From: Zanthoxylum bungeanum
Taxonomy: Eukaryota > Streptophyta > Magnoliopsida > Sapindales > Rutaceae
Direction: 5' to 3'
NCBI GenBank assembly: GCA_019454045.1
Contig: SKCR01025343.1
Coordinates: 98,249 to 162,248 of the forward strand
Length of the DNA stretch: 64,000 nucleotides
The notes under the pieces were generated by a model, which did no database searches, was not told the origin of the DNA, and saw only the letters and a program-made list of their open reading frames with translations. A program made the translations under genes and the position numbers. Position 1 is the stretch's first letter, and each line of letters starts with the position of its first letter. Below, one piece after another: positions 1 to 64,000 of the stretch.

Positions 1-1600
1 CTTGACTTTGGCCAACAAACCAATGCCAGTCTTAGATCTTGAGTAAGAATCACTCAATGGAAGGAAAAACGCTTAATATTATTTGAGGGTTTTTCGCGTG
101 CAAATTGGCAACCATTTATTATCTTTGTTAAGGTCTCATCATCATACACCCTTAAACATGCATTCTAAACACATAATAAGGCGCGTAAATAAATTTAATA
201 ATGATATGCGGATGGATACTTAACACATTTTGTTCCTAGAACAAATCTCTCATTTTCCTCTCTCCCGCTAGCACAAGTATAACTTCTACCCGTTACATAA
301 CACTTCTAATGAAACCTCATTTACATTGAGGGGAATAGGTGAGAAGAGAAATACAATGAGAAATGAGGTAATAGGCTGGACACGCAGGTCCAATTAATAA
401 ATTCTAAATTTATTACAATAATTTCCAAAATTGCCCCACCCATCTAATATCCATCCGATATACATTATTCATGCATCACAACCATATATTCACACAAGCA
501 TGTTATCAATCAATCTAATCCAATTAATTAATCTGATAATTAATGACCATCCAATGTTCAAACAACGATTTGATTTTGCACGAGTCCAACTCGTTTTGCG
601 TATAAGTACTCAAAGTAGGAATTCTTGAATTAAATTAAACTACAACATTAAATCCAATTTAATTTTTATTTAACACTAATCCGCTTATTTAATTCCAAAT
701 TAAATATTACACCTTTTAATAAACCTTTACGACTTAAATTCCAAATTTAATCATTACGGGTCTCAAAGCCCGATTAACATCCAATGTTAAATTAATTAAT
801 GTCCAATGGGCTTTCAATTAATTTCTTAAGGCGTGGACTTTTGGTCAACTTGGGTCAAACCCAATAACCAAAGCCCAATCAAGGAATAACCCCATAAGCC
901 TAGAAACCAATTTAGGCCCATTAGGCCCAATTAATAATTAAAGGTTCATTAAGTCATAATTGGACTTTACGGAAATGGTTTTGGGCCCAATTGGATCCAA
1001 CCAATTTAGCCTAAACCTAATTGGTACAACCAAGCCCATTTAAGCCCAACAACAACTTTTCAAGCCCAAATCCAATTTAAGCCCAATTAATTAAATCACG
1101 AAAATTCCAAATTTCATATTTAATTAACCAAAGTGTATTACATAATTAATCAACCAAATCAATATTTCCAAAACACCAATTAGCCTAATTAATTATGCTT
1201 ATTAACATTAAAACATGTCCAACACATTTTAACAAAAATCAAACTCTTTTACATGCTTCTCAAGTCTCGGCAATAAAGGGAATTTTATGTCCAATTCGAA
1301 TTCAATCCATTTAAATCCAATTCAATATGAAATCAATATTCCCAACAAGATTCCAACTCATCCAATGAATCAAAAATAAAAAAATCCAAGACATTAGGGC
1401 AAGTTCATCATTCGGCCAAGCCATGATTTTTGGGCAAAATTGTTCCAAACCAATTTTCATGAAATTGATCCAATCAAACTTCAATTAAACTACATTTAAA
1501 CATACTTAATCATCCAATTTCATCAAATCATGCTCAAACACATTTTACCCAATTTTAACCCTAAATCATGTTTCATGCTTTTAACTCGCTCTAATACCAT
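1..1600 (-). mobile_element. Copia-3 untranslated leader (element continues off left edge)
   Basis: This is non-coding DNA between the primer-binding site at 1588-1599 and a gag that would lie off the window. It is collinear with the leaders of Copia-1 (15251-17645) and Copia-2 (8590-9368 plus 19627-20938): the same order of a leader motif (1-19), a GGCTGGACACGCAGGTCC segment near 372, and a stretch rich in 'aagcccaa' near 850-1090. Several perfect short hairpins with CCA loops lie at 648-662, 687-705, 734-750 and 774-790. No ORF of interest is present; the short ORF at 431-628 is not conserved in the other leaders. Confidence 0.8.
1588..1599 (-). other. Primer-binding site of Copia-3 (initiator tRNA-Met type)
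   Basis: Read on the minus strand this is TGGTATTAGAGC, one base from the plant Copia PBS TGGTATCAGAGC that pairs with the 3' end of initiator tRNA-Met. It lies one base inside the LTR that starts at 1601, which fixes the orientation: Copia-3 is read leftward and the LTR at 1601 is its 5' LTR. Confidence 0.85.
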
Positions 1601-2795
1601 TGTTGGAGTTTCTACGGTCGCGAGGATCGAATAACAAGCATAAAACAACATGCGAATACACCATAGGAAGTTGTGGAATACTTACATCGAGCGGTTGAGC
1701 GATGCGTCGAAGAACAAAAATCTTTTTCTCCTCCTCCAAGGCTCGGCAGTCCACTGGTTTTGGTCTCCAAGAATCAGCAATGGTCCTCCATGCAAGCTCC
1801 AAGCTTTGTAATGAAATTCCATGCTCACAAGTTGGTTTCCCTATCACATTCGCAAGACTCAAATGGTGTGCTAGCACTTGGTGATTTTTGCCACAAAAAT
1901 CACTTTCCTACCTCTCCTTGAACTCACGGAAAAGTGCAGTGAAGGAAGAAGAAATCAGCCCCTTATGGGCGTGAGAGAGAGGGAGAAGAGTTGAGAGAGA
2001 GAATAATGTAAAAAGTGTGTTAGTTAATTGATTTCTAAAATCAATTAAACATATACCAAATCATAAAATAATAATATATGTCAATCAAGCTTTTGAAAAG
2101 CTTTCCAACCACTTCCATCAACTATTCACATCACTCAATCAATCAAGTGACAAGTTGTCACATCACTCAAAGTGACTAATGATTTGACGCTTGATGCGAC
2201 TAGTGATTTGATGCTTGATGTGACTTACGGGCCGCATTCGAATTCAAAATGCGAATGCGCTCGCAAACACTCCCGGGCTCGGGTTCGCTAATTCCAAATT
2301 AACGAATTTTTCGTTGCAACACAATTAAATAATTATGCCTAGCAAAATCACTCTTCTCGTCGCTAACGAATTAATTCTAAATTAACTCGTTCGCCCGAAT
2401 TAAAATCTAATTTCATTTCCGCGTCGAAATCCAATTTCGTATAATATATCAAATATATTATTTTATCGATTAATTCCAAATTAATTGTTTTCTCTCTTTA
2501 ATAATATTTTTTCTCAGATAAAATATCTCCGTAATTAATCCCAGATTAATTTTCTCTCTCATTTCATTAATCCCAGTTTAATAAAGTGCGAGTCATACGT
2601 CATCGGTGAATCTTCGGGAAGCGACCCATGAGATCCCCGGATATGTTGGCAGTAAATTTGGTCGTCAAACTATCCGAACACGTAACTACCTAATACTACG
2701 TTTGTACCGATTTACAAGACAAGGTTGGCTTCTAGCAAAGCGCCATGCCTACCCAATTCTCCAGAAATATCCTTACAGGAATATGTTATCTATAT
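1601..2795 (-). repeat. Copia-3 5' LTR, first part
   Basis: The LTR begins with TGTTGGAG at 1601 and is interrupted at 2795 by Copia-2. It resumes at 23054 and ends in CCAACA at 23890, giving about 2.03 kb, the same size class as the other Copia LTRs here. A chain of short palindromes at about 2290-2580 is shared with those LTRs. Continuity across the insertion is supported by the duplicated TATAT at both Copia-2 ends and by the match of the joined halves to the layout of LTR4 (24470-26428). Confidence 0.85.
2791..2795. repeat. Target-site duplication of Copia-2, left copy (TATAT)
   Basis: TATAT directly precedes the TGTTAGG start of the Copia-2 LTR and is repeated at 23049-23053 directly after the CCAACA end of the other LTR. 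A 5 bp duplication is what Copia integrase makes. Confidence 0.85.
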
Positions 2796-4900
2796 TGTTA
2801 GGTTTATATCTAGGTCCCAAGATCAAACAAGCAATGAAATACATGTGTGAATACATCAAAGGAGGTAGCGGAATACTCACATCGATCGGTTGAGACGATT
2901 TGAAGACGAATGAAGCCACTTTGCTCACTGCCAAGGACGCCCACTGCTGGCAGTTCACTGCCCTCTATTTCAGAATTTTGAGCTGCGAAACAGAGCTCCA
3001 AGCTTCGTCGGACGGATCCCGGCTCATGGGTGAACCTCCCTACCACCTTCGCATGTTCCGTAAGTGTGCTAGTACTTGAGTTTTTGCCACAAAAACTCAC
3101 TCTTGCTTCCCTCAAAGTCACGCCAAAATTGATTCCAAACCAGTGAGCTTTTCATGCTTTGGGCGTGAGAGAGTGGAGAGAAAATGGAGAGAGATGAATG
3201 TGTGTAAAAGTTGTGTAATTGGTTGGTAAAAACTTTTCCAAAAAGGTTTATATATTTTTCCATAAAATATACAAAAAGCATTTACCAAATAATAAATCAA
3301 ATAAATAAAATGGTAAATACTCCCACCAACTTTCACTATTTCAACCACACACATCAACTATTCATTTTACTTTAATAAAGTGATGTGTGTCTTTCAATCA
3401 ATCAATCACATCAATCAATCACATCACTCAAAGTGACATTTGATTTGACGATTGATGTGATGAATGATTTGACGCTTGATGTGACTTGCGTTGCCGCACT
3501 CGCATTCGAAATACGAATGCGCTCGCAATCACACTCGGGCTCGGTTCACTAATTCTCAATTAGCGAATTTTCCGTTGCGTCGTAATTAAATGATTACGCC
3601 TAGCGAATTCACTATTCACGTCGCTAACGAATTAATTCTAAATTAATTCGTTTGCCCGAATTAAAATCTAATTTTAATTCCGTGTCGAAATCTAATTTCA
3701 TTTAATATATCGAATATATTAATTTACCGATTAATTCCAAATTAATCATTCTCTCTCTTTAGACGATATTTTATCCTAGATAAAATATCTCCGTAATTAA
3801 TCCTAGATTAATTTTCTCTCTCTTCTATATAATCCCAGATAAATTTAAGAGTGCGAGTCATACATCATCGGTGGATTATTGGGAAGCGACTCATGAGATC
3901 CTCGGATAAGTCGGCAGTAAATACGGTCGTCGGAGTATCCGAATCACGTACGTACCAAGTACTACGTTCTACCGATTTACGAGACAAGATCGGCTTCTAG
4001 CAAAGCACGAAGTCTACCGAATTCTCCGGTCATATTCATCTAAGAATATTTAAGATCTATATCAAGCGTAGTATACCAAGTATTGTGTATATCGGTCCAG
4101 TATCGGATAGTCACGTGCTAGGGCTGGGGCTGGATAAGTGTCTGCCCCGTCCGAAGCACATGTCGGATGTCTGGTAACTAGTCTCTATAATCGGATATAC
4201 ATGACCTTGTCATAATATCCCGATGGCCGGCCAGCACTTAAGAGCACTAATACCGTATCCTGCGTGACATCATCTCCACTATGACTGGAGTGATACTTCC
4301 GTCTTGACATCACACCCAATACTCTACGATTCTCAATATACCCAGCATTGGCGTACACAGAACCGGTTAGAGTCCTAGACGACCTCAACTAAAGTATATT
4401 GATTGTCGTAAGCATTAGCGGTGCAAGTCTCAGGTTAAGACCAAATACACCTACCCTGATGTCGGACTCCCATAGACACATAGTCATAATACCAATGGGA
4501 TTCCGAGGGGTCTATCCAGAGCGAAGCTGTTTCCCGTACCATCGGTGAAACACAACCTCCTATCGCACTTGCATAAGTATCCAATACTTATATATATGAG
4601 AACTATGACGTTGTGCCCTCACAACGCGCACAAGTGCAATACTAGCCTATTCCGCATTATCGATGTCCAGTCTCGATAATACTCCGGCTAGGGATATTTA
4701 ATGATTAATCCTTCGTGGACTGATACTGTCTCATATCATTCTCAATCCAGGAACTAATCATAGGGACCTCTCTTCATTTATATATCTAAGGTGATCTAAT
4801 CACAAATGATGAGAGTGCAATTTCCTTGTCACATAGTTAATTTGTACAACAACACTATGATCTGTACAAATAGTGACGCTATGGGTCATATTATCCAAAA
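2796..4900 (-). repeat. Copia-2 3' LTR
   Basis: The LTR starts TGTTAGGTTTA and its inner end reads CCAAAA, where the partner LTR has CCAACA, so one terminal base has mutated. It is followed at 4901 by ATCTCCCACTTGG, the complement of a polypurine tract. A minus-strand TATATAAACC at 3245-3254 is a plausible TATA box. A hairpin chain lies at 3549-3840. The 12-base inverted pair ATCACATCAATC (3405-3416) and GATTGATGTGAT (3450-3461) could form a longer stem. Confidence 0.88.
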
Positions 4901-7780
4901 ATCTCCCACTTGGCACATAGCCAGTCACTCAAGTGTCGAACACCCGAACTATGTACGGTTTGCTCAAATTGCTGAGGAAAGGTTTTCGTCAGCGGATTTG
5001 TATGATTATCTTCTGACGCGATTTATACGATCATCACATCGCCACGATGTATGATCCGAACGAATCAGATGAATATAGAAGTATATATCAGCTGCTAACA
5101 GAACTATATCTAATCTAATTAGATTTATTATCGACCCAAATGGCTTCTATTGCTGCCTCAGCTGCAGCAATAATCCGTATTTGTTGTTTATTCGGCAACA
5201 GTATCTTGCTCGGAAGATTTCCAGCTCACTGTCCCGTTATTCAAACTTTATAGTACCGCAGTATTTAACTGTTTGGAAACTTGCGGCAGTGATCCCAGTC
5301 ACTTCAAGTTCTCCTTCTCCATAGTTTAAGACAGCATCTTTAGTTCTCTAAGATACTAACAGATGTCCTTAACTTCAATCCAGTGACTATCACTTGGATT
5401 GACCCGATTGTGACTCCATATGCTCAAAGCGTATGAGACACCATATCAAGTACATTTTAAATGTACAATTTCCCAGAGAGTGTTAACAACTCCAAATCTA
5501 TCCCAGTAGATCTTTATTCCTTGAATAAAGGTTGTTACTTCCCAGAATTCTACGGAGAATATCTATGAAAGCCAAGCATTCACCAATTGCTTTATGGGAA
5601 TTTCATTATCAGTTCTCTCCCACTAACCTCCTTATATACACAAGAATCATTTCGTTTTGAGTCAAATCATAAACCATTATGATTATTTCAAAACGACAGT
5701 TCCAAGAACCTTATGCTTGCTTTAATCCAAACATGGATCGAATAACCCGCAAACCTTGTTTGTCGGTTATACAAAATCGTCAGGATGTTGTAAGCATCCT
5801 CCAAGAGGTTTCCTTTTCAGGAAAGCGATTTTGATCTATAACGGACGCATTTCATAAATGAAATATGCAGTATCAACAAGCATCTTCAAAATGGATTTAC
5901 CATGGCAACAGTTAAAAGGTTGAACCGTTATTAACACAATGTTGATAACGATACCTTTTCGTCACAAGCCTAGCTTTGTACGTTGGTATGTTGCCATCCA
6001 TGTATGTCTTCCTTGAAGACGTTTACAGTACCAATAGGCATAATGCCTTGCGGTACAACAACTAGTATCCAAACATAGTTGTTATATATGGAATCCATTT
6101 CAGACTCATGGCACTTTGCCAAAATAGGGAGTCGATACCTCGTATCACTTCCTCAAAACGTAGTCGGTTGGTATACCTCCACAAGATTAATATCTTTATG
6201 AGGTGAGATCAGAAACCAATACCCCAGGTTGTTTTCTGACTCTCTCCGATCTACGAGGTTCTTGTGTATTCGAAGATTAATGGTATAGTTTCATCCTTGA
6301 TGAACTATTTATGTTCCATTACGGACTTCGTGCCTTGAACAGTATTACCTCGATTTTCATCGTGTTTTACTGTCCTCCCACTTACCACTGCATATCGGTA
6401 TTCCTCTTAGGAAAACCGCATGGCTAGCAACAATCACATTGTTCTCTTGTGAGATATATAAGTACTATACTTATGGTTTTCCCTAGGATAACCTCTAATT
6501 GGCACTTATCAAATTTGGGTTCTAATTTGGTATCATCCAAACGTTATGCCCAGCATATCCAAATTATTAGGAATGAGAAACCATGTTTCTTTCCTGTTCA
6601 TATCCTATATGATATCTGTCAAACAGTTTTTCATGGAACCTTATTCTAAATAAGTTTTGCACTGTTAATACATATCCTGTTTGAAGGAAATGATAGCTCA
6701 GAGCGACTCGTGATAAACCTTATCATGTCCAACAAAATTCGGTTTTCAGTTTGGACACACCGTCTAACTGACGTGTCTCGGGAGGAGTCCTCATCTGAAA
6801 GAATACTGTACTCTTTCATGTATATATGGAACTTACTGCTTTAGTATTTTCCATTATGGTCTTACCGTGACGGTATAATACTATAGTCGATCTGTTTATC
6901 TACTTCGTGTCGAAACTCTAATAGTTTCCGATCTGTGTTCTTCAAAAGAAACACATAACCATAACGTGATGCCACATCCGTTAAGGTCACGAAATATTCA
7001 TGTTCACATCTAGCCTAGCTAGATATGGGCCCACTAACTTCACCATGAATAGGGCTAACAGATCGGTGGCACTTACACTATTACCAAGTAAATAGTGTTT
7101 TAGGCACTTTACCTAATAAACTAGATTCGTAGACTTTATTTGAATAGTCAAATCAGTCCTAGTACCCACTCTTCAAAAGTGTGGATATACGAGTCTTGTA
7201 TAATTGTGTCCCAGACAACAATGCCACAAATAAGTCTCTACTTGATCAAATCAATTTGAGCTATTTATTTGTCATTTTATATGTTTTGAGATTTTAATTA
7301 TATTCAAAATATAAATTTTGTTATTCACATCTAATGTGTTTATCTCAGTATCATCTTTATATAATGAAACAATTAGTGTTCTAGAATATAAAGGTTTATC
7401 CACAATGGATTAAACACTGATATAGAGGTAATGTCTCTAGTCAAACTAGTTACATTATAACAGTTCCTAATTTAAGTACACACCCGAAGGGTAGTTCCTA
7501 AACTTAGGTATCTACGGTCAAAACAGCGATTTTCGTCCCGTTTCCGATTCGTAGAGCAATCTCAGCTTGAAGTCAGTATCCTGCTCAAAGCAGATTCTGA
7601 ACATCAATACATATATTTTATGTACCATACTAAGTATTTAAAATCTAATTTCAATACTAGTTATGAACATAACTTTGACAATCATTTTTAAAGTAAGAGC
7701 CTTGCCCTTTCTTTAATTCCTTCGTGTCTGCCATATCCAAATGGTAGTCACTTTGGGATATGTCAATTATCCTTTTCAAT
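4901..7780 (-). pseudogene. Copia-2 pol, heavily degenerate
   Basis: This DNA is collinear with the Copia-1 pol (11336-14582) but without long ORFs. RNase H-like sequence is near 4980-5260. Reverse transcriptase-like sequence is near 5400-6250. An integrase segment near 6720-6800 still has the bases for TPP...QL.GVS on the minus strand. A trace of the zinc-knuckle region is near 7690-7770. Many stops and indels show it is non-functional. Small ORFs such as 4806-5054 and 6449-6649 are on the opposite strand and are chance. Confidence 0.75.
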
Positions 7781-8589
7781 ATTTCAGGAACCTTAGGCCA
7801 AGCCTTGGGTTTTTAGAATATCGAAACGATGTGCACCCGTGCTACATGCCCAATTGCAAACTTTGACTTTTCACCTCTAGAATAGTCAATTAATTCTCCA
7901 AGAATTATTTATTGCAATTTTAATACTTATTAAATCTAAACATAGATTTTTGACAAGTATGTTAAATAAGCACTAAAGTTATCATCACATAAATCTTCCA
8001 AAGATTTACGCTCTACTTATTTGCTTAATTTTGGGCGTAAGGTATAATAAGTTATTTTATCAAATAAAGTAACCTATTATTTATTCCCAATTTGAAAATT
8101 AAATCATTTAAAACATTTAATCCAAGATTATATTTTAAATATCCAACTTTTCAATTTTATCTTGATTACAATAGTCCAACTATTTAATCAACGATTAGTG
8201 GTACTATATATTATAATGATTATAATAGTCCAACTATATAATCAAATATAATCCAAATTAATTAACCTCAATTACATTGATTACTATAATCCAATTATAA
8301 AATCAACTGTAAACTGAAATTAATTAATTCAAATATATTGATTAATATAATCCAATTATATATAATCAACTATAATACAGTCTAACTGTTTATTAAAACA
8401 ACAATTTAAATATTAGTCCAACTAACATTTAATATTACGACGAAATAATTTGAATGAGCGCGTATGGCGAGTAATTGAACGAATATTGCAAATTCAATTC
8501 TTGCCTCCCACTATTTTTCGGCGAGCCTCTAACCCTCTGTCGAGTACTCGGGAAACCGTGTTTCCTAGTGGGCTAGGATCCCGTTAAAT
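7781..8589 (-). mobile_element. Copia-2 gag remnant and AT-rich junction with the leader
   Basis: This stretch occupies the place of gag in Copia-1, but gag protein sequence cannot be recognised. The part at 8160-8424 is an array of near-repeated units holding short palindromes with CCA or CTA loops (8171-8183, 8225-8237, 8285-8299, 8346-8360, 8377-8389, 8412-8424). Copia-1 has only three such units (15292-15372), so this array has expanded, or it has shrunk in Copia-1. The block ends with GTGGGCTAGGATCCCGTTAAAT, also seen in Copia-1 near 15510-15533. Confidence 0.6.
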
Positions 8590-9368
8590 ATCACACAATC
8601 TTGACTTTGGCCAACAAATTGTATGATAATTAACTAGGTAGATCTCGAAGATCAATTGGATCTCATCCAACTCCTGATCCAGTAGGTGGACATCCAAGTC
8701 CGAAACATATATCTTATATATGCCTATATATCTAATATATACCCTAACCTTTTTCCTCTGAATCAACTAGGCCTTGGCTTTGGCATAACAAACCTAATGA
8801 TCCCAGTCAAGCGCGGACCCATTGACCATGGAAGCTTCGTAATCAATGTCGTTGGACAATAAGTGGTCTTGACTTTGGCCAACAAACCACAACTTGGACA
8901 AGACACCAATATGGAACAAAGCCTCGTGATTCAAACACATCTTCGACGGACAAGGGCTTGACTTTGGCCAACAACCCATGCCAATCTAGGATCTTGAGTA
9001 AGAATCACTCAATGGAAGGAAAAGACGCATGATATTTGATGAGGGCTTTTCGCGTGCAAATTGGCTACCAATTTAATTATCTTTGTTTAGGTCTCATCAT
9101 CATACACCCTTAAACATGCATTCTAAATACATAAAAGCGCATATGAAATAAAATAATAATGATATGCGGATGGATACTTAACATATTGATCCTAGATCAA
9201 ATCTCTCCCTTTCTCACTTAAGCTAGCACTTGTATTACTTCTACCCGTTACACTACACTTCTAAAGAAACCTCATTTACATTGAGGGAAAGGTGAGAAGA
9301 GAATACAAAGAATAGAGGTGATAAGGCTGGACACGTAGGTCCAATTTAATAAATCGAATTTATTACAC
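8590..9368 (-). mobile_element. Copia-2 leader, part before the Copia-1 insertion
   Basis: The leader carries the 19-base motif CTTGACTTTGGCCAACAAA at 8600-8618 and 8868-8886, an 18-base version at 8957-8974, and a diverged copy near 8771-8793. It is interrupted at 9368 by Copia-1 and resumes at 19627 (ACAACAATTTCCAAAATTGCCCC), as shown by the unbroken Copia-3 equivalent around 405-440. No coding sequence is seen. Confidence 0.8.
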
Positions 9369-11324
9369 TGTTGGTTTCTATAATTAGTCCCAAAGAAAGA
9401 TAAGCATTGAAACACACAAATATATACATGCAAAACTTGAAGCATGGCGGAATCATACTTACAAAGCTTGTGACGAAATTGATGAAGAGAATCCTTGAGT
9501 CTTCAAGGTGGAAGTTTCGGCCAAGAAGAAGATGGAGAGAAGCATCAAGTCTTCAAGTGTTCCAAGCTCCAAGGTTGTTTCCCTATCACCTCCTTGATCC
9601 TCAATGTGCTAGCAAAAATGGAGAAGATGAAAACAATTTTCTGCCCTTTGATGAAGCTCACGGCGTGAGCAAGAAGAAGGAGAGGAAGTGTGAGACTTTT
9701 CAATTTTCTGTTCTCCTTTGTTTCAAAAACCGTGAGAAGCAAATGAAAAGCATAAGATGTATCATATACCAAAATGAATTTTTAGATAAAAACTCTTCAA
9801 AAACCGTGAAAAGCTTTTTCCCTCCTAAAAATTCATTAAATGGCATCATCATCTTACATTGAGAATAGAGACAATGTATCATCCCATAAAGGTGACTAGA
9901 TACATCCATCAACTAGTCGTGTCAAGTGATGAGATATCGCGATGTGATTTGCGGATCCAACCGTTTCAAAATACGAATGTGTCCGCAAACACTTTCGGGC
10001 TCGATTTCGCTAATTCCGAATTAACGCATTTCCGTCGCGACGAGAATTAAATAATTACGCCTAGCGAAATTACTATTCAGATCGCTAACGAATTAATTCT
10101 AAATTAATTCGTTTGCCCGAATTAAAATCCGATTTTAATTCCGCGTCGAAATCTAATTTCGTTTAATATATCGAATATATATTTTATCGATTAATTCCAA
10201 ATTAATCGATCTTCTCTCTCTCTCTAATAAGGCATTTTATCCAAGATAAAGTTTCTCCGTAATTAATCCAAGATTAATAAAGTTCGAATCAAACATCATA
10301 GGTGAATCTTCAGGAAGCGACCCAAGAGATCTCCGGATATGTTGGCAGTAAATACGGTCGTGGATAATCCGAACACGTACGTACCTCGTACTACGTTCTT
10401 ACCGATTTACAAGACAAGGTTGGCTTCTAGCAAAGCGCCATGCCTACCCAATTCTCCAGAAATATTCTTACTGGAATATTTGATCTTTATCAAGCGTAGT
10501 ATACCGTAGTATCGCGTACATCGATCCAGTATCGGACGATCACATGTTAGGCCTGGGGCTGGAAATGTGTCTGCCCCGTACGAAACATATATCGGATATC
10601 AAACAACTAGTCTCTTTAAATCGGACAATCCTGACCTGGTCATATTGTCACGACGGTTGCAACCTTTTATAGAGTACTAGTTTTTTATCCTGCGTGATCA
10701 TCATCTCCATATGTATGAAGTGATACTTCCATCTTGACATCACATCCAGTACACTACGATTCTCGATAAACCCAGAAGAGGCGTACACAGAACCGGTTAA
10801 AGCCCCGAACCACCAAAACCAAAGTTTACCGATTGTCGCAAGTACTAGCGATGCAAGTCTCAGGTTAAGACCATATACACCTACCCTGATGCGGCCTCCC
10901 ATAGACACGCAGACATACTACCAATGGGATTCCGCGGGGTCTGTCCAGAGCGAAGCTGTTTTCCGTACCATCGGCAAAACACAACCTCCTATCGCACTTG
11001 CATAAGTATCCAATACTTAAATATATGAGAACTATGCCGTTGTGCCATCACAACTCGCACAAGTGCAATACTAGTCTATTCCGCATTATCGATGTCCGAT
11101 CTCGATAATACTCCGACTAGGATATTTAATGATTAAACCTTTTATATTGATACTGTCTCATATCATCTAATACGGTACTAATCATATGGACTTTTGCCAT
11201 TAATATATCAAAGTAAATAATTTTACAAAACGGCAAAGGCAATTTCATTATCACATAGTTAATTTTGTACAATAATACAATATCATTTACAAAACAGTGA
11301 CGCTATGGGTCATAATGTCTAACA
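9369..11324 (-). repeat. Copia-1 3' LTR
   Basis: It is bounded by TGTTGGTTTC and TCTAACA, with the polypurine tract adjoining at 11325. It contains eight perfect short palindromes, each with a three-base centre, between 10011 and 10278. The 151-codon plus-strand ORF at 9407-9862 is antisense to the element and is broken in the partner LTR, so I do not call it a gene. Confidence 0.92.
10011..10278. repeat. Chain of eight triplet-loop hairpins in the Copia-1 LTR
   Basis: Perfect inverted repeats with a three-base centre lie at 10011-10023 (5 bp arms), 10088-10112 (11 bp arms), 10119-10141 (10 bp), 10147-10161 (6 bp), 10166-10180 (6 bp), 10186-10210 (11 bp), 10236-10250 (6 bp) and 10262-10278 (7 bp). 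Centres on the plus strand are CCG, CTA, CCG, CTA, CGA, CCA, CAA and CAA. Equivalent chains occur in every other full Copia LTR of the window. Function is unknown; an RNA fold in the LTR transcript is one possibility. Confidence 0.85.
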
Positions 11325-11335
11325 ATCTCCCACTT
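11325..11335 (-). other. Polypurine tract of Copia-1
   Basis: On the minus strand this reads AAGTGGGAGAT and directly precedes the 3' LTR. It is the expected primer site for plus-strand DNA synthesis. Confidence 0.8.
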
Positions 11336-11873
11336 GGCCTATAGCCAGTCACTCAGCATCTAATACCTGAACTATGTATATGTCGTTCAAACACATTCTG
11401 AAGAACAGCCTTCGTCAGCGGATCTGCAATGTTGTCATCCGATGCGACCTTCTCGACTTTACATCGCCACGATGTATAATCTCCCGAATCAGATGGTAAC
11501 GCCGAAGAACATGCTTGGATCGTTGATGAGACCTTGGTTCCTTAGCTTGTGCTATAGCCCCGTTATTGTCACAATACAATGGCACGGGCTCAGCAGCTAA
11601 CGGAACTACTCCTAATCCGATTAGGAATTTTCGGATCCAAACTGCCTCCTTTGCTGCTTCTGATGCAGCAATATACTCCGCTTCAGTTGTTAAATCGGCA
11701 ACAGTATCTGCTTGGAAGATTTCCAGCTCACTGCTCCGTTATTCAAACAAAAAATGTACCCGATTGCGACTTGAAGTCGTCCTTGTCGGTTTGGAAACTT
11801 GCATCGGTGTACCCAGACACCTCAAGTCTCCACCTCCATAAATTAAGAAAGCATCCTTAGTTCGTCTAGATAC
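11336..11873 (-). pseudogene. Copia-1 RNase H domain, frameshifted
   Basis: The minus strand encodes the Copia RNase H in broken frames: an EAEY/SEAAKEAVW-type segment near 11640-11690, a CDNNGA active-site segment near 11560-11580, and a PRSHQRSKH-like stretch near 11520. RNase H degrades the RNA template during reverse transcription. Stops and frameshifts show that it is inactive. Two plus-strand ORFs across it (11566-11841 and 11579-11860) are shadows. Confidence 0.75.
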
Positions 11874-12468
11874 TTAAGGATATATTCTAACAGCCATCCA
11901 GTGACCTTCACATGGATCGGCCTGATAGCGACTGCACATGCTCAAAGCATATGACACATCAGGTCGTGTACATATCATGGCATACATGATCGATCCGACT
12001 GCCGAGGCGAACGGTATTCGACTCATGTTATCTCTCTCTTCTTTAGTCTTAGGACACATGTCCTTAGACAGAAGGATACCACGTGACATTGGCATCAATC
12101 CCTTCTTGGATTGATCCATGTTGAATCGCTTCAACACTTTGTCAATATATGTACTCTGGGAGAGTCCAAGCAGCTTTCTAGATCTATCCCGGTAGATCTT
12201 TATTCCCAGAATAAAGGCTGCTTCTCCCAGATCTTTCATGGAGAATTTTAATGAAAGCCAAGCTTTCACCGACGTTAGCATGGGAATGTCATTGCTATAA
12301 GCAATACGTCGTCGACATAAAGGACAATAAAAGTCAGTGCTCTCCCACTAACCTTCTTATATACACAAGGGTCATCATCGTTTTGTACGAAATCATATTC
12401 TTTTATGATCTCATCAAAACGCTGATTCCATGACCGTGATGCTTGCTTCAATCCATAAATGGATCGAT
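11874..12468 (-). pseudogene. Copia-1 reverse transcriptase, C-terminal half
   Basis: The catalytic YVDD motif is encoded at 12308-12319. A one-base loss just after it shifts the frame into the open stretch 12281-11874, which holds FSMKDLGEA, LGIKIYRDRS, LSQSTYIDKVLKRF and the conserved TRPDVSYALS block. All are standard Copia RT landmarks. The frameshift separates the catalytic site from what follows, so the copy is dead. Confidence 0.85.
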
Positions 12469-13128
12469 TTAACTTACAAACCTTGTTTGCAAGTCTAGGT
12501 ACGATAAAACCGTCAGGTGTTGCATATAAACATCCTCCAAAAGGTTTCCGTTAAGGAAAGCGGTTTTAACGTCCATCTGCCATATCTCGTAATCGAAATA
12601 TGCAGCTATTGCAAGCATTATCCGAATGGATTTAATCATGGCAACGGGTGAGAAAGTTTCGTCATAATCAATACCATATTGCTGACGATACCCTTTTGCT
12701 ACAAGCCTGGCTTTGTACGTTTGCACGTTGCCATCCATGTCGGTCTTCTTCTTGAAGATCCATCTGCATCCAATAGGCATAACGCCTTCTGGTGCATCAA
12801 CCAGTGTCCAAACTTGGTTGGCGTACATGGAATCCATCTCGAACTTCATGGCTTCTTGCCATAAAGCGGAATCAATATTTTGTATTGCTTCCTCATACGT
12901 AGTCGGTTCATTATCCTCAATAAGATTAATATCTACATGAGGCGAGATCAGGAACCCATACCTCTCAGGTACCTTCCTGACTCTCTCCGACCTACGCGGT
13001 CCTTGTGTATATGAAGATTGTGGTACAGACTCATCCTGGATGGTCTGTTTATGTTCCGTCGTTGATTCATTGCCAGGAACAGTATCACTACGATTTTCAT
13101 CGAGCTCCACTTTCCTCCCACTTGCCAC
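12469..13128 (-). pseudogene. Copia-1 reverse transcriptase, N-terminal half
   Basis: An open 219-codon stretch begins with a linker containing RRSERVRKVPERYGF, then the RT start: ALWQEAMKFEMDSM, WIFKKKTDMDGN, YKARLVAKGY, DYDETFSPVA and MDVKTAFLNGNL. The aspartate of MDVKTAF is the first RT catalytic carboxylate. It ends at a stop at 12469 inside the GLKQASR region, continued in another frame downstream. Copia pol is normally one ORF, so this is a fragment. Confidence 0.88.
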
Positions 13129-13133
13129 TGCAT

Positions 13134-14058
13134 CTAGGAATTCCTTCTCAAGGAAAAATGCATGTAGAGCAACAAATACTTTGTTCTCTTGTGGTGATAG
13201 AAGTAATATCCTTTGGTTTCCTTAGGATATCCCACGAAAAGGCATTTATCCGATTTGGGTTCTAGTTTGGTACCTTCCAAACGTTTAACATATGCCCAGC
13301 ATCCCCAAATCTTCAGGAAGAGAAACTGGTTTCCTTCCTGTCCATATCTCATATGGAGTCTGTTCAACAGACTTTGACGGAACCTTATTTAATATAAGTA
13401 CTGCACTGTTTAATGCGTATCCCCAGAAGGATATTGGTAGCTCAGTACAACTCATCATCGACCTTACCATGTCTAACAAGGTACGGTTTCTCCGTTCAGA
13501 CACACCGTTTAATTGTGGTGTTCCAGGAGGAGTCCACTGTGAAAGAATACCATATTCTTTCAAGTAATCTTGAAACTCATAACTTAAGTATTCCCCACCA
13601 CGGTCCGACCGTAATGTCTTAATACTCTTTCTGTTTGTTTTCTACTTCGTGTCGAAACTCTTTGAATTTTTCAAAAGTTTCCGACTTGTGTCTCATTAAA
13701 TACACATAACCATAACGAGATGCATCATCCGTAAAGGTTACGAAGTAATGATATCCACCTCTAGCCTGGCTAGACATGGGCCCACATACGTCGCTATGAA
13801 CGGGGCTAACAGTTCTGTGGCACGTTCACCTTTACCACTAAAAGGTGATTTAGGCATTTTGCCTAAAAGACAAGATTCGCAGACATCATATGAATTAAGA
13901 TCAAATCCGTCCAAGTACCCACTCTTCGAAAGTGTGGATATGCGAGTCTTGTTAATGTGTCCTAGACGACAATGCCACATGTAAGCTTCATCTTTTAGAT
14001 TACTCTTTTTGAGCCTTTTGTTTGTTATTTTATGTTTAGGAGATTCATTTATATTCAA
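13134..14058 (-). pseudogene. Copia-1 integrase, three frames
   Basis: The pre-integrase zinc finger is in 14058-13738: WHCRLGHIN supplies the histidines and CESC the cysteines. The catalytic core follows with frameshifts: a SDVCGP-like block near 13790-13810 and a SDRGGEY-like block near 13600-13620. The open stretch 13563-13285 holds PGTPQLNGVSERRNRTL with the catalytic Glu. The C-terminal part is in 13367-13134 (KCLFVGYPKETKGY). All three catalytic regions can be traced but are not in one frame. Confidence 0.85.
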
Positions 14059-14582
14059 AATATAAAGGCCATTATTTGCAACAGCAGTGCAAATTTCTGC
14101 ATCATTTTTATATAAATAACACCAGTGTTTCTAAATACAAAAGTGTACCCATGCTGGGTTAACAAAGATACAGATATGATATTCCTAGTCAAACTAGGTA
14201 TATAATAACAGTTCAAAAGTTTAAGCACATGCCCAGAGGGCAATTCCAAAACAAAAGTCCCTACAGCCAAAACAGCAACTGGAGTTCCGTTTCCGACTCG
14301 TAGATCAATCTCCCCTGAAGCCAGCATCCTGCTATTCTGCAGATCCTGCAAATCAGTACATATATGAGCAGCACAACCAGAATCAAAAATCCAATTTTTA
14401 AAACTAGAAGTAGTCATATTTATCTCAATAACAAACATACCAGAGGCTAGTGCCTTGCCTGCCTTGATATCCTCCTTGTGTCCCTTCCCCATTCGGCAGT
14501 CACGTTTCCAGTGACCCTTCTTGCCGCAGTTGAGGCAGACATCTTGAGACTTGTCCCTTGGCTTCCCAGAAGCTTTTGTCAA
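14055..14582 (-). pseudogene. Copia-1 nucleocapsid zinc knuckle and protease
   Basis: The open 175-codon stretch starts just as gag ends (4 bp overlap). Residues 16-29 form a CX2CX4HX4C zinc knuckle (CLNCGKKGHWKRDC) for RNA packaging. D67-S68-G69 is the aspartic protease active site, followed by CAAHIC. The protease would cut the polyprotein. The split from gag at 14579-14582 is a frame change; I cannot tell whether it is a programmed shift or damage, but the other breaks favour damage. Confidence 0.85.
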
Positions 14583-15250
14583 CTTGCCTTTACCCTTTTC
14601 TTATGTTTCTTCTTCCTCACCCCTCCAGTAGCTTTCGGCCCAGCCCTTGGCCTCTGAGAGGTTGATGCATAGTGCGCCTCGCGCTTGCCCCCTTTTTGGA
14701 GTTCCTTTTCAGACTCCTTCAAGATGGATAATAGCTCTCCAAGAGTGTTATCCGTATCCATCAACTTATAGTTGATTATGATTTGTTTCCAAGTATCAGG
14801 AAGTGACTGTAAGATCAAATCTACGGTCAGCTCAGCCTCCAAGACTATTCCCATATTGGCCAACTCATCAATATCGGCGATCATTTGGGCCCCGTGGGCC
14901 TCAACTGATGCGCCTTCAGTCATTCGGGCGCGGAAGAGTTTCTTCACCAACTCGTACCTCTCCATCCGCTTGTTGGTGCGGTGGAGATCTCTCAGTCTAG
15001 CCAACATGTTATAAGGATCCAAGTCCTTATTCTGGCGACGAAAGTGCTGAGTCATCGAAGCTAACATAATTGCCTGAGCAGTGTCACAATCATCGCTGTG
15101 AGTTTTCCATAACTCCAGCTCAAGTGGGTCAGTGGGCTTAGGCGGGAGTGGTATCTGTATAGTGTACAGCATCCTCTCAGCCCCAAGGACTATCCTTAGG
15201 TTCATTTCCCAATCAGCGAAGTTTGTGCCCTTAAAGACATTGTCACCCAT
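14579..15250 (-). CDS. gag: Copia-1 Gag capsid protein
   Basis: The 223-codon ORF starts MGDNVFKGTNFADWEMNL. It matches the UBN2/Copia Gag fold: a DW pair near residue 13, WKTHSDDCDTAQAIMLASM, then SLPDTWKQIIINYKLMD, typical of the capsid C-terminal half. The tail is basic (KKKHKKR). This is the largest intact reading frame of the element; it forms the particle in which reverse transcription happens. The start is the first ATG after the leader. Family length is similar, so this part may still be translatable. Confidence 0.85.
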   Translation of the reverse strand: MGDNVFKGTNFADWEMNLRIVLGAERMLYTIQIPLPPKPTDPLELELWKTHSDDCDTAQAIMLASMTQHFRRQNKDLDPYNMLARLRDLHRTNKRMERYELVKKLFRARMTEGASVEAHGAQMIADIDELANMGIVLEAELTVDLILQSLPDTWKQIIINYKLMDTDNTLGELLSILKESEKELQKGGKREAHYASTSQRPRAGPKATGGVRKKKHKKRVKAS

Positions 15251-17645
15251 GATGATGTCTCGGACATTTCCTTGCTTGCCATCTCAACTACGATAGTCCA
15301 ACTATCTAGTTAACGATAAAATGGGTACAGTCAAACTGTCACAAAAAATAACAATGTATTAGTCCAACTAATTTTAATAAATAGACGAAATAAAATTGAA
15401 AGACGCGTAAGGCTAAGTAGCTGAATGAAATTGCAAATTCAATACTAGCCTCCCACTATTTTTATCAAGTCTCTAACCCTCTGTTGAGAACTCGGGAAAT
15501 CCTATTTCCTAGTGGGCTAGGATCCCGTTAAATAACACACAATCTTGACTTTGGCCAACAAATTGTATGCTATTTAACTAGGTAGATCTCAAAGATCAAT
15601 TGGATCCAATCCAATTCCTAGATCCGGTTAGGTGGACATCCAAGTCCAAAACATATGTATATTTACTTATGCCAATGTATCTAATACATTTTCCTAACCA
15701 TATCCTCCGAATCATCTAGGCCTTGGCTTTGGCACAACAAACCTAATGATTCCGGTTAAGCGGGACCCATTGACAAGGAAAGTTTCGTAATCAATGTCGT
15801 TGGACAAGAAGTGATCTTGACTTTGGCCAACAAATCACAACTTGGACAAGACACCGATGTGGAACAAAACTCTCATGATTCAAGTACATCCTCAATTGAC
15901 AAAGGTCTTGACTTTGGCCAACAAACCAATGCCAATTTTGGATCTTGAACAAGAATCATTCAATGGAAGGATAATGCTTAATATAAATTGAGGGATTTTT
16001 GCGTAATTGGCAACCAATTTATTATCTTTGTTAGGTCTCATCATCATACACCCTTAAGCATGCTTCTAAAACATCATAAAGTGCGTAAAGTAAATTAATA
16101 GTGATATACGGATGGATATATAAAACAACTTGTTCCTAGAACAAATCACTCCCTTTCCTCTCCCCGTTAGCAATATTCTACTTCTACCCAATTACATAAT
16201 ACAATAAGAGAAACCTCATTTACATTGAGGGGAATTAGGTGAGAAGAGAATACAAAGAGATAAAAGAGATAAGGCTGGACACGCAGGTCCAATTTATAAA
16301 TTCTAAATTTACAATAATTTCTAAAATTACCCTTTCCCTTCTAATATCCATCCGATATACACTATTCATTCATCACATACATATATATTCAATCAAGACA
16401 TGCTATACAACCAATCAAATCCAATTAATTAGTCTTTGTTTAAGTGATCATCCAATGTTCAAACAATGGTTTGATTTTGCGCGAGTCCAACTCGTTTGAG
16501 AATAAGTACATAAGGTACGAATTCATGAATTATATCGAACTACCGTTAAATCCAATTTAAGTCGTATTCAATACTAATTCAATTTATTTAATTCCAAATT
16601 AAATATTTACACCTTTAATGTGCTTTTAAAGACTTAGATTCTAAATCTAATTCTAATTGGGTCTCCAAGCCCAACCAACATCCAATGTTTGTTTAATTAA
16701 AGTCCGATGGGCTTTCAATTGATTTATCAAGGCTTGGGCTTTGGTCAATGTGGGTCAAACCCAATTACCAAGCCCAAATAAGGAATCACCCTTAAGTGCC
16801 ATAAAATCAATTTCAAGCCCATAAGGCCCAATTAAACATAAAAGCCCATTAATTAAATTTTAATATTCCAAATTTTAAAATTCAATTAATTAAAGTGTAA
16901 TAGCATGATTAATTCATTAAACCAAAATATTTCAAAAACACCAATTTAATTTATTAATCATCACTTGTTCAAAAAACACATGTCCAACATTCATTTGAAC
17001 AAAAATCAAGTCCTTTAACATGTCATGTTGTATTCGGCCAAGAGGGATTTTTGCGGTTCGATTTGTTTTTCAATCCAATTGAATCACTAATCTATTACCC
17101 GTTTATTTTTAAGTCATCAAATGAACTTTACACAAAAATTCCAATCAGTGCAAGGACTTCCATTTTCGGTCAAGCAACAATTTTGGGGGAAAAATCATCC
17201 AATGCATTTTTCTCAAAATTGATCATGTATTACATCATATATCATACATATAATCATGCTTAAGTCAACTAATAAACTTGTGCATGAAAAATTCCAAACC
17301 AGTGGAATGACCTACACATTCGGCCAAGCATCAATTTTGGGGGAAAAAAATATCCAATACATTTTTCTCAAAATTGATCATGTAAATCATATTACATACA
17401 TTTAAGCATACTCAAATCATCTAATGAACTTGTGCATGCAAAAAAATCCAAACCAGTGGAAGCACCTCCACATTCGGCCAAGAAACCATTTTGGGGAAAA
17501 ATCATCCAATGCATTTTTCTCAAAATTGATCATGTATTATATCATATAACATACATATAAGCATACTTTAGCATTCAATTTCACAAGAACATGCTTCAAT
17601 CAATTTTCCCCAAATTAACCCTAATGTATTTCATGCTTAAACATG
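15251..17645 (-). mobile_element. Copia-1 leader, non-coding
   Basis: This is a long (2.4 kb) untranslated leader between the primer-binding site and gag. It carries the 19-base motif at 15544-15562, 15816-15834 and 15907-15925 and a diverged copy at 15722-15742. Triplet-loop hairpins lie near gag (15292-15306, 15327-15339, 15358-15372) and at 16546-16560, 16585-16605, 16634-16650 and 16677-16689. About 200-base near-repeats with 'ttcggccaag...attttgggg' recur at 17035-17560. No convincing ORF. Confidence 0.8.
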
Positions 17646-17659
17646 GCTCCATGATACCA
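17646..17659 (-). other. Primer-binding site of Copia-1
   Basis: On the minus strand this reads TGGTATCATGGAGC, the initiator tRNA-Met site TGGTATCAGAGC with two extra bases. It lies one base from the LTR start at 17661. Confidence 0.8.
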
Positions 17660-17660
17660 T

Positions 17661-19626
17661 TGTTGGTTTCTATTAATTAGTCCCAAAGAAAGATTAAGCA
17701 TTGAAACACACAAATATTACATGCAAAACTTGAAGCATGGCGGAATCATACTTACAAAGCTTGTGACGAAATGATGAAGAGAATCCTTGAGTCTTCAAGG
17801 TGGAAGTTTCGGCCAAGAAGAAGATGGAGAGAAGCTTCAAGTCTTCAAGTGTTCCAAGCTCCAAGGTTGTTTCCCTATCACCTCCTTTGATCCCTCAATG
17901 TGCTAGCAAAAATGGAGAAGATGAAAACAATTTTCTGCCCTTTGATGAAGCTCACGGCGTGAGCAAGAAGAAGGAGAGGAAGTGTGAGACTTTTCAATTT
18001 TCTTGTTCTCCTTTTGTTCAAAAACCGTGAGAAGCAAATGAAAAGCAATAATGATGTATCATATACCAAAATGAATTTTTTAGATAAAAACTCTTCAAAA
18101 ACCGTGAAAAGCTTTTTCCTCCTAAAAATTCATTAAATGGCATCATCATCTTACATTGAGAATAGAGACAATGTATCATCCCATAAAGGTGACTAGATAC
18201 ATCCATCAACTAGTCGTGTCAAGTGATGAGATATCGCGATGTGATTTGCGGATCCAACCCGTTTCAAAATACGAATGTGTCCGCAAACACTTTCGAGCTC
18301 GATTTCGCTAATTCCGAATTAATGCATTTCCGTCGCGACGAGAATTAAATAATTACGCCTAGCGAAATTACTATTCAGATCGCTAACGAATTAATTCTAA
18401 ATTAATTCGTTTGCCCGAATTAAAATCCGATTTTAATTCCGCGTCGAAATCTAATTTCGTTTAATATATCGAATATATTATTTTATCGATTAATTCCAAA
18501 TTAATCGATCTCTCTCTCTCTCTCCTAATAAGGCATTTTATCCAAGATAAAGTTTCTCCGTAATTAATCCAAGATTAATAAAGTTCGAATCAAACATCAT
18601 AGGTGAATCTTCAGGAAGCGACCCAAGAGATCTCCGGATATGTTGGCAGTAAATACGGTCGTCGGATAATCCGAACACGTACGTACCTCGTACTACGTTC
18701 TTACCGATTTACAAGACAAGGTTGGCTTCTAGCAAAGCGCCATGCCTACCCAATTCTCCAGAAATATTCTTACTGGAATATTTGATCTTTATCAAGCGTA
18801 GTATACCGTAGTATCGCGTACATCGATCCAGTATCGGACGATCACATGTTAGGCCTGGGGCTGGAAATGTGTCTGCCCCGTACGAAACATATATCGGATA
18901 TCAAACAACTAGTCTCTTTAAATCGGACAATCCTGACCTGGTCATATTGTCCCGACGGTTGCAACCTTTTATAGAGTACTAGTTTTGTATCCTGCCTGAT
19001 CATCATCTCCATATGTATGAAGTGATACTTCCATCTTGACATCACATCCAGTACACTACGATTCTCGATAAACCCAGAAGAGGCGTACACAGAACCGGTT
19101 AAAGCCCCGAACCACCAAAACCAAAGTTTACCGATTGTCGCAAGTACTAGCGATGCAAGTCTCAGGTTAGACCATATACACCTACCCTGATGCGGCCTCC
19201 CATAGACACGCAGACATACTACCAATGGGATTCCGCGGGGTCTGTCCAGAGCGAAGCTGTTTTCCGTACCATCGCAAAACACAACCTCCTATCGCACTTG
19301 CATAAGTATCCAATACTTAAATATATGAGAACTATGTCGTTGTGCCATCACAACTCGCACAAGTGCAATACTAGTCTATTCCGCATATCGATGTCCGATC
19401 TCGATAATACTCCGACTAGGGATATTTAATGATTAAACCTTTTATATTGATACTGTCTCATATCATCTCAATACGGTACTAATCATATGGACTTTTGCCA
19501 TTAATATATCAAAGTAAATAATTTTACAAAACGGCAAAAGGCAATTTCATTATCACATAGTTAATTTTTTACAATAATACAATATCATTTACAAAACAGT
19601 GACGCTATGGGTCATAATGTCTAACA
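17661..19626 (-). repeat. Copia-1 5' LTR
   Basis: Starts TGTTGGTTTC, ends TCTAACA, and aligns with 9369-11324 by eye with only small indels. The hairpin chain is at about 18308-18580 and here includes an 8 bp arm version of the ATATAT hairpin. The following bases ACAAC are the target duplication. Confidence 0.92.
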
Positions 19627-20938
19627 ACAACAATTTCCAAAATTGCCCCACCCGACTAATATCCATCCGATATACATTATTCATTCATCACAACCACGTA
19701 TTCACACAAAAGCATGCTATCAATCAATCTAATCAAATTAATTAATCTGATAATTATGTGATCATCCAATGTTCAAACAACGATTTGATTTTGCTCGAGT
19801 CAAACACGTTTTTGCGAATAAGTACTCAAAGTACGAATTCATGAATTAAATTAAACTACAACATTAAATCTAATTTAATATGCATTTAATACTAATTCAC
19901 TATTCAATTCCAAATTAAATATTACACTTTATTTAATCAACCTTTTCGACTTAAATTCCAAATTAATCGCATCGGGACTCAAAGCCCGATTAACGTCCAA
20001 CGTCAATTCAATTCAAGTCTAATGTGCTTTAATTAATTTCTATAAGGCGTGGGCTTCGGCAACCAAAGCCCAATCAAGGAGTAACCCCATAAGCCCAGAA
20101 ATCAATTTAGGCCCATTAGGCCCAATTAAACTTTAAAGGTTTATAAGTTGCATTTGGGCTTTATGGTTATGGTTTTGGGCCCAATTGGATCCAATCCACA
20201 TGGCCTAAACCCAACTTGATAAAATCAAGCCCAATAACCCAATTACAACTTAATAAGCCCAAATCCAATTTAAAGGCCTAATTCATTAAATTACACAAAT
20301 CCAATTTCGCAATTTAATTACCTAAAGTGTATTACATGATTAATCACCCAAATCAATATTTCCAAAACATGAAATTTGTCCAATTAATCATGTTCATTAT
20401 CATCATCACATGACCAACACATAAATGAAAAAATCAAACCCATCTACATGCTTCTTAGTCTCGGCCAAGGAGGGATTTTGTGTCCGATTTGGTTTCAATC
20501 CAATCGAACCCACAATCGACATTAAATCAACATCCTAAATGATTTCCAACACATCCAATTGTTCAAAATCAAAATTACCAAGACATTAAAAGGGCATATG
20601 GAATTCGGCCAACATATACATTTTGGGGATTTATGTTCAATTCAAAATTCAATCTAATTGACTTCAAATTAACATCATCCTACATGATTCTAACTCATCC
20701 AATGAATCAAAATCAAAAAATTCCAAGAATCCAAAATTATACATACATTCGGCCAACACTCCAAATTTGGGGAAAATTGTTCCAAACACATTTTCTTGAA
20801 ATTGATCAAATCAATCTTCAATTCAACATATATTTAGCATGCTCAAACATCCAATTTCACAAAATCATGCTCAAATACAAAATACCCAATTTTAAGCCCT
20901 ACATTTTTCATGCTTGAACCTATAGCTCTTGATGCCAT
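19627..20938 (-). mobile_element. Copia-2 leader, part after the Copia-1 insertion
   Basis: It resumes the leader broken at 9368 and runs to the Copia-2 5' LTR. It is rich in 'aagccc' and 'ttcggcc' segments shared with the other leaders and has a weak primer-binding site at 20925-20937. No coding sequence; the ORF at 20633-20917 is not shared with the other leaders. Confidence 0.8.
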
Positions 20939-23048
20939 TGTTAGGTTTATATCTAGGTCCCAAGATCAAACAAGCAATGAAATACATGTGTGAATACATC
21001 AAAGGAGGTAGCGGAATACTCACATCGATCGGTTGAGACGATTTGAAGACGAATGAAGCCACTTTGCTCACTGCCAAGGACGCCCACTGCTGGCAGTTCA
21101 CTGCCCTCCATTTCAGAATTTTGAGCTGCGAAATGGAGCTCCAAGCTTCGTCGGACGGATCCCGGCTCATGGGTGAACCTCCCTACCACCTTCGCATGTT
21201 CCGTAAGTGTGCTAGCACTTGAGATTTTGCCACAAAAACTCACTCTTGCTTCCCTCAAAGTCACGCCAAAATTGATTCCAAACCAGTGAGCTTTTCAAGC
21301 TTTGGGCGTGAGAGAGTGGAGAGAAAATGGAGAGAGATGAATGTGTGTAAAATTTGTGTAATTGGTTGGTAAAAACTTTTCCAAAAAGGTTTATATATGT
21401 TTCCATAAAATATACAAAAAGCATTTACCAAATAATAAATCAAATAAATAAAATGGTAAATACTCCCACCAACTTTCACTATTTCAACCACACACATCAA
21501 CTATTCATTTTACTTTAATAAAGTGATGTGTGTCTTTCAATCAATCAATCACATCAATCAATCACATCACTCAAAGTGACATTTGATTTGACGATTGATG
21601 TGATGAATGATTTGACGCTTGATGTGACTTGCGTTGCCGCACTCGCATTCGAAATACGAATGCGCTCGCAATCACACTCGGGCTCGGGTTCACTAATTCT
21701 CAATTAGCGAATTTTCCGTTGCGTCGTAATTAAATGATTACGCCTAGCGAATTCACTATTCACGTCGCTAACGAATTAATTTTAAATTAATTTGTTTGCC
21801 CGAATTAAAATCTAATTTTAATTCCGCGTCGAAATCTAATTTCATTTAATATATCGAATATATTAATTTACCGATTAATTCCAAATTAATCATTCTCTCT
21901 CTTTAGACGATATTTTATCCTAGATAAAATATCTCCGTAATTAATCCTAGATTAATTTTCTCTCTCTTCTATATAATCCCAGATTATTTAAGAGTGCGAG
22001 TCATACGTCATCGGTGGATTATTGGGAAGCGACCCATGAGATCCCCGGATAAGTCGGCAGTAAATACGGTCATCGGAGTATCCGAAATCACGTACGTACC
22101 AAGTACTACGTTCTACCGATTTACGAGACAAGATCGGTTTCTAGCAAAGCACGAAGTCTACCGAATTCTCCGGTCATATTCATCTAATAATATTTAAGAT
22201 CTATATCAAGCGTAGTATACCAAGTATTGTGTATATCGGTCCAGTATCGGATAGTCACGTGCTAGGGCTGGGGCTGGGGCTGGATAAGTGTCTGCCCCGT
22301 CCGAAGCACATGTCGGATGTCTGGTAACTAGTCTCTATAATCGGATATACATGACCTTGTCATAATCCCGATGGCCGGCCAACACTTAAGAGCACTAATA
22401 CCGTATCCTGCGTGACATCATCTCCACTATGACTGGAGTGATACTTCCGTCTTGACATCACACCCAATACTCTACGATTCTCAATATACCCAGCATTGGC
22501 GTACACAGAACCGGTTAGAGTCCTAGACGACCTCAACTAAAGTATATTGATTGTCGTAAGCATTAGCGGTGCAAGTCTCAGGTTAAGACCAAATACACCT
22601 ACCCTGATGTCGGACTCCCATAGACACATAGTCATAATACCAATGGGATTCCGAGGGGTCTATCCAGAGCGAAGCTGTTTCCCGTACCATCGGTGAAACA
22701 CAACCTCCTATCGCACTTGCATAAGTATCCAATACTTATATATATGAGAACTATGCCGTTGTGCCCTCACAACGCGCACAAGTGCAATACTAGCCTATTC
22801 CGCATTATCGATGTCCAGTCTCGATAATACTCCGGCTAGGGATATTTAATGATTAATCCTTCGTGGACTGATACTGTCTCATATCATTCTCAATCCAGGA
22901 ACTAATCATAGGGACCTCTCTTCATTTATATATCTAAGGTGATCTAATCACAAATGATGAGAGTGCAATTTCCTTGTCACATAGTTAATTTGTACAACAA
23001 CACTATGATCTGTACAAATAGTGACGCTATGGGTCATATTATCCAACA
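20939..23048 (-). repeat. Copia-2 5' LTR
   Basis: Starts TGTTAGGTTTA and ends CCAACA, followed by TATAT. It is near-identical to 2796-4900 over long stretches, with an extra 6 bp repeat (GGGGCT) near 22271. The hairpin chain is at about 21690-21985. Confidence 0.92.
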
Positions 23049-23890
23049 TATATCAGGCGTAGTATACGTAGTATTGCGTATTTCGATCCAGTATCAGATG
23101 TCACATGCTAGGCCTGGGGTTGGAATTGTGTCTGCCCCGTACGAAGCACATATCGGATCTCTGGTAACTAGTCTCTATAATCGGATATACATGACCTAGT
23201 CATAATATCCCTATAGCTGCAGCATATAAGAGAACCAGTCCCGTATCCTATGTGACCATCATCTCCACTATGACTTGAGTGATACTTCCGTCTTGACATC
23301 ACACCCAACACACTACGATTCTCAATATACCCAGCAGAGGCGTACATAGAACCTGTTAAAGCCCTGGACGACAAAACCAAAGTATATTGATTGTCACCAA
23401 GTATTAGCGGTGCAAGTCTCAGGTTAAGACCAAATACACCTACCCTGATTTCAGACTTCCATAGACACATAGTCATACTACCAATGGAATTCCGAGGGGG
23501 TCTATATAGAGCGAAGCTGTTTTTCGTACCATCGGTAAAACACAATCTCCTACTACACTTGCATGAGTATCCTATACCCAAATATATGAGAACTATGCCG
23601 TTATGCCCTCACAACGCACACAAGTGTAATAATAGTCTTTTACGCATTATCGATGTCCAATCTCGATAATACTTGGACTAGGGATATTTAATGATTAAAA
23701 CTTCGTGGATTGATACTGTCTCATATCATCTCAATCCAGGTACTAATCATAAGGACCTCCTATCATTTATACATCTTGGTGATCTAATCACAAATGATAA
23801 GAGAGCAATTTCCTTTGTCACATAGTTAATTTGTACAACAACACTGTGATCTGTAGAAATAGTGACGCTATGGGTCATAACTGTCCAACA
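23049..23890 (-). repeat. Copia-3 5' LTR, second part
   Basis: Begins with the right TATAT duplication (23049-23053) and continues the LTR cut at 2795, ending at CCAACA 23890. It parallels the outer halves of the other Copia LTRs, for example the TCGATAATAC and GTGACGCTATGGGTCATAA segments. Confidence 0.85.
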
Positions 23891-24469
23891 CCAACTTGGT
23901 CCAACCAAGCCCATTATGCCCAAATATAACAATTTTAGCCCAATTCCAAATTAAAGCCTAATTAATTAAATTTCAATATTCCAAATATCACAATTTATTT
24001 AATTAAAGTGTATAGTCATAATTAATTAGTTAAATTAATCTTTCCAAAACACCAATTTAATTAATTAATCATGCTTAATCATTATCAATTCATGTCCAAC
24101 ATAATTGAAGCAAAATAAAACTCCAACATGCTTCCAAGGCTCACGGCAATATCGCATTTTTTCATCAATTTTTATTTCAATCCAATTAAATCACAAATCA
24201 ATATATCCATGCATTTTAAACATATCTAATGGTCTAAAAAATCAAAATCACCATGAGTTTCTAAGGTCCATATACTCGGCCAAGATAACCAATTAGGGGA
24301 AAATTAATCTAATCAATTTTTATCCAAATTAATCATGCATAACTCTAAGTTATCATAATCCAAAAATAACCAAACACTCAATTTGACAAAATCATGCTCC
24401 AAGCAAAATTACCCAAATTCAAGTTTATGAACCCTAAATATTTCATGTTTAATTTGGCTATGATACCAT
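23891..24469 (-). mobile_element. Copia-4 leader fragment
   Basis: Leader-type sequence ('ttggtccaaccaagccc', 'ctcggccaag') runs from the Copia-3 insertion point to the Copia-4 LTR. A primer-binding site TGGTATCATAGCC (minus strand) lies at 24456-24468. The rest of Copia-4 must lie beyond the left edge, past Copia-3. Confidence 0.8.
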
Positions 24470-26428
24470 TGTTGGGTTCTTTAAGAACATGCAAATGATC
24501 TATTTAAGCATAAAATATGTGAATACACAAAGTAAGATTGCGGAAATGATACTCACTTTGGTCGGTTTCTTGGATGTGTTGAGAAAAAAAAAATTTATCT
24601 CCTTTATAAGTGCTCCAAGCTCCTATCTTTGATTGTATGTTGAGCTCCAAACTTGGTGAATGAATTCTAAACTCAATGGTTTGTTTCCCTAACACCTTTG
24701 TAGACACTTTGAGTGCTAGCTAAGGAAGAAAATTACAACAAAAATCTTCCTTTGGTCCTTGGTGGTTCTCGGCAAAGTGAGAATTTGAGAGAGAGAGAGA
24801 GGATTTCACGCCAATAGCAAGAAGAGAGAATGAGTGAAGTGTGTTGACTTGTTTTAATTTTAAAAAAATTAAAAGACATATACCAAAATCCAAAGTTGGT
24901 AAAAGTCTCTCACAAATCAAGGTTGAGTATTTTACAAGCCATCACCAACAACTAACAACTTCCATCAATCAAAAGTTTGATAAAGTTGACTAGGTGATGT
25001 GACTTGTGGGCCCCACTATAAATTCAAAATATGAGTGGGCCCGCAAAACACATATCGGGCTCGGGTTCATTAATTTTGAATTAACGAATTTTCGTTGCGA
25101 CTTAATTAAATCAAATTTAATTAAATAATAATGCCTCGCAAAATTATTACGAAAGTCGCTCGCGAATTAATTCTAAATTAATTCGTTCGCCTGAATTAAA
25201 ATCCAATTTTAATTCCTTTATGAAATCTAATTTCATATAATATATCGAATATATTATTTAATTGATTAATTCCAAATTAATTGTTTTCTCTCCCTTCTAA
25301 GTGAATTTTATCCCAGATAAGTTCTCACCGTAATTAATCCTAGATTAATTTTCTCTATCTCATAATTAATCACAGATTAATTATGTTCGAGTCATACGTC
25401 ATCGGTGAATCTTCGGGAAGCGACCCATGAGATCCCTGGATATGTTGGCAGTAAATTCGGTCGTCGGATTATCCGAACACGTGCGTACCCCATACCACGT
25501 ACCACGTTCTTATCGATTTACAAGACATGGTTGGCTTCTAGCAAAGCGCCGTGCCTATTATCCAGAAATATTCTTTAAGGAATATATAATCTTTGTCAGA
25601 TGTAGTATACGTAGTATTGCGTATTGTGATCCAGTATCGGATGTCACATACAAGGCATAGGGCTGGAATAATGTATACCCCGTACGAAGTATATATCAGA
25701 TAACAAGCAACTAGTCTCTTTAATCGGATAATCATGACCTTGTCATATTATCCCGATGGTTGCAACACATTAGAGTACCAGTTTTGTATCTCTTCGTGAT
25801 CATCATCTCCATATGACTGAAGTGATACTTCCATCTTGACATCACACCTAATACACTACGATTCTCAATAAACCCAGAAGAGGCATACACAGAAACTGTT
25901 AAAATCTCGGATGACCAAAACCAAAGCGTATTGATTGTCGCAAGTACTAGTGATGCAAGTCTCAGGTTAAGACCAAATACACCTACCCTTATTCGGACTC
26001 CCATAGACACACAATCATACTACCAATGGGATTCCGATGGGTTTATCCAGAGCGAAGTTGTTCCCGTACCATCGGTAAACACAACCTCCTATCACACTTG
26101 CATAAGTATCCAATACTTAAATATATGAGAACTATGTCGTTATGCTCCCACAACGCGCACAAGTGCAATACTAGTCTATTCCGCATTATCGTTGTCCAGT
26201 CTTGATAATACTACGACTATGGATATTTAATGATTAAACCTTAATTGATTGATATTGTTTCATATCTTATATTCCAGAACTAATCATAAAGACTTTTATT
26301 ATTTATATATTCAAGTAATCTAATTAGAAAATGATAAAATAGCAATTTCCTTTGTCACATAGTTAATTTGTACAAAAACCACAATGTCTTTTACAAATAG
26401 TGACGTTATGGGTCATAATTGTCCAACA
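24470..26428 (-). repeat. Copia-4 5' LTR, complete
   Basis: Begins TGTTGGGTTCT and ends GTCCAACA, 1959 bp, uninterrupted, with a primer-binding site on its inner side. The hairpin chain is at about 25070-25385. It is the outermost Copia LTR on this side and so the oldest of the four insertions. Confidence 0.88.
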
Positions 26429-27066
26429 CAGTCCACACCCAACGAACAGGCAGAGGTCTGATCTAAATAGATCAGTGATGTGACTACCATCAAAGTATGA
26501 AGGATATCTCATATATCCACAGTGGTATCTCAAGTCGAGGGACCACTATGCTTCTCGACCCGAGAAGATTCCTATTGACGTTGGTGTACCATCTATTAGG
26601 AAATCTCCGGTGAGTCATTCAGTGTTTATCAAATAAACACCTACATATCTATACGAGTCTCCGAGGACTCATGGTTCATTGGGATAAACCATCGGATCAA
26701 GTCTCGATATACGACATGTACTGGTCTTAGCGGATTTTGCTAACCGACCCGTGTCAGTAAATCTTGACCAGCAACTTTATTTGATAATATACTTCTAGTA
26801 GTGACACTTCCCAATATCAGTTACGAATCACTTTGTAACTGCGCACTATAAAATATATTATCGGATCTTTGTCTAATATATATATATATAAATATATATC
26901 CCTAAATCTTATTTAGTTTCAATCTAATCGTAATTAGATCGAATATGTATATAAAAGCAAGAAGTACTACCATAAATAAGTAATATTATGGAAAAAAGAA
27001 TTGTTCATATTCATGAATCGGACATAAATATGATCCAGATTGGCACTCCGAACACCAACCCTAACA
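26429..27066. repeat. Fragment of another LTR, probably Copia
   Basis: It contains GAGTCTCCGAGGACTCATGG-type sequence and ends CCAACCCTAACA at 27066, like a Copia LTR end. A TA-rich run is at 26876-26902. No partner LTR or coding DNA is present, so this is a tentative call from general appearance. Confidence 0.4.
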
Positions 27067-29700
27067 GTTACAATGCAAATGAAATACTTGAAAATTACTT
27101 ATATATAACATGATTTATACATATAAACTTTCGGCCAGATGGCCTAACATGGTAATTGCATAAACATGTGGACCTATGAAAATTGTGTTCTTAATTACCG
27201 CAGCTGGTGTCTATCTTATCCAAAGCTCATCCTTTAAGTGAGTGAAAGACCTGCAACACATGAATTGAAAATGTAAAGAGTAAGTCGTCCAAACGACATA
27301 ATGAGTGAAAGTTGGAAATGAAATGCATAATAAAGTAATGTCTCGCATGAAATTACTTCAAACTTGATTCGTAAAGTATAAGTAAATTGAGAAACTTTAG
27401 ATGTGAGTCATATACATACAATAAACTATAACATGAACTGTAGATCATACACATATATGAAAACTATAACATAACCTTGAAACTGATACTTGAACTGAAA
27501 CCTAAATCATAAGCTGCAAACATGAACATGAAATGAAAATTGCAAGTATGACTTGAAACTATAATCTTGACAAGAAATCTGTACAACATGAACTGAGAAC
27601 ATGATTGGAAATTATTACATGAAAGCGTGATCTAAGAACATGGCATGAACTAAAACATAAAAATGTAAGTTGTATTGTAAGTGTGAAAACATGACATGAA
27701 CTGTAAACATAAAAAGATGACATGAACTAAAGATGTGAGAACATGACGTGAACGGTAAACTAGAGACATGATATATCATGTGAACTTGAAAACATGATGT
27801 AACTGTAAGGTGAAAAACATGCGTGAACGGTAAATTGAAAGACATGCTTGAATTGTAATCTCAAAACATAAACTGAGATTTATACACATGAACTGTAAAC
27901 TTATAACATAAACTGTAAACTTGTAAAATGAAAACATAAACTGTGAATACATAAACATAACACGTGCAAAATGTAACTTGAGAATTGTAAGCATGAACCG
28001 TAGAGGGAAGACCTAAACTGGAGATTGTTAACATGAACTGTAACCTTATATAACATGAACTAAAACATGAAAATTATTAATTGAAAACAAGTAACCATAA
28101 AATGACATGTGTTTTTGGTTTATGCATACAATGCTCGTACGAGATTCATTATATTTTTTAGAATAGGTATGGATGAATATTGTTCAAACAGATTTCCTAA
28201 TCAGTACTTCTACAATGAAGACACACTTCCAAAAACATAAGCTGTAAATATGTGACGGTTAAACATAACTGAAAACGTAGATCGTGTATATGTATCATGT
28301 TATTGTAAATTAAAAACATAAACTGAAATCGTGTATACCTGACTTGAGGAAATATGAGCCGAAAATATGTATTTTTATCTGGTAAAAATATGATTAATAA
28401 ACATATATACATGAACTGCGAACTTGTCAAACATAAATTACGAGTGTGAAATATAACTTGCAAAACATGAAAAGTAACTTATATAAAATAGATCATGAAT
28501 CATAAATCATAGTATGTATATTGAAAGAAAAGTTAAATAGCATGAAAACATCAATATAAACGCATTCACTCACAAAATTGACGACAAATCCTACTGCTTG
28601 TGCTGAAGCGGAGGCTGGCAAGAACTTCTTGTGTGGAACTTGTAAGATCTATACACGTACAATCAAAATACGGTTAGCATGCCATATCACTAATGATTCT
28701 GAATATGTACGTGTAAGGATTCGTATATCTATATTGATAATGTAGATTAAGATGTTATCTGACATTCTAGGATGTGATCTGGAATCAATTGGAAACATAT
28801 CCTGAAATTGGCTCTGCATCACGGCAAGATGGCGTCTGTTGGGATGCAAACCTTGAAGTTGAGCTCCTCGTGACTCGACACTGTACGTCGCGACGCTTAC
28901 CAGGAAAAATACAAGTCAGTGAGCTTCTATTGGTGTCGTAGTCACACAATAGCCAACTCAGCTCCTTAGAACAAACCATCATCACCACCATACCGCATTC
29001 AATCATAAGCATTTCCCTCAATCAACAATATGCTCCATTTCCAAACAAAGACACAAAGGGTTCATGAAAACATCAAACTCAAACTCTAAGTTTTCACCTA
29101 TCTCAAGTTTAACAAATTTTTTAACCAAATTCATGTATAATCCATGACATAACATCAATTTAAGCATAAATGGCCACTCTAATTCACTTAAACATGCAAA
29201 ATGAACAAACCCTAAACTTAGGTTTTTCATGGGTTCATACCCCAAGCTTGAGTAATCAAGCTAAAATACAAGGCAAACACTAAAATAGAGAGTAAGGAGC
29301 TTACTTGATTCATTTGACACTTGGAAATGCAAGGAAAATCACTAATTTCGGCTTGATTTTTGATAAGCAAAATGAAAGAGAAAAAGGGGCTGCATTTCCA
29401 TGTGAGAGGAGAAGAAGAAGAAAAGAAATGGGGTAAGAAAACGTAGGCTATATATATATCAAAGTTATAAGTCACATGTTATATTTATGTAGCAATTTTC
29501 ATCGCACTGCATTTTGAGCCCAAATTTGACCTAATTCCATATGAAATTTTGGAATACGATTAAAATGAAAGTTGCAACTCTAAATTTAAACTTTCCAATG
29601 GTACCAAAATCATTGAAAATAATATCTATAGCTCGAGATATTGTACTCCATTTGACTTTTTTGCATCCAGATGTCTAACATTTCAACTAACTGCTTATAG
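27067..29700 (-). repeat. Degenerate Gypsy LTR-like region with short tandem repeats
   Basis: The segment at about 28128-28195 (CAATGCTCGTACGAGA then TTTTAGAATAG) matches the G2 LTR at about 49604-49670, so this is related to the same Gypsy family and reads on the minus strand. Between about 27400 and 28480, degenerate copies of an ACATGAACTGTAAAC-like unit repeat dozens of times. The open frames on the minus strand here (27615-29475) come from that repetition and lack known domains. Both ends are unclear. Confidence 0.5.
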
Positions 29701-29940
29701 ATATTTTTTCCAACTTCGGATATCCTAAGTAAGACTTCAGAGATCAGAAGTCGAACTTTGGATCTCTGAAGTTTGAAATTAAATAAATTAAAAAAATTTA
29801 AAAAAAAATTTGAAACTTCGTAGATCCGAAATCAAACTTTGGATTTATGAAGTTTGAATTCCGAAGTATATGCTTAGTTCGGTAAACACTTCGGAGAATT
29901 CAGCTTTTCCGAAGTCCACTTCGTATAATTTGATTATTTT
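29701..29940. repeat. Cluster of CTTCGGA / TCCGAAG motifs
   Basis: About ten direct and inverted copies of an ACTTCGGA-type octamer, exact or nearly so, lie in 240 bases (for example 29715-29723, 29895-29903 and 29918-29935). It is not part of any element I can define and could be an end of a decayed transposon. Confidence 0.45.
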
Positions 29941-30955
29941 TACAAATGCGAAACATTGCGATTATTTTAGAAAATGATAAAGTTTTTTTGTTTAGTTTTA
30001 CTAATTTCCCTAAATCGTCGTTCCACTTAAATTCTAAAATCGTTCTTCTTCCTTGACTACTTTTCTCATCCCTTTCACATTTGTCATCTCTTATATGAAA
30101 AATCTTTTTCCCAATAAAATTTTGTTAACCAATAACAAATAAAAGAACAAAAGTTTATATGAAAAATCCTATTTCCTAATTTAATTGGCGTGCTTGTCGC
30201 AGATACACGAGGAAATTATCTTCCTCATGCTAACAAAATTAATCTACTTAATCATCTTTACACAAAAAAAGAATGCAGTTTTTTTACTCGTAAACTCAGA
30301 ATGGGATTTGTTCAATTATCTGTTATTGGTTAACAAATGAATCTATGGCATTTTTCTATGATGGGATTTCTTTTGTTATGATGTTTGAGATGTTGGAGGG
30401 GAACTAAAATAAGTTATTACTAGCAAAATTATTTTCTAAGTATATTCATAATTAGGAAAAATTCTATTATGCAAGATGATATTATGTCACACATATAACT
30501 CAATAATATATTTATGTGTGTTAAATAGTAAAAATGTAATTAAATAAATTATAGTTTTATTAACATAATTCTTATGTGTTATATGATCATTGATTGGTGA
30601 TATCATGTCACCCATATAAAGTTGGTATCAAAAAATTACTCCACTGGGGCAATATAATGAAGTTAACAATAATTTATTATTTGAGAAGAAGTGTAGTCTG
30701 AGGAAAAAGAATAGGATTAACGAAAGAAGATGAAGCAGTGGCAATTTTAAAAAGGGTGAAATGCATTTTTCCATGTGAAATTTAACTTAAATTCAAAACT
30801 ACCCAATACATAAGAAAATTTAGCCAATGTATCCTAATGTATTAAATTGTTAAAAAAAACTCATGACAGGTTAACAAAGCTAATGAAATTGTAATGTCGT
30901 GAGGGTAAAATTATATAAATATATTACTTTTCTAATTAAGACAAGTGAAAGATAG
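29941..30955. other. AT-rich DNA without recognised features
   Basis: No ORF, LTR end or domain is seen. Two related strings, GATATTATGTCACACATATAA near 30478 and GATATCATGTCACCCATATAA near 30598, are a possible remnant of a small transposon, but I find no terminal repeats. Confidence 0.5.
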
Positions 30956-31910
30956 AGTCAACCATGGTATGAATCGAACAAACACCCTTAATTCTAAAGC
31001 AAATATAAATAAAGTAATAAATCAAAGCAACAAAATAATCAACACATAGATTTTATTGATGAAATGGAAAACTCTTAATAGAGAAAATCACTTTAGGTAT
31101 ATAGGTTACCGGCCAAATCCACTATAATGAGAAAACTTACATCAATGGTATATGACCTATGGTGACAACTTCACCGACTCAAATACATATAGACAGTCAT
31201 AACTAGAAGAACTCCTTGAGCTCGCACCAAGCGAAATTCTTCAGAACATCTGAAGTCTCTAAGTGGATCAACTCTACGAACTCTCAACGCCAGAACTCTG
31301 ACTAACAATCTTACTCCTTGAGAACTATGAATGATTAGAAAATTGGTTAGGGTTGTATTTTGTGTTGATGGTATATCAAATATCAACGATCAATCTCACC
31401 ACAACAAAGAAGACAAGGGAATCAAGAAAGTCTTCAAGATAAGCTGACAAATCAAGGGAAACAAAGATTACGAAGCTCTGAATAATGTATTTCCAACAAC
31501 ATGTAATGTGGCTATGAGTTTGTTTATATATACAAGGCAAATGTAGGGTTTTCCTTGTCACAAATAGGCTCCAAAACACGTCCAAATAACTTACGCACAA
31601 TCGTTCGAATGCCATAAGAACGCGTGTCGAAAAAGAGCAGTTTCGTAAAATCGTTCGAATGTCCTAACGAACACACAACGAATGCGAAGCCTTTGGAAGA
31701 TTTCATTCAAATCCAATGACGAACGTGACTCGAACGTTTGATCTTTGTAAGATTTCGTTCGAATGTTAATACGACCGTTCCACTAACGAACTCAACACAG
31801 ACGTACTTCTGATATCTTCATGCAAAGTCTTCCAATTACTTGTCCAATGGCTCTGAGATTTTCAGGACTAATTACAACTCAATTGAGTTTATTTTGTTAT
31901 GGACATTGCT
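30956..31910. repeat. Possible worn LTR or transposon remnant
   Basis: The stretch includes 'agattttattgatgaaatgg' near 31050 and three copies of CGTTCGAATG(C/T) near 31603, 31652 and 31744, and ends near GCTAACA (31908). The mix resembles a Copia LTR, but there is no pair. Minus-strand ORFs of 60-79 codons here show no known domain. Confidence 0.3.
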
Positions 31911-32395
31911 AACACACTCACAAAATGGTTCTTTACTCCCAAGTATAAGAGTGTCGAAGTAATAAAATAATCTGGTAAGCCCGGGATTGATTTACATGGA
32001 TTAGATTTAGTAAAATAAAATAATAATTCGAGTGAAAATAAAAAAGGGTGAATTTTTTTAAAGTAATTGACAATTTTAAAATGAACTGCAACAATAAAAT
32101 AAAATACTGGAGCTAAGGGTTCCACTTTTGATATTTCAAATATAGAGAAATCTTACTTCTTATAATATATAAATTGTCATTATTATCCAATTAATGTACT
32201 TAAGGAATTAATTATGCCAAAACATATAAAATCAACCATAAAAGTGGTGATAATATTTGTCTATAATAAGTCTATTTAGGTACTCTATTATGCAAAATAT
32301 ATAAAACCAGTCATAATGACGGTAAAAAAGTTTGTCAATAATTGCTCTCTCATATAATCTGGGTAAAGTATTAATTGTGCCATCCAAGATGAGAT
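31911..32395. other. AT-rich DNA with a short tandem duplication
   Basis: Two imperfect copies of about 75 bases are adjacent at about 32210-32350 ('attatgc.aaa.atataaaa.ca.tcataa'). No gene seen. Confidence 0.45.
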
Positions 32396-34531
32396 TGTTA
32401 TAATATCCCGAGTTTTTCAGAATAGTATAGCAGGATTTCCGAATTAAAGTTAAGGATTTGGAACGGGATGGTAATCAAAATTCTGAGTTTATGTGTTAGA
32501 AGATAGATTGGAATATTTTAAAGTGAAGATTCGTCACATTGGAAAATACATGGTTTAGAGAACCGGTTATGCGATTTCTAATTTTATCATTATACGCGTA
32601 AATATTTATTGTTTCGGCTATAAGACTTTCAAAAATCAGACTCATTGTTCTGAGACTAACAACATTCATGTTGAACACCTTTCTAAACTTATATCAGAAG
32701 GGCTTTAAAAATATGAATTTTTGAGAAAGTGCCATGATAGGGGTCTGGTTGTAATTTTCGGGGGTCTGAATGTAAATTCCAGAAATTTTCCTATAAATGC
32801 CACATAGTTTCATCTTTTTACAAAAAATGGCAAATGATCACAAATAACCCTACACAATCCCCCGTCCCCAAAAATCACGTTACTGTCGTCCCTATCACGC
32901 TGGTGGCCTGTCGGCCATTACCAACCGGTGCGACGGGCCAGGGGGTGGGCCGGCCACCCTCCACCTTGTGGTGGGTAGTGGCAGCCCCAAATAACCGTCG
33001 AAAGGCAAGCAAAAGAGAGAGATACGCACGCGATTGGGTCTCTTGATCCTGGCTCTTCGTTTCATTTCACGGCCTGAGCCACCTGCCATATCGAAGCTCT
33101 AAGAGAGTAGTACAAGATAGTAGTGACGATTTTCCAATCCATGCTTTATTGCACACAAAATGAGGGAGAAAGATTCAGAGTAATAATGACCCACTGTGAA
33201 CACTAGCTCCGATAAAAATTCTGTCGATTCTAGCACGATCGTGGGATCATTTGGAGTCCATATATGCCCTCGAAATCTCGGTAAGACCTCCCGATCAAAA
33301 TCTACAAATTTCAAGATTTCGTTAAATGTTGGGATGTATCCAGTTGTTTCGTAGAGTAGAGTATTGATATAAATTGATTTGTTTGAGTATTAGCATATTG
33401 AATATGAGCATTCGGTAGAGTCTGAGTGAAAATGAAACGAGTTTGATCGATCTGATAGAATGTGCAAGTTTTCGATAAAAATGGGTTTTTGCACATAAAG
33501 ATGTGTTTTGGTTTAGATGATAGTTATGAGTTATTTATGATATTACGAATATATCTAGATAAATTTCGGTAGGTTCAGAGGGTTTGGGATCCTTCCGTAG
33601 TGTTTGCAATAACGTTTTCGGAAGATTTTTTAAAAACACGTAAACCGAGAATTTTTGTGAACTAGTGGCTTGTAATAGTTTGTAATGGTGTTTTGAGATT
33701 GCTGGGACTGAAAGTATTGAAATCAGACTTGTTTTGGTTGTCCCGGAAAGATCCAAAATTTTATCTTAGTAAAGTCAAGAATCTTGTAAAGTTTCAATTC
33801 TGATAGTATTTCGCCATTTATTTTGACAGATATGACTAGGACCTGGAGTGCTCACGAAACCAAATAAGTAACCCATACGATGAATACTTGAAATTTTATT
33901 TATGTTTTTATATATTTGTAGAAATGATTGAAGTGTTTAGGTTAAGACAAAAATAGACAAGAGATGGTATTGAGAAATAAGTGCGAGACTATGTATGGTT
34001 AAGTAATCGACCACCACAGGTATGGATTTTTGGTTATTGCTATGCTATAAAGTGAAGTAATTGACGAGCTCAATGTCTATATACATGTGTTTATGTATGT
34101 AAGTGTATGAATATGTAATGGTACGTATATGTATATGTAAATGAAAAAGTATATGTATAAGTCTTGATACACGTATTTGTATTGGTATGTGATGATATGC
34201 CACGGATAATTTGTGTATGGTAGATCGGAAAATGAAATAAGTCATGATTTCTAAATTTGTATTTGTATGTGTAGATGTGTGTTATTGGAATAAGTTTATT
34301 AATGACCAATGCATATAATCTAGTGGTATAGAGGTTGGTTTGGTATAGGCTAAGTCTTTTCCGAGGGATGGAAGTTCGTGACTGACTGGAAATGTATATG
34401 AATGGTGAATGTTGACTGATAAGTAAAGAATATGAAGATTGTGAAGGTCATGGTACCAAAATCGATATAACGGGTACATTCATATGTTTGATGTATATAT
34501 GTGTGCATACGATGATACAGATGATAAGCAA
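32396..34531 (+). repeat. G1: Gypsy LTR, 3' truncated
   Basis: It starts TGTTATAATATCCCGAG and is the reverse complement, by homology, of much of the G2 LTRs (51313 down to about 49790, and 56792 down to about 53520). A TATA-like CTATAAATG is at 32791-32799. A GC-rich block at about 32878-32995 is shared with the G2 5' LTR but absent from the G2 3' LTR. The last 1.3 kb expected from G2 is missing where the Tat-like LTR begins. ORFs here (such as 32834-33046) are not conserved in the relatives. Confidence 0.75.
32792..32799 (+). promoter_or_regulatory. TATA box candidate in G1 LTR
   Basis: TATAAATG lies at the same place as minus-strand TATAAATA at 50882-50889 in the G2 LTR, so it is conserved within the family. 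Confidence 0.45.
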
Positions 34532-34738
34532 TGTTTCAGGGTTGTTGGCTTGCTGTTTTGGTTGTTTTTGCCTGCTGTTTTGGTTGTTTTTTGTTGCTGT
34601 TTTGGTTGTTTTTGGCTACTATTTTTGGTTATTTTTTGGATGCTGTTTTGGTTATTTTTAGCTGCTGTTTTGGTTATTTTTGGCTGCTGTTTTGGTTGTT
34701 TTTTGGCTGCTATTTTGGTTGGTTGTTTCACGGCTTTC
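34532..34738 (-). repeat. Tat-like LTR (T), first part, with GCTGTTTTGGTTGTTTTTG repeats
   Basis: It begins near TGTTTCAGGG and consists largely of about eight degenerate 20-22 bp units between 34545 and 34730. It is cut at 34738 by Athila-A and resumes at 44752. The hydrophobic F/W/L-rich ORFs on both strands (34480-34851) are translations of this repeat, not genes. Confidence 0.5.
34734..34738. repeat. Target-site duplication of Athila-A, left copy (CTTTC)
   Basis: CTTTC directly before TGATGAGCGG is repeated at 44747-44751 directly after the GCCGGTCA end of the other LTR. Confidence 0.88.
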
Positions 34739-36876
34739 TGATGAGCGGAAAATATATCAATATTTACCGCCCATTTTACTTAATATTTTGTTTAGTTTCT
34801 CGGGTTTGTGAACGTTTTGATATGTTTTATTTTATTTTGCAGATAAAATAATATCGGGACTCAATAAAATCATTTAGAACGAAATGTGGATCAAATAAGG
34901 GCAATTATTGGACTTGATATATTAATTTTGGAGATTGGAAACTTGAAAGGGCGTTTTTGACGAAGTGCAGTTTTGGAAATTCCAGTTTTGCGCATCTGTC
35001 GTATTTTGAGCATAACTTTTTACTCAGATATCGGATTGAGCTGATTCAAGTTCCAGATTAAAGAAGACTAAAAGATCTACAACTTTGAAAGAGAAAATAT
35101 TTTCAAATTCCGATGATTTCATGACCGAAATTGATGAACCATCCAGAAGTGTGTGGAGTGTAATTATTAAAAGTCATTATCAATCATTTTCAAAGCAAAA
35201 TATTAATTAATAAATAATTAATAAAAATTATCAAATCACCACCAAACAAGATAAGCAATTAGTGGAGCAATTATGGATTTGGTGGAGTAATTAGTGGAGA
35301 AATTAATAATGGATTTGGTGGAGCAATTAGTGGAGCAATTAGTGGAGCAATTAATAATTGATTTGGTGGATGATTTGATGGAGGAAAATTTTGCCTATAA
35401 ATACTAAGCCATTTCATTTGTAAAATTCATAATTTCTTCTAAGGAATTCCTTAAGAATACTAAGAAGATTGTATCTTGTTTGTTTATTTATAGTTTTTAG
35501 TAATTAATTTTCACTTTCGCACTTTCTTTTCTTTACTTTTCAGTTTTTACTTTCCGCAATTTAGTTTTACGCACAACACTTTCTTTTCTTTACTTTTTCA
35601 GTTTTTATTTTTCAAGCAATGAGGAGGTAATTCCCCCTTGCTGGGGTGAAAGGTAAAACTTTTATTATTACTATTTAGATTAATCTCCCTTAATTATAAT
35701 ATATAAACTATTTAAAACCTGACTTAATGAAGATACCGCTATATTGGTCGGTTGGTAATTAATTATAAAATGGTTTTAATCTGACTAAGTGGATACCGCC
35801 TGGTTGGTCGGTTGGTAATTAATTATTAATTTGACTTAATCAGGATACCGCCTATATGGCTGGTTGGTAATTATCACGCAAAGTTAATATATTATATTAA
35901 GGGAGATATCTAAAATAGTAGTAATAAAAGTTGATCCTCTAACCCCAGCATTTTCTTTTATTGTACTTTTACTTTATTTACTTTTAGCAATTTACTTTCA
36001 ATAATTTTCTTTTAATTTTTTTTACTTTTACTTTTACTTTTACTTTTACTTTTACTTTTCACTTTTTTACTTTTCAGCAATTTACTTTTCAGTATTTACT
36101 TTATGTCTTTTATTTTATTTAAGTTTTTACTAGCCCTAGTTATGTGTTAGTTATCTGGGGTTGTGATGAATTCTAATATCACCGGTTTATAAGGGATTAT
36201 TTTATAGTTTGGGTAATTTATAGGTTTACTTATTAAGTCTTAAGCTTAATGCTTCTTGTTGTCTGATCACCAATAAGATTGATGTGGTAAATCTAAATTG
36301 AACTAGACATAGGGATTTTAGGTTTCAGCCTTAGACTTAATAGCCCACGATCTTCCTTGAGGATAGATAACCCTTTAATAGATTTCTTTACAGGATAGGA
36401 ATATACCTGTCGGGCGGGGGTAGCCATAATTGGAACTTAATCTTAATGAATCCAGATAATTTGGTTGACATAGACATATGATTCAATTGGGTTAAACTGG
36501 ATATTTGTAGTTGACCATCGGAAGAGGCTTTTACATAATTTAGTGTTCCAGGTTAGTAAACCGATTTATTACACAAACATAAAATAATCACTTCATCTTT
36601 TAAATGATATTAGAATGATTCACAACCCTAGATCTTGTGTCTTTTGTTATTTTCCTTAGTATTTTCTTTTATCTTTTTATTTATTTATTTAGCAAATCTA
36701 CAATCAACCAAATCAATCAAGCAATCAATTCCATTCTCCTTTAATTAGATATTTGTAAATAAATAGATTCAATAATTAATAACAATAGTAGGAATTAAGT
36801 CCTCGTGGGATTGATATTTTTATACTACTTGAACGATACGTGCGCTTGCGTTATACGTGTGTGTTTACGCCGGTCA
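34739..36876 (+). repeat. Athila-A 5' LTR
   Basis: Contains a 'ggagcaattagt' repeat run (35262-35370), a TATA box (35396-35403), three units of about 60 bp with GGATACCGCC...GGTTGGTAATT (about 35721-35873), and a (TTTTAC)n run near 36024-36062. All recur in the 3' LTR. The GATACCGCC unit also recurs in the two other Athila-type LTRs of the window. Confidence 0.93.
35396..35403 (+). promoter_or_regulatory. TATA box of the Athila-A 5' LTR
   Basis: TATAAATA in the context TTTTGCC-TATAAATA-CTAAGCC. The same element is at 43243-43250 in the 3' LTR, 54880-54887 (TATAAATT) in the inserted LTR and 57757-57764 in Athila-B. Its conservation makes it the likely start site driver for the genomic RNA, and so for the captured LOG sequence. 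Confidence 0.65.
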
Positions 36877-36882
36877 AGTTTT

Positions 36883-36900
36883 TGGCGCTGTTGTCGGGGA
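36883..36900 (+). other. Primer-binding site of Athila-A (tRNA-Asp type)
   Basis: TGGCGCTGTTGTCGGGGA resembles the Athila/Tat site TGGCGCCGTTGCCGGGG, which pairs with tRNA-Asp, with two C-to-T changes. It starts six bases after the LTR end. Confidence 0.85.
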
Positions 36901-37006
36901 CTTATTTATCTTTTACTATTAGTTTAGGGGTTAGATACCTTTACTTGTATCTAATTTTTTTACTTATTGTTTTTGTTTTCTTGTGTTTCAGGTTCTCAGA
37001 AACTTC

Positions 37007-37789
37007 ATGAGACGAACCAGAAGCTTTGAACTCCGACCGCTTGACCCAGAAATTGAAAGAACCATCAGACAGTTGAGAAGGGAAAGGCGAGAAGGCCAAG
37101 AAGCTTTTGTCAACATGGAACCTGAACCTTTGAACGTTGCACCACCAATTCCCATTCGAGACAGAACCATTCCGGTGGTTGACAGACTTATTTCCTGTGT
37201 TGTACTTCCTCCCTTACCAGCAAATGCGTGTGACATCAAAACATGCATTCAAATGATTCAGCAGTCAGTTCAGTTCGGGGGGAATGCAACTGAAGATCCT
37301 AATTCCCACATCAGCAACTTCCTGGAAGTTTGCAGCACTTTTAACTACAACAGAGCATCAGAAGAAGCAATGAGACTGCGAGTTTTTCCATATTCCCTGA
37401 AGGACAGAGCTAAAGCTTGGCTACATTCACTACCAGCAGGTTCTATCACAACTTGGAACACTTTAGCCACCAAATTTCTTGCAAAGTACTTTCCACCAGC
37501 CAGAACCAGAAAATTGAGGAATGACATCACATCTTTTGTACAACAAGATTCAGAATCCCTCTGCGAAGCTTGGGAAAGCTACAAAGATTTACTCCGGAAA
37601 TGTCCACACCATGAAATTCCAAAGTGGCTAGAAGTTCAGACCTTCTACAATGGACTTTCTGGAATAATGAGAACCACAATCGATGCTGCTGCTGGAGGAG
37701 TACTAATGGCAAAAGGAGAAGATCAAGCTTGGGACCTAATCGAAGAAATGGCCAACAACAATTCCTTGTGGCCAACAGAAAGAGCATGA
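37007..37789 (+). pseudogene. gag: Athila-A Gag, N-terminal and capsid part
   Basis: The ORF from ATG 37007 starts MRRTRSFELRP. The capsid region matches the retrotransposon Gag family: EDPNSHISNFLEVCSTF, LRVFPYSLKDRAKAWLHSLP, TTWNTLATKFLAKYFPPART, ESLCEAWESYKDLLRKCPHH and VQTFYNGL, all strong Athila landmarks. A one-base change just before 37789 brings a stop; the protein continues in another frame. An upstream in-frame GTG at 36983 is not needed as a start. Confidence 0.88.
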
Positions 37790-38618
37790 TCCAAAGAATT
37801 GCAGGAATTTATGAAGTTGGAGCAAACACAGCAGTGAATACCAGGCTGGATCAGATATGCAAATGTCTAGAAACACTTAGCACGCAAGTTGTGAACATCA
37901 CTGGATCCACAAGTTCACCATATGGAGGAGCACCAGAGTCAAACCAACTTGAAGAGACGGTGAATTATGTCAACAATTTCAACAGACAAGGGAACAATCA
38001 TATTCCAACACCTACAACCCAGGGTGGAGGAATCATCTAATTTATCATGGAGCAACAATTCAGGCCAACAGCAGAACTATCCACCTGAATTCCAGCAACA
38101 GAACAAAGGCCAGGAGCAGGCAAATGAATCAGGAATAACAGAAGTGTTAACCTACTTGAAAAAGATGGAAGCAAAACACGACTCTCAAGCAGCAAGATAT
38201 GACACTATATTTCAAAGCCATTCAGCTTCTATTAAAATACTGGAGAATCAAATGGACAACTAGCCAATGCTCAGAGTTACAGACCGCCAGGTACCCTTCC
38301 TAGCAACACAGAGCCAAATCCAAGAAACATGGGGAAGGAACAATGTCATGCCATCATGTTAAAAAGCGGTACTGAAATCAACAAAGATGTTGGAGTCAAA
38401 ACAGATGCTGAGGAAGTTCCAAAAGAAACAAAGCAACAGATGGAGGAAAAAGAAGAAAAGGAAAAAGAACAGATCACTCCACCTCCACCTTTTCCTCAAC
38501 GTCTTCAGAAGAACAAATTGGACAAGCAGTTTTCTCGGTTCCTGGAGATCTTCAAAAAGCTGCATATCAACATTCCATTTGCAGAAGCGTTGGAACAAAT
38601 GCCCACTATGCCAAATTC
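37790..38618 (+). pseudogene. gag: Athila-A Gag C-terminal region, frameshifted
   Basis: Three consecutive frames carry the rest of Gag: a RIAGIYEVGA segment (to 38040), a YNPGWRNH block near 38006 that is out of frame with both neighbours, a Gln-rich stretch to 38263, and 38329-38622 with a Glu/Lys-rich coiled region, PPPPFPQRLQK and FSRFLEIFKKLHINIPFAEAL. The final frame change near 38608 leads into protease. No zinc knuckle was found, which is usual for Athila. Confidence 0.82.
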
Positions 38619-39272
38619 ATGAAAGATATTCTTTCACGAAAACGGAGATTGGGAGATTACGAGACAGTAGCATTAATAGAAGAATGCAGTGCCATCATTC
38701 AGAGGAAACTTCCCCCGAAGTTGAAAGATCCTGGCAGTTTCACTGTTCCTTGCGTCATAGGAGAACATAACTTTGGTAAGGCTTTGTGTGATTTAGGTGC
38801 GAGTGTTAACTTGATGCCTTTCTCTATTTTCAGGAAATTACAGATTGGAGAAACAATGCCAACATCAGTCTCACTACAACTTGCTGATAGAACGCTCGTA
38901 TTTCCGAGAGGTGTAGTTGAGGATGTGCTGGTTAAGGTTGACAAATTCATTTTCCCAGCAGATTTTATTGTCCTTGATATGGAGGAAGACGCAGACGTAC
39001 CAATCATCCTCGGGAGACCATTCTTGGCTACAGGTCGAACCATTATTGATGTACAAAAAGGAGAACTAACCATGAGGGTACATGACCAAGAAGTAACATT
39101 CAATGTTTTCAAAGCCATGAATTTCCCAGATGATGAAAAGAAGGAGGAATGTTTCAAACTCGATGTGATACACAGTACCATTCAGAACTCTGATGAAAGA
39201 CAAAGTTCTACTGACAAACTTAAAACATGTCAATTGCCTATGGAGCCTAAAGATAAACGTCTTTTGTACTAA
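38619..39272 (+). CDS. Athila-A protease region
   Basis: The 217-codon frame begins MKDILSRKRR. The aspartic protease motif is ALCDLGASVNLMPF, with the catalytic Asp codon at 38790-38792. VDKFIFPADFIVLD and VPIILGRPFLAT (the ILGRPFL flap-side motif) follow. The protease would mature Gag and Pol. The reading frame ends at 39272 where the rest of pol is missing, so it is a Gag-Pro fragment. Athila-B retains the equivalent region from 46246. Confidence 0.85.
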   Translation: MKDILSRKRRLGDYETVALIEECSAIIQRKLPPKLKDPGSFTVPCVIGEHNFGKALCDLGASVNLMPFSIFRKLQIGETMPTSVSLQLADRTLVFPRGVVEDVLVKVDKFIFPADFIVLDMEEDADVPIILGRPFLATGRTIIDVQKGELTMRVHDQEVTFNVFKAMNFPDDEKKEECFKLDVIHSTIQNSDERQSSTDKLKTCQLPMEPKDKRLLY

Positions 39273-39283
39273 AGAGCCAATTC

Positions 39284-39627
39284 TTGCACTACAAGCAACA
39301 GAAGAGAAAAAGTTCCACCAACTCAACGAATTGGAGGAATTTCACAATCAGCCTTTTGAGGATGCCAAATTGTACAAAGAAAAGGGCAAGAAAAGACAAG
39401 ATGAGAAGTTAGTGCGCATACAACTAGAACCAGGGCAGAAGGTATTGTTAAACAAATCAAGGGTGAAATTCTTCCCATGGAAGCCAAAATCACGGTGGTC
39501 AGGTCCATTTGTGATCACCAAAGTTTTACCAAATAGAGCAGTTGAGATACATGATCCTGACGCTAACAAAACTTTCAAGGTTAAAAACAAGCGTGTCAAG
39601 CACTACTGGGGAGAATCATTTGAGTGA
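39284..39627 (+). pseudogene. Athila-A integrase C-terminal remnant
   Basis: The frame from about 39284 encodes LNELEEFHNQPFEDAKLYKEK, then LEPGQKVLLNKSRVKFFPWKPKSRWSGPFVI and FKVKNKRVKHYW, the standard Gypsy integrase C-terminal domain. RT, RNase H, the zinc-binding domain and the DDE core, together about 3 kb in an intact Athila, are absent. The join lies between about 39195 and 39285. It could not integrate DNA alone. Confidence 0.88.
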
Positions 39628-39801
39628 CAAAAAGAAAGTGTTACACTTTCAGATTCAGCTTAACATTCGAGAAGCCACGTCTAGCTGACGACTTTAAACT
39701 TAGCGCTAGCAGGGAGGCAACCCATGCAATTTGTGTATATATTGTGATTTGGTGTGATTTAATTTTTTGTGTTTAGTTTTTGCAGATTAAGTCAATTCAA
39801 G

Positions 39802-40350
39802 ATGGAAGAAGCTCAAGCAAATCTTCACAAGCAATTTCCTTCTCTCCCTCCAAAATCTCTCATGAAAGTTTACAAAGCTCGCTTGGAATGAATGAGACTA
39901 CTGACGATCCATGGTATGCCTAATGATATTCGTTGGGTAATTGAAGCACGAGTCCGATTGGCAGGTGAGTCTTCTGACTCTTTTATTTCACATCTGCCTG
40001 GTTTTGGAAGAAGCACCTATGCAAAGAAACGTAGAGCTAAACAAATGGGTGTTTGTTTCAAATGTGCACGATTTAATTGCAACACTCGTTGTCGTTCTTT
40101 AGGAATGGTGTCTGATAATCGCGAAGACAAAATTAGATTCATTAGGGATGGCTTGAGTAAAGAGTCTTTAGATGATATATCTTTAACTCTTGAGACGCAT
40201 CCCAGTGGATATGTTAATATAGCCATTCACAAATTACATACACAATTCCAAAAGGAAAGACAACTGTTAAGTCTCGGGAATCTGACTCAAAAAGACCCTG
40301 TTTGCCAATTTATAAGAAAATTGGATGGGAAGCTTGTCCCTGACGCATAG
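39802..40350 (+). CDS. Post-pol ORF of Athila-A, Cys-rich, function unknown
   Basis: From ATG 39802 the frame stays open to 40350 except for one TGA at 39889-39891; the intact part from 39892 has 152 codons. It holds IRWVIEARVRL, a basic KKRRAKQ stretch and CFKCARFNCNTRC (CX2CX4CX3C, possibly metal-binding), followed by RSLGMVSDNREDKIRFIRDGL. I do not recognise the family; it is not a typical transmembrane Env. Athila-B keeps a degenerate copy (about 46911-47290) with the same Cys pattern, which suggests it belongs to the lineage. A pyrimidine-rich TTTTTGCAG ending at about 39785 resembles a splice acceptor. Confidence 0.7.
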
Positions 40351-40610
40351 ACGTCAATCAAGCCGTTACTTTTCTTGTAAATATTATATCTCTTTGTCTT
40401 TTCTTAATAATTGTGATTTGTTTTGATGTTTTCTTTTATTTTTCTCCGACAGGATCCAGACCTTTTTGACTATCACGATATTAATTCGTTACTAATCGTC
40501 CTCTGGAAGATACTTGTGCTATTATTACTCACCCTTTTTCAGGTACTATAAATTCAGCCCGTCATTGCACTTTTGAAGGCATCCAGAGTTGAGAAAGAAA
40601 TACAAAAAAA
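40351..40610 (+). other. Spacer between post-pol ORF and LOG sequence
   Basis: Non-coding and T-rich. It includes TTTTTCTCCGACAG near 40440-40453, a splice-acceptor-like tract. The last 50-60 bases before 40611 ('agagttgagaaagaaatac') could be the 5' UTR of the captured mRNA. Athila-B has related spacer sequence after its own post-pol ORF and then passes straight to the downstream region. Confidence 0.5.
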
Positions 40611-41259
40611 ATGGAAGCTACTTCAAGAAGACGAGTTGAAAATATCTGTGTGTTTTGCGGTAGTAGTGTTGGTACTAAACCACAATACGTAGAAGCAGCA
40701 CAGGAATTGGGTCGAGTCTTAGCTGCAAGGAATATGCATTTAATATATGGCGGAGGCAATCTTGGACTTATGGGGATCGTTTCAAAGCTGTACGGAAGGA
40801 GGCAGTCATGTTTTGGGAATCATCCCAAAACCCTTGGTAGAGGCAAATCTTATTGGATCATCAAACGAGAGGAACTGATCGTGTCAGGTATGTTTGAACG
40901 ACTGGTAGAAATGATTAACCGAGCTGATGCTTTATCGCTTTGCCAGGTGGCTTGGGTACATTGGAAGAAATTTTTATTGTACTATCTTGGGCGAACCTGA
41001 ACATACACCAAAAACCAATTGGGCTGTACAATGTTGATGGATTTTATGATTTTCTTTGTGTGTTTCTTGATGATGCCCGAAGAAATGGTTCGTGTCAAAA
41101 CCTATGAAAGAACTCCTCTTCACTGCCAGAACTGTTCCGGATCTAATAGACCAACTCATAGCCTATGAACCACAAGTTGACCCTATTCTTTCAAAGATAA
41201 ATTGGTCTGAGGACGATCGTGGTAAGAGGCGTCGGGTTAATCTGGATCTTAACCTTTAA
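40611..41259 (+). pseudogene. Captured LOG-family cDNA (cytokinin riboside 5'-monophosphate phosphoribohydrolase), frameshifted
   Basis: LOG enzymes release active cytokinin bases from their nucleotides in the cytosol. The sequence starts MEATSRRRVENICVFCGSS. It contains the YGGGNLGLMG nucleotide-binding loop, and at 40943-40969 the PGGLGTLEE catalytic motif in a second frame, then [19 protein letters not shown]. It ends at a TAA at 41257-41259 after a KKRR-like basic, Leu-rich tail. About 216 codons in three frames is a normal LOG length. Small indels (near 40790, 40870, 40930 and 41090) break it. No introns are visible although plant LOG genes have several, so it came from spliced mRNA. It is in the element's own sense, inside the LTRs. 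Confidence 0.9.
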
Positions 41260-42572
41260 TTTCCTATAGATTTTCAGCTAACCAGATACAACCTTCTTAA
41301 CTCCCTTTTACTGTTTAAGACATTAGGGACAATGTCTCATTTAGGTTTGGGGGAGGGAATTAGTTGATCAGTACCTTGTTTTTAGTTTGTGTGTTGTTTT
41401 TATTTTTAGTCCAAAATTTTTCGAAAAATACAAAAAAATTGAAAAATTTTCAAAAAATTACAAAAATATTTTGCGTTTTTGTGTTTTTATTTTGACTAAA
41501 AAGGTGAAATTGGTAAAAGGTAGCTGAGTAAGGAGTTTCCACTCCTGAGACGTATCTCAAACCTAATTCGAAACAAGTTAATTTTTGATTATTTCCTTTT
41601 GAATTATTTAATTTGTGAATTCTCCTTAAAACGGACTAAAATGAATCTTCATATTTTCAGTTAGCAGGTATTAACACATATATAGTAACATACGGACATG
41701 AGCTAAAATCGAAAAGGTTTGTAATATTCAGTGCTCTAGTTTAATTGGAGGAAACATCTCAAAAAGCAATGGAGTAAAAAAAAAAAAAAAAAAACGTCCG
41801 AGATCCGAGTTATTAAGTCTGTAAGGGTGTTTTAACACCTAGTGCCCTAAAACCAACTGGTTTGGGAGTCACTGGCCCAACACTTGCTACATGGATCAAA
41901 GATGCTGCAAAAATATATTTATATCTGAAGTCTGGGTAATTAAGTCCGTAGGGGTGTCTTAACAACCTGGTGCCCTAAAACCAACTGGTTTGGGAGCCAC
42001 CGACCCAACACTCGTTACATAGATGGAAGATATTGTATATAAATAAAAAATAGAGAAAAATCAAAGAAAAAATCAGAAAAAATGAGAAAAATTATTCAAT
42101 TGCTTCAAAAAGGTGTTAAATCTGATAGAACTTTAGAACAAAAATATTACTCTCTTATCAACTGCACTTATGACTGTTGTGGGCAAAAATGAGTTGTTTA
42201 ATATTGTGTTGGTTGTGTATATGGAGAATGGTAAAAATAATCGGAGAATTTACTTATTCGGTAATTTAGAATGAAACAAAACAACTATTGACTTGGAGTA
42301 GAAGTTTCACCTGATTAGTCACTAATATCTTTATTCTCTTTTCGCTTGTCTTTTTGCTTTTGTGTGCATTAGTTTTATTATCTTTTTACTTTTGTAAAAC
42401 GTTTGTGGGTATCGTTGCTGTAAGCCCTCACGAGACTACAACTCGTCCACTAGGGACACCTAGGGGTTTAAAGGCTTGTTGCATATGCTAAATGCAACCG
42501 TGATCCCTAAGAAAGTGGCTTAGTTAATTTTATTTCTATTTTGTTGTTTTCCTCGAGGACTAGCAAAATGTT
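41260..42572 (+). mobile_element. Athila-A 3' untranslated region
   Basis: It starts with GACATTAGGGACAATGTCTC and an internal polypurine run at 41343-41357. A poly(A) run is at 41776-41793. Two copies of a unit of about 130 bases with TTAACACCTAGTGCCCTAAA lie at about 41796-41924 and 41925-42040. Athila-B has the same arrangement (47440-48472). No coding sequence. Confidence 0.75.
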
Positions 42573-42585
42573 AGGTTTGGGGGTG
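42573..42585 (+). other. Polypurine tract of Athila-A
   Basis: AGGTTTGGGGGTG ends at the base before the 3' LTR (42586). Athila-B has a counterpart at 57101-57113. Confidence 0.82.
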
Positions 42586-44746
42586 TGATGAGCGGAAAAT
42601 ATATCAATATTTACCGCCCCTTTTACTTAATATTTTGTTTAGTTTCTCGGGTGATGAACGTTTTGATATGTTTTATTATATTTTGCAGATAAAATAATAT
42701 CGGGACTCAATGAAATCATTTAGAACGAAATGTGGATCAAATAAGGGCAATTATTGGACTTGATATATTAATTTTGGAGATTGAAAACTTGAAAGGGCGT
42801 TTTTGACGAAGTGCAGTTTTGGAAATTCCAGTTTTGCGCATCTGTCGTATTTTGAGCATAACTTTTTACTCAGATATCGGATTGAGCTGATTCAAGTTCC
42901 AGATTAAAGAAGACTAAAAGATCTACAACTTTGAAAGAGAAAATATTTTCAAATTCCGATTATTTCATGACCGAAATTGATGAACCATCCAGAAGTGTGT
43001 GGAGTGTAATTATTAAAAGTCATTATCAATCATTTTCAAAGCAAAATATTAATTAATAAATAATTAATAAAAATTATCAAATCACCACCAAACAAGATAA
43101 GCAATTAGTGGAGCAATTATGGATTTGGTGGAGTAATTAGTGGAGAAATTAATAATGGATTTGGTGGAGCAATTAGTGGAGCAATTAGTGGAGCAATTAA
43201 TAATTGATTTGGTGGATGATTTGATGGAGGCAAAATTTTGCCTATAAATACTAAGCCATTTCATTTGTAAAATTCATAATTTCTTCTAAGGAATTCCTTA
43301 AGAATACTAAGAAGATTGTATCTTGTTTTTTTATTTATAGTTTTTAGTAATTAATTTTCACTTTCGCACTTTCTTTTCTTTACTTTTCAGTTTTTACTTT
43401 CCGCAATTTACTTTTACGCACAACACTTTCTTTTCTTTACTTTTTCAGTTTTTATTTTTCAAGCAATGAGGAGGTAATTCCCCCTTGCTGGGGTGAAAGG
43501 TAAAACTTTTATTATTACTATTTAGATTAATCTCCCTTAATTATAATATATAAACTATTTAAAACCCGACTTAATGAAGATACCGCTATATTGGTCGGTT
43601 GGTAATTAATTATAAATTGGTTTTAATCTGATTAAGTATGGATACCGCCTGGTTGGTCAGTTGGTAATTAATTATTAATTTGACTTAATCAGGATACCGC
43701 CTATATGGCTGGTTGGTAATTATCACGCAAAGTTAATATATTATATTAAGGGAGATATCTAAAATAGTAGTAATAAAAGTTGATCCTCTAACCCCCAGCA
43801 TTTTCTTTTATTGTACTTTTACTTTATTTACTTTTAGCAATTTACTTTCAATAATTTTCTTTTAATTTTTTTACTTTTTACTTTTTACTTTTTACTTTTT
43901 ACTTTTACTTTTCACTTTTTTTACTTTTCAGCAATTTACTTTTCAGTATTTAATTTTCAGTATTTACTTTATGTCTTTTATTTTATTTAAGTTTTTACTA
44001 GCCCTAGTTATGTGTTAGTTATCTGGGGTTGTGATGAATTCTAATATCACCGGTTTATAAGGGATTATTTTATAGTTTGGGTAATTTATAGGTTTACTTA
44101 TTAAGTCTTAAGCTTAATGCTTCTTGTTGTCTTATCACCAATAAGATTGATGTGGTAAATCTAAATTGAACTAGACATAGGGATTTTAGGTTTCAGCCTT
44201 AGACTTAATAGCCCACGATCTTCCTTGAGGATAGAAAACCCTTTAATAGATTTCTTTACATGATAGGAATATACCTGTCGGGCGGGGGTAGCCATAATTG
44301 GAACTTAATCTTAATGAATCCAGATAATTTGGTTGACATAGACATATGATTCAATTGGGTTAAACTGGATATTTGTAGTTGACCATCGGAAGAGGCTTTT
44401 ACATAATTTAGTGTTCCAGGTTAGTAAACCGATTTATTACACAAACATAAAATAATCACTTCATCTTTTAAATGATATTAGAATGATTCACAACCCTAGA
44501 TCTTTGTGTCTTTTGTTATTTTCCTTAGTATTTTCTTTTATCTTTTTATTTATTTATTTAGCAAATCTACAATCAACCAAATCAATCAAGCAATCAATTC
44601 CATTCTCCCTTTAATTAGATATTTGTAAATAAATAGATTCAATAATTAATAACAATAGTAGGAATTAAGTCCTCGTGGGATCGATATTTTTATACTACTT
44701 GAACGATACGTGCGCTTGCGTTATACGTGTGTGTTTACGCCGGTCA
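42586..44746 (+). repeat. Athila-A 3' LTR
   Basis: A full partner of 34739-36876 with scattered single-base and short-run differences, for example in the T/AC-rich run near 43865-43930. It ends GCCGGTCA and is followed by the CTTTC duplication. Confidence 0.93.
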
Positions 44747-44751
44747 CTTTC

Positions 44752-45447
44752 AGGGTTTGTTTCACGGTTTCTGGTTGTTTTGTTGGCTATTTTAGGGTTT
44801 CTTTTTGGTTATTTTTCGGTGATGGCTCCTCTTTCACTCTCAGTTTTTTGTTGATTCCCTAGGGTTTTTGTTTGTTGTTTTTGTCGTCCAAGAAGAAGAA
44901 AAAGCCTTAGGGTTGCCGTCCAAACCTCTTCTCAAAAAGAAGAAAAGAGTATTCTTTTATAATGATTTGAAGGAATCTTCAAATAGGGAAACAAATCATG
45001 GAAATTTGGGAGATATATTCTCAAATTATTTTGGGAATAAAATCCTATAAATTTGGTGATGAGGAGATCTTAAATCTTGTAAATTGGTGAGGATGAGATT
45101 TCAAATCTCATTAAATTGGAAAGTGTTGATGATGAGATCTGGGTATGTGGATTGCATTAGGTTTTGGGTGTGGATGGATTGCAAGGGGTCTTGGGCGTGT
45201 GGATGGATTGCATGGGCTTGGTGCCGTGTGGATTGGCCGACGTTGAAGGGTGCAAAGGCGTGGCTGAGGCTATGGTTTGAAACAGCGGCCAACTGAGCGA
45301 ATTCGAGGCTGGCTAGTGAGTCCGAATCCGATGAGGTGCTAATTTTGGAGGTTTTCCTTCCTTCCGGCATTCGTTTTTCGCAACTTTTCAGGTAGTGCCT
45401 CCATATGAGACTCATCATCGGGCTCATGCAAAAATGCAGTATCTACA
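44752..45447 (-). repeat. Tat-like LTR (T), second part
   Basis: It continues the sequence cut at 34738. The minus strand reads a polypurine tract AAAGTGGGGGCGAC (45448-45461) and then TGTAGATACTGC, a combination typical of Tat/Ogre-type Gypsy elements. The joined LTR would be about 0.9 kb. ORFs at 44868-45427 have no recognisable domain. Confidence 0.55.
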
Positions 45448-46078
45448 GTCGCCCCCACTTTGATGGGGCTTGTATAGTGTGTGACAGTGACAACCCTATC
45501 AAAGTCATGCATGCATTTTTACTTACCTGGTTCACCGGCTGTCACTGGACTTACCTGTTGTTTCGCTGCTTTTGTGAGATATTTCGATCTCTGGGATTTA
45601 TTCCCGAAATGAGTTGAGTTGATAGCGAGGTGCTTCGACCCCTGGGATTTGTTCCCGAACCATGCTGGGTGTGAGATGCTTCGATCTCTGGGATTTATTC
45701 CCGAACTGAGTTAGTTGATGGCGAGGTGCTTCGACCTCTGAGATTTATTCCCCAACCAAGCTGGGTGTGAGATGCTTCGATATCTGGGATTTATTCCCGA
45801 ACTGATTTGAGTTGATGGTTAGGTGCTTCGACCCTTAGGTGTGAGATTCTTTGATCTCCGGGATTTATTCCCGAACTGAGTTGAGTTGATGGCGAGGTGC
45901 TTCGACCCCTGGGATGTGAGATGCTTCGATCTCTGTTATTTATTCCCAAACTGAGTTGAGTTGATGGCGAGGTGCTTCGACCCCTGGGATTTATTCCATA
46001 ACTGTGTTGAGTTGATGGCGAGGTTCTCCGAACTCTGGGATTCATTCCCGAATCCATACCAGGTGTGAGATGCTTCGA
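45448..46078 (-). repeat. Tat-like internal end with tandem repeats
   Basis: After the polypurine tract, the DNA from about 45575 to 46078 is a tandem array of about 50 bp half-units (GGTGCTTCGACCCCTGGGATTT and GATGCTTCGATCTCTGGGATTTATTCCCGAA variants) that alternate as units of about 100 bp. Tat-lineage elements commonly have such arrays between pol and 3' LTR. The array stops abruptly at a Gypsy G-type fragment. Confidence 0.6.
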
Positions 46079-46245
46079 TCTCGGTAAGACCTCCCAATCA
46101 AAATCCACAAATTTCAAGTTTCCATTAAATGTTTGGATATTTCCAGTTGCTTCGTAGAGTATAGTATTGATATAAATTGATTTGTTTGAGTATTAGCATA
46201 TTGAATATGAGCATTGGGCAGAGTCCGAGTGAAAACGGAACGAGT
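46079..46245 (+). repeat. Small fragment of a G-family LTR
   Basis: About 165 bases closely match 33277-33445 of G1 ('ggtaagacctccc', 'gtagagta.agtattgatataaattgatttg'). It joins the T repeat array to Athila-B protease DNA at a sharp point near 46246, so it records a rearrangement rather than an insertion with clean ends. Confidence 0.75.
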
Positions 46246-46905
46246 CGATAAATTCATATATCATGTGGATTTTATTGTCTTGGAAACACAACCTGTAGCA
46301 TACGGTTATAAGCCAATTCATGTAATACTTTGTCGTCCATTTTTAGCAACAACTAATGCTTTGGTTAATTGCAGGAATGAAATAATGAATTTTTCATTTG
46401 GCAATATGACGTTGGAGTTTAATATTTTTAGCATGTGCAAACAACCATAAGATGATGACAGTGAAAATGAGAGCATGGAATTAACCGAACCAATTTTGGA
46501 AGAATATATTCAAGGAGTTTATCCAACCTTATGAAAATTTGTACAGCTAATTTTCTTAAATCAAGTACACAGTTAGATTCGGATATTTCTAATGATTTTC
46601 CTTTACTTGATTATATACAGGTACTAGAAGGCGATGGAGAGAAATAAAATTTTGAGGAACTATGAACTCTGGAAGAAGAAAAACACTAGGAAGCACCCAA
46701 ATTGAAATTAAAGACTTTACCAGATAGATTCAAATATATATTTCTTGGAGATAAGCAAACTTACCCTACTGTAATTTCTTATTCCCTTATAAGCGATGAA
46801 GAAGGTAAATTGTTAAATGTGTTGAAAGAATATAAATAGGGAATTGGATGAACTTAAAAGATATAAAATGCATTAATCTTTGTAAAGCACACGAAGAATA
46901 CATTT
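46246..46905 (+). pseudogene. Athila-B protease and RT start, degenerate
   Basis: The frame near 46246-46450 carries VDKFIYHVDFIVLE, ILCRPFLAT (Gly replaced by Cys in the conserved ILGRPFL) and FGNMTLEFNIF. Broken frames then give APKLELKTLP, FKYIFLGDKQTYP and LKDIK, the linker just before reverse transcriptase in Athila. RT itself is absent; the sequence jumps to the post-pol ORF. The ORF start at 46214 lies in the preceding G fragment. Confidence 0.82.
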
Positions 46906-46910
46906 AAAAG

Positions 46911-47290
46911 ATAATGCCAGGACATGTCGACCATCCAAAAAAGAAACAAGCTAAACAATTAGGTGTTTGTTATAAATGTGCACGTTGGCTGTGCAACACT
47001 CGTTGTCGTTCTTTAGGAATGATGTCTAATAATCGCGAAGAAAAAATTTAAAACATTAGAGATGGCTTGAGTAAGAAATCATTAGATAATATATCATTGA
47101 CTTTTGAGACGTATCCTAGTGGATTTTTTAATAAACTGATTTGTAATTTACATATATAATTTCAAAAGAAAGACAACAATACAGTCTCAGTAATTTGACT
47201 TTAAAAGACCATGTTTTCCAATTTATAAGAAATTGGACTAGAAGCATATCCCCAACCCATAGAGGGCGTTCAAGCTGTTACTGGACGTAA
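46911..47290 (+). pseudogene. Athila-B post-pol ORF, degenerate
   Basis: Collinear with 39990-40350 of Athila-A: KKKQAKQLGVCYKCARWLCNTRC, then RSLGMMSNNRE. The Cys spacing CX2CX4CX3C is unchanged, although stops break the frame further on (for example near 47050 and 47157). Confidence 0.8.
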
Positions 47291-48472
47291 ATTAGAGGAA
47301 GATATGAGCCACAATCACTACTATCAGTACATATCATTTATTGTTTTGATTTCATTTTATTATTTTAATATGTAACCTTTCTTTTTAGTAGCAGTGTTGT
47401 AGATTCAATTATCATTTCCACACTAACAGATGATGTCTTCCAAACTCTGCTTCTTCTTATTCAAATATTAGGGATGTCTCAATTTGGTTGAGGGGAGGTG
47501 ATAATTGACTAGATAGTTTATGATTTTTATATTTTCATTTAAAAAAATATATATATTTTTGTGTTGTTGTTTTAAAAAAAATAATATTGTTTTTGTTTTG
47601 TTGTTATTTTGTGAGTAAAAAGAAAAGTTATTTTTATGTTGATTTTCTTTTGTGTTTTTATTCAAAATAACTACACAAAAACCAACAGTAAATTTTTGAC
47701 TAACCAAATGGAATCGTTGTTCAGAGATGGCAGTGTAAGGAGTTTTCACTCCAGAGACGCATCTCAATGTAATTCGTAACAAGTTATTTTTGGTAATTTC
47801 TTTTTGAATCATTCAAATTTGTGAATTTTCCATAATATTTATTAAATTTTATTTCCGTATGCTCATTTGACAAGTATCATCAATATACACGGTAACATAT
47901 GATCGTGGGTTGTAAGTAAATTTTTTTATAATATTCAGTTCTCTAGTTTGTTAGAGGTAGCACCTAAAGGCAGTGGAATTTGTATTTTTATTAAAGGCAC
48001 CTAAAGGTAGTAAAAACTAACCAAGCTTTTACTTAGTAACCGGACATCTTATCTTAGCAAGCGGTGATTATTCATGTAAAATGGTATAACTTGAGTTAGT
48101 TTTAAAAAATGATAACAATAATAATCAAGCTAGTACTTAGTAACTCGATATCTTACCTCAAAAAGTAGTGATTTTTCACGTAAAACGGTACAACTTGATT
48201 TTTTTTTTAAAAAAGTGTGAATAAATTCGACTCTATAGCCTCTCTAACTCGAACAATTATGTCTGTGAGGGTGTCTTAATACTTAGTGCCCTAAGGCCAA
48301 CTTTTTTGGGAATCAGTGGAACAAAGCTCGTTACATTGGTTAAAGAGAAACTTTAAGGAAATCAGACACTTCTTCTTTTTGACGTCTGAGATCTGAGCAT
48401 TTAAGTATGTAGGGTGTCTTAACACCTAGTGCCCTAAAGCCAACTGGTTTAGGATTCTCAGGCCCAAAGCTC
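47291..48472 (+). mobile_element. Athila-B 3' UTR up to the G2 insertion
   Basis: Matches 41260-42010 of Athila-A: TTAGGGATGTCTCAATTTGG plus a purine run at about 47462-47497, AAGGAGTTTTCACTCC, and the duplicated GTGCCCTAA.GCCAAC unit (about 48230-48330 and 48385-48470). It lacks anything like LOG. It ends with the AGCTC duplicated by G2. Confidence 0.78.
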
Positions 48473-51313
48473 TGTAACACCCCGCCAGAGGCAGGATGCT
48501 ACCGGCAGGAGACAGGATTGACCCATCTCCATAATCCTCTGAATTTATCAAAAATTTGGAATGATGTATCCTAAAAATGGACAACCTGGATCACAGTCCA
48601 GCATCAAAGGGAATCTAAGAAGACTTCAAACAAATAAAAGGACCTCATGTACACACAAATCTCATCAAAATCATATCCTAAGGGCTCCGCCCACATCATC
48701 TATCAACACTCAAGGGCTCTATGCCTACCACATCATAAATAATCAAAACATTTACTAATATATATATATAAACAAACAGCGTGCTCAGCACGACAAATAA
48801 AGCAATAATCAAATATCTTAAACTTCTATACTTCTCCAAGGACACTTGCGAGGGTGACTGCCGCTTGGCTGATCCGCGTCTCGAGCATGACTTCCAAAGC
48901 TGTCGTGGTTGACCAATCTGGAAGCCAACCTGCAAAACTAGCAAACAGGTTTGGTGTGAGTTTTAAAAACTCTGTAAGTAATAATGCTACTATAAACAAA
49001 CAAGTCAAACATATCAAAAGATTAACGGATTTAGTGAATTGTTATAAGTTCATTTACCAACATTTATTATCCTTTATACTATACCTTGATAAATTTTTAA
49101 ATCTACATATTCACATATACGTCAATCTATTAGCCAAATATCCAAATCACACAAAGCATCGACCCGAACATCACAAACAATTCGTTTTACATCAAATCCA
49201 TTTCCATTATATGTGACGTGGAGTCAGGCTTACTATACTTTATTACGATTAAACATCTTTGAAATATTATCAAATCGATGAAACAATCACACTTATTTCA
49301 ATTTGAAACATACTTCTCCTATATGCATGCAAATACAATATCGTAATTCTTATATAGATACGTACATTCCATTAAAACTTGGCAAACACGCTTTATAACC
49401 TCTGATATTCTCATCGGTTTCAAATCATCCATTCATTTCACATAAACATACATGATCTATACATAAAACGAGTTCTACCATACACATACACTCAGAAACA
49501 TTTACGAACATCAAACAACCAACCACGAAGCACACACAACAACCGATACATCAAAGATCACATCATTCAACAACATATACATACGGCTGGCTTAAACAAA
49601 CAATGCTCGTACGAGACTCATTACCTATTTTAGAATAGTTATGGGATGAATTTCATCTGAATGGATTCCTAACCAGCTGGAATACTACACCGTGAATCAT
49701 CTAATCAAACATAAACACAAGGCTCACACCATATAACATAAACTCATCACACAACTTTTCATACACAAGCACATACACGACAAACAATCCAAACATCATT
49801 CAAATACTCATATACATAAATATAATTCAAACATATGAATATACACCTTATTAAGAAATCAAATCTAATATCTCTCATAGTCCTCACATCTCTTCATTTA
49901 TCGATCAATCATATTCTTTACTTATCAGTCAACATTCATTATTCATATACGTATCCAATCAGTCACAAACTTCCATCCCTCAGAAAAGACTTAGCCTATA
50001 CCAACCCAACCTCTATACCACTAGATCATATGGATTAGTCATTAATAAACTTATTCCAATAACACACATCTACACATACAAATATAAATTTAGAAAACAT
50101 TACTTATTCCTTTTGTCGATCTACCATACACAAATTATCCATGGCATATCATCACATACCAATCCAAATACGTGTATCAATACTTATACATATACTTTTT
50201 CATTTACGTATACATATACATGCCATTACACATCCATAAGCTTACGTACATAAACACATGCATATAGACATTGAGCTGGTCAATTACTTCACTTTATAGT
50301 ATAGCAATAACCAAAAATCCATACATGTGGTGGTCGATTATTTAACCACACATAGTCTCACACTTCTTTCTCAATACCATCTCTTATATATTTTCTTCTT
50401 AACCTAAACACTTCAATCATTCCTATATATATATATATATAAACATATATCAACTTGCAAGTATTCATCATATGGGTTACTTACTTGGCTTCGCGAGCAC
50501 TTCAGGTCCCAGTCACATCGAGATTTCGAGGCCATACACAGACTTCAAATAATCCCACGAACATACTGGAAATGATTGAATTCCAATTGAAGTTACTATT
50601 CACTGTGGGCCACTACTCATCCGAATCTTCCTTCCTCATTTTGAGTGCAACCATGCATGGAACAAAAATTCCATCATCGCCAACTTGTAGTACTCTCCGA
50701 GAGCTTTGATTTGGCGGGTGGCTTGGGCCATGAAATGAAGCAACGATCCAGAATCGAACAACCCATTGCCACACATCTCTCTCTCTTTCGTAGCCGTACA
50801 AAAATGCGATTTTGGGGACGAAGGTGCATGTGTGAGATGTGTGAAGCTTATTCCATTTTGGAAATTACAAGAAACTAAGGGTATTTATAGAGAATTTTAG
50901 TAAAATTACCTTCTGACCCCCGTAAAATTACAGTCAGGTCTCTCCAATGGAACTTTCTCGAAAATATACATTTTGGAAGCCCTTCTGATATAAATTTAAA
51001 AAATTGTTTAATGCAAAAGTTGTTCATCTTGGAAAACGAGTATGATGGTTCAAGAATCAGCTCAATCGGAGTTCGTTTGAAAGTTTTATAGCCGAAACAA
51101 GAATCTTTTATACGTAAAACGATGTAAACATGAATCACGTAACCGGTTCTCGAAACCACGTGTTTTCCAACGCGATGAATCTTCACTTTAAAATATTCTG
51201 ATATGTTTTCTAACACATAAAGTCTTATCTTCGAATAACATCCCGTTACAAATTCTACACTTCAATTCGAAAATCTTTCAGAACCGTTCCGAAAAAATAT
51301 TTGGGATATTACA
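48473..51313 (-). repeat. G2 3' LTR
   Basis: It begins TGTAACACCCC on the plus strand and ends GGGATATTACA. It is uninterrupted. A minus-strand TATAAATA is at 50882-50889. It lacks the GC-rich block found in the 5' LTR and G1. ORFs on either strand are not shared between the LTRs. Confidence 0.88.
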
Positions 51314-53070
51314 TTCTCCCCTACTTATAAAAATTTCGTCCTCAAAATTTATCCATCCTTACGTCCAACTATTTGCAATGGAACATACATATGTTACAAT
51401 CTTATCTGTATTCAGGAATCCTCTCACTTTACACATTTTCAAAGGTCACATATTTCATACATCATTACAACTCATGTTATTTCAAAACAAAACATATCAA
51501 ATCAAATATTTTATGCCTGAATAAAATCAAACTTGTCATTTCAATCCATAATCATTCATAGGAACTTGCTCAACCATTTCAAATTCATTCATCAAAGAAA
51601 TAGAAAGTCAAACACGGATTCTATACAGCCAATCACATACATCCTCCGAAATGAGGAATAAAACACATGTTTTTTTACATATAACCAAATAAAGTTTCAA
51701 AACGGAACTCATTCATTTCACATCATATCATTTTATATCATATATGTAAACGACATCAATACCAACTCTACATACGCACATATCCAATCACATATACAAC
51801 ATTGTATGGCTAACAACATAGCATACATAATCATCATAATACTCAAAAGATCCTTGAGTAACCATAAACTTACATACATACTCTTGTAACAAACATAAAC
51901 TTTTATAAAAACATATAAATATATCGTCACAACCAGAAGTGGCGTATAATCATACATGCTTTTATGATATTGATAGTCTGAAATCTGTCAATCTCTATCA
52001 TTATTCAAAATATAAAATGTAAAACGATCTCTTTCAAAAATCATTTCGAAAATACATTTGAAAAACTCTTTTACTGTAAACAAAATCAGTTTGAAAATCT
52101 ATTATCGTAAAACCATATCGAGCATCCAACATAACTCACTGGATGAAACATAAACAAGCGCCCAATGCCCGACGCTTTCACAAATCAGACAATGAATGAA
52201 ACGATCCCATGTCGACAAGGTATCGGGTCAATCCATTTTTGATGGACCAGACCCTAAACAAGCACCCCGACAGAAATATATGATGAGTCGTAAAAACATA
52301 AAAATATGCTACAAGCATCAGAGGGAAACATATCATATCATATAATATCAAAAGCAATATCGAAATGCATCAAAATCAAAATGTAATTCTTTTGAAATCA
52401 TTTTCCCCCCAAAATATAAATGTGTAAATCAAAAATAAATCTTTAATGTAAATTTTTCAAAATACATAACAATCGTCAACTGTGTAGTCGCGTTCATAGA
52501 CTGGACAATGTACGGACCACGAAGACAAGGTAGTGGGTCAACCATTTTATGATGGTCTGGACCCCATAACAAGCGTCCCAGTCAAGCCGGAACAAAACAT
52601 ATACAAGCACCACAGAGGGTCAAAAACATAAAATCATCAAGCACCGTGGCGGAAATAGATTTTCGAGCGTCTTGACGGAAACAGGTTTTACAGTTTAAAA
52701 TTATCAAAATCATTTTCGAGCATCGGGACGGAATCATAATACCAAGCACCCCGACGAAAACATATCGATGAATCTCAAAACATGAAAATGTGAATCAAGC
52801 GTCGAGGCGGAAATATTTTCTTTATCCTTTATAATCAAAATCAATTCATCTGAAAACTTTATTTTTTTTTCTTTCCTTTTCCTTTTCCTTTCAAAATATT
52901 TTTATATCAAAAATCAAATACCAAGTTTCCAAAACATGGTTGAAAATATCAATTCACATTTCAGACTATCAATATCATAGAATTTCTCATACCTCAAAAT
53001 ACCTTAAATTCACATTACTTACTTATTCATATACCTATACAAACCTCATACTTTTGACTTAGTATACCCT

Positions 53071-53134
<64 letters not shown>

Positions 53135-53333
53135 TAGTACACAAACATATATCAATAATCTGAATCATCAATATCAATCAATAGTATAACACTTTATACC
53201 ATATACAACAAATCAAATCAAATAACAAACATATGTCCAATAAGGTCTATCCGTAACAAAAAACTTACTCAGACAATCGGATAACCTGTAGCAGCAGTCA
53301 CAGACACCCTAATCTTTGCTCTGATACCATAAC
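51314..53333 (-). mobile_element. G2 internal region, non-coding, with repeats
   Basis: There are no ORFs with known domains. Between about 52140 and 52815, short units of the form 'agc(a/g)...gacggaaa' recur about eight times. A larger duplication pairs 52200-52290 with 52500-52590 (GACAAGGTA...GGGTCAA...GATGG). A primer-binding site ends the region at 53318-53329. This may be a former leader or packaging region. Confidence 0.7.
53074..53131. repeat. (AT)n microsatellite
   Basis: About 29 uninterrupted AT dinucleotides inside the G2 internal region, a likely length-variable site. Confidence 0.95.
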
Positions 53334-56300
53334 TGTAACACTCTTCCAGAGGCAGGATTCTACCGGCAGGAGACAGGAGTGACCCATCTCCATAAGCCTA
53401 TAAATTTACCAAAAATTTGGAATGATGTATCCTAAAACTGGACAACCTGGATCACAGTCCAGCACCAAAGGGAATCTAAGAAGACTTCAAAAAAACAAAA
53501 GGATATTAGAAAATATTCACGACAAACAATCCAAACATCATTCAAATACTCATATACATACATATATTTCAAACGTATGAATATACACCTTATTAAGAAA
53601 TCAAATCTCATATCTCTCACAGTCCTCACATCTCTTCATTTATCGATCAATCATATTCTTTACTTATCAGTCAATATTCACCATTCATATATGTATCCAA
53701 TCAGTCACGAACTTCCATCCCTCGGAAAAGACTTAGCTTATACCAACCCAACCTCTATACCACTAGATCATATGCATTAGTCATTAATAAACTTATTCCA
53801 ATAACACACATCTACATATACAAATACAAATTTTGAAAACATGACTATTCATTTTGCCGATCTACCATACACAAATTATCCATGGCATATCATCACATAC
53901 CAATCCAAATACGTGTATCAATACTTATAAATATTCTTTTTCATTTACGTATACATATACATGCCATTACACATCCATAAGCTTATGTACATAAACACAT
54001 GCATATAGACATTGAGCTGGTCAATTACTTCACTTTATAGTATAGCAATAACCAAAAATCCATACATGTGGTGGTCGATTATTTAATCATACATAGTCTC
54101 ACACTTCTTTCTCAATACCATCTCTTATCTATTTTCATATTAACCTAAACACTTCAATCATTCATATATATAAACAGAATTCAACTTGCAATTATTCATC
54201 GCATGGGTTACTTACTTGGCTTCACGAGCACTCCAGGTCCTAGTTACATCAAGATTTTGAGGCCATACATAGACTTCAAACGATCCCACGAACATGCTGG
54301 AATCAACAAAATTTCGATCGGAGTTATTGTTCACTATAGGTCACTCTTTATTTGAATCTTTCTTCCTCGTTTTGAATGCAACCATGTACGGAATGGAAAA
54401 TCCATCATCGCTGATGAGTGGTATTTATATCACTATTTCTCACTTATTTAACCTAATATTTGTATAGTTTCTCGGGTTTTGTGAATGTTTTGATGTGTTT
54501 TATTGTTATTTTACAGATAAATAAAGTTTGGAAAACACTGGAAGCAATTTGGGGTCAAAATAGTGAAATGGATGAAAAGGGACATTTTTGTAATTTTTTA
54601 GGCGTCGCGACGCCAAAACCTTTAGCGCCGCGACTCCTAATGTGCTCCGGTCATGCTAACGTGCGCCGAGGGACACATGTCAGAATCTAAGAAATTGGCC
54701 TTGCTAACGTGCACCGGTTCTTGCCAACGTGCACCGACCTTGCTAACGTGTGTCGTGCCATGTGTCATCATTTGATTGAGCCGACAATATGCGTGGTCAA
54801 AATCCACGTTGACCGTAAACGCGTGCCAGCGTCGCGACGCTAGGAGCTTGGCATCGCGACGCCAGATGCCGAATTTGCCTATAAATTGAGGCCTTCACCA
54901 CTCCATTTGGTGTGCTTTCCTTGGGATTTTTTCCCTGATTTCATAGGAAGCATCTAGTTTTGTAATATTAAAATTATGTATTTTTATTTTTAGTTTTTAT
55001 TACAACTTTTTATTTATTTACTTTATGTTTTGTAGTTAAATTTCCGCTGGGGTAAAAGGTGAAACCTTTAATATAATTATCTAGGTAAATCTCACTTAAT
55101 TATAATTTATAAATTATAATTTAACCGGATTAATTAATGTCAGACTTTATTACCACCTATATGGTCGGTCTAAATATAAATTAATTTTCCGCATATATGG
55201 CTGGTCTTTATGTGACAGATAATTACCGCCTATATGGCTGGTGTAATTGGACTAAATGGATTACCGCCTATATGGCTGGTTTTAAATGTTTAACATTATT
55301 AATTCCTGAGAAAGCAGAACATAAAATAATTTATATTTTATAATAAGTGAGATTCCTAGATAAGAAATATTAAATGTGGATCCTCTAACCCCATCATTTT
55401 ATTTTATTATAGGGAAGTGATGAAACACAATATTCACACACTTAATAATTGATTTTCTTTTTATGGGTCATTCTTTAGTTTGTTTATTGAGTCTTAAGCT
55501 TAATGCTTCTTGTTGTCTGATCACCAATAAGATTGATGTGGTAAACTTAAAATGAACTAGACATAGGGATTTTAAGTTTCAGCCTTAGATTCAATAGCTC
55601 ACGATCTTCCTTGAGGATAGATAACCCTTTAATAGATTTCCTTACAGGATTGACATATACCTGTCGGGCGGGGGTAGCCATAATTGGAACTTAATCTTAA
55701 TGAATCCAGGTAATTTGGTTGACATAGACATATGGTTCAATTGGGTTATACTGGGTATTTGTGTCTAACCATCGACAGAGGCTTTTGCATATTTTCGTGT
55801 TCTAGGTTAGCAAACTGATTTATTACACATATGTAAGAGAATCAATTCATCTTTAGAATAATATTGTGTGGAGTCACGACCATAGATCTTTGAGTCTTTT
55901 ATTTTATTTTCCTTATATTTTCTTTTGAGTCTGTTTTTATTTTAATTAGCAAATCCACATTCAACCAACCAAAAGCAATCATTCCCTTCTCCCTATAATT
56001 AGATACTTGTAAATAAATAGTATCAATAATTAATAACAACAGTAGGAATTAAGTCCTCGTGGGATCGATATTTTCTAAAACATAGTGCCGTGAAATGAAG
56101 CGATGAGCAGGAATCAAACAACCCATTATCGCGTATCTCTCTCTCTTTCATCACCGTTTCTAGTGTCCAAGGGCCGCCACCGGCCACCATAAGGTGGAGG
56201 GGTTGCCGGCGCACCCCTATGGCCCGTTGCGCCAACCAGCAATGGCCGGCAGGCCGCTGGCACGACAGGAGCTAAAAAAATGTGATTTTGGGGACTAGGG

Positions 56301-56792
56301 TGCGTGTGTGAGATGTGTGAAGCTTATGCCAATTTGGCAATTACAAGAAATTATGTGTATTTATGGAGAAGTTTCGGAAAATTACCTTCTGACCCTTGTA
56401 AAATTACAGTCAGGTCCCTCCAATGGAACGTTCTAGAAAATTTATATTTTGGAAGCCTTTCCGATGTAAATTTTAAAACCTGTTCAACACGAAAGGTGTT
56501 CGACTCAGAAAGATGAGTCCGATGGTTCAAGAATCAGCTCAATCGGAGTTCATTTGAAAGTTTTATAGTGGAAATAAGAATCTTTTGTATGTAGAATGAT
56601 GTAAAAAGGAATCGCGTAACCGGTTCTCGAAACCACGCATTTTCCAACATGATGAATCTTAACTTTAAAATATTCCGATATATTTTCTAAAACATAAATG
56701 CTTTTTTTTCGAATAACATCCCGTAACAAATTCTACACTTCCATTCGGAAATCTTCCAGAACCGTTCCGAAAAAAATATTCGGGATATTACA
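53334..56792 (-). repeat. G2 5' LTR, deleted and interrupted
   Basis: It starts TGTAACACTCTTCC. Relative to the 3' LTR it lacks about 1.1 kb (the equivalent of 48645-49775, missing at about 53503-53517). It contains a foreign LTR at 54412-56092 and about 120 bp of GC-rich DNA at 56150-56275 that the 3' LTR lacks. It ends GGGATATTACA. Confidence 0.85.
54412..56092 (+). repeat. Athila-type LTR inserted in the G2 LTR, 3' end truncated
   Basis: It starts TGATGAGTGG and follows the Athila-A LTR layout: TATA box (54880-54887), GGGGTAAAAGGTGAAACC, four 'ttaccgcctatatggctggt' units (about 55150-55285), and CCTGTCGGGCGGGGGTAGCC (55659-55678). It stops at GGGATCGATATTTTCT, before the last 60 bases found in Athila-A, and about 50 bases of host LTR are missing, so the right end was damaged. 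Upstream of its TATA box are GC-rich palindromes absent from Athila-A. Confidence 0.8.
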
Positions 56793-56797
56793 AGCTC

Positions 56798-57113
56798 GCT
56801 ACAAGGGTTAAAGGTGTTTTAAAAAATTATTTTTGTATATAAATAAATTATCATTTCTAAAAGGTGTGAATTCTGATATAACTTTATGACAAAAATATTA
56901 TTTTCTTTTCAATATGACCTGTGAATATTGTAAGCACAATGAATTGATTGATATTTTTTCTAATGTGTGAATGGAAGAAGGGTAAAAAGTACAAGATAAT
57001 TTGCTTGTTTGATATTTTAGAAAAAAATAAAACAATTACAAACTTGGATAAGAATTTATCTTTTTAAATTTCATTTGAATTACTAGGGACTAGTAATAAG
57101 TTTATTGGGGGTG
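56798..57113 (+). mobile_element. Athila-B 3' UTR end and polypurine tract
   Basis: It continues from 48472 and ends with TTTATTGGGGGTG (57101-57113), the counterpart of the Athila-A tract. No coding sequence. Confidence 0.8.
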
Positions 57114-58242
57114 TGATGAACACTAAAAAATGTAAATTTTTTAAAATAAAAATTAATCATTTTACACTTGTAGTTTCATTAATCCTATTAATTTAGCATA
57201 TTTGTGAAATAATAATTAAATTTTTATTTTATATATTTTTATTGTGATTTTATTTCTTACGTAGGTGAAATAATATTTTGGATGCATAACTAGAAAAATG
57301 GATGTGACATTTGGATTTTGGAGACCAGAAACTTGAAATGACATTCTAACAGTGTACAATTTCAGAATTTCTAACTTTGCATAATATTCGTATTTTGGCC
57401 ACAACCTTTTACTCTGATATCAGATTGAGACGATTCTAGCTTCAAATGAAAGAAGACTCAAATATCTATAACTATTCTCATTACAGGATGTTCTAGTTAT
57501 GAGGTTTTCAAGGTCGAAATTGGTGGATAAATCAATGTATGTTGCATATAATTTTAATTATTAGAAAGAAATAAAAAAATAAATAAAACTTGAAATGTCA
57601 CAATCCACCTAAATAAATATTTACAGAATGATAAAAAACATAAAAAAATATATAAAGTCAACAAATGAAAAAGAAAAAAAATGAATTAGTAAAACTTTAT
57701 TGTTTGTATTTGATTTGGAAAGTTGTAATTTATAATTGAGGGATGGGCACTTCTATTATAAATAGAGGTGCTTACCTCTAATTTTCTTCATGTTTCCTTC
57801 ATTTTCTCTCTTGAATTATTCGGAAGAAGTGTCTTGAGTGTTTTATTTCAGTAATAAAATTTTGTAATTTTTTATTCAAATCATGAGAAGCAAATTACAT
57901 TCTGCTGGGGTAAAGGGTGAAACTCTAAATATAAGAATATAAATTAATCTTACTAATATTATAATATATGAATTGTAATTTGAAAACTAATATTTAATAT
58001 TCTCTTATATTTGTGGGTGTCTTGATTCTCTGTAGACAGTCAAATCTTAGTTGACATAGTTAATACTTTACCCTATATTTAATGAGAGAGTAATTTAAAT
58101 CTGGATTTATTATTGATAAACTTTGTTACCGCCTTTATGGTTGGTTTATTTATTTGGCATTATTGAATACTTAATTGGACTTGTTATAGATAAATATTAT
58201 CACCACCTTTATGATTGGTTTTATATGTTTTGACATAATTAA
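57114..58242 (+). repeat. Athila-B 3' LTR, cut by Copia-5
   Basis: It starts TGATGAACAC directly after the polypurine tract. A TATA box is at 57757-57764, followed by TGCTGGGGTAAAGGGTGAAAC and 'ttaccgcctttatggttggttt' units. It is interrupted at 58242 by Copia-5; the rest would be beyond the window. Confidence 0.82.
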
Positions 58243-60015
58243 TGTTGGGAAGCGGCCGCGAGTGCGCAGCGGAAAATCAAAATTATTATGCCGCTTTCCC
58301 TTTGTCCAAGACCCATTTGTTTTGATTATTCTACAAGCCTAGGCAAGTGACTATATATTATAAGCATAAAACTCATAAAACATGCAAAGAACATAAACCT
58401 AAACATGTTAACTATCATAAGAACTCTAATTAAAATAAAGAAAGAAAAAGACTTTTTGAACTGAAGACTTCTCAGTCCTCCCTCCAATCTACAAGCTTTT
58501 CTCGAACTCAGCAAGCTCTTCCACGTTCCAAAGAGCCACCCAAGTGTGTGGCCTCCAAAGATGCACACACCAAAGCCAAAACTCAACGGCAAGACTACGC
58601 CTTGAGTGCACAGGTATTTTGCCATTGGTGCTAGCCTAGGAAAATACCTCACAACTTTTAACTCGAGGTTCCTCTAGTCAATTAGACTTAAGGATACTCA
58701 AAATCAGTGGCTTAATCTTAAACTTTAGAGTTGCTCACTTATATAAACCCAAGATATGAAAGGTTTTGGTGTAAAAATTTGTGAAGAATTCTTTGGGTTT
58801 ATATAGTGCTCCAAAGACAACAAAATTAATTAAGAATCCGATGTGGGATAAAAGCTAATTTAATCTTAGCCATTGGATCTTAATTTAGTGGTTTAATGAG
58901 ATTATAAAGCCCTAATAAGAGTTTGGGCCGAATTGGAATTCAAAACAAATAACAAAAAAAGAATTTACTATTCATATTACTCTTCACATGAATAGTAATT
59001 TTTTTTAATTCCAATTCCCAAAGTGCCTCCATCGTCATTCACCAACCCTAAGCCACTATGGAACCTCATAAATGATCTTTTCAATAATTAAACACATTGA
59101 ACCATTTATGAACAATTCTTACAGCAATCATATATATTGTTATATTTCTACTGTCCACTGTTAACCATTGATTTCGACTTTATTGTGTGTGACCTTTAGG
59201 GTTCCCCACAAGTTGGACATGAAATGAATCGTGATAATATTATCGAACATAAATTATCCTCCGATCAGATGGTCGTTCAATTTCAATGACCAAGGTTGAC
59301 ATCTAGCAACATGCCAATGCCCTCAAATGAGAATGAAATAGATATATATATACCCATTATGTATGTGATTTACATATGATACGGTCCTTCGCCTCACTGT
59401 ATCCCCACCTATAGACCTAGGGTACGGAAAGTGTCTACCCATATGGTTAAAGATATGATGTTGATAGTGTCATGAATCGTGCTAACCCAAGAATCTCAAA
59501 TGATTCTTCCGTTGTGGCCACAGTCTCAAGCACTGATCACACATATCAACCCGCGAACTGGAATACTACTGTTATAATAAAATATTATCCGAGAGAGTGG
59601 CGATTCTCTGTTGTATCTTTACAAACTTCATGTGTTTCAACAAATGACCCAATCATACCCTTATGACCGGATCTTTTGAACCGGGGAAGGAGAATATCAA
59701 AGTTATTTGATCCACACATAAGATTGTAAAGACCTCAAGTCTAAGGACTACTCATATAATCGATACATGAAAGTTCTAACAGACACATGGGATAAACACT
59801 CCATATGAAAACTTTTGGTGGTAAGTTCGATGGACACGAGCAACTCATGCATCCATGTGATACACCAAGCGGACGGATCTCCGCTAGTAGCCTATGAGAT
59901 CGGCTACCCCACTTAAGGGCAGATCATATCATTATGCTAGTCTCTCCGCTTTGTGAATGCCCAGATTATTCACAAAACTATGACTAGGAACATTTAAGAG
60001 TAATGATTCTCATAA
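58243..60015 (-). repeat. Copia-5 3' LTR, first part
   Basis: It starts TGTTGGGAAGCGG after ATTAA (possible target duplication, 58238-58242). It is interrupted at 60015 by a solo LTR and resumes at 62040, ending CCCTAACA at 62213, about 1.95 kb in all. A minus-strand TATATAAAC near 58799-58808 is a TATA candidate. It differs from the Copia-1 to -4 LTR family and lacks the hairpin chain. Confidence 0.85.
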
Positions 60016-62034
60016 TGTTGGACAATTATGGCCCATAGCATCACTATTTGTACAGATCATGGTGTTGTTGTACAAATTAACTATGTGACAAATGAAATGG
60101 CCCTTTTATCATTTGTAATTAGATTACCAAGATGTATAAATGATAAAAGGTCCATATGATTAGTTCCGGATTGAGATGATATGAGACAGTATCAATCGAC
60201 GAAGGTTTAATCATTAAATATTCCTAGTCGGAGTATTATCGAGATTGGACATCGATAATGCGTAAAAGACTAGTATTACACTTGTGCGCGTTGTGGGAGC
60301 ATAACGTCATAGTTCTCATATATTTGGGTATAGGATACTCATGCAAGTGTAATAAGAGGTTGTGTTTATCGATGGTACGGGAAAAACTTCGTTCTGGATA
60401 GACCCCTCGGAATTCCATTGGTAGTATGACTATGTGTCTATGGAAGTCCGAATCAGGGTAGTTGTATTTGGTCTTAACCTGAGACTTGCACCGCTAATAC
60501 TTGCGACAATCAATATACATTTGTTTTGGTCGTCTAGGGTTTTAACCGGTTTTGTGTACGCCTCTTCAGGGTATATGGAGAATCGTAGTGTATTGGGTGT
60601 GATGTCAAGACGGAAGTATCACTCCAGTCATAGTGGAGATGATGATCACGTAGGATATGGAACTGGTGCTCTTATGTACTGCAGTCATCGGGATAATATG
60701 ACTAGGTCATGATTATCCGATTATAGAGACTAGTTACCAGAGATCCGATATGTGCTTCGTACGGGGCAGACACAATTCCAGCCCCAGGCCTTGCACGTGA
60801 CATCCGATGTTGGATCGTAATACGCAATACTACATACACTACGTCTGATATAGATCACATATTCCAGTAAGAATATTTCTGGAGAATTGGGTAGGCACGG
60901 TGCTTTGCTAGAAGCCAACCATGTCTTGTAAATTGGTAAAAATGTAGTACTAGGCACGTACGTGTTCGGATAGTCCGACGATCGGATTTACTGCCAACAT
61001 ATCCGGGGATCTCATAGGTCACTTCCCGAAGATTCACCGATGACCTATGACTCACACTTTATTAATCTGGGATTAATTAGATGAGAGAGAAAATTAATCT
61101 GGGATTAATTACTGAGATATTTTATCTGGGATAAAATATTAATTAAAGAGAGAGAACGATTAATTTGGAATTAATCGATAAAATAATATATTCGTTATAT
61201 TATTTGAAATTGGATTTCGACGCGGAATTAAAACTAGATTTTAATTCGGGCAAACGAGTTAATTTAGAATTAATTCGCTAGCGACATGAATAGTATTTTT
61301 GCTAGGCAAAATATTAATTAAATTTGATTTAATTACGTCGCAACGGAAAATTCGTTATTTCGGAATTAGCGAACCCGAGCCCGAGAGTATTTGCGGGCGC
61401 ACTCGCATTTCGAATTCAAGTGCAGCCCACAAGTCACATCAAGCGTCAAATCATTAGTCATTTTGATTGATGTGATGTCTAGTCACTTTGAGTGATGTGA
61501 CAACTTGTCACTTGTGATTGATGGTGGTAGTTGGATAGCTTTAATGCTTGTACCTTTTTGACTTTTGGAAATTCAAAAAAAAATTTGGTATATGTTTTAA
61601 TTGATTTTGGAAATCAATTAACCAACACACAAAAAACACATTCTCTCATTCTCTCCTCTTTTTGCATTCGGCTAAGAGGCCATTTCTATTCTTTTTGTTC
61701 TTCAAAACCGAGAGCACTAAGAAAGAAAATGGAAGATTTGTGGCAAATCTTGCCAATGCTAGCACATGAAGGGTCATCATAAGGTGATAGGGAAACCAAC
61801 TTGTGAGCATGGAATCATCATTCAAAGCTTGGAGCTTCCATGGAGGTGGTGACAAAAAATGGAGCACAAAACCAGTCCAAAACCGAGAGCACCATGGAAT
61901 GAAAGCTTGAAGTTTTTATTGTTCCTCGCATCGTAAAAGCCGATCAATGTAAGTATGATTCTGTCATATTCCGTTGTTGTATTCACACTTGTTTCTTGCT
62001 CAAATTGATCTTGGGACTTAATAGAAACCCAACA
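60016..62034 (+). repeat. Solo Copia LTR inside the Copia-5 LTR
   Basis: The 2019 bp sequence starts TGTTGGACAATT and ends AACCCAACA, flanked by CATAA at 60011-60015 and 62035-62039. No primer-binding site, internal DNA or second LTR is present. It is the reverse complement of the Copia-4 LTR family, including the hairpin chain at about 61075-61370. A solo LTR arises by recombination between the two LTRs of a full element. Confidence 0.92.
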
Positions 62035-62039
62035 CATAA

Positions 62040-62213
62040 GGCATGGAAGCCATCGTCTTATTACTCCAAGGGCTTTATTACAGTGTTGATGATTCATATA
62101 AGTTATGTAAGACACGTATAATAAAGATTTCCATTTTATTAATTAATGAAAATATTACAAATACATGTACATATAGCCCATCCACAAGTTGGGTATAGGG
62201 CATATCCCTAACA
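62040..62213 (-). repeat. Copia-5 3' LTR, second part
   Basis: The remaining LTR tail after the solo LTR, ending CATATCCCTAACA. The next bases ATCTCCCATTTG (62214-62225) are the complement of a polypurine tract AAATGGGAGAT, which confirms the minus-strand orientation. Confidence 0.85.
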
Positions 62214-62227
62214 ATCTCCCATTTGCA

Positions 62228-62614
62228 CTATAGCCAACTAATATGAATCTGGATACCATATTCTCGGGTGTGTCTATCATGCTTTTGTTGAGTCAGCCCT
62301 TTAGTCAGAGAATCTATAAGATTATCTTCTGTGGGTATTTTCTCTATAATAACTTCTTTTCTCTCAATAATCTCATTGATGAGATGAAATCGCCTGAGTA
62401 CATGCTTGGATTTATGGTGGGACCTTGGTTCCTTTGATAGAGCAATGGCGTCTGTGTTGTCACAGTACATCGTGACGCCATTCTTTATCGTGGGAAGCAC
62501 TTTCAGCTCCGTAATGAACTTCTTTATCCAGACTGCTTCTTTAGCTGCCTCAGATACTGCAATATACTCGGCTTCAATGGTGGAGTCTGTTGCAGTTGAC
62601 TGCTTTGAGCTTTT
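62228..62614 (-). pseudogene. Copia-5 RNase H
   Basis: The minus strand is open from just after a TAG at 62615-62617. It carries STIEAEYIAVSEAAKEAVW, then MYCDNTDAIALSKEP and SKHVLRRFHLI, the Copia RNase H core, ending at 62228. The stop separates it from RT: VSWKSS is read as VS*KSS through a TGG-to-TAG change. Confidence 0.85.
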
Positions 62615-62617
62615 CTA

Positions 62618-64000
62618 ACTTACAGCACCGCCATTTAAAGTAATTATATATCGTGTTTGCGATCTGTTGTCATCCCTATCGGTCTGAAATCTCACATCAC
62701 AGTAACCAATGACTTTCATCTCAGAACAATCTTCGTATGTCAAAAACAAATCCTTAGTTCTTCTCAGATACTTGAGGATTGTTTTGACAGCTTCCCAGTA
62801 TTGCTCACCAGAATTTGCCTGATACCTGCTCGTTATGCTAAGAGCATAAGAGACATCAGGTCTTGTACATAGCATGGCGTACGTGATCGATCCTATTGCT
62901 GAAGCATAAGGGATCAAACTCATACGCTATCTATCTGAAGGAGTATGTGGACATTGCTCCTTAGATAATTTGATTCCATGACAAGTAGGTAAATTACCTA
63001 TTTTGGAATCTTCCATTTTGAATCTTTTCAAAACTTTATCTATGTACGTAGATTGAGAAAGTCTTAAAAACCTCTTAGATCTATTATGGTAGATCTTAAT
63101 GCCAATGATGTAGGCTACTTCTCCCAAATCTTTCATGGAGAAGTTCTGAGATAACCATTTCTTGGTGGCTTGCATCATGGGAATATCATTCCCGATGATT
63201 AATATGTCATCGACATATAATACAAGAAATACAACAGCACTCCCACCAGTTTTCCTGTACAAAGCTCATCTACATTTTTGATGAAGTCAAATTCTTTGAT
63301 TGTCTCATCAAATCGTATATTCTAACTTCTGGAGGCTTGCTTGAGTCCATAAATGGATCGTTTAAGCTTGTATACATTATTATGATCATCCTTAGATGCA
63401 AACCCCTCAGGTTGTGTCATATAGACTTCCTCTATGAGGTTCCAATTAAGGAAAGTTGTTTTGACATCCATATGCCAAATCTCATAATCAAAGTGTGCAG
63501 CTAGTGCCAGTAAAATTTGAATGGAATTTATCATTGTAACAGGTGAGAATGTTTCGTCATAATCAATTCCTTGGATTTGTCTATAACCTTTCGCCACCAA
63601 CCTAGCCTTATAGGTTTGGATGTTGCCTTGTGTATCAGGTTTACGCTTGTAAATCCACTTGCAGCCTATGGGTTTTATCCATTCAGGTGCATCTACCAAG
63701 TCCTAGACTTGATTCTGATACATAGAGCCTATTTCAAATTTCATGGCCTCAAGCCACTTGACTGAATCAATGTCACACATTGCTTCGTCATAACTGGTGG
63801 GATCGTCATTATCAATGACCTGATCATGTTCCTCATCAATATGGAAACCATATCTTTCAGGCTCATGTCTTTCCCTACCAGATCTTCTGAGTTCATAACC
63901 TTATAGTTGTTCCATCGCTGCCCTTTTGATGGGCCGGGGGTTTAGTTCTATATTAGTTTGTTCTTTTCGTACCTCATCGAGGTCAAGTCTACTCCCACGA
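62618..64000 (-). pseudogene. Copia-5 reverse transcriptase (continues off right edge)
   Basis: The segments in order are SYDEAMCDIDSVKW near 63770, WIYKRKPDTQGN, YKARLVAKGY, DYDETFSPVT and MDVKTTFLN (63699-63322). Then come YVDDILIIGNDIP with FSMKDLGEVAYIIGIKIY (63262-62927), and TRPDVSYALS (62923-62615). Stops at 63703-63705 and 63322-63324 are both TAG in place of a conserved Trp TGG, and a frameshift lies near 63270. Otherwise well preserved, so inactivation is recent. Gag, protease and integrase are beyond the window. Confidence 0.88.

What the first reader, a model, noticed from the sequence alone, without database searches (positions are those of the whole stretch)
40611..41259. An Athila retrotransposon carries a full-length, spliced LOG (cytokinin-activation) cDNA
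Between the post-pol ORF and the 3' LTR of Athila-A is a sense-oriented LOG-family sequence with start codon, [26 protein letters not shown] and a stop, about 216 codons, with no visible introns. The element has matching LTRs and a clean CTTTC duplication, so it moved with this cargo. Few small indels break the frame, so the copy could have been functional when captured, or other copies may still be. An LTR-driven cytokinin gene would be a striking way for a transposon to affect host meristems; even broken, it could yield siRNA against the host LOG. Gene capture by plant LTR elements is known (maize Bs1), but I do not know of LOG capture.
Basis: partly seen in the sequence, partly recalled or inferred. 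Interest (0 to 1): 0.92.

Follow-up and report, generated by a model that had tools for sequence, protein, structure and literature searches.

The report
Plant jumping gene carrying altered hormone-enzyme gene
An abundant plant retrotransposon carries its own long-kept, intron-free version of a cytokinin-activating enzyme gene that has lost a residue important for the enzyme and gained a tail resembling a plant gene-repression signal, so it is probably a working transposon gene with a changed job rather than a fresh capture from the host.

Summary
The LOG-like sequence at 40611-41259 is real, and the matching LTRs and CTTTC duplication check out. It is no private capture: a 30-base LOG motif occurs 20,067 times in this 3.96 Gb assembly (0 in the reversed control), and 11 of 21 copies examined are open (217 codons); the window copy is broken. 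Variation favours third codon positions. Relatives from four eudicot orders form one clade with it, sister to ordinary plant LOGs (98/95). The host LOG gene examined is split by introns; the element copy is not. LOG domains in plant Gypsy elements are already in print (Citrus, poplar), so the capture itself is not new. What I found in no paper I could search: the copy number, retention in pol-less elements, loss of a Lys kept in 114 of 114 ordinary LOGs but only 10 of 100 relatives (its mutation abolished activity in a bacterial LOG), and a C-terminal LxLxL (EAR-like) tail in 75 of 82 full-length relatives against 0 of 120 ordinary LOGs. Best reading: a fixed accessory gene with an altered, possibly nuclear and TOPLESS-recruiting role. 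That function is inferred.

The parts
34734..34738 (.). target site duplication CTTTC, left
34739..36876 (+). 5' LTR (TG...CA)
   Evidence: 25 mismatches in 2137 aligned bases to the 3' LTR
36883..36900 (+). primer-binding-site-like stretch TGGCGCTGTTGTCGGGGA
   Evidence: sequence; likeness to Athila/Tat-type sites is recalled
36935..37786 (+). gag (capsid) open frame
   Evidence: PF03732 E 4.7e-23
38412..39269 (+). gag-end/aspartic protease open frame
   Evidence: PF13650 E 0.0033 and PF08284 E 0.0095, both below the curated cut-off
39301..39624 (+). integrase C-terminal remnant; RT, RNase H and integrase core are missing between the protease frame and this piece
   Evidence: like the end of the integrase region of the pol-bearing L045/L035 element (66.7% over 99 residues); no Pfam match of its own
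39892..40347 (+). zinc-finger ORF (C-x2-C-x4-C-x3-C), interrupted at its 5' side by a stop; commonest length of listed relatives is 182 aa (59 of 120)
   Evidence: PF01623 Carla_C4 30.9 bits (cut-off 20.9), PF05515 Viral_NABP 29.3 (cut-off 23); relatives
40431..40542 (+). two possible 3' splice sites (AG at 40451-40452 and 40541-40542) after pyrimidine-rich tracts; no ATG between 40431 and the LOG start in the window copy
   Evidence: 32 rows; A/G kept in 1.00/0.88 and 1.00/0.97; inferred, no RNA seen
40611..41259 (+). retro-LOG ORF (broken here by four frame changes; 217 codons in open copies)
41221..41256 (+). C-terminal tail of LOG: basic stretch and LxLxL
42574..42585 (+). polypurine-tract-like stretch before the 3' LTR
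   Evidence: sequence
42586..44746 (+). 3' LTR
44747..44751 (.). target site duplication CTTTC, right

Best explanation
The sequence is a fixed accessory gene ('retro-LOG') of an abundant Gypsy-type, Athila-like LTR retrotransposon family. Shown: full-length LOG homologue without introns; very high motif count; present in a pol-bearing element and in two kinds of pol-less elements; open in about half of the copies examined; third-position bias and low dN/dS; one clade with proteins of other eudicots. Inferred: one ancient capture of spliced LOG mRNA, then descent with the element; expression from a spliced subgenomic RNA. Most likely mechanism (inferred): the protein keeps the LOG fold but has lost the Lys of MHxRK and carries a disordered basic LxLxL tail, so it is not an ordinary cytokinin-activating enzyme. 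It more likely works as a nuclear effector that recruits TOPLESS-type co-repressors, perhaps still binding AMP or cytokinin nucleotides, to change host hormone or silencing responses in the element's favour.
For: Homology and fold; AlphaFold model of relative P0002, pLDDT 85.5, best PDB match 2a33, TM 0.95 by target length. Copy number: 20,067 LOG-motif matches against 0 in the reversed control; RT motif 6,406 against 0; at least four contigs carry both, 3,620-3,642 bp apart. Pol-bearing LOG element: L045 with L035 (RVT_1, RNase H and rve matches). Selection: variable sites by codon position 24/14/52 in LOG against 106/98/95 in neighbouring noncoding DNA, copies chosen by DNA similarity; mean dN 0.0216, dS 0.154 over 136 pairs of open copies. 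Introns: host gene L041 matches LOG3 in seven coding blocks by tblastn, while the element protein aligns to LOG3 over 200 residues without a gap. Clade: 98/95, tail removed. Lys: K in 114 of 114 ordinary LOGs and 10 of 100 relatives, one change on the tree; Ala there abolished activity in CgLOGII (PMC5379747, passages). Tail: LxLxL in 75 of 82 relatives of 215-221 aa and 0 of 120 ordinary LOGs; its three Leu vary far less (0.26-0.41 bits) than the residues between (1.78, 2.06); tail modelled as disordered.
Against: No RNA, protein, localisation or enzyme data. The catalytic Arg (90 of 100), Thr (98) and Glu (98) are kept, and the papers name Arg and Glu, not Lys, as the residues conserved in all LOG groups, with substrate-binding residues somewhat variable (passages); the mutagenesis was in a bacterial type II LOG. 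So activity may remain. LxLxL plus basic residues is a short motif; TOPLESS binding and nuclear import are predicted from it alone. Some relatives keep Lys and lack the LxLxL end (Xanthoceras, P0033/P0035), one keeps both (P0038); the LxLxL state needs three changes on the tree. That relatives in other plants lie in retrotransposons was not seen here; a paper reports it for Citrus and poplar. The 120 ordinary LOGs were fetched with LOG3 as query; of other types only LOG8 was looked at. The held copies are the best matches to the window, not a random sample.
Confidence: 0.6

Rival explanations
1. The retro-LOG is still a cytokinin-activating enzyme, driven by the element to raise cytokinin and cell division, which helps the element spread in dividing or germline cells.
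For: Fold and phosphate-binding motif kept; Arg 90 of 100, Thr and Glu 98 of 100; the papers call Arg and Glu the universally conserved catalytic pair; purifying selection.
Against: The Lys needed for activity in CgLOGII is Leu, Met or Ile in 90 of 100 relatives, against Lys in 114 of 114 ordinary LOGs.
Confidence: 0.22
2. The LOG part serves the element itself (particle assembly, RNA or nucleotide binding, or nuclear import), and the LxLxL is not a TOPLESS motif.
For: Kept beside another accessory zinc-finger ORF and retained in pol-less elements.
Against: The alternating conservation of Leu fits a docking motif better than a merely basic tail.
Confidence: 0.25
3. LOG is hitchhiking: its codon bias only reflects past selection, and it has no function for present elements.
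For: 10 of 21 examined copies are broken, among them the window copy.
Against: gag shows a similar codon-position bias (41/29/79) to LOG (24/14/52); the tail is conserved across deep lineages.
Confidence: 0.1
4. A recent, neutral capture of host LOG mRNA by this element.
For: Intron-free and inside matching LTRs.
Against: 20,067 motif matches, separate clade from host LOG, selection signal, relatives in four plant orders.
Confidence: 0.02

Closest known systems
YgdH/LOG-domain Gypsy consensus elements of Citrus sinensis, C. clementina and Populus trichocarpa (Alvarado-Marchena et al. 2022, PMC9289625, citing Steinbauerova et al. 2011)
   Same: A LOG-family domain in Ty3/Gypsy elements of eudicots (section 12 read; other passages).
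   Different: What I read names the domain and the species and describes no residue loss, tail, clade, copy number in the genome or pol-less forms. Steinbauerova 2011 is not held and was not read; supplements were not read.
Ordinary plant LOG enzymes (At2g37210/LOG3, At5g11950/LOG8)
   Same: Fold and PGGxGTxxE motif; relative P0002 is 40-43% identical to four ordinary LOGs and 41-46% to 1ydh and 2a33 in the structural alignment.
   Different: Host LOG gene has introns, element LOG none; Lys of MHxRK lost and K/R-LxLxL tail gained in most relatives.
Orchid Gypsy elements with an AlkB m6A demethylase ORF (PMC9289625)
   Same: A host-type enzyme domain fixed as an extra gene of a Gypsy family.
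   Different: There the enzyme was active in vitro (abstract and passages); here the active site is altered and activity is untested.
Athila additional 3' ORFs (sunflower Athila 14, PMC11728184)
   Same: Extra ORFs beyond gag-pol, one with a predicted nuclear signal (passages).
   Different: Different proteins (Transposase_32/PF03078-related, transmembrane); PF03078 was not found in the four window ORFs scanned.
Maize Bs1 (recalled; no paper looked at)
   Same: Spliced host sequence inside an LTR element.
   Different: Bs1 is, as I recall, a low-copy transduction; this is a gene kept in a huge family.

Membership tests
LOG / TIGR00730 family | Sequence above family cut-off | tested here: met
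   open copy L009: TIGR00730 175.8 bits (cut-off 96.35), PF03641 123.6 (27)
Cytokinin riboside 5'-monophosphate phosphoribohydrolase (NF058542 equivalog) | Score above the enzyme-level cut-off | tested here: not met
   121.2 bits of 300; no ordinary plant LOG was scored as a control, and the model serves bacterial and archaeal annotation
LOG / TIGR00730 family | Catalytic Arg and Glu and the PGGxGTxxE motif | tested here: met
   MFER and PGGLGTLEE in the open copy; Arg 90 of 100, last Glu 98 of 100 relatives
LOG / TIGR00730 family | Lys next to the catalytic Arg (activity lost on mutation in CgLOGII) | tested here: not met
   Leu in the element protein; Lys in 10 of 100 relatives; paper passages
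LOG / TIGR00730 family | Phosphoribohydrolase activity | not testable with these tools
   needs protein
Athila lineage | Ty3/Gypsy order PR-RT-RH-IN, with LTRs and 5-bp duplication | tested here: met
   order in L045; LTRs and duplication in the window. Shared by other Gypsy lineages
Athila lineage | RT falls in the Athila clade | not tested
Athila lineage | Athila ORF domain PF03078 | tested here: not met
   not among matches up to E 1 of the four window ORFs scanned; whether every Athila element has it was not checked
EAR-motif proteins | LxLxL or DLNxxP sequence | tested here: met
   75 of 82 relatives of 215-221 aa; definition from the abstract start of PMC9956375 in the listing
EAR-motif proteins | TOPLESS binding and repression | not testable with these tools
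   needs an interaction assay

The most novel reading that the evidence does not exclude
A plant retrotransposon lineage turned a captured cytokinin enzyme into a nuclear effector: a LOG fold without an active-site Lys, tipped with a TOPLESS-docking LxLxL tail, kept while several eudicot orders diverged and now present, by motif count, some 20,000 times in one assembly, used to bend hormone signalling or silencing for the element's benefit, much as pathogen effectors recruit TOPLESS.
Probability: 0.33. Interest if true: 0.9.

Novelty: new variant of a known kind. Interest (0 to 1): 0.7.

Why it matters
If right, a transposon encodes a host-type hormone enzyme remodelled into a regulator: a clear case of a mobile element with its own host-manipulating gene. 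It makes testable why extra ORFs of plant Gypsy elements are kept, and it warns that genes annotated as 'LOGL10' (for example in Populus) may be transposon genes.

Tried and rejected
Separate processed pseudogene: no flanking repeat over 7 nt and no poly(A) after the stop. Recent host capture: rejected. siRNA against host LOG: three fetched host stretches (L041, and L042/L043, which look like two copies of one gene), longest exact match 13-16 nt in 17 of 19 element sequences, 18 and 20 nt in one each, so not fully excluded; the other LOG-like exon hits (28 hits above 58 bits among the 150 scored) were not tested. Viral contigs: 3 pattern matches, none confirmed. Bacterial promoter scan: uninformative for a plant. 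Counts of gag and zinc-finger motifs: not completed, so LOG retention could only be set against RT. Papers: 10 searches; the only paper with YgdH and retrotransposon was PMC9289625. Rows left out: the trees hold a hand-picked 35 or 36 of 121 listed relatives (P0001 included) and 11 of 120 ordinary LOGs, plus host LOG, LOG8 and two bacterial LOGs; residue counts use the 100 and 114 sequences of 200-260 aa; its 82 are those of 215-221 aa.

Full report
WHAT IS THERE. The window lies in an unnamed 3.96 Gb assembly, G000 contig C21749. Positions 34739-44746 hold an LTR retrotransposon whose LTRs differ at 25 of 2137 aligned bases, with CTTTC on both sides. K2P is 0.0118, which at recalled rates of 1.3e-8 to 7e-9 per site per year gives about 0.45-0.84 million years. 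Between the LTRs are gag (PF03732, E 4.7e-23), a protease frame (weak, below cut-off), an integrase end, a zinc-finger ORF and the LOG sequence. RT, RNase H and the integrase core are missing. The LOG frame of this copy changes four times.

NOT A ONE-OFF. The DNA search scored 40 places, 94-100% identical and covering at least 646 of 649 bases, out of 7545 first-look candidates. A 30-base LOG motif with up to 3 mismatches occurs 20,067 times, with 0 in the reversed control. An RT motif taken from a LOG-bearing relative occurs 6,406 times, control 0. The motifs may differ in conservation and the RT motif may match elements without LOG, so the ratio is rough. The assembly holds some loci twice: L010 and L011 agree at 99.9% over 1500 flanking bases, so counts are per assembly, not per haploid genome. 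Among the places listed (about the first 100 of each), at least four contigs carry both motifs 3,620-3,642 bp apart on the same strand; I found them by eye.

THREE ELEMENT TYPES WITH LOG. I fetched 20 copies (L009-L028), the best matches after the window itself. Eleven of 20 (L009, L010, L011, L013, L014, L015, L017, L019, L022, L026, L027) match the window element without an RT-sized insertion from its 5' LTR side to beyond LOG. L016, L018, L020 and L028 match only the LTR side and the LOG side; between them lies a different stretch with a frame that by eye resembles a gag zinc knuckle. The other five start later or are interrupted. L045, upstream of the open LOG of L035, holds a protease-like frame, RT (PF00078 E 4.6e-16), RNase H (4.9e-37) and integrase (PF00665 1.2e-18), then the zinc-finger ORF; its frames are interrupted by stops. 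LOG is thus retained where pol, or gag and protease, are gone; since I searched by LOG, this says nothing about elements that lost LOG.

OPEN FRAMES AND SELECTION. 11 of 21 copies (window copy and L009-L028) have an open 217-codon LOG; counting L010 and L011 once, 10 of 20. With the protein-selected L029-L040 a script found 18 of 33; L033 and L038 match over the whole protein but were not counted. In the 21 copies, variable sites by codon position are 24/14/52 in LOG, 41/29/79 in gag (12 copies), 31/18/41 in the protease frame (14), 20/18/30 in the zinc-finger ORF (16, a weak bias) and 106/98/95 in noncoding 41260-42559 (20). Among 17 open 217-codon copies (136 pairs, L010 and L011 both in) mean dN is 0.0216 and mean dS 0.154, ratio 0.14. 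Choosing open copies biases this downwards; one search chose by DNA similarity.

ORIGIN. Host LOG gene L041 (C30408) matches LOG3 in seven coding blocks with gaps between them; block edges rest on tblastn alone. The element protein aligns to LOG3 over 200 residues without a gap. The protein search returned 7806 proteins among 8000 scored candidates, the best 120 listed; these include proteins of Xanthoceras, Populus, Reevesia and Paulownia (several each) and Diplodiscus (one): Sapindales, Malpighiales, Malvales (both Reevesia and Diplodiscus) and Lamiales. Their gene structure and surroundings were not seen; a paper reports such domains in Gypsy elements of Citrus and poplar. In trees of 50 and 51 rows the relatives form one clade against ordinary plant LOGs (including host LOG, LOG8 and Cryptomeria), with bacterial outgroups: SH-aLRT 96, and 98/95 with the tail removed. 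The MHxRK columns stayed in both trees.

CHANGED ACTIVE SITE. Of sequences of 200-260 aa, the Lys of MHxRK is present in 114 of 114 ordinary LOGs and 10 of 100 relatives (Leu 37, Met 28, Ile 25); Arg is kept in 90, the Thr of PGGxGT in 98 and the catalytic Glu in 98. The loss needs one change on the tree. In Corynebacterium LOGII, Ala at Arg155, Lys156, Thr175 or Glu178 abolished activity (PMC5379747, passages); Arg155 lies 15 residues before the PGG motif, as the Arg does in LOG3, so Lys156 is the Lys in question. Against this, that paper and a review (PMC8234997, passages) name Arg and Glu as the residues conserved in all LOGs. The fold is kept: the model of relative P0002 has pLDDT 85.5 and matches 2a33 best.

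TAIL. The element protein ends GKRRRVNLDLNL. LxLxL lies in the last 12 residues of 87 of 121 relatives and of 75 of the 82 that are 215-221 aa long, and in none of 120 ordinary LOGs, nor in their last 30 residues. In 89 relatives of 212-221 aa the three Leu positions have entropies of 0.41, 0.26 and 0.26 bits and the residues between them 1.78 and 2.06; the linker before the basic stretch has 2.2-3.0. Of the 82, one has both Lys and LxLxL. LxLxL needs three changes on the tree. The tail is modelled as disordered. LxLxL is one consensus of the EAR repression motif (PMC9956375, abstract start in the listing), and a fungal effector binds TOPLESS (PMC8126959, listing). TOPLESS binding here is inference.

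EXPRESSION. Upstream of the LOG ATG are two AGs after pyrimidine-rich tracts, kept in most of 32 rows, with no ATG from 40431 to LOG in the window copy. A spliced LOG RNA is inferred only.

NOVELTY. LOG (YgdH) domains in plant Gypsy elements are known. The ten searches named in Tried and rejected found no report of the Lys loss, the LxLxL tail or this copy number; Steinbauerova 2011 was not available and supplements were not read, so parts may be there. I file it as a new variant of a known kind.

Noticed in passing
39892-40347: Zinc-finger ORF matching carlavirus nucleic-acid-binding proteins (Carla_C4, Viral_NABP) above Pfam cut-offs; 418 relatives found, named ones among the 120 listed in Populus, Xanthoceras, Acer and Rhamnella. 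A search for carlavirus, retrotransposon, nucleic acid binding and Gypsy together found no paper.
   Followed up: partly
46940-47262: Second copy of the zinc-finger ORF in the window at 80% identity; LOG itself matches only once in the window.
   Followed up: no
L044 202-3644: Long ORFs that look like an endogenous pararetrovirus (recalled resemblance, not searched) beside a LOG-bearing element.
   Followed up: no
2282-26266 and 60016-61312: Several related repeat copies in direct and inverted orientation, perhaps further LTR elements.
   Followed up: no
P0048, P0050, P0079: Populus proteins named LOGL10 in public records are among the listed relatives, with the Lys loss and LxLxL tail, and may be transposon genes annotated as host genes.
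   Followed up: partly
L010 and L011: Two contigs carry the same insertion with 99.9% identical flanks, so the assembly probably holds both haplotypes.
   Followed up: partly
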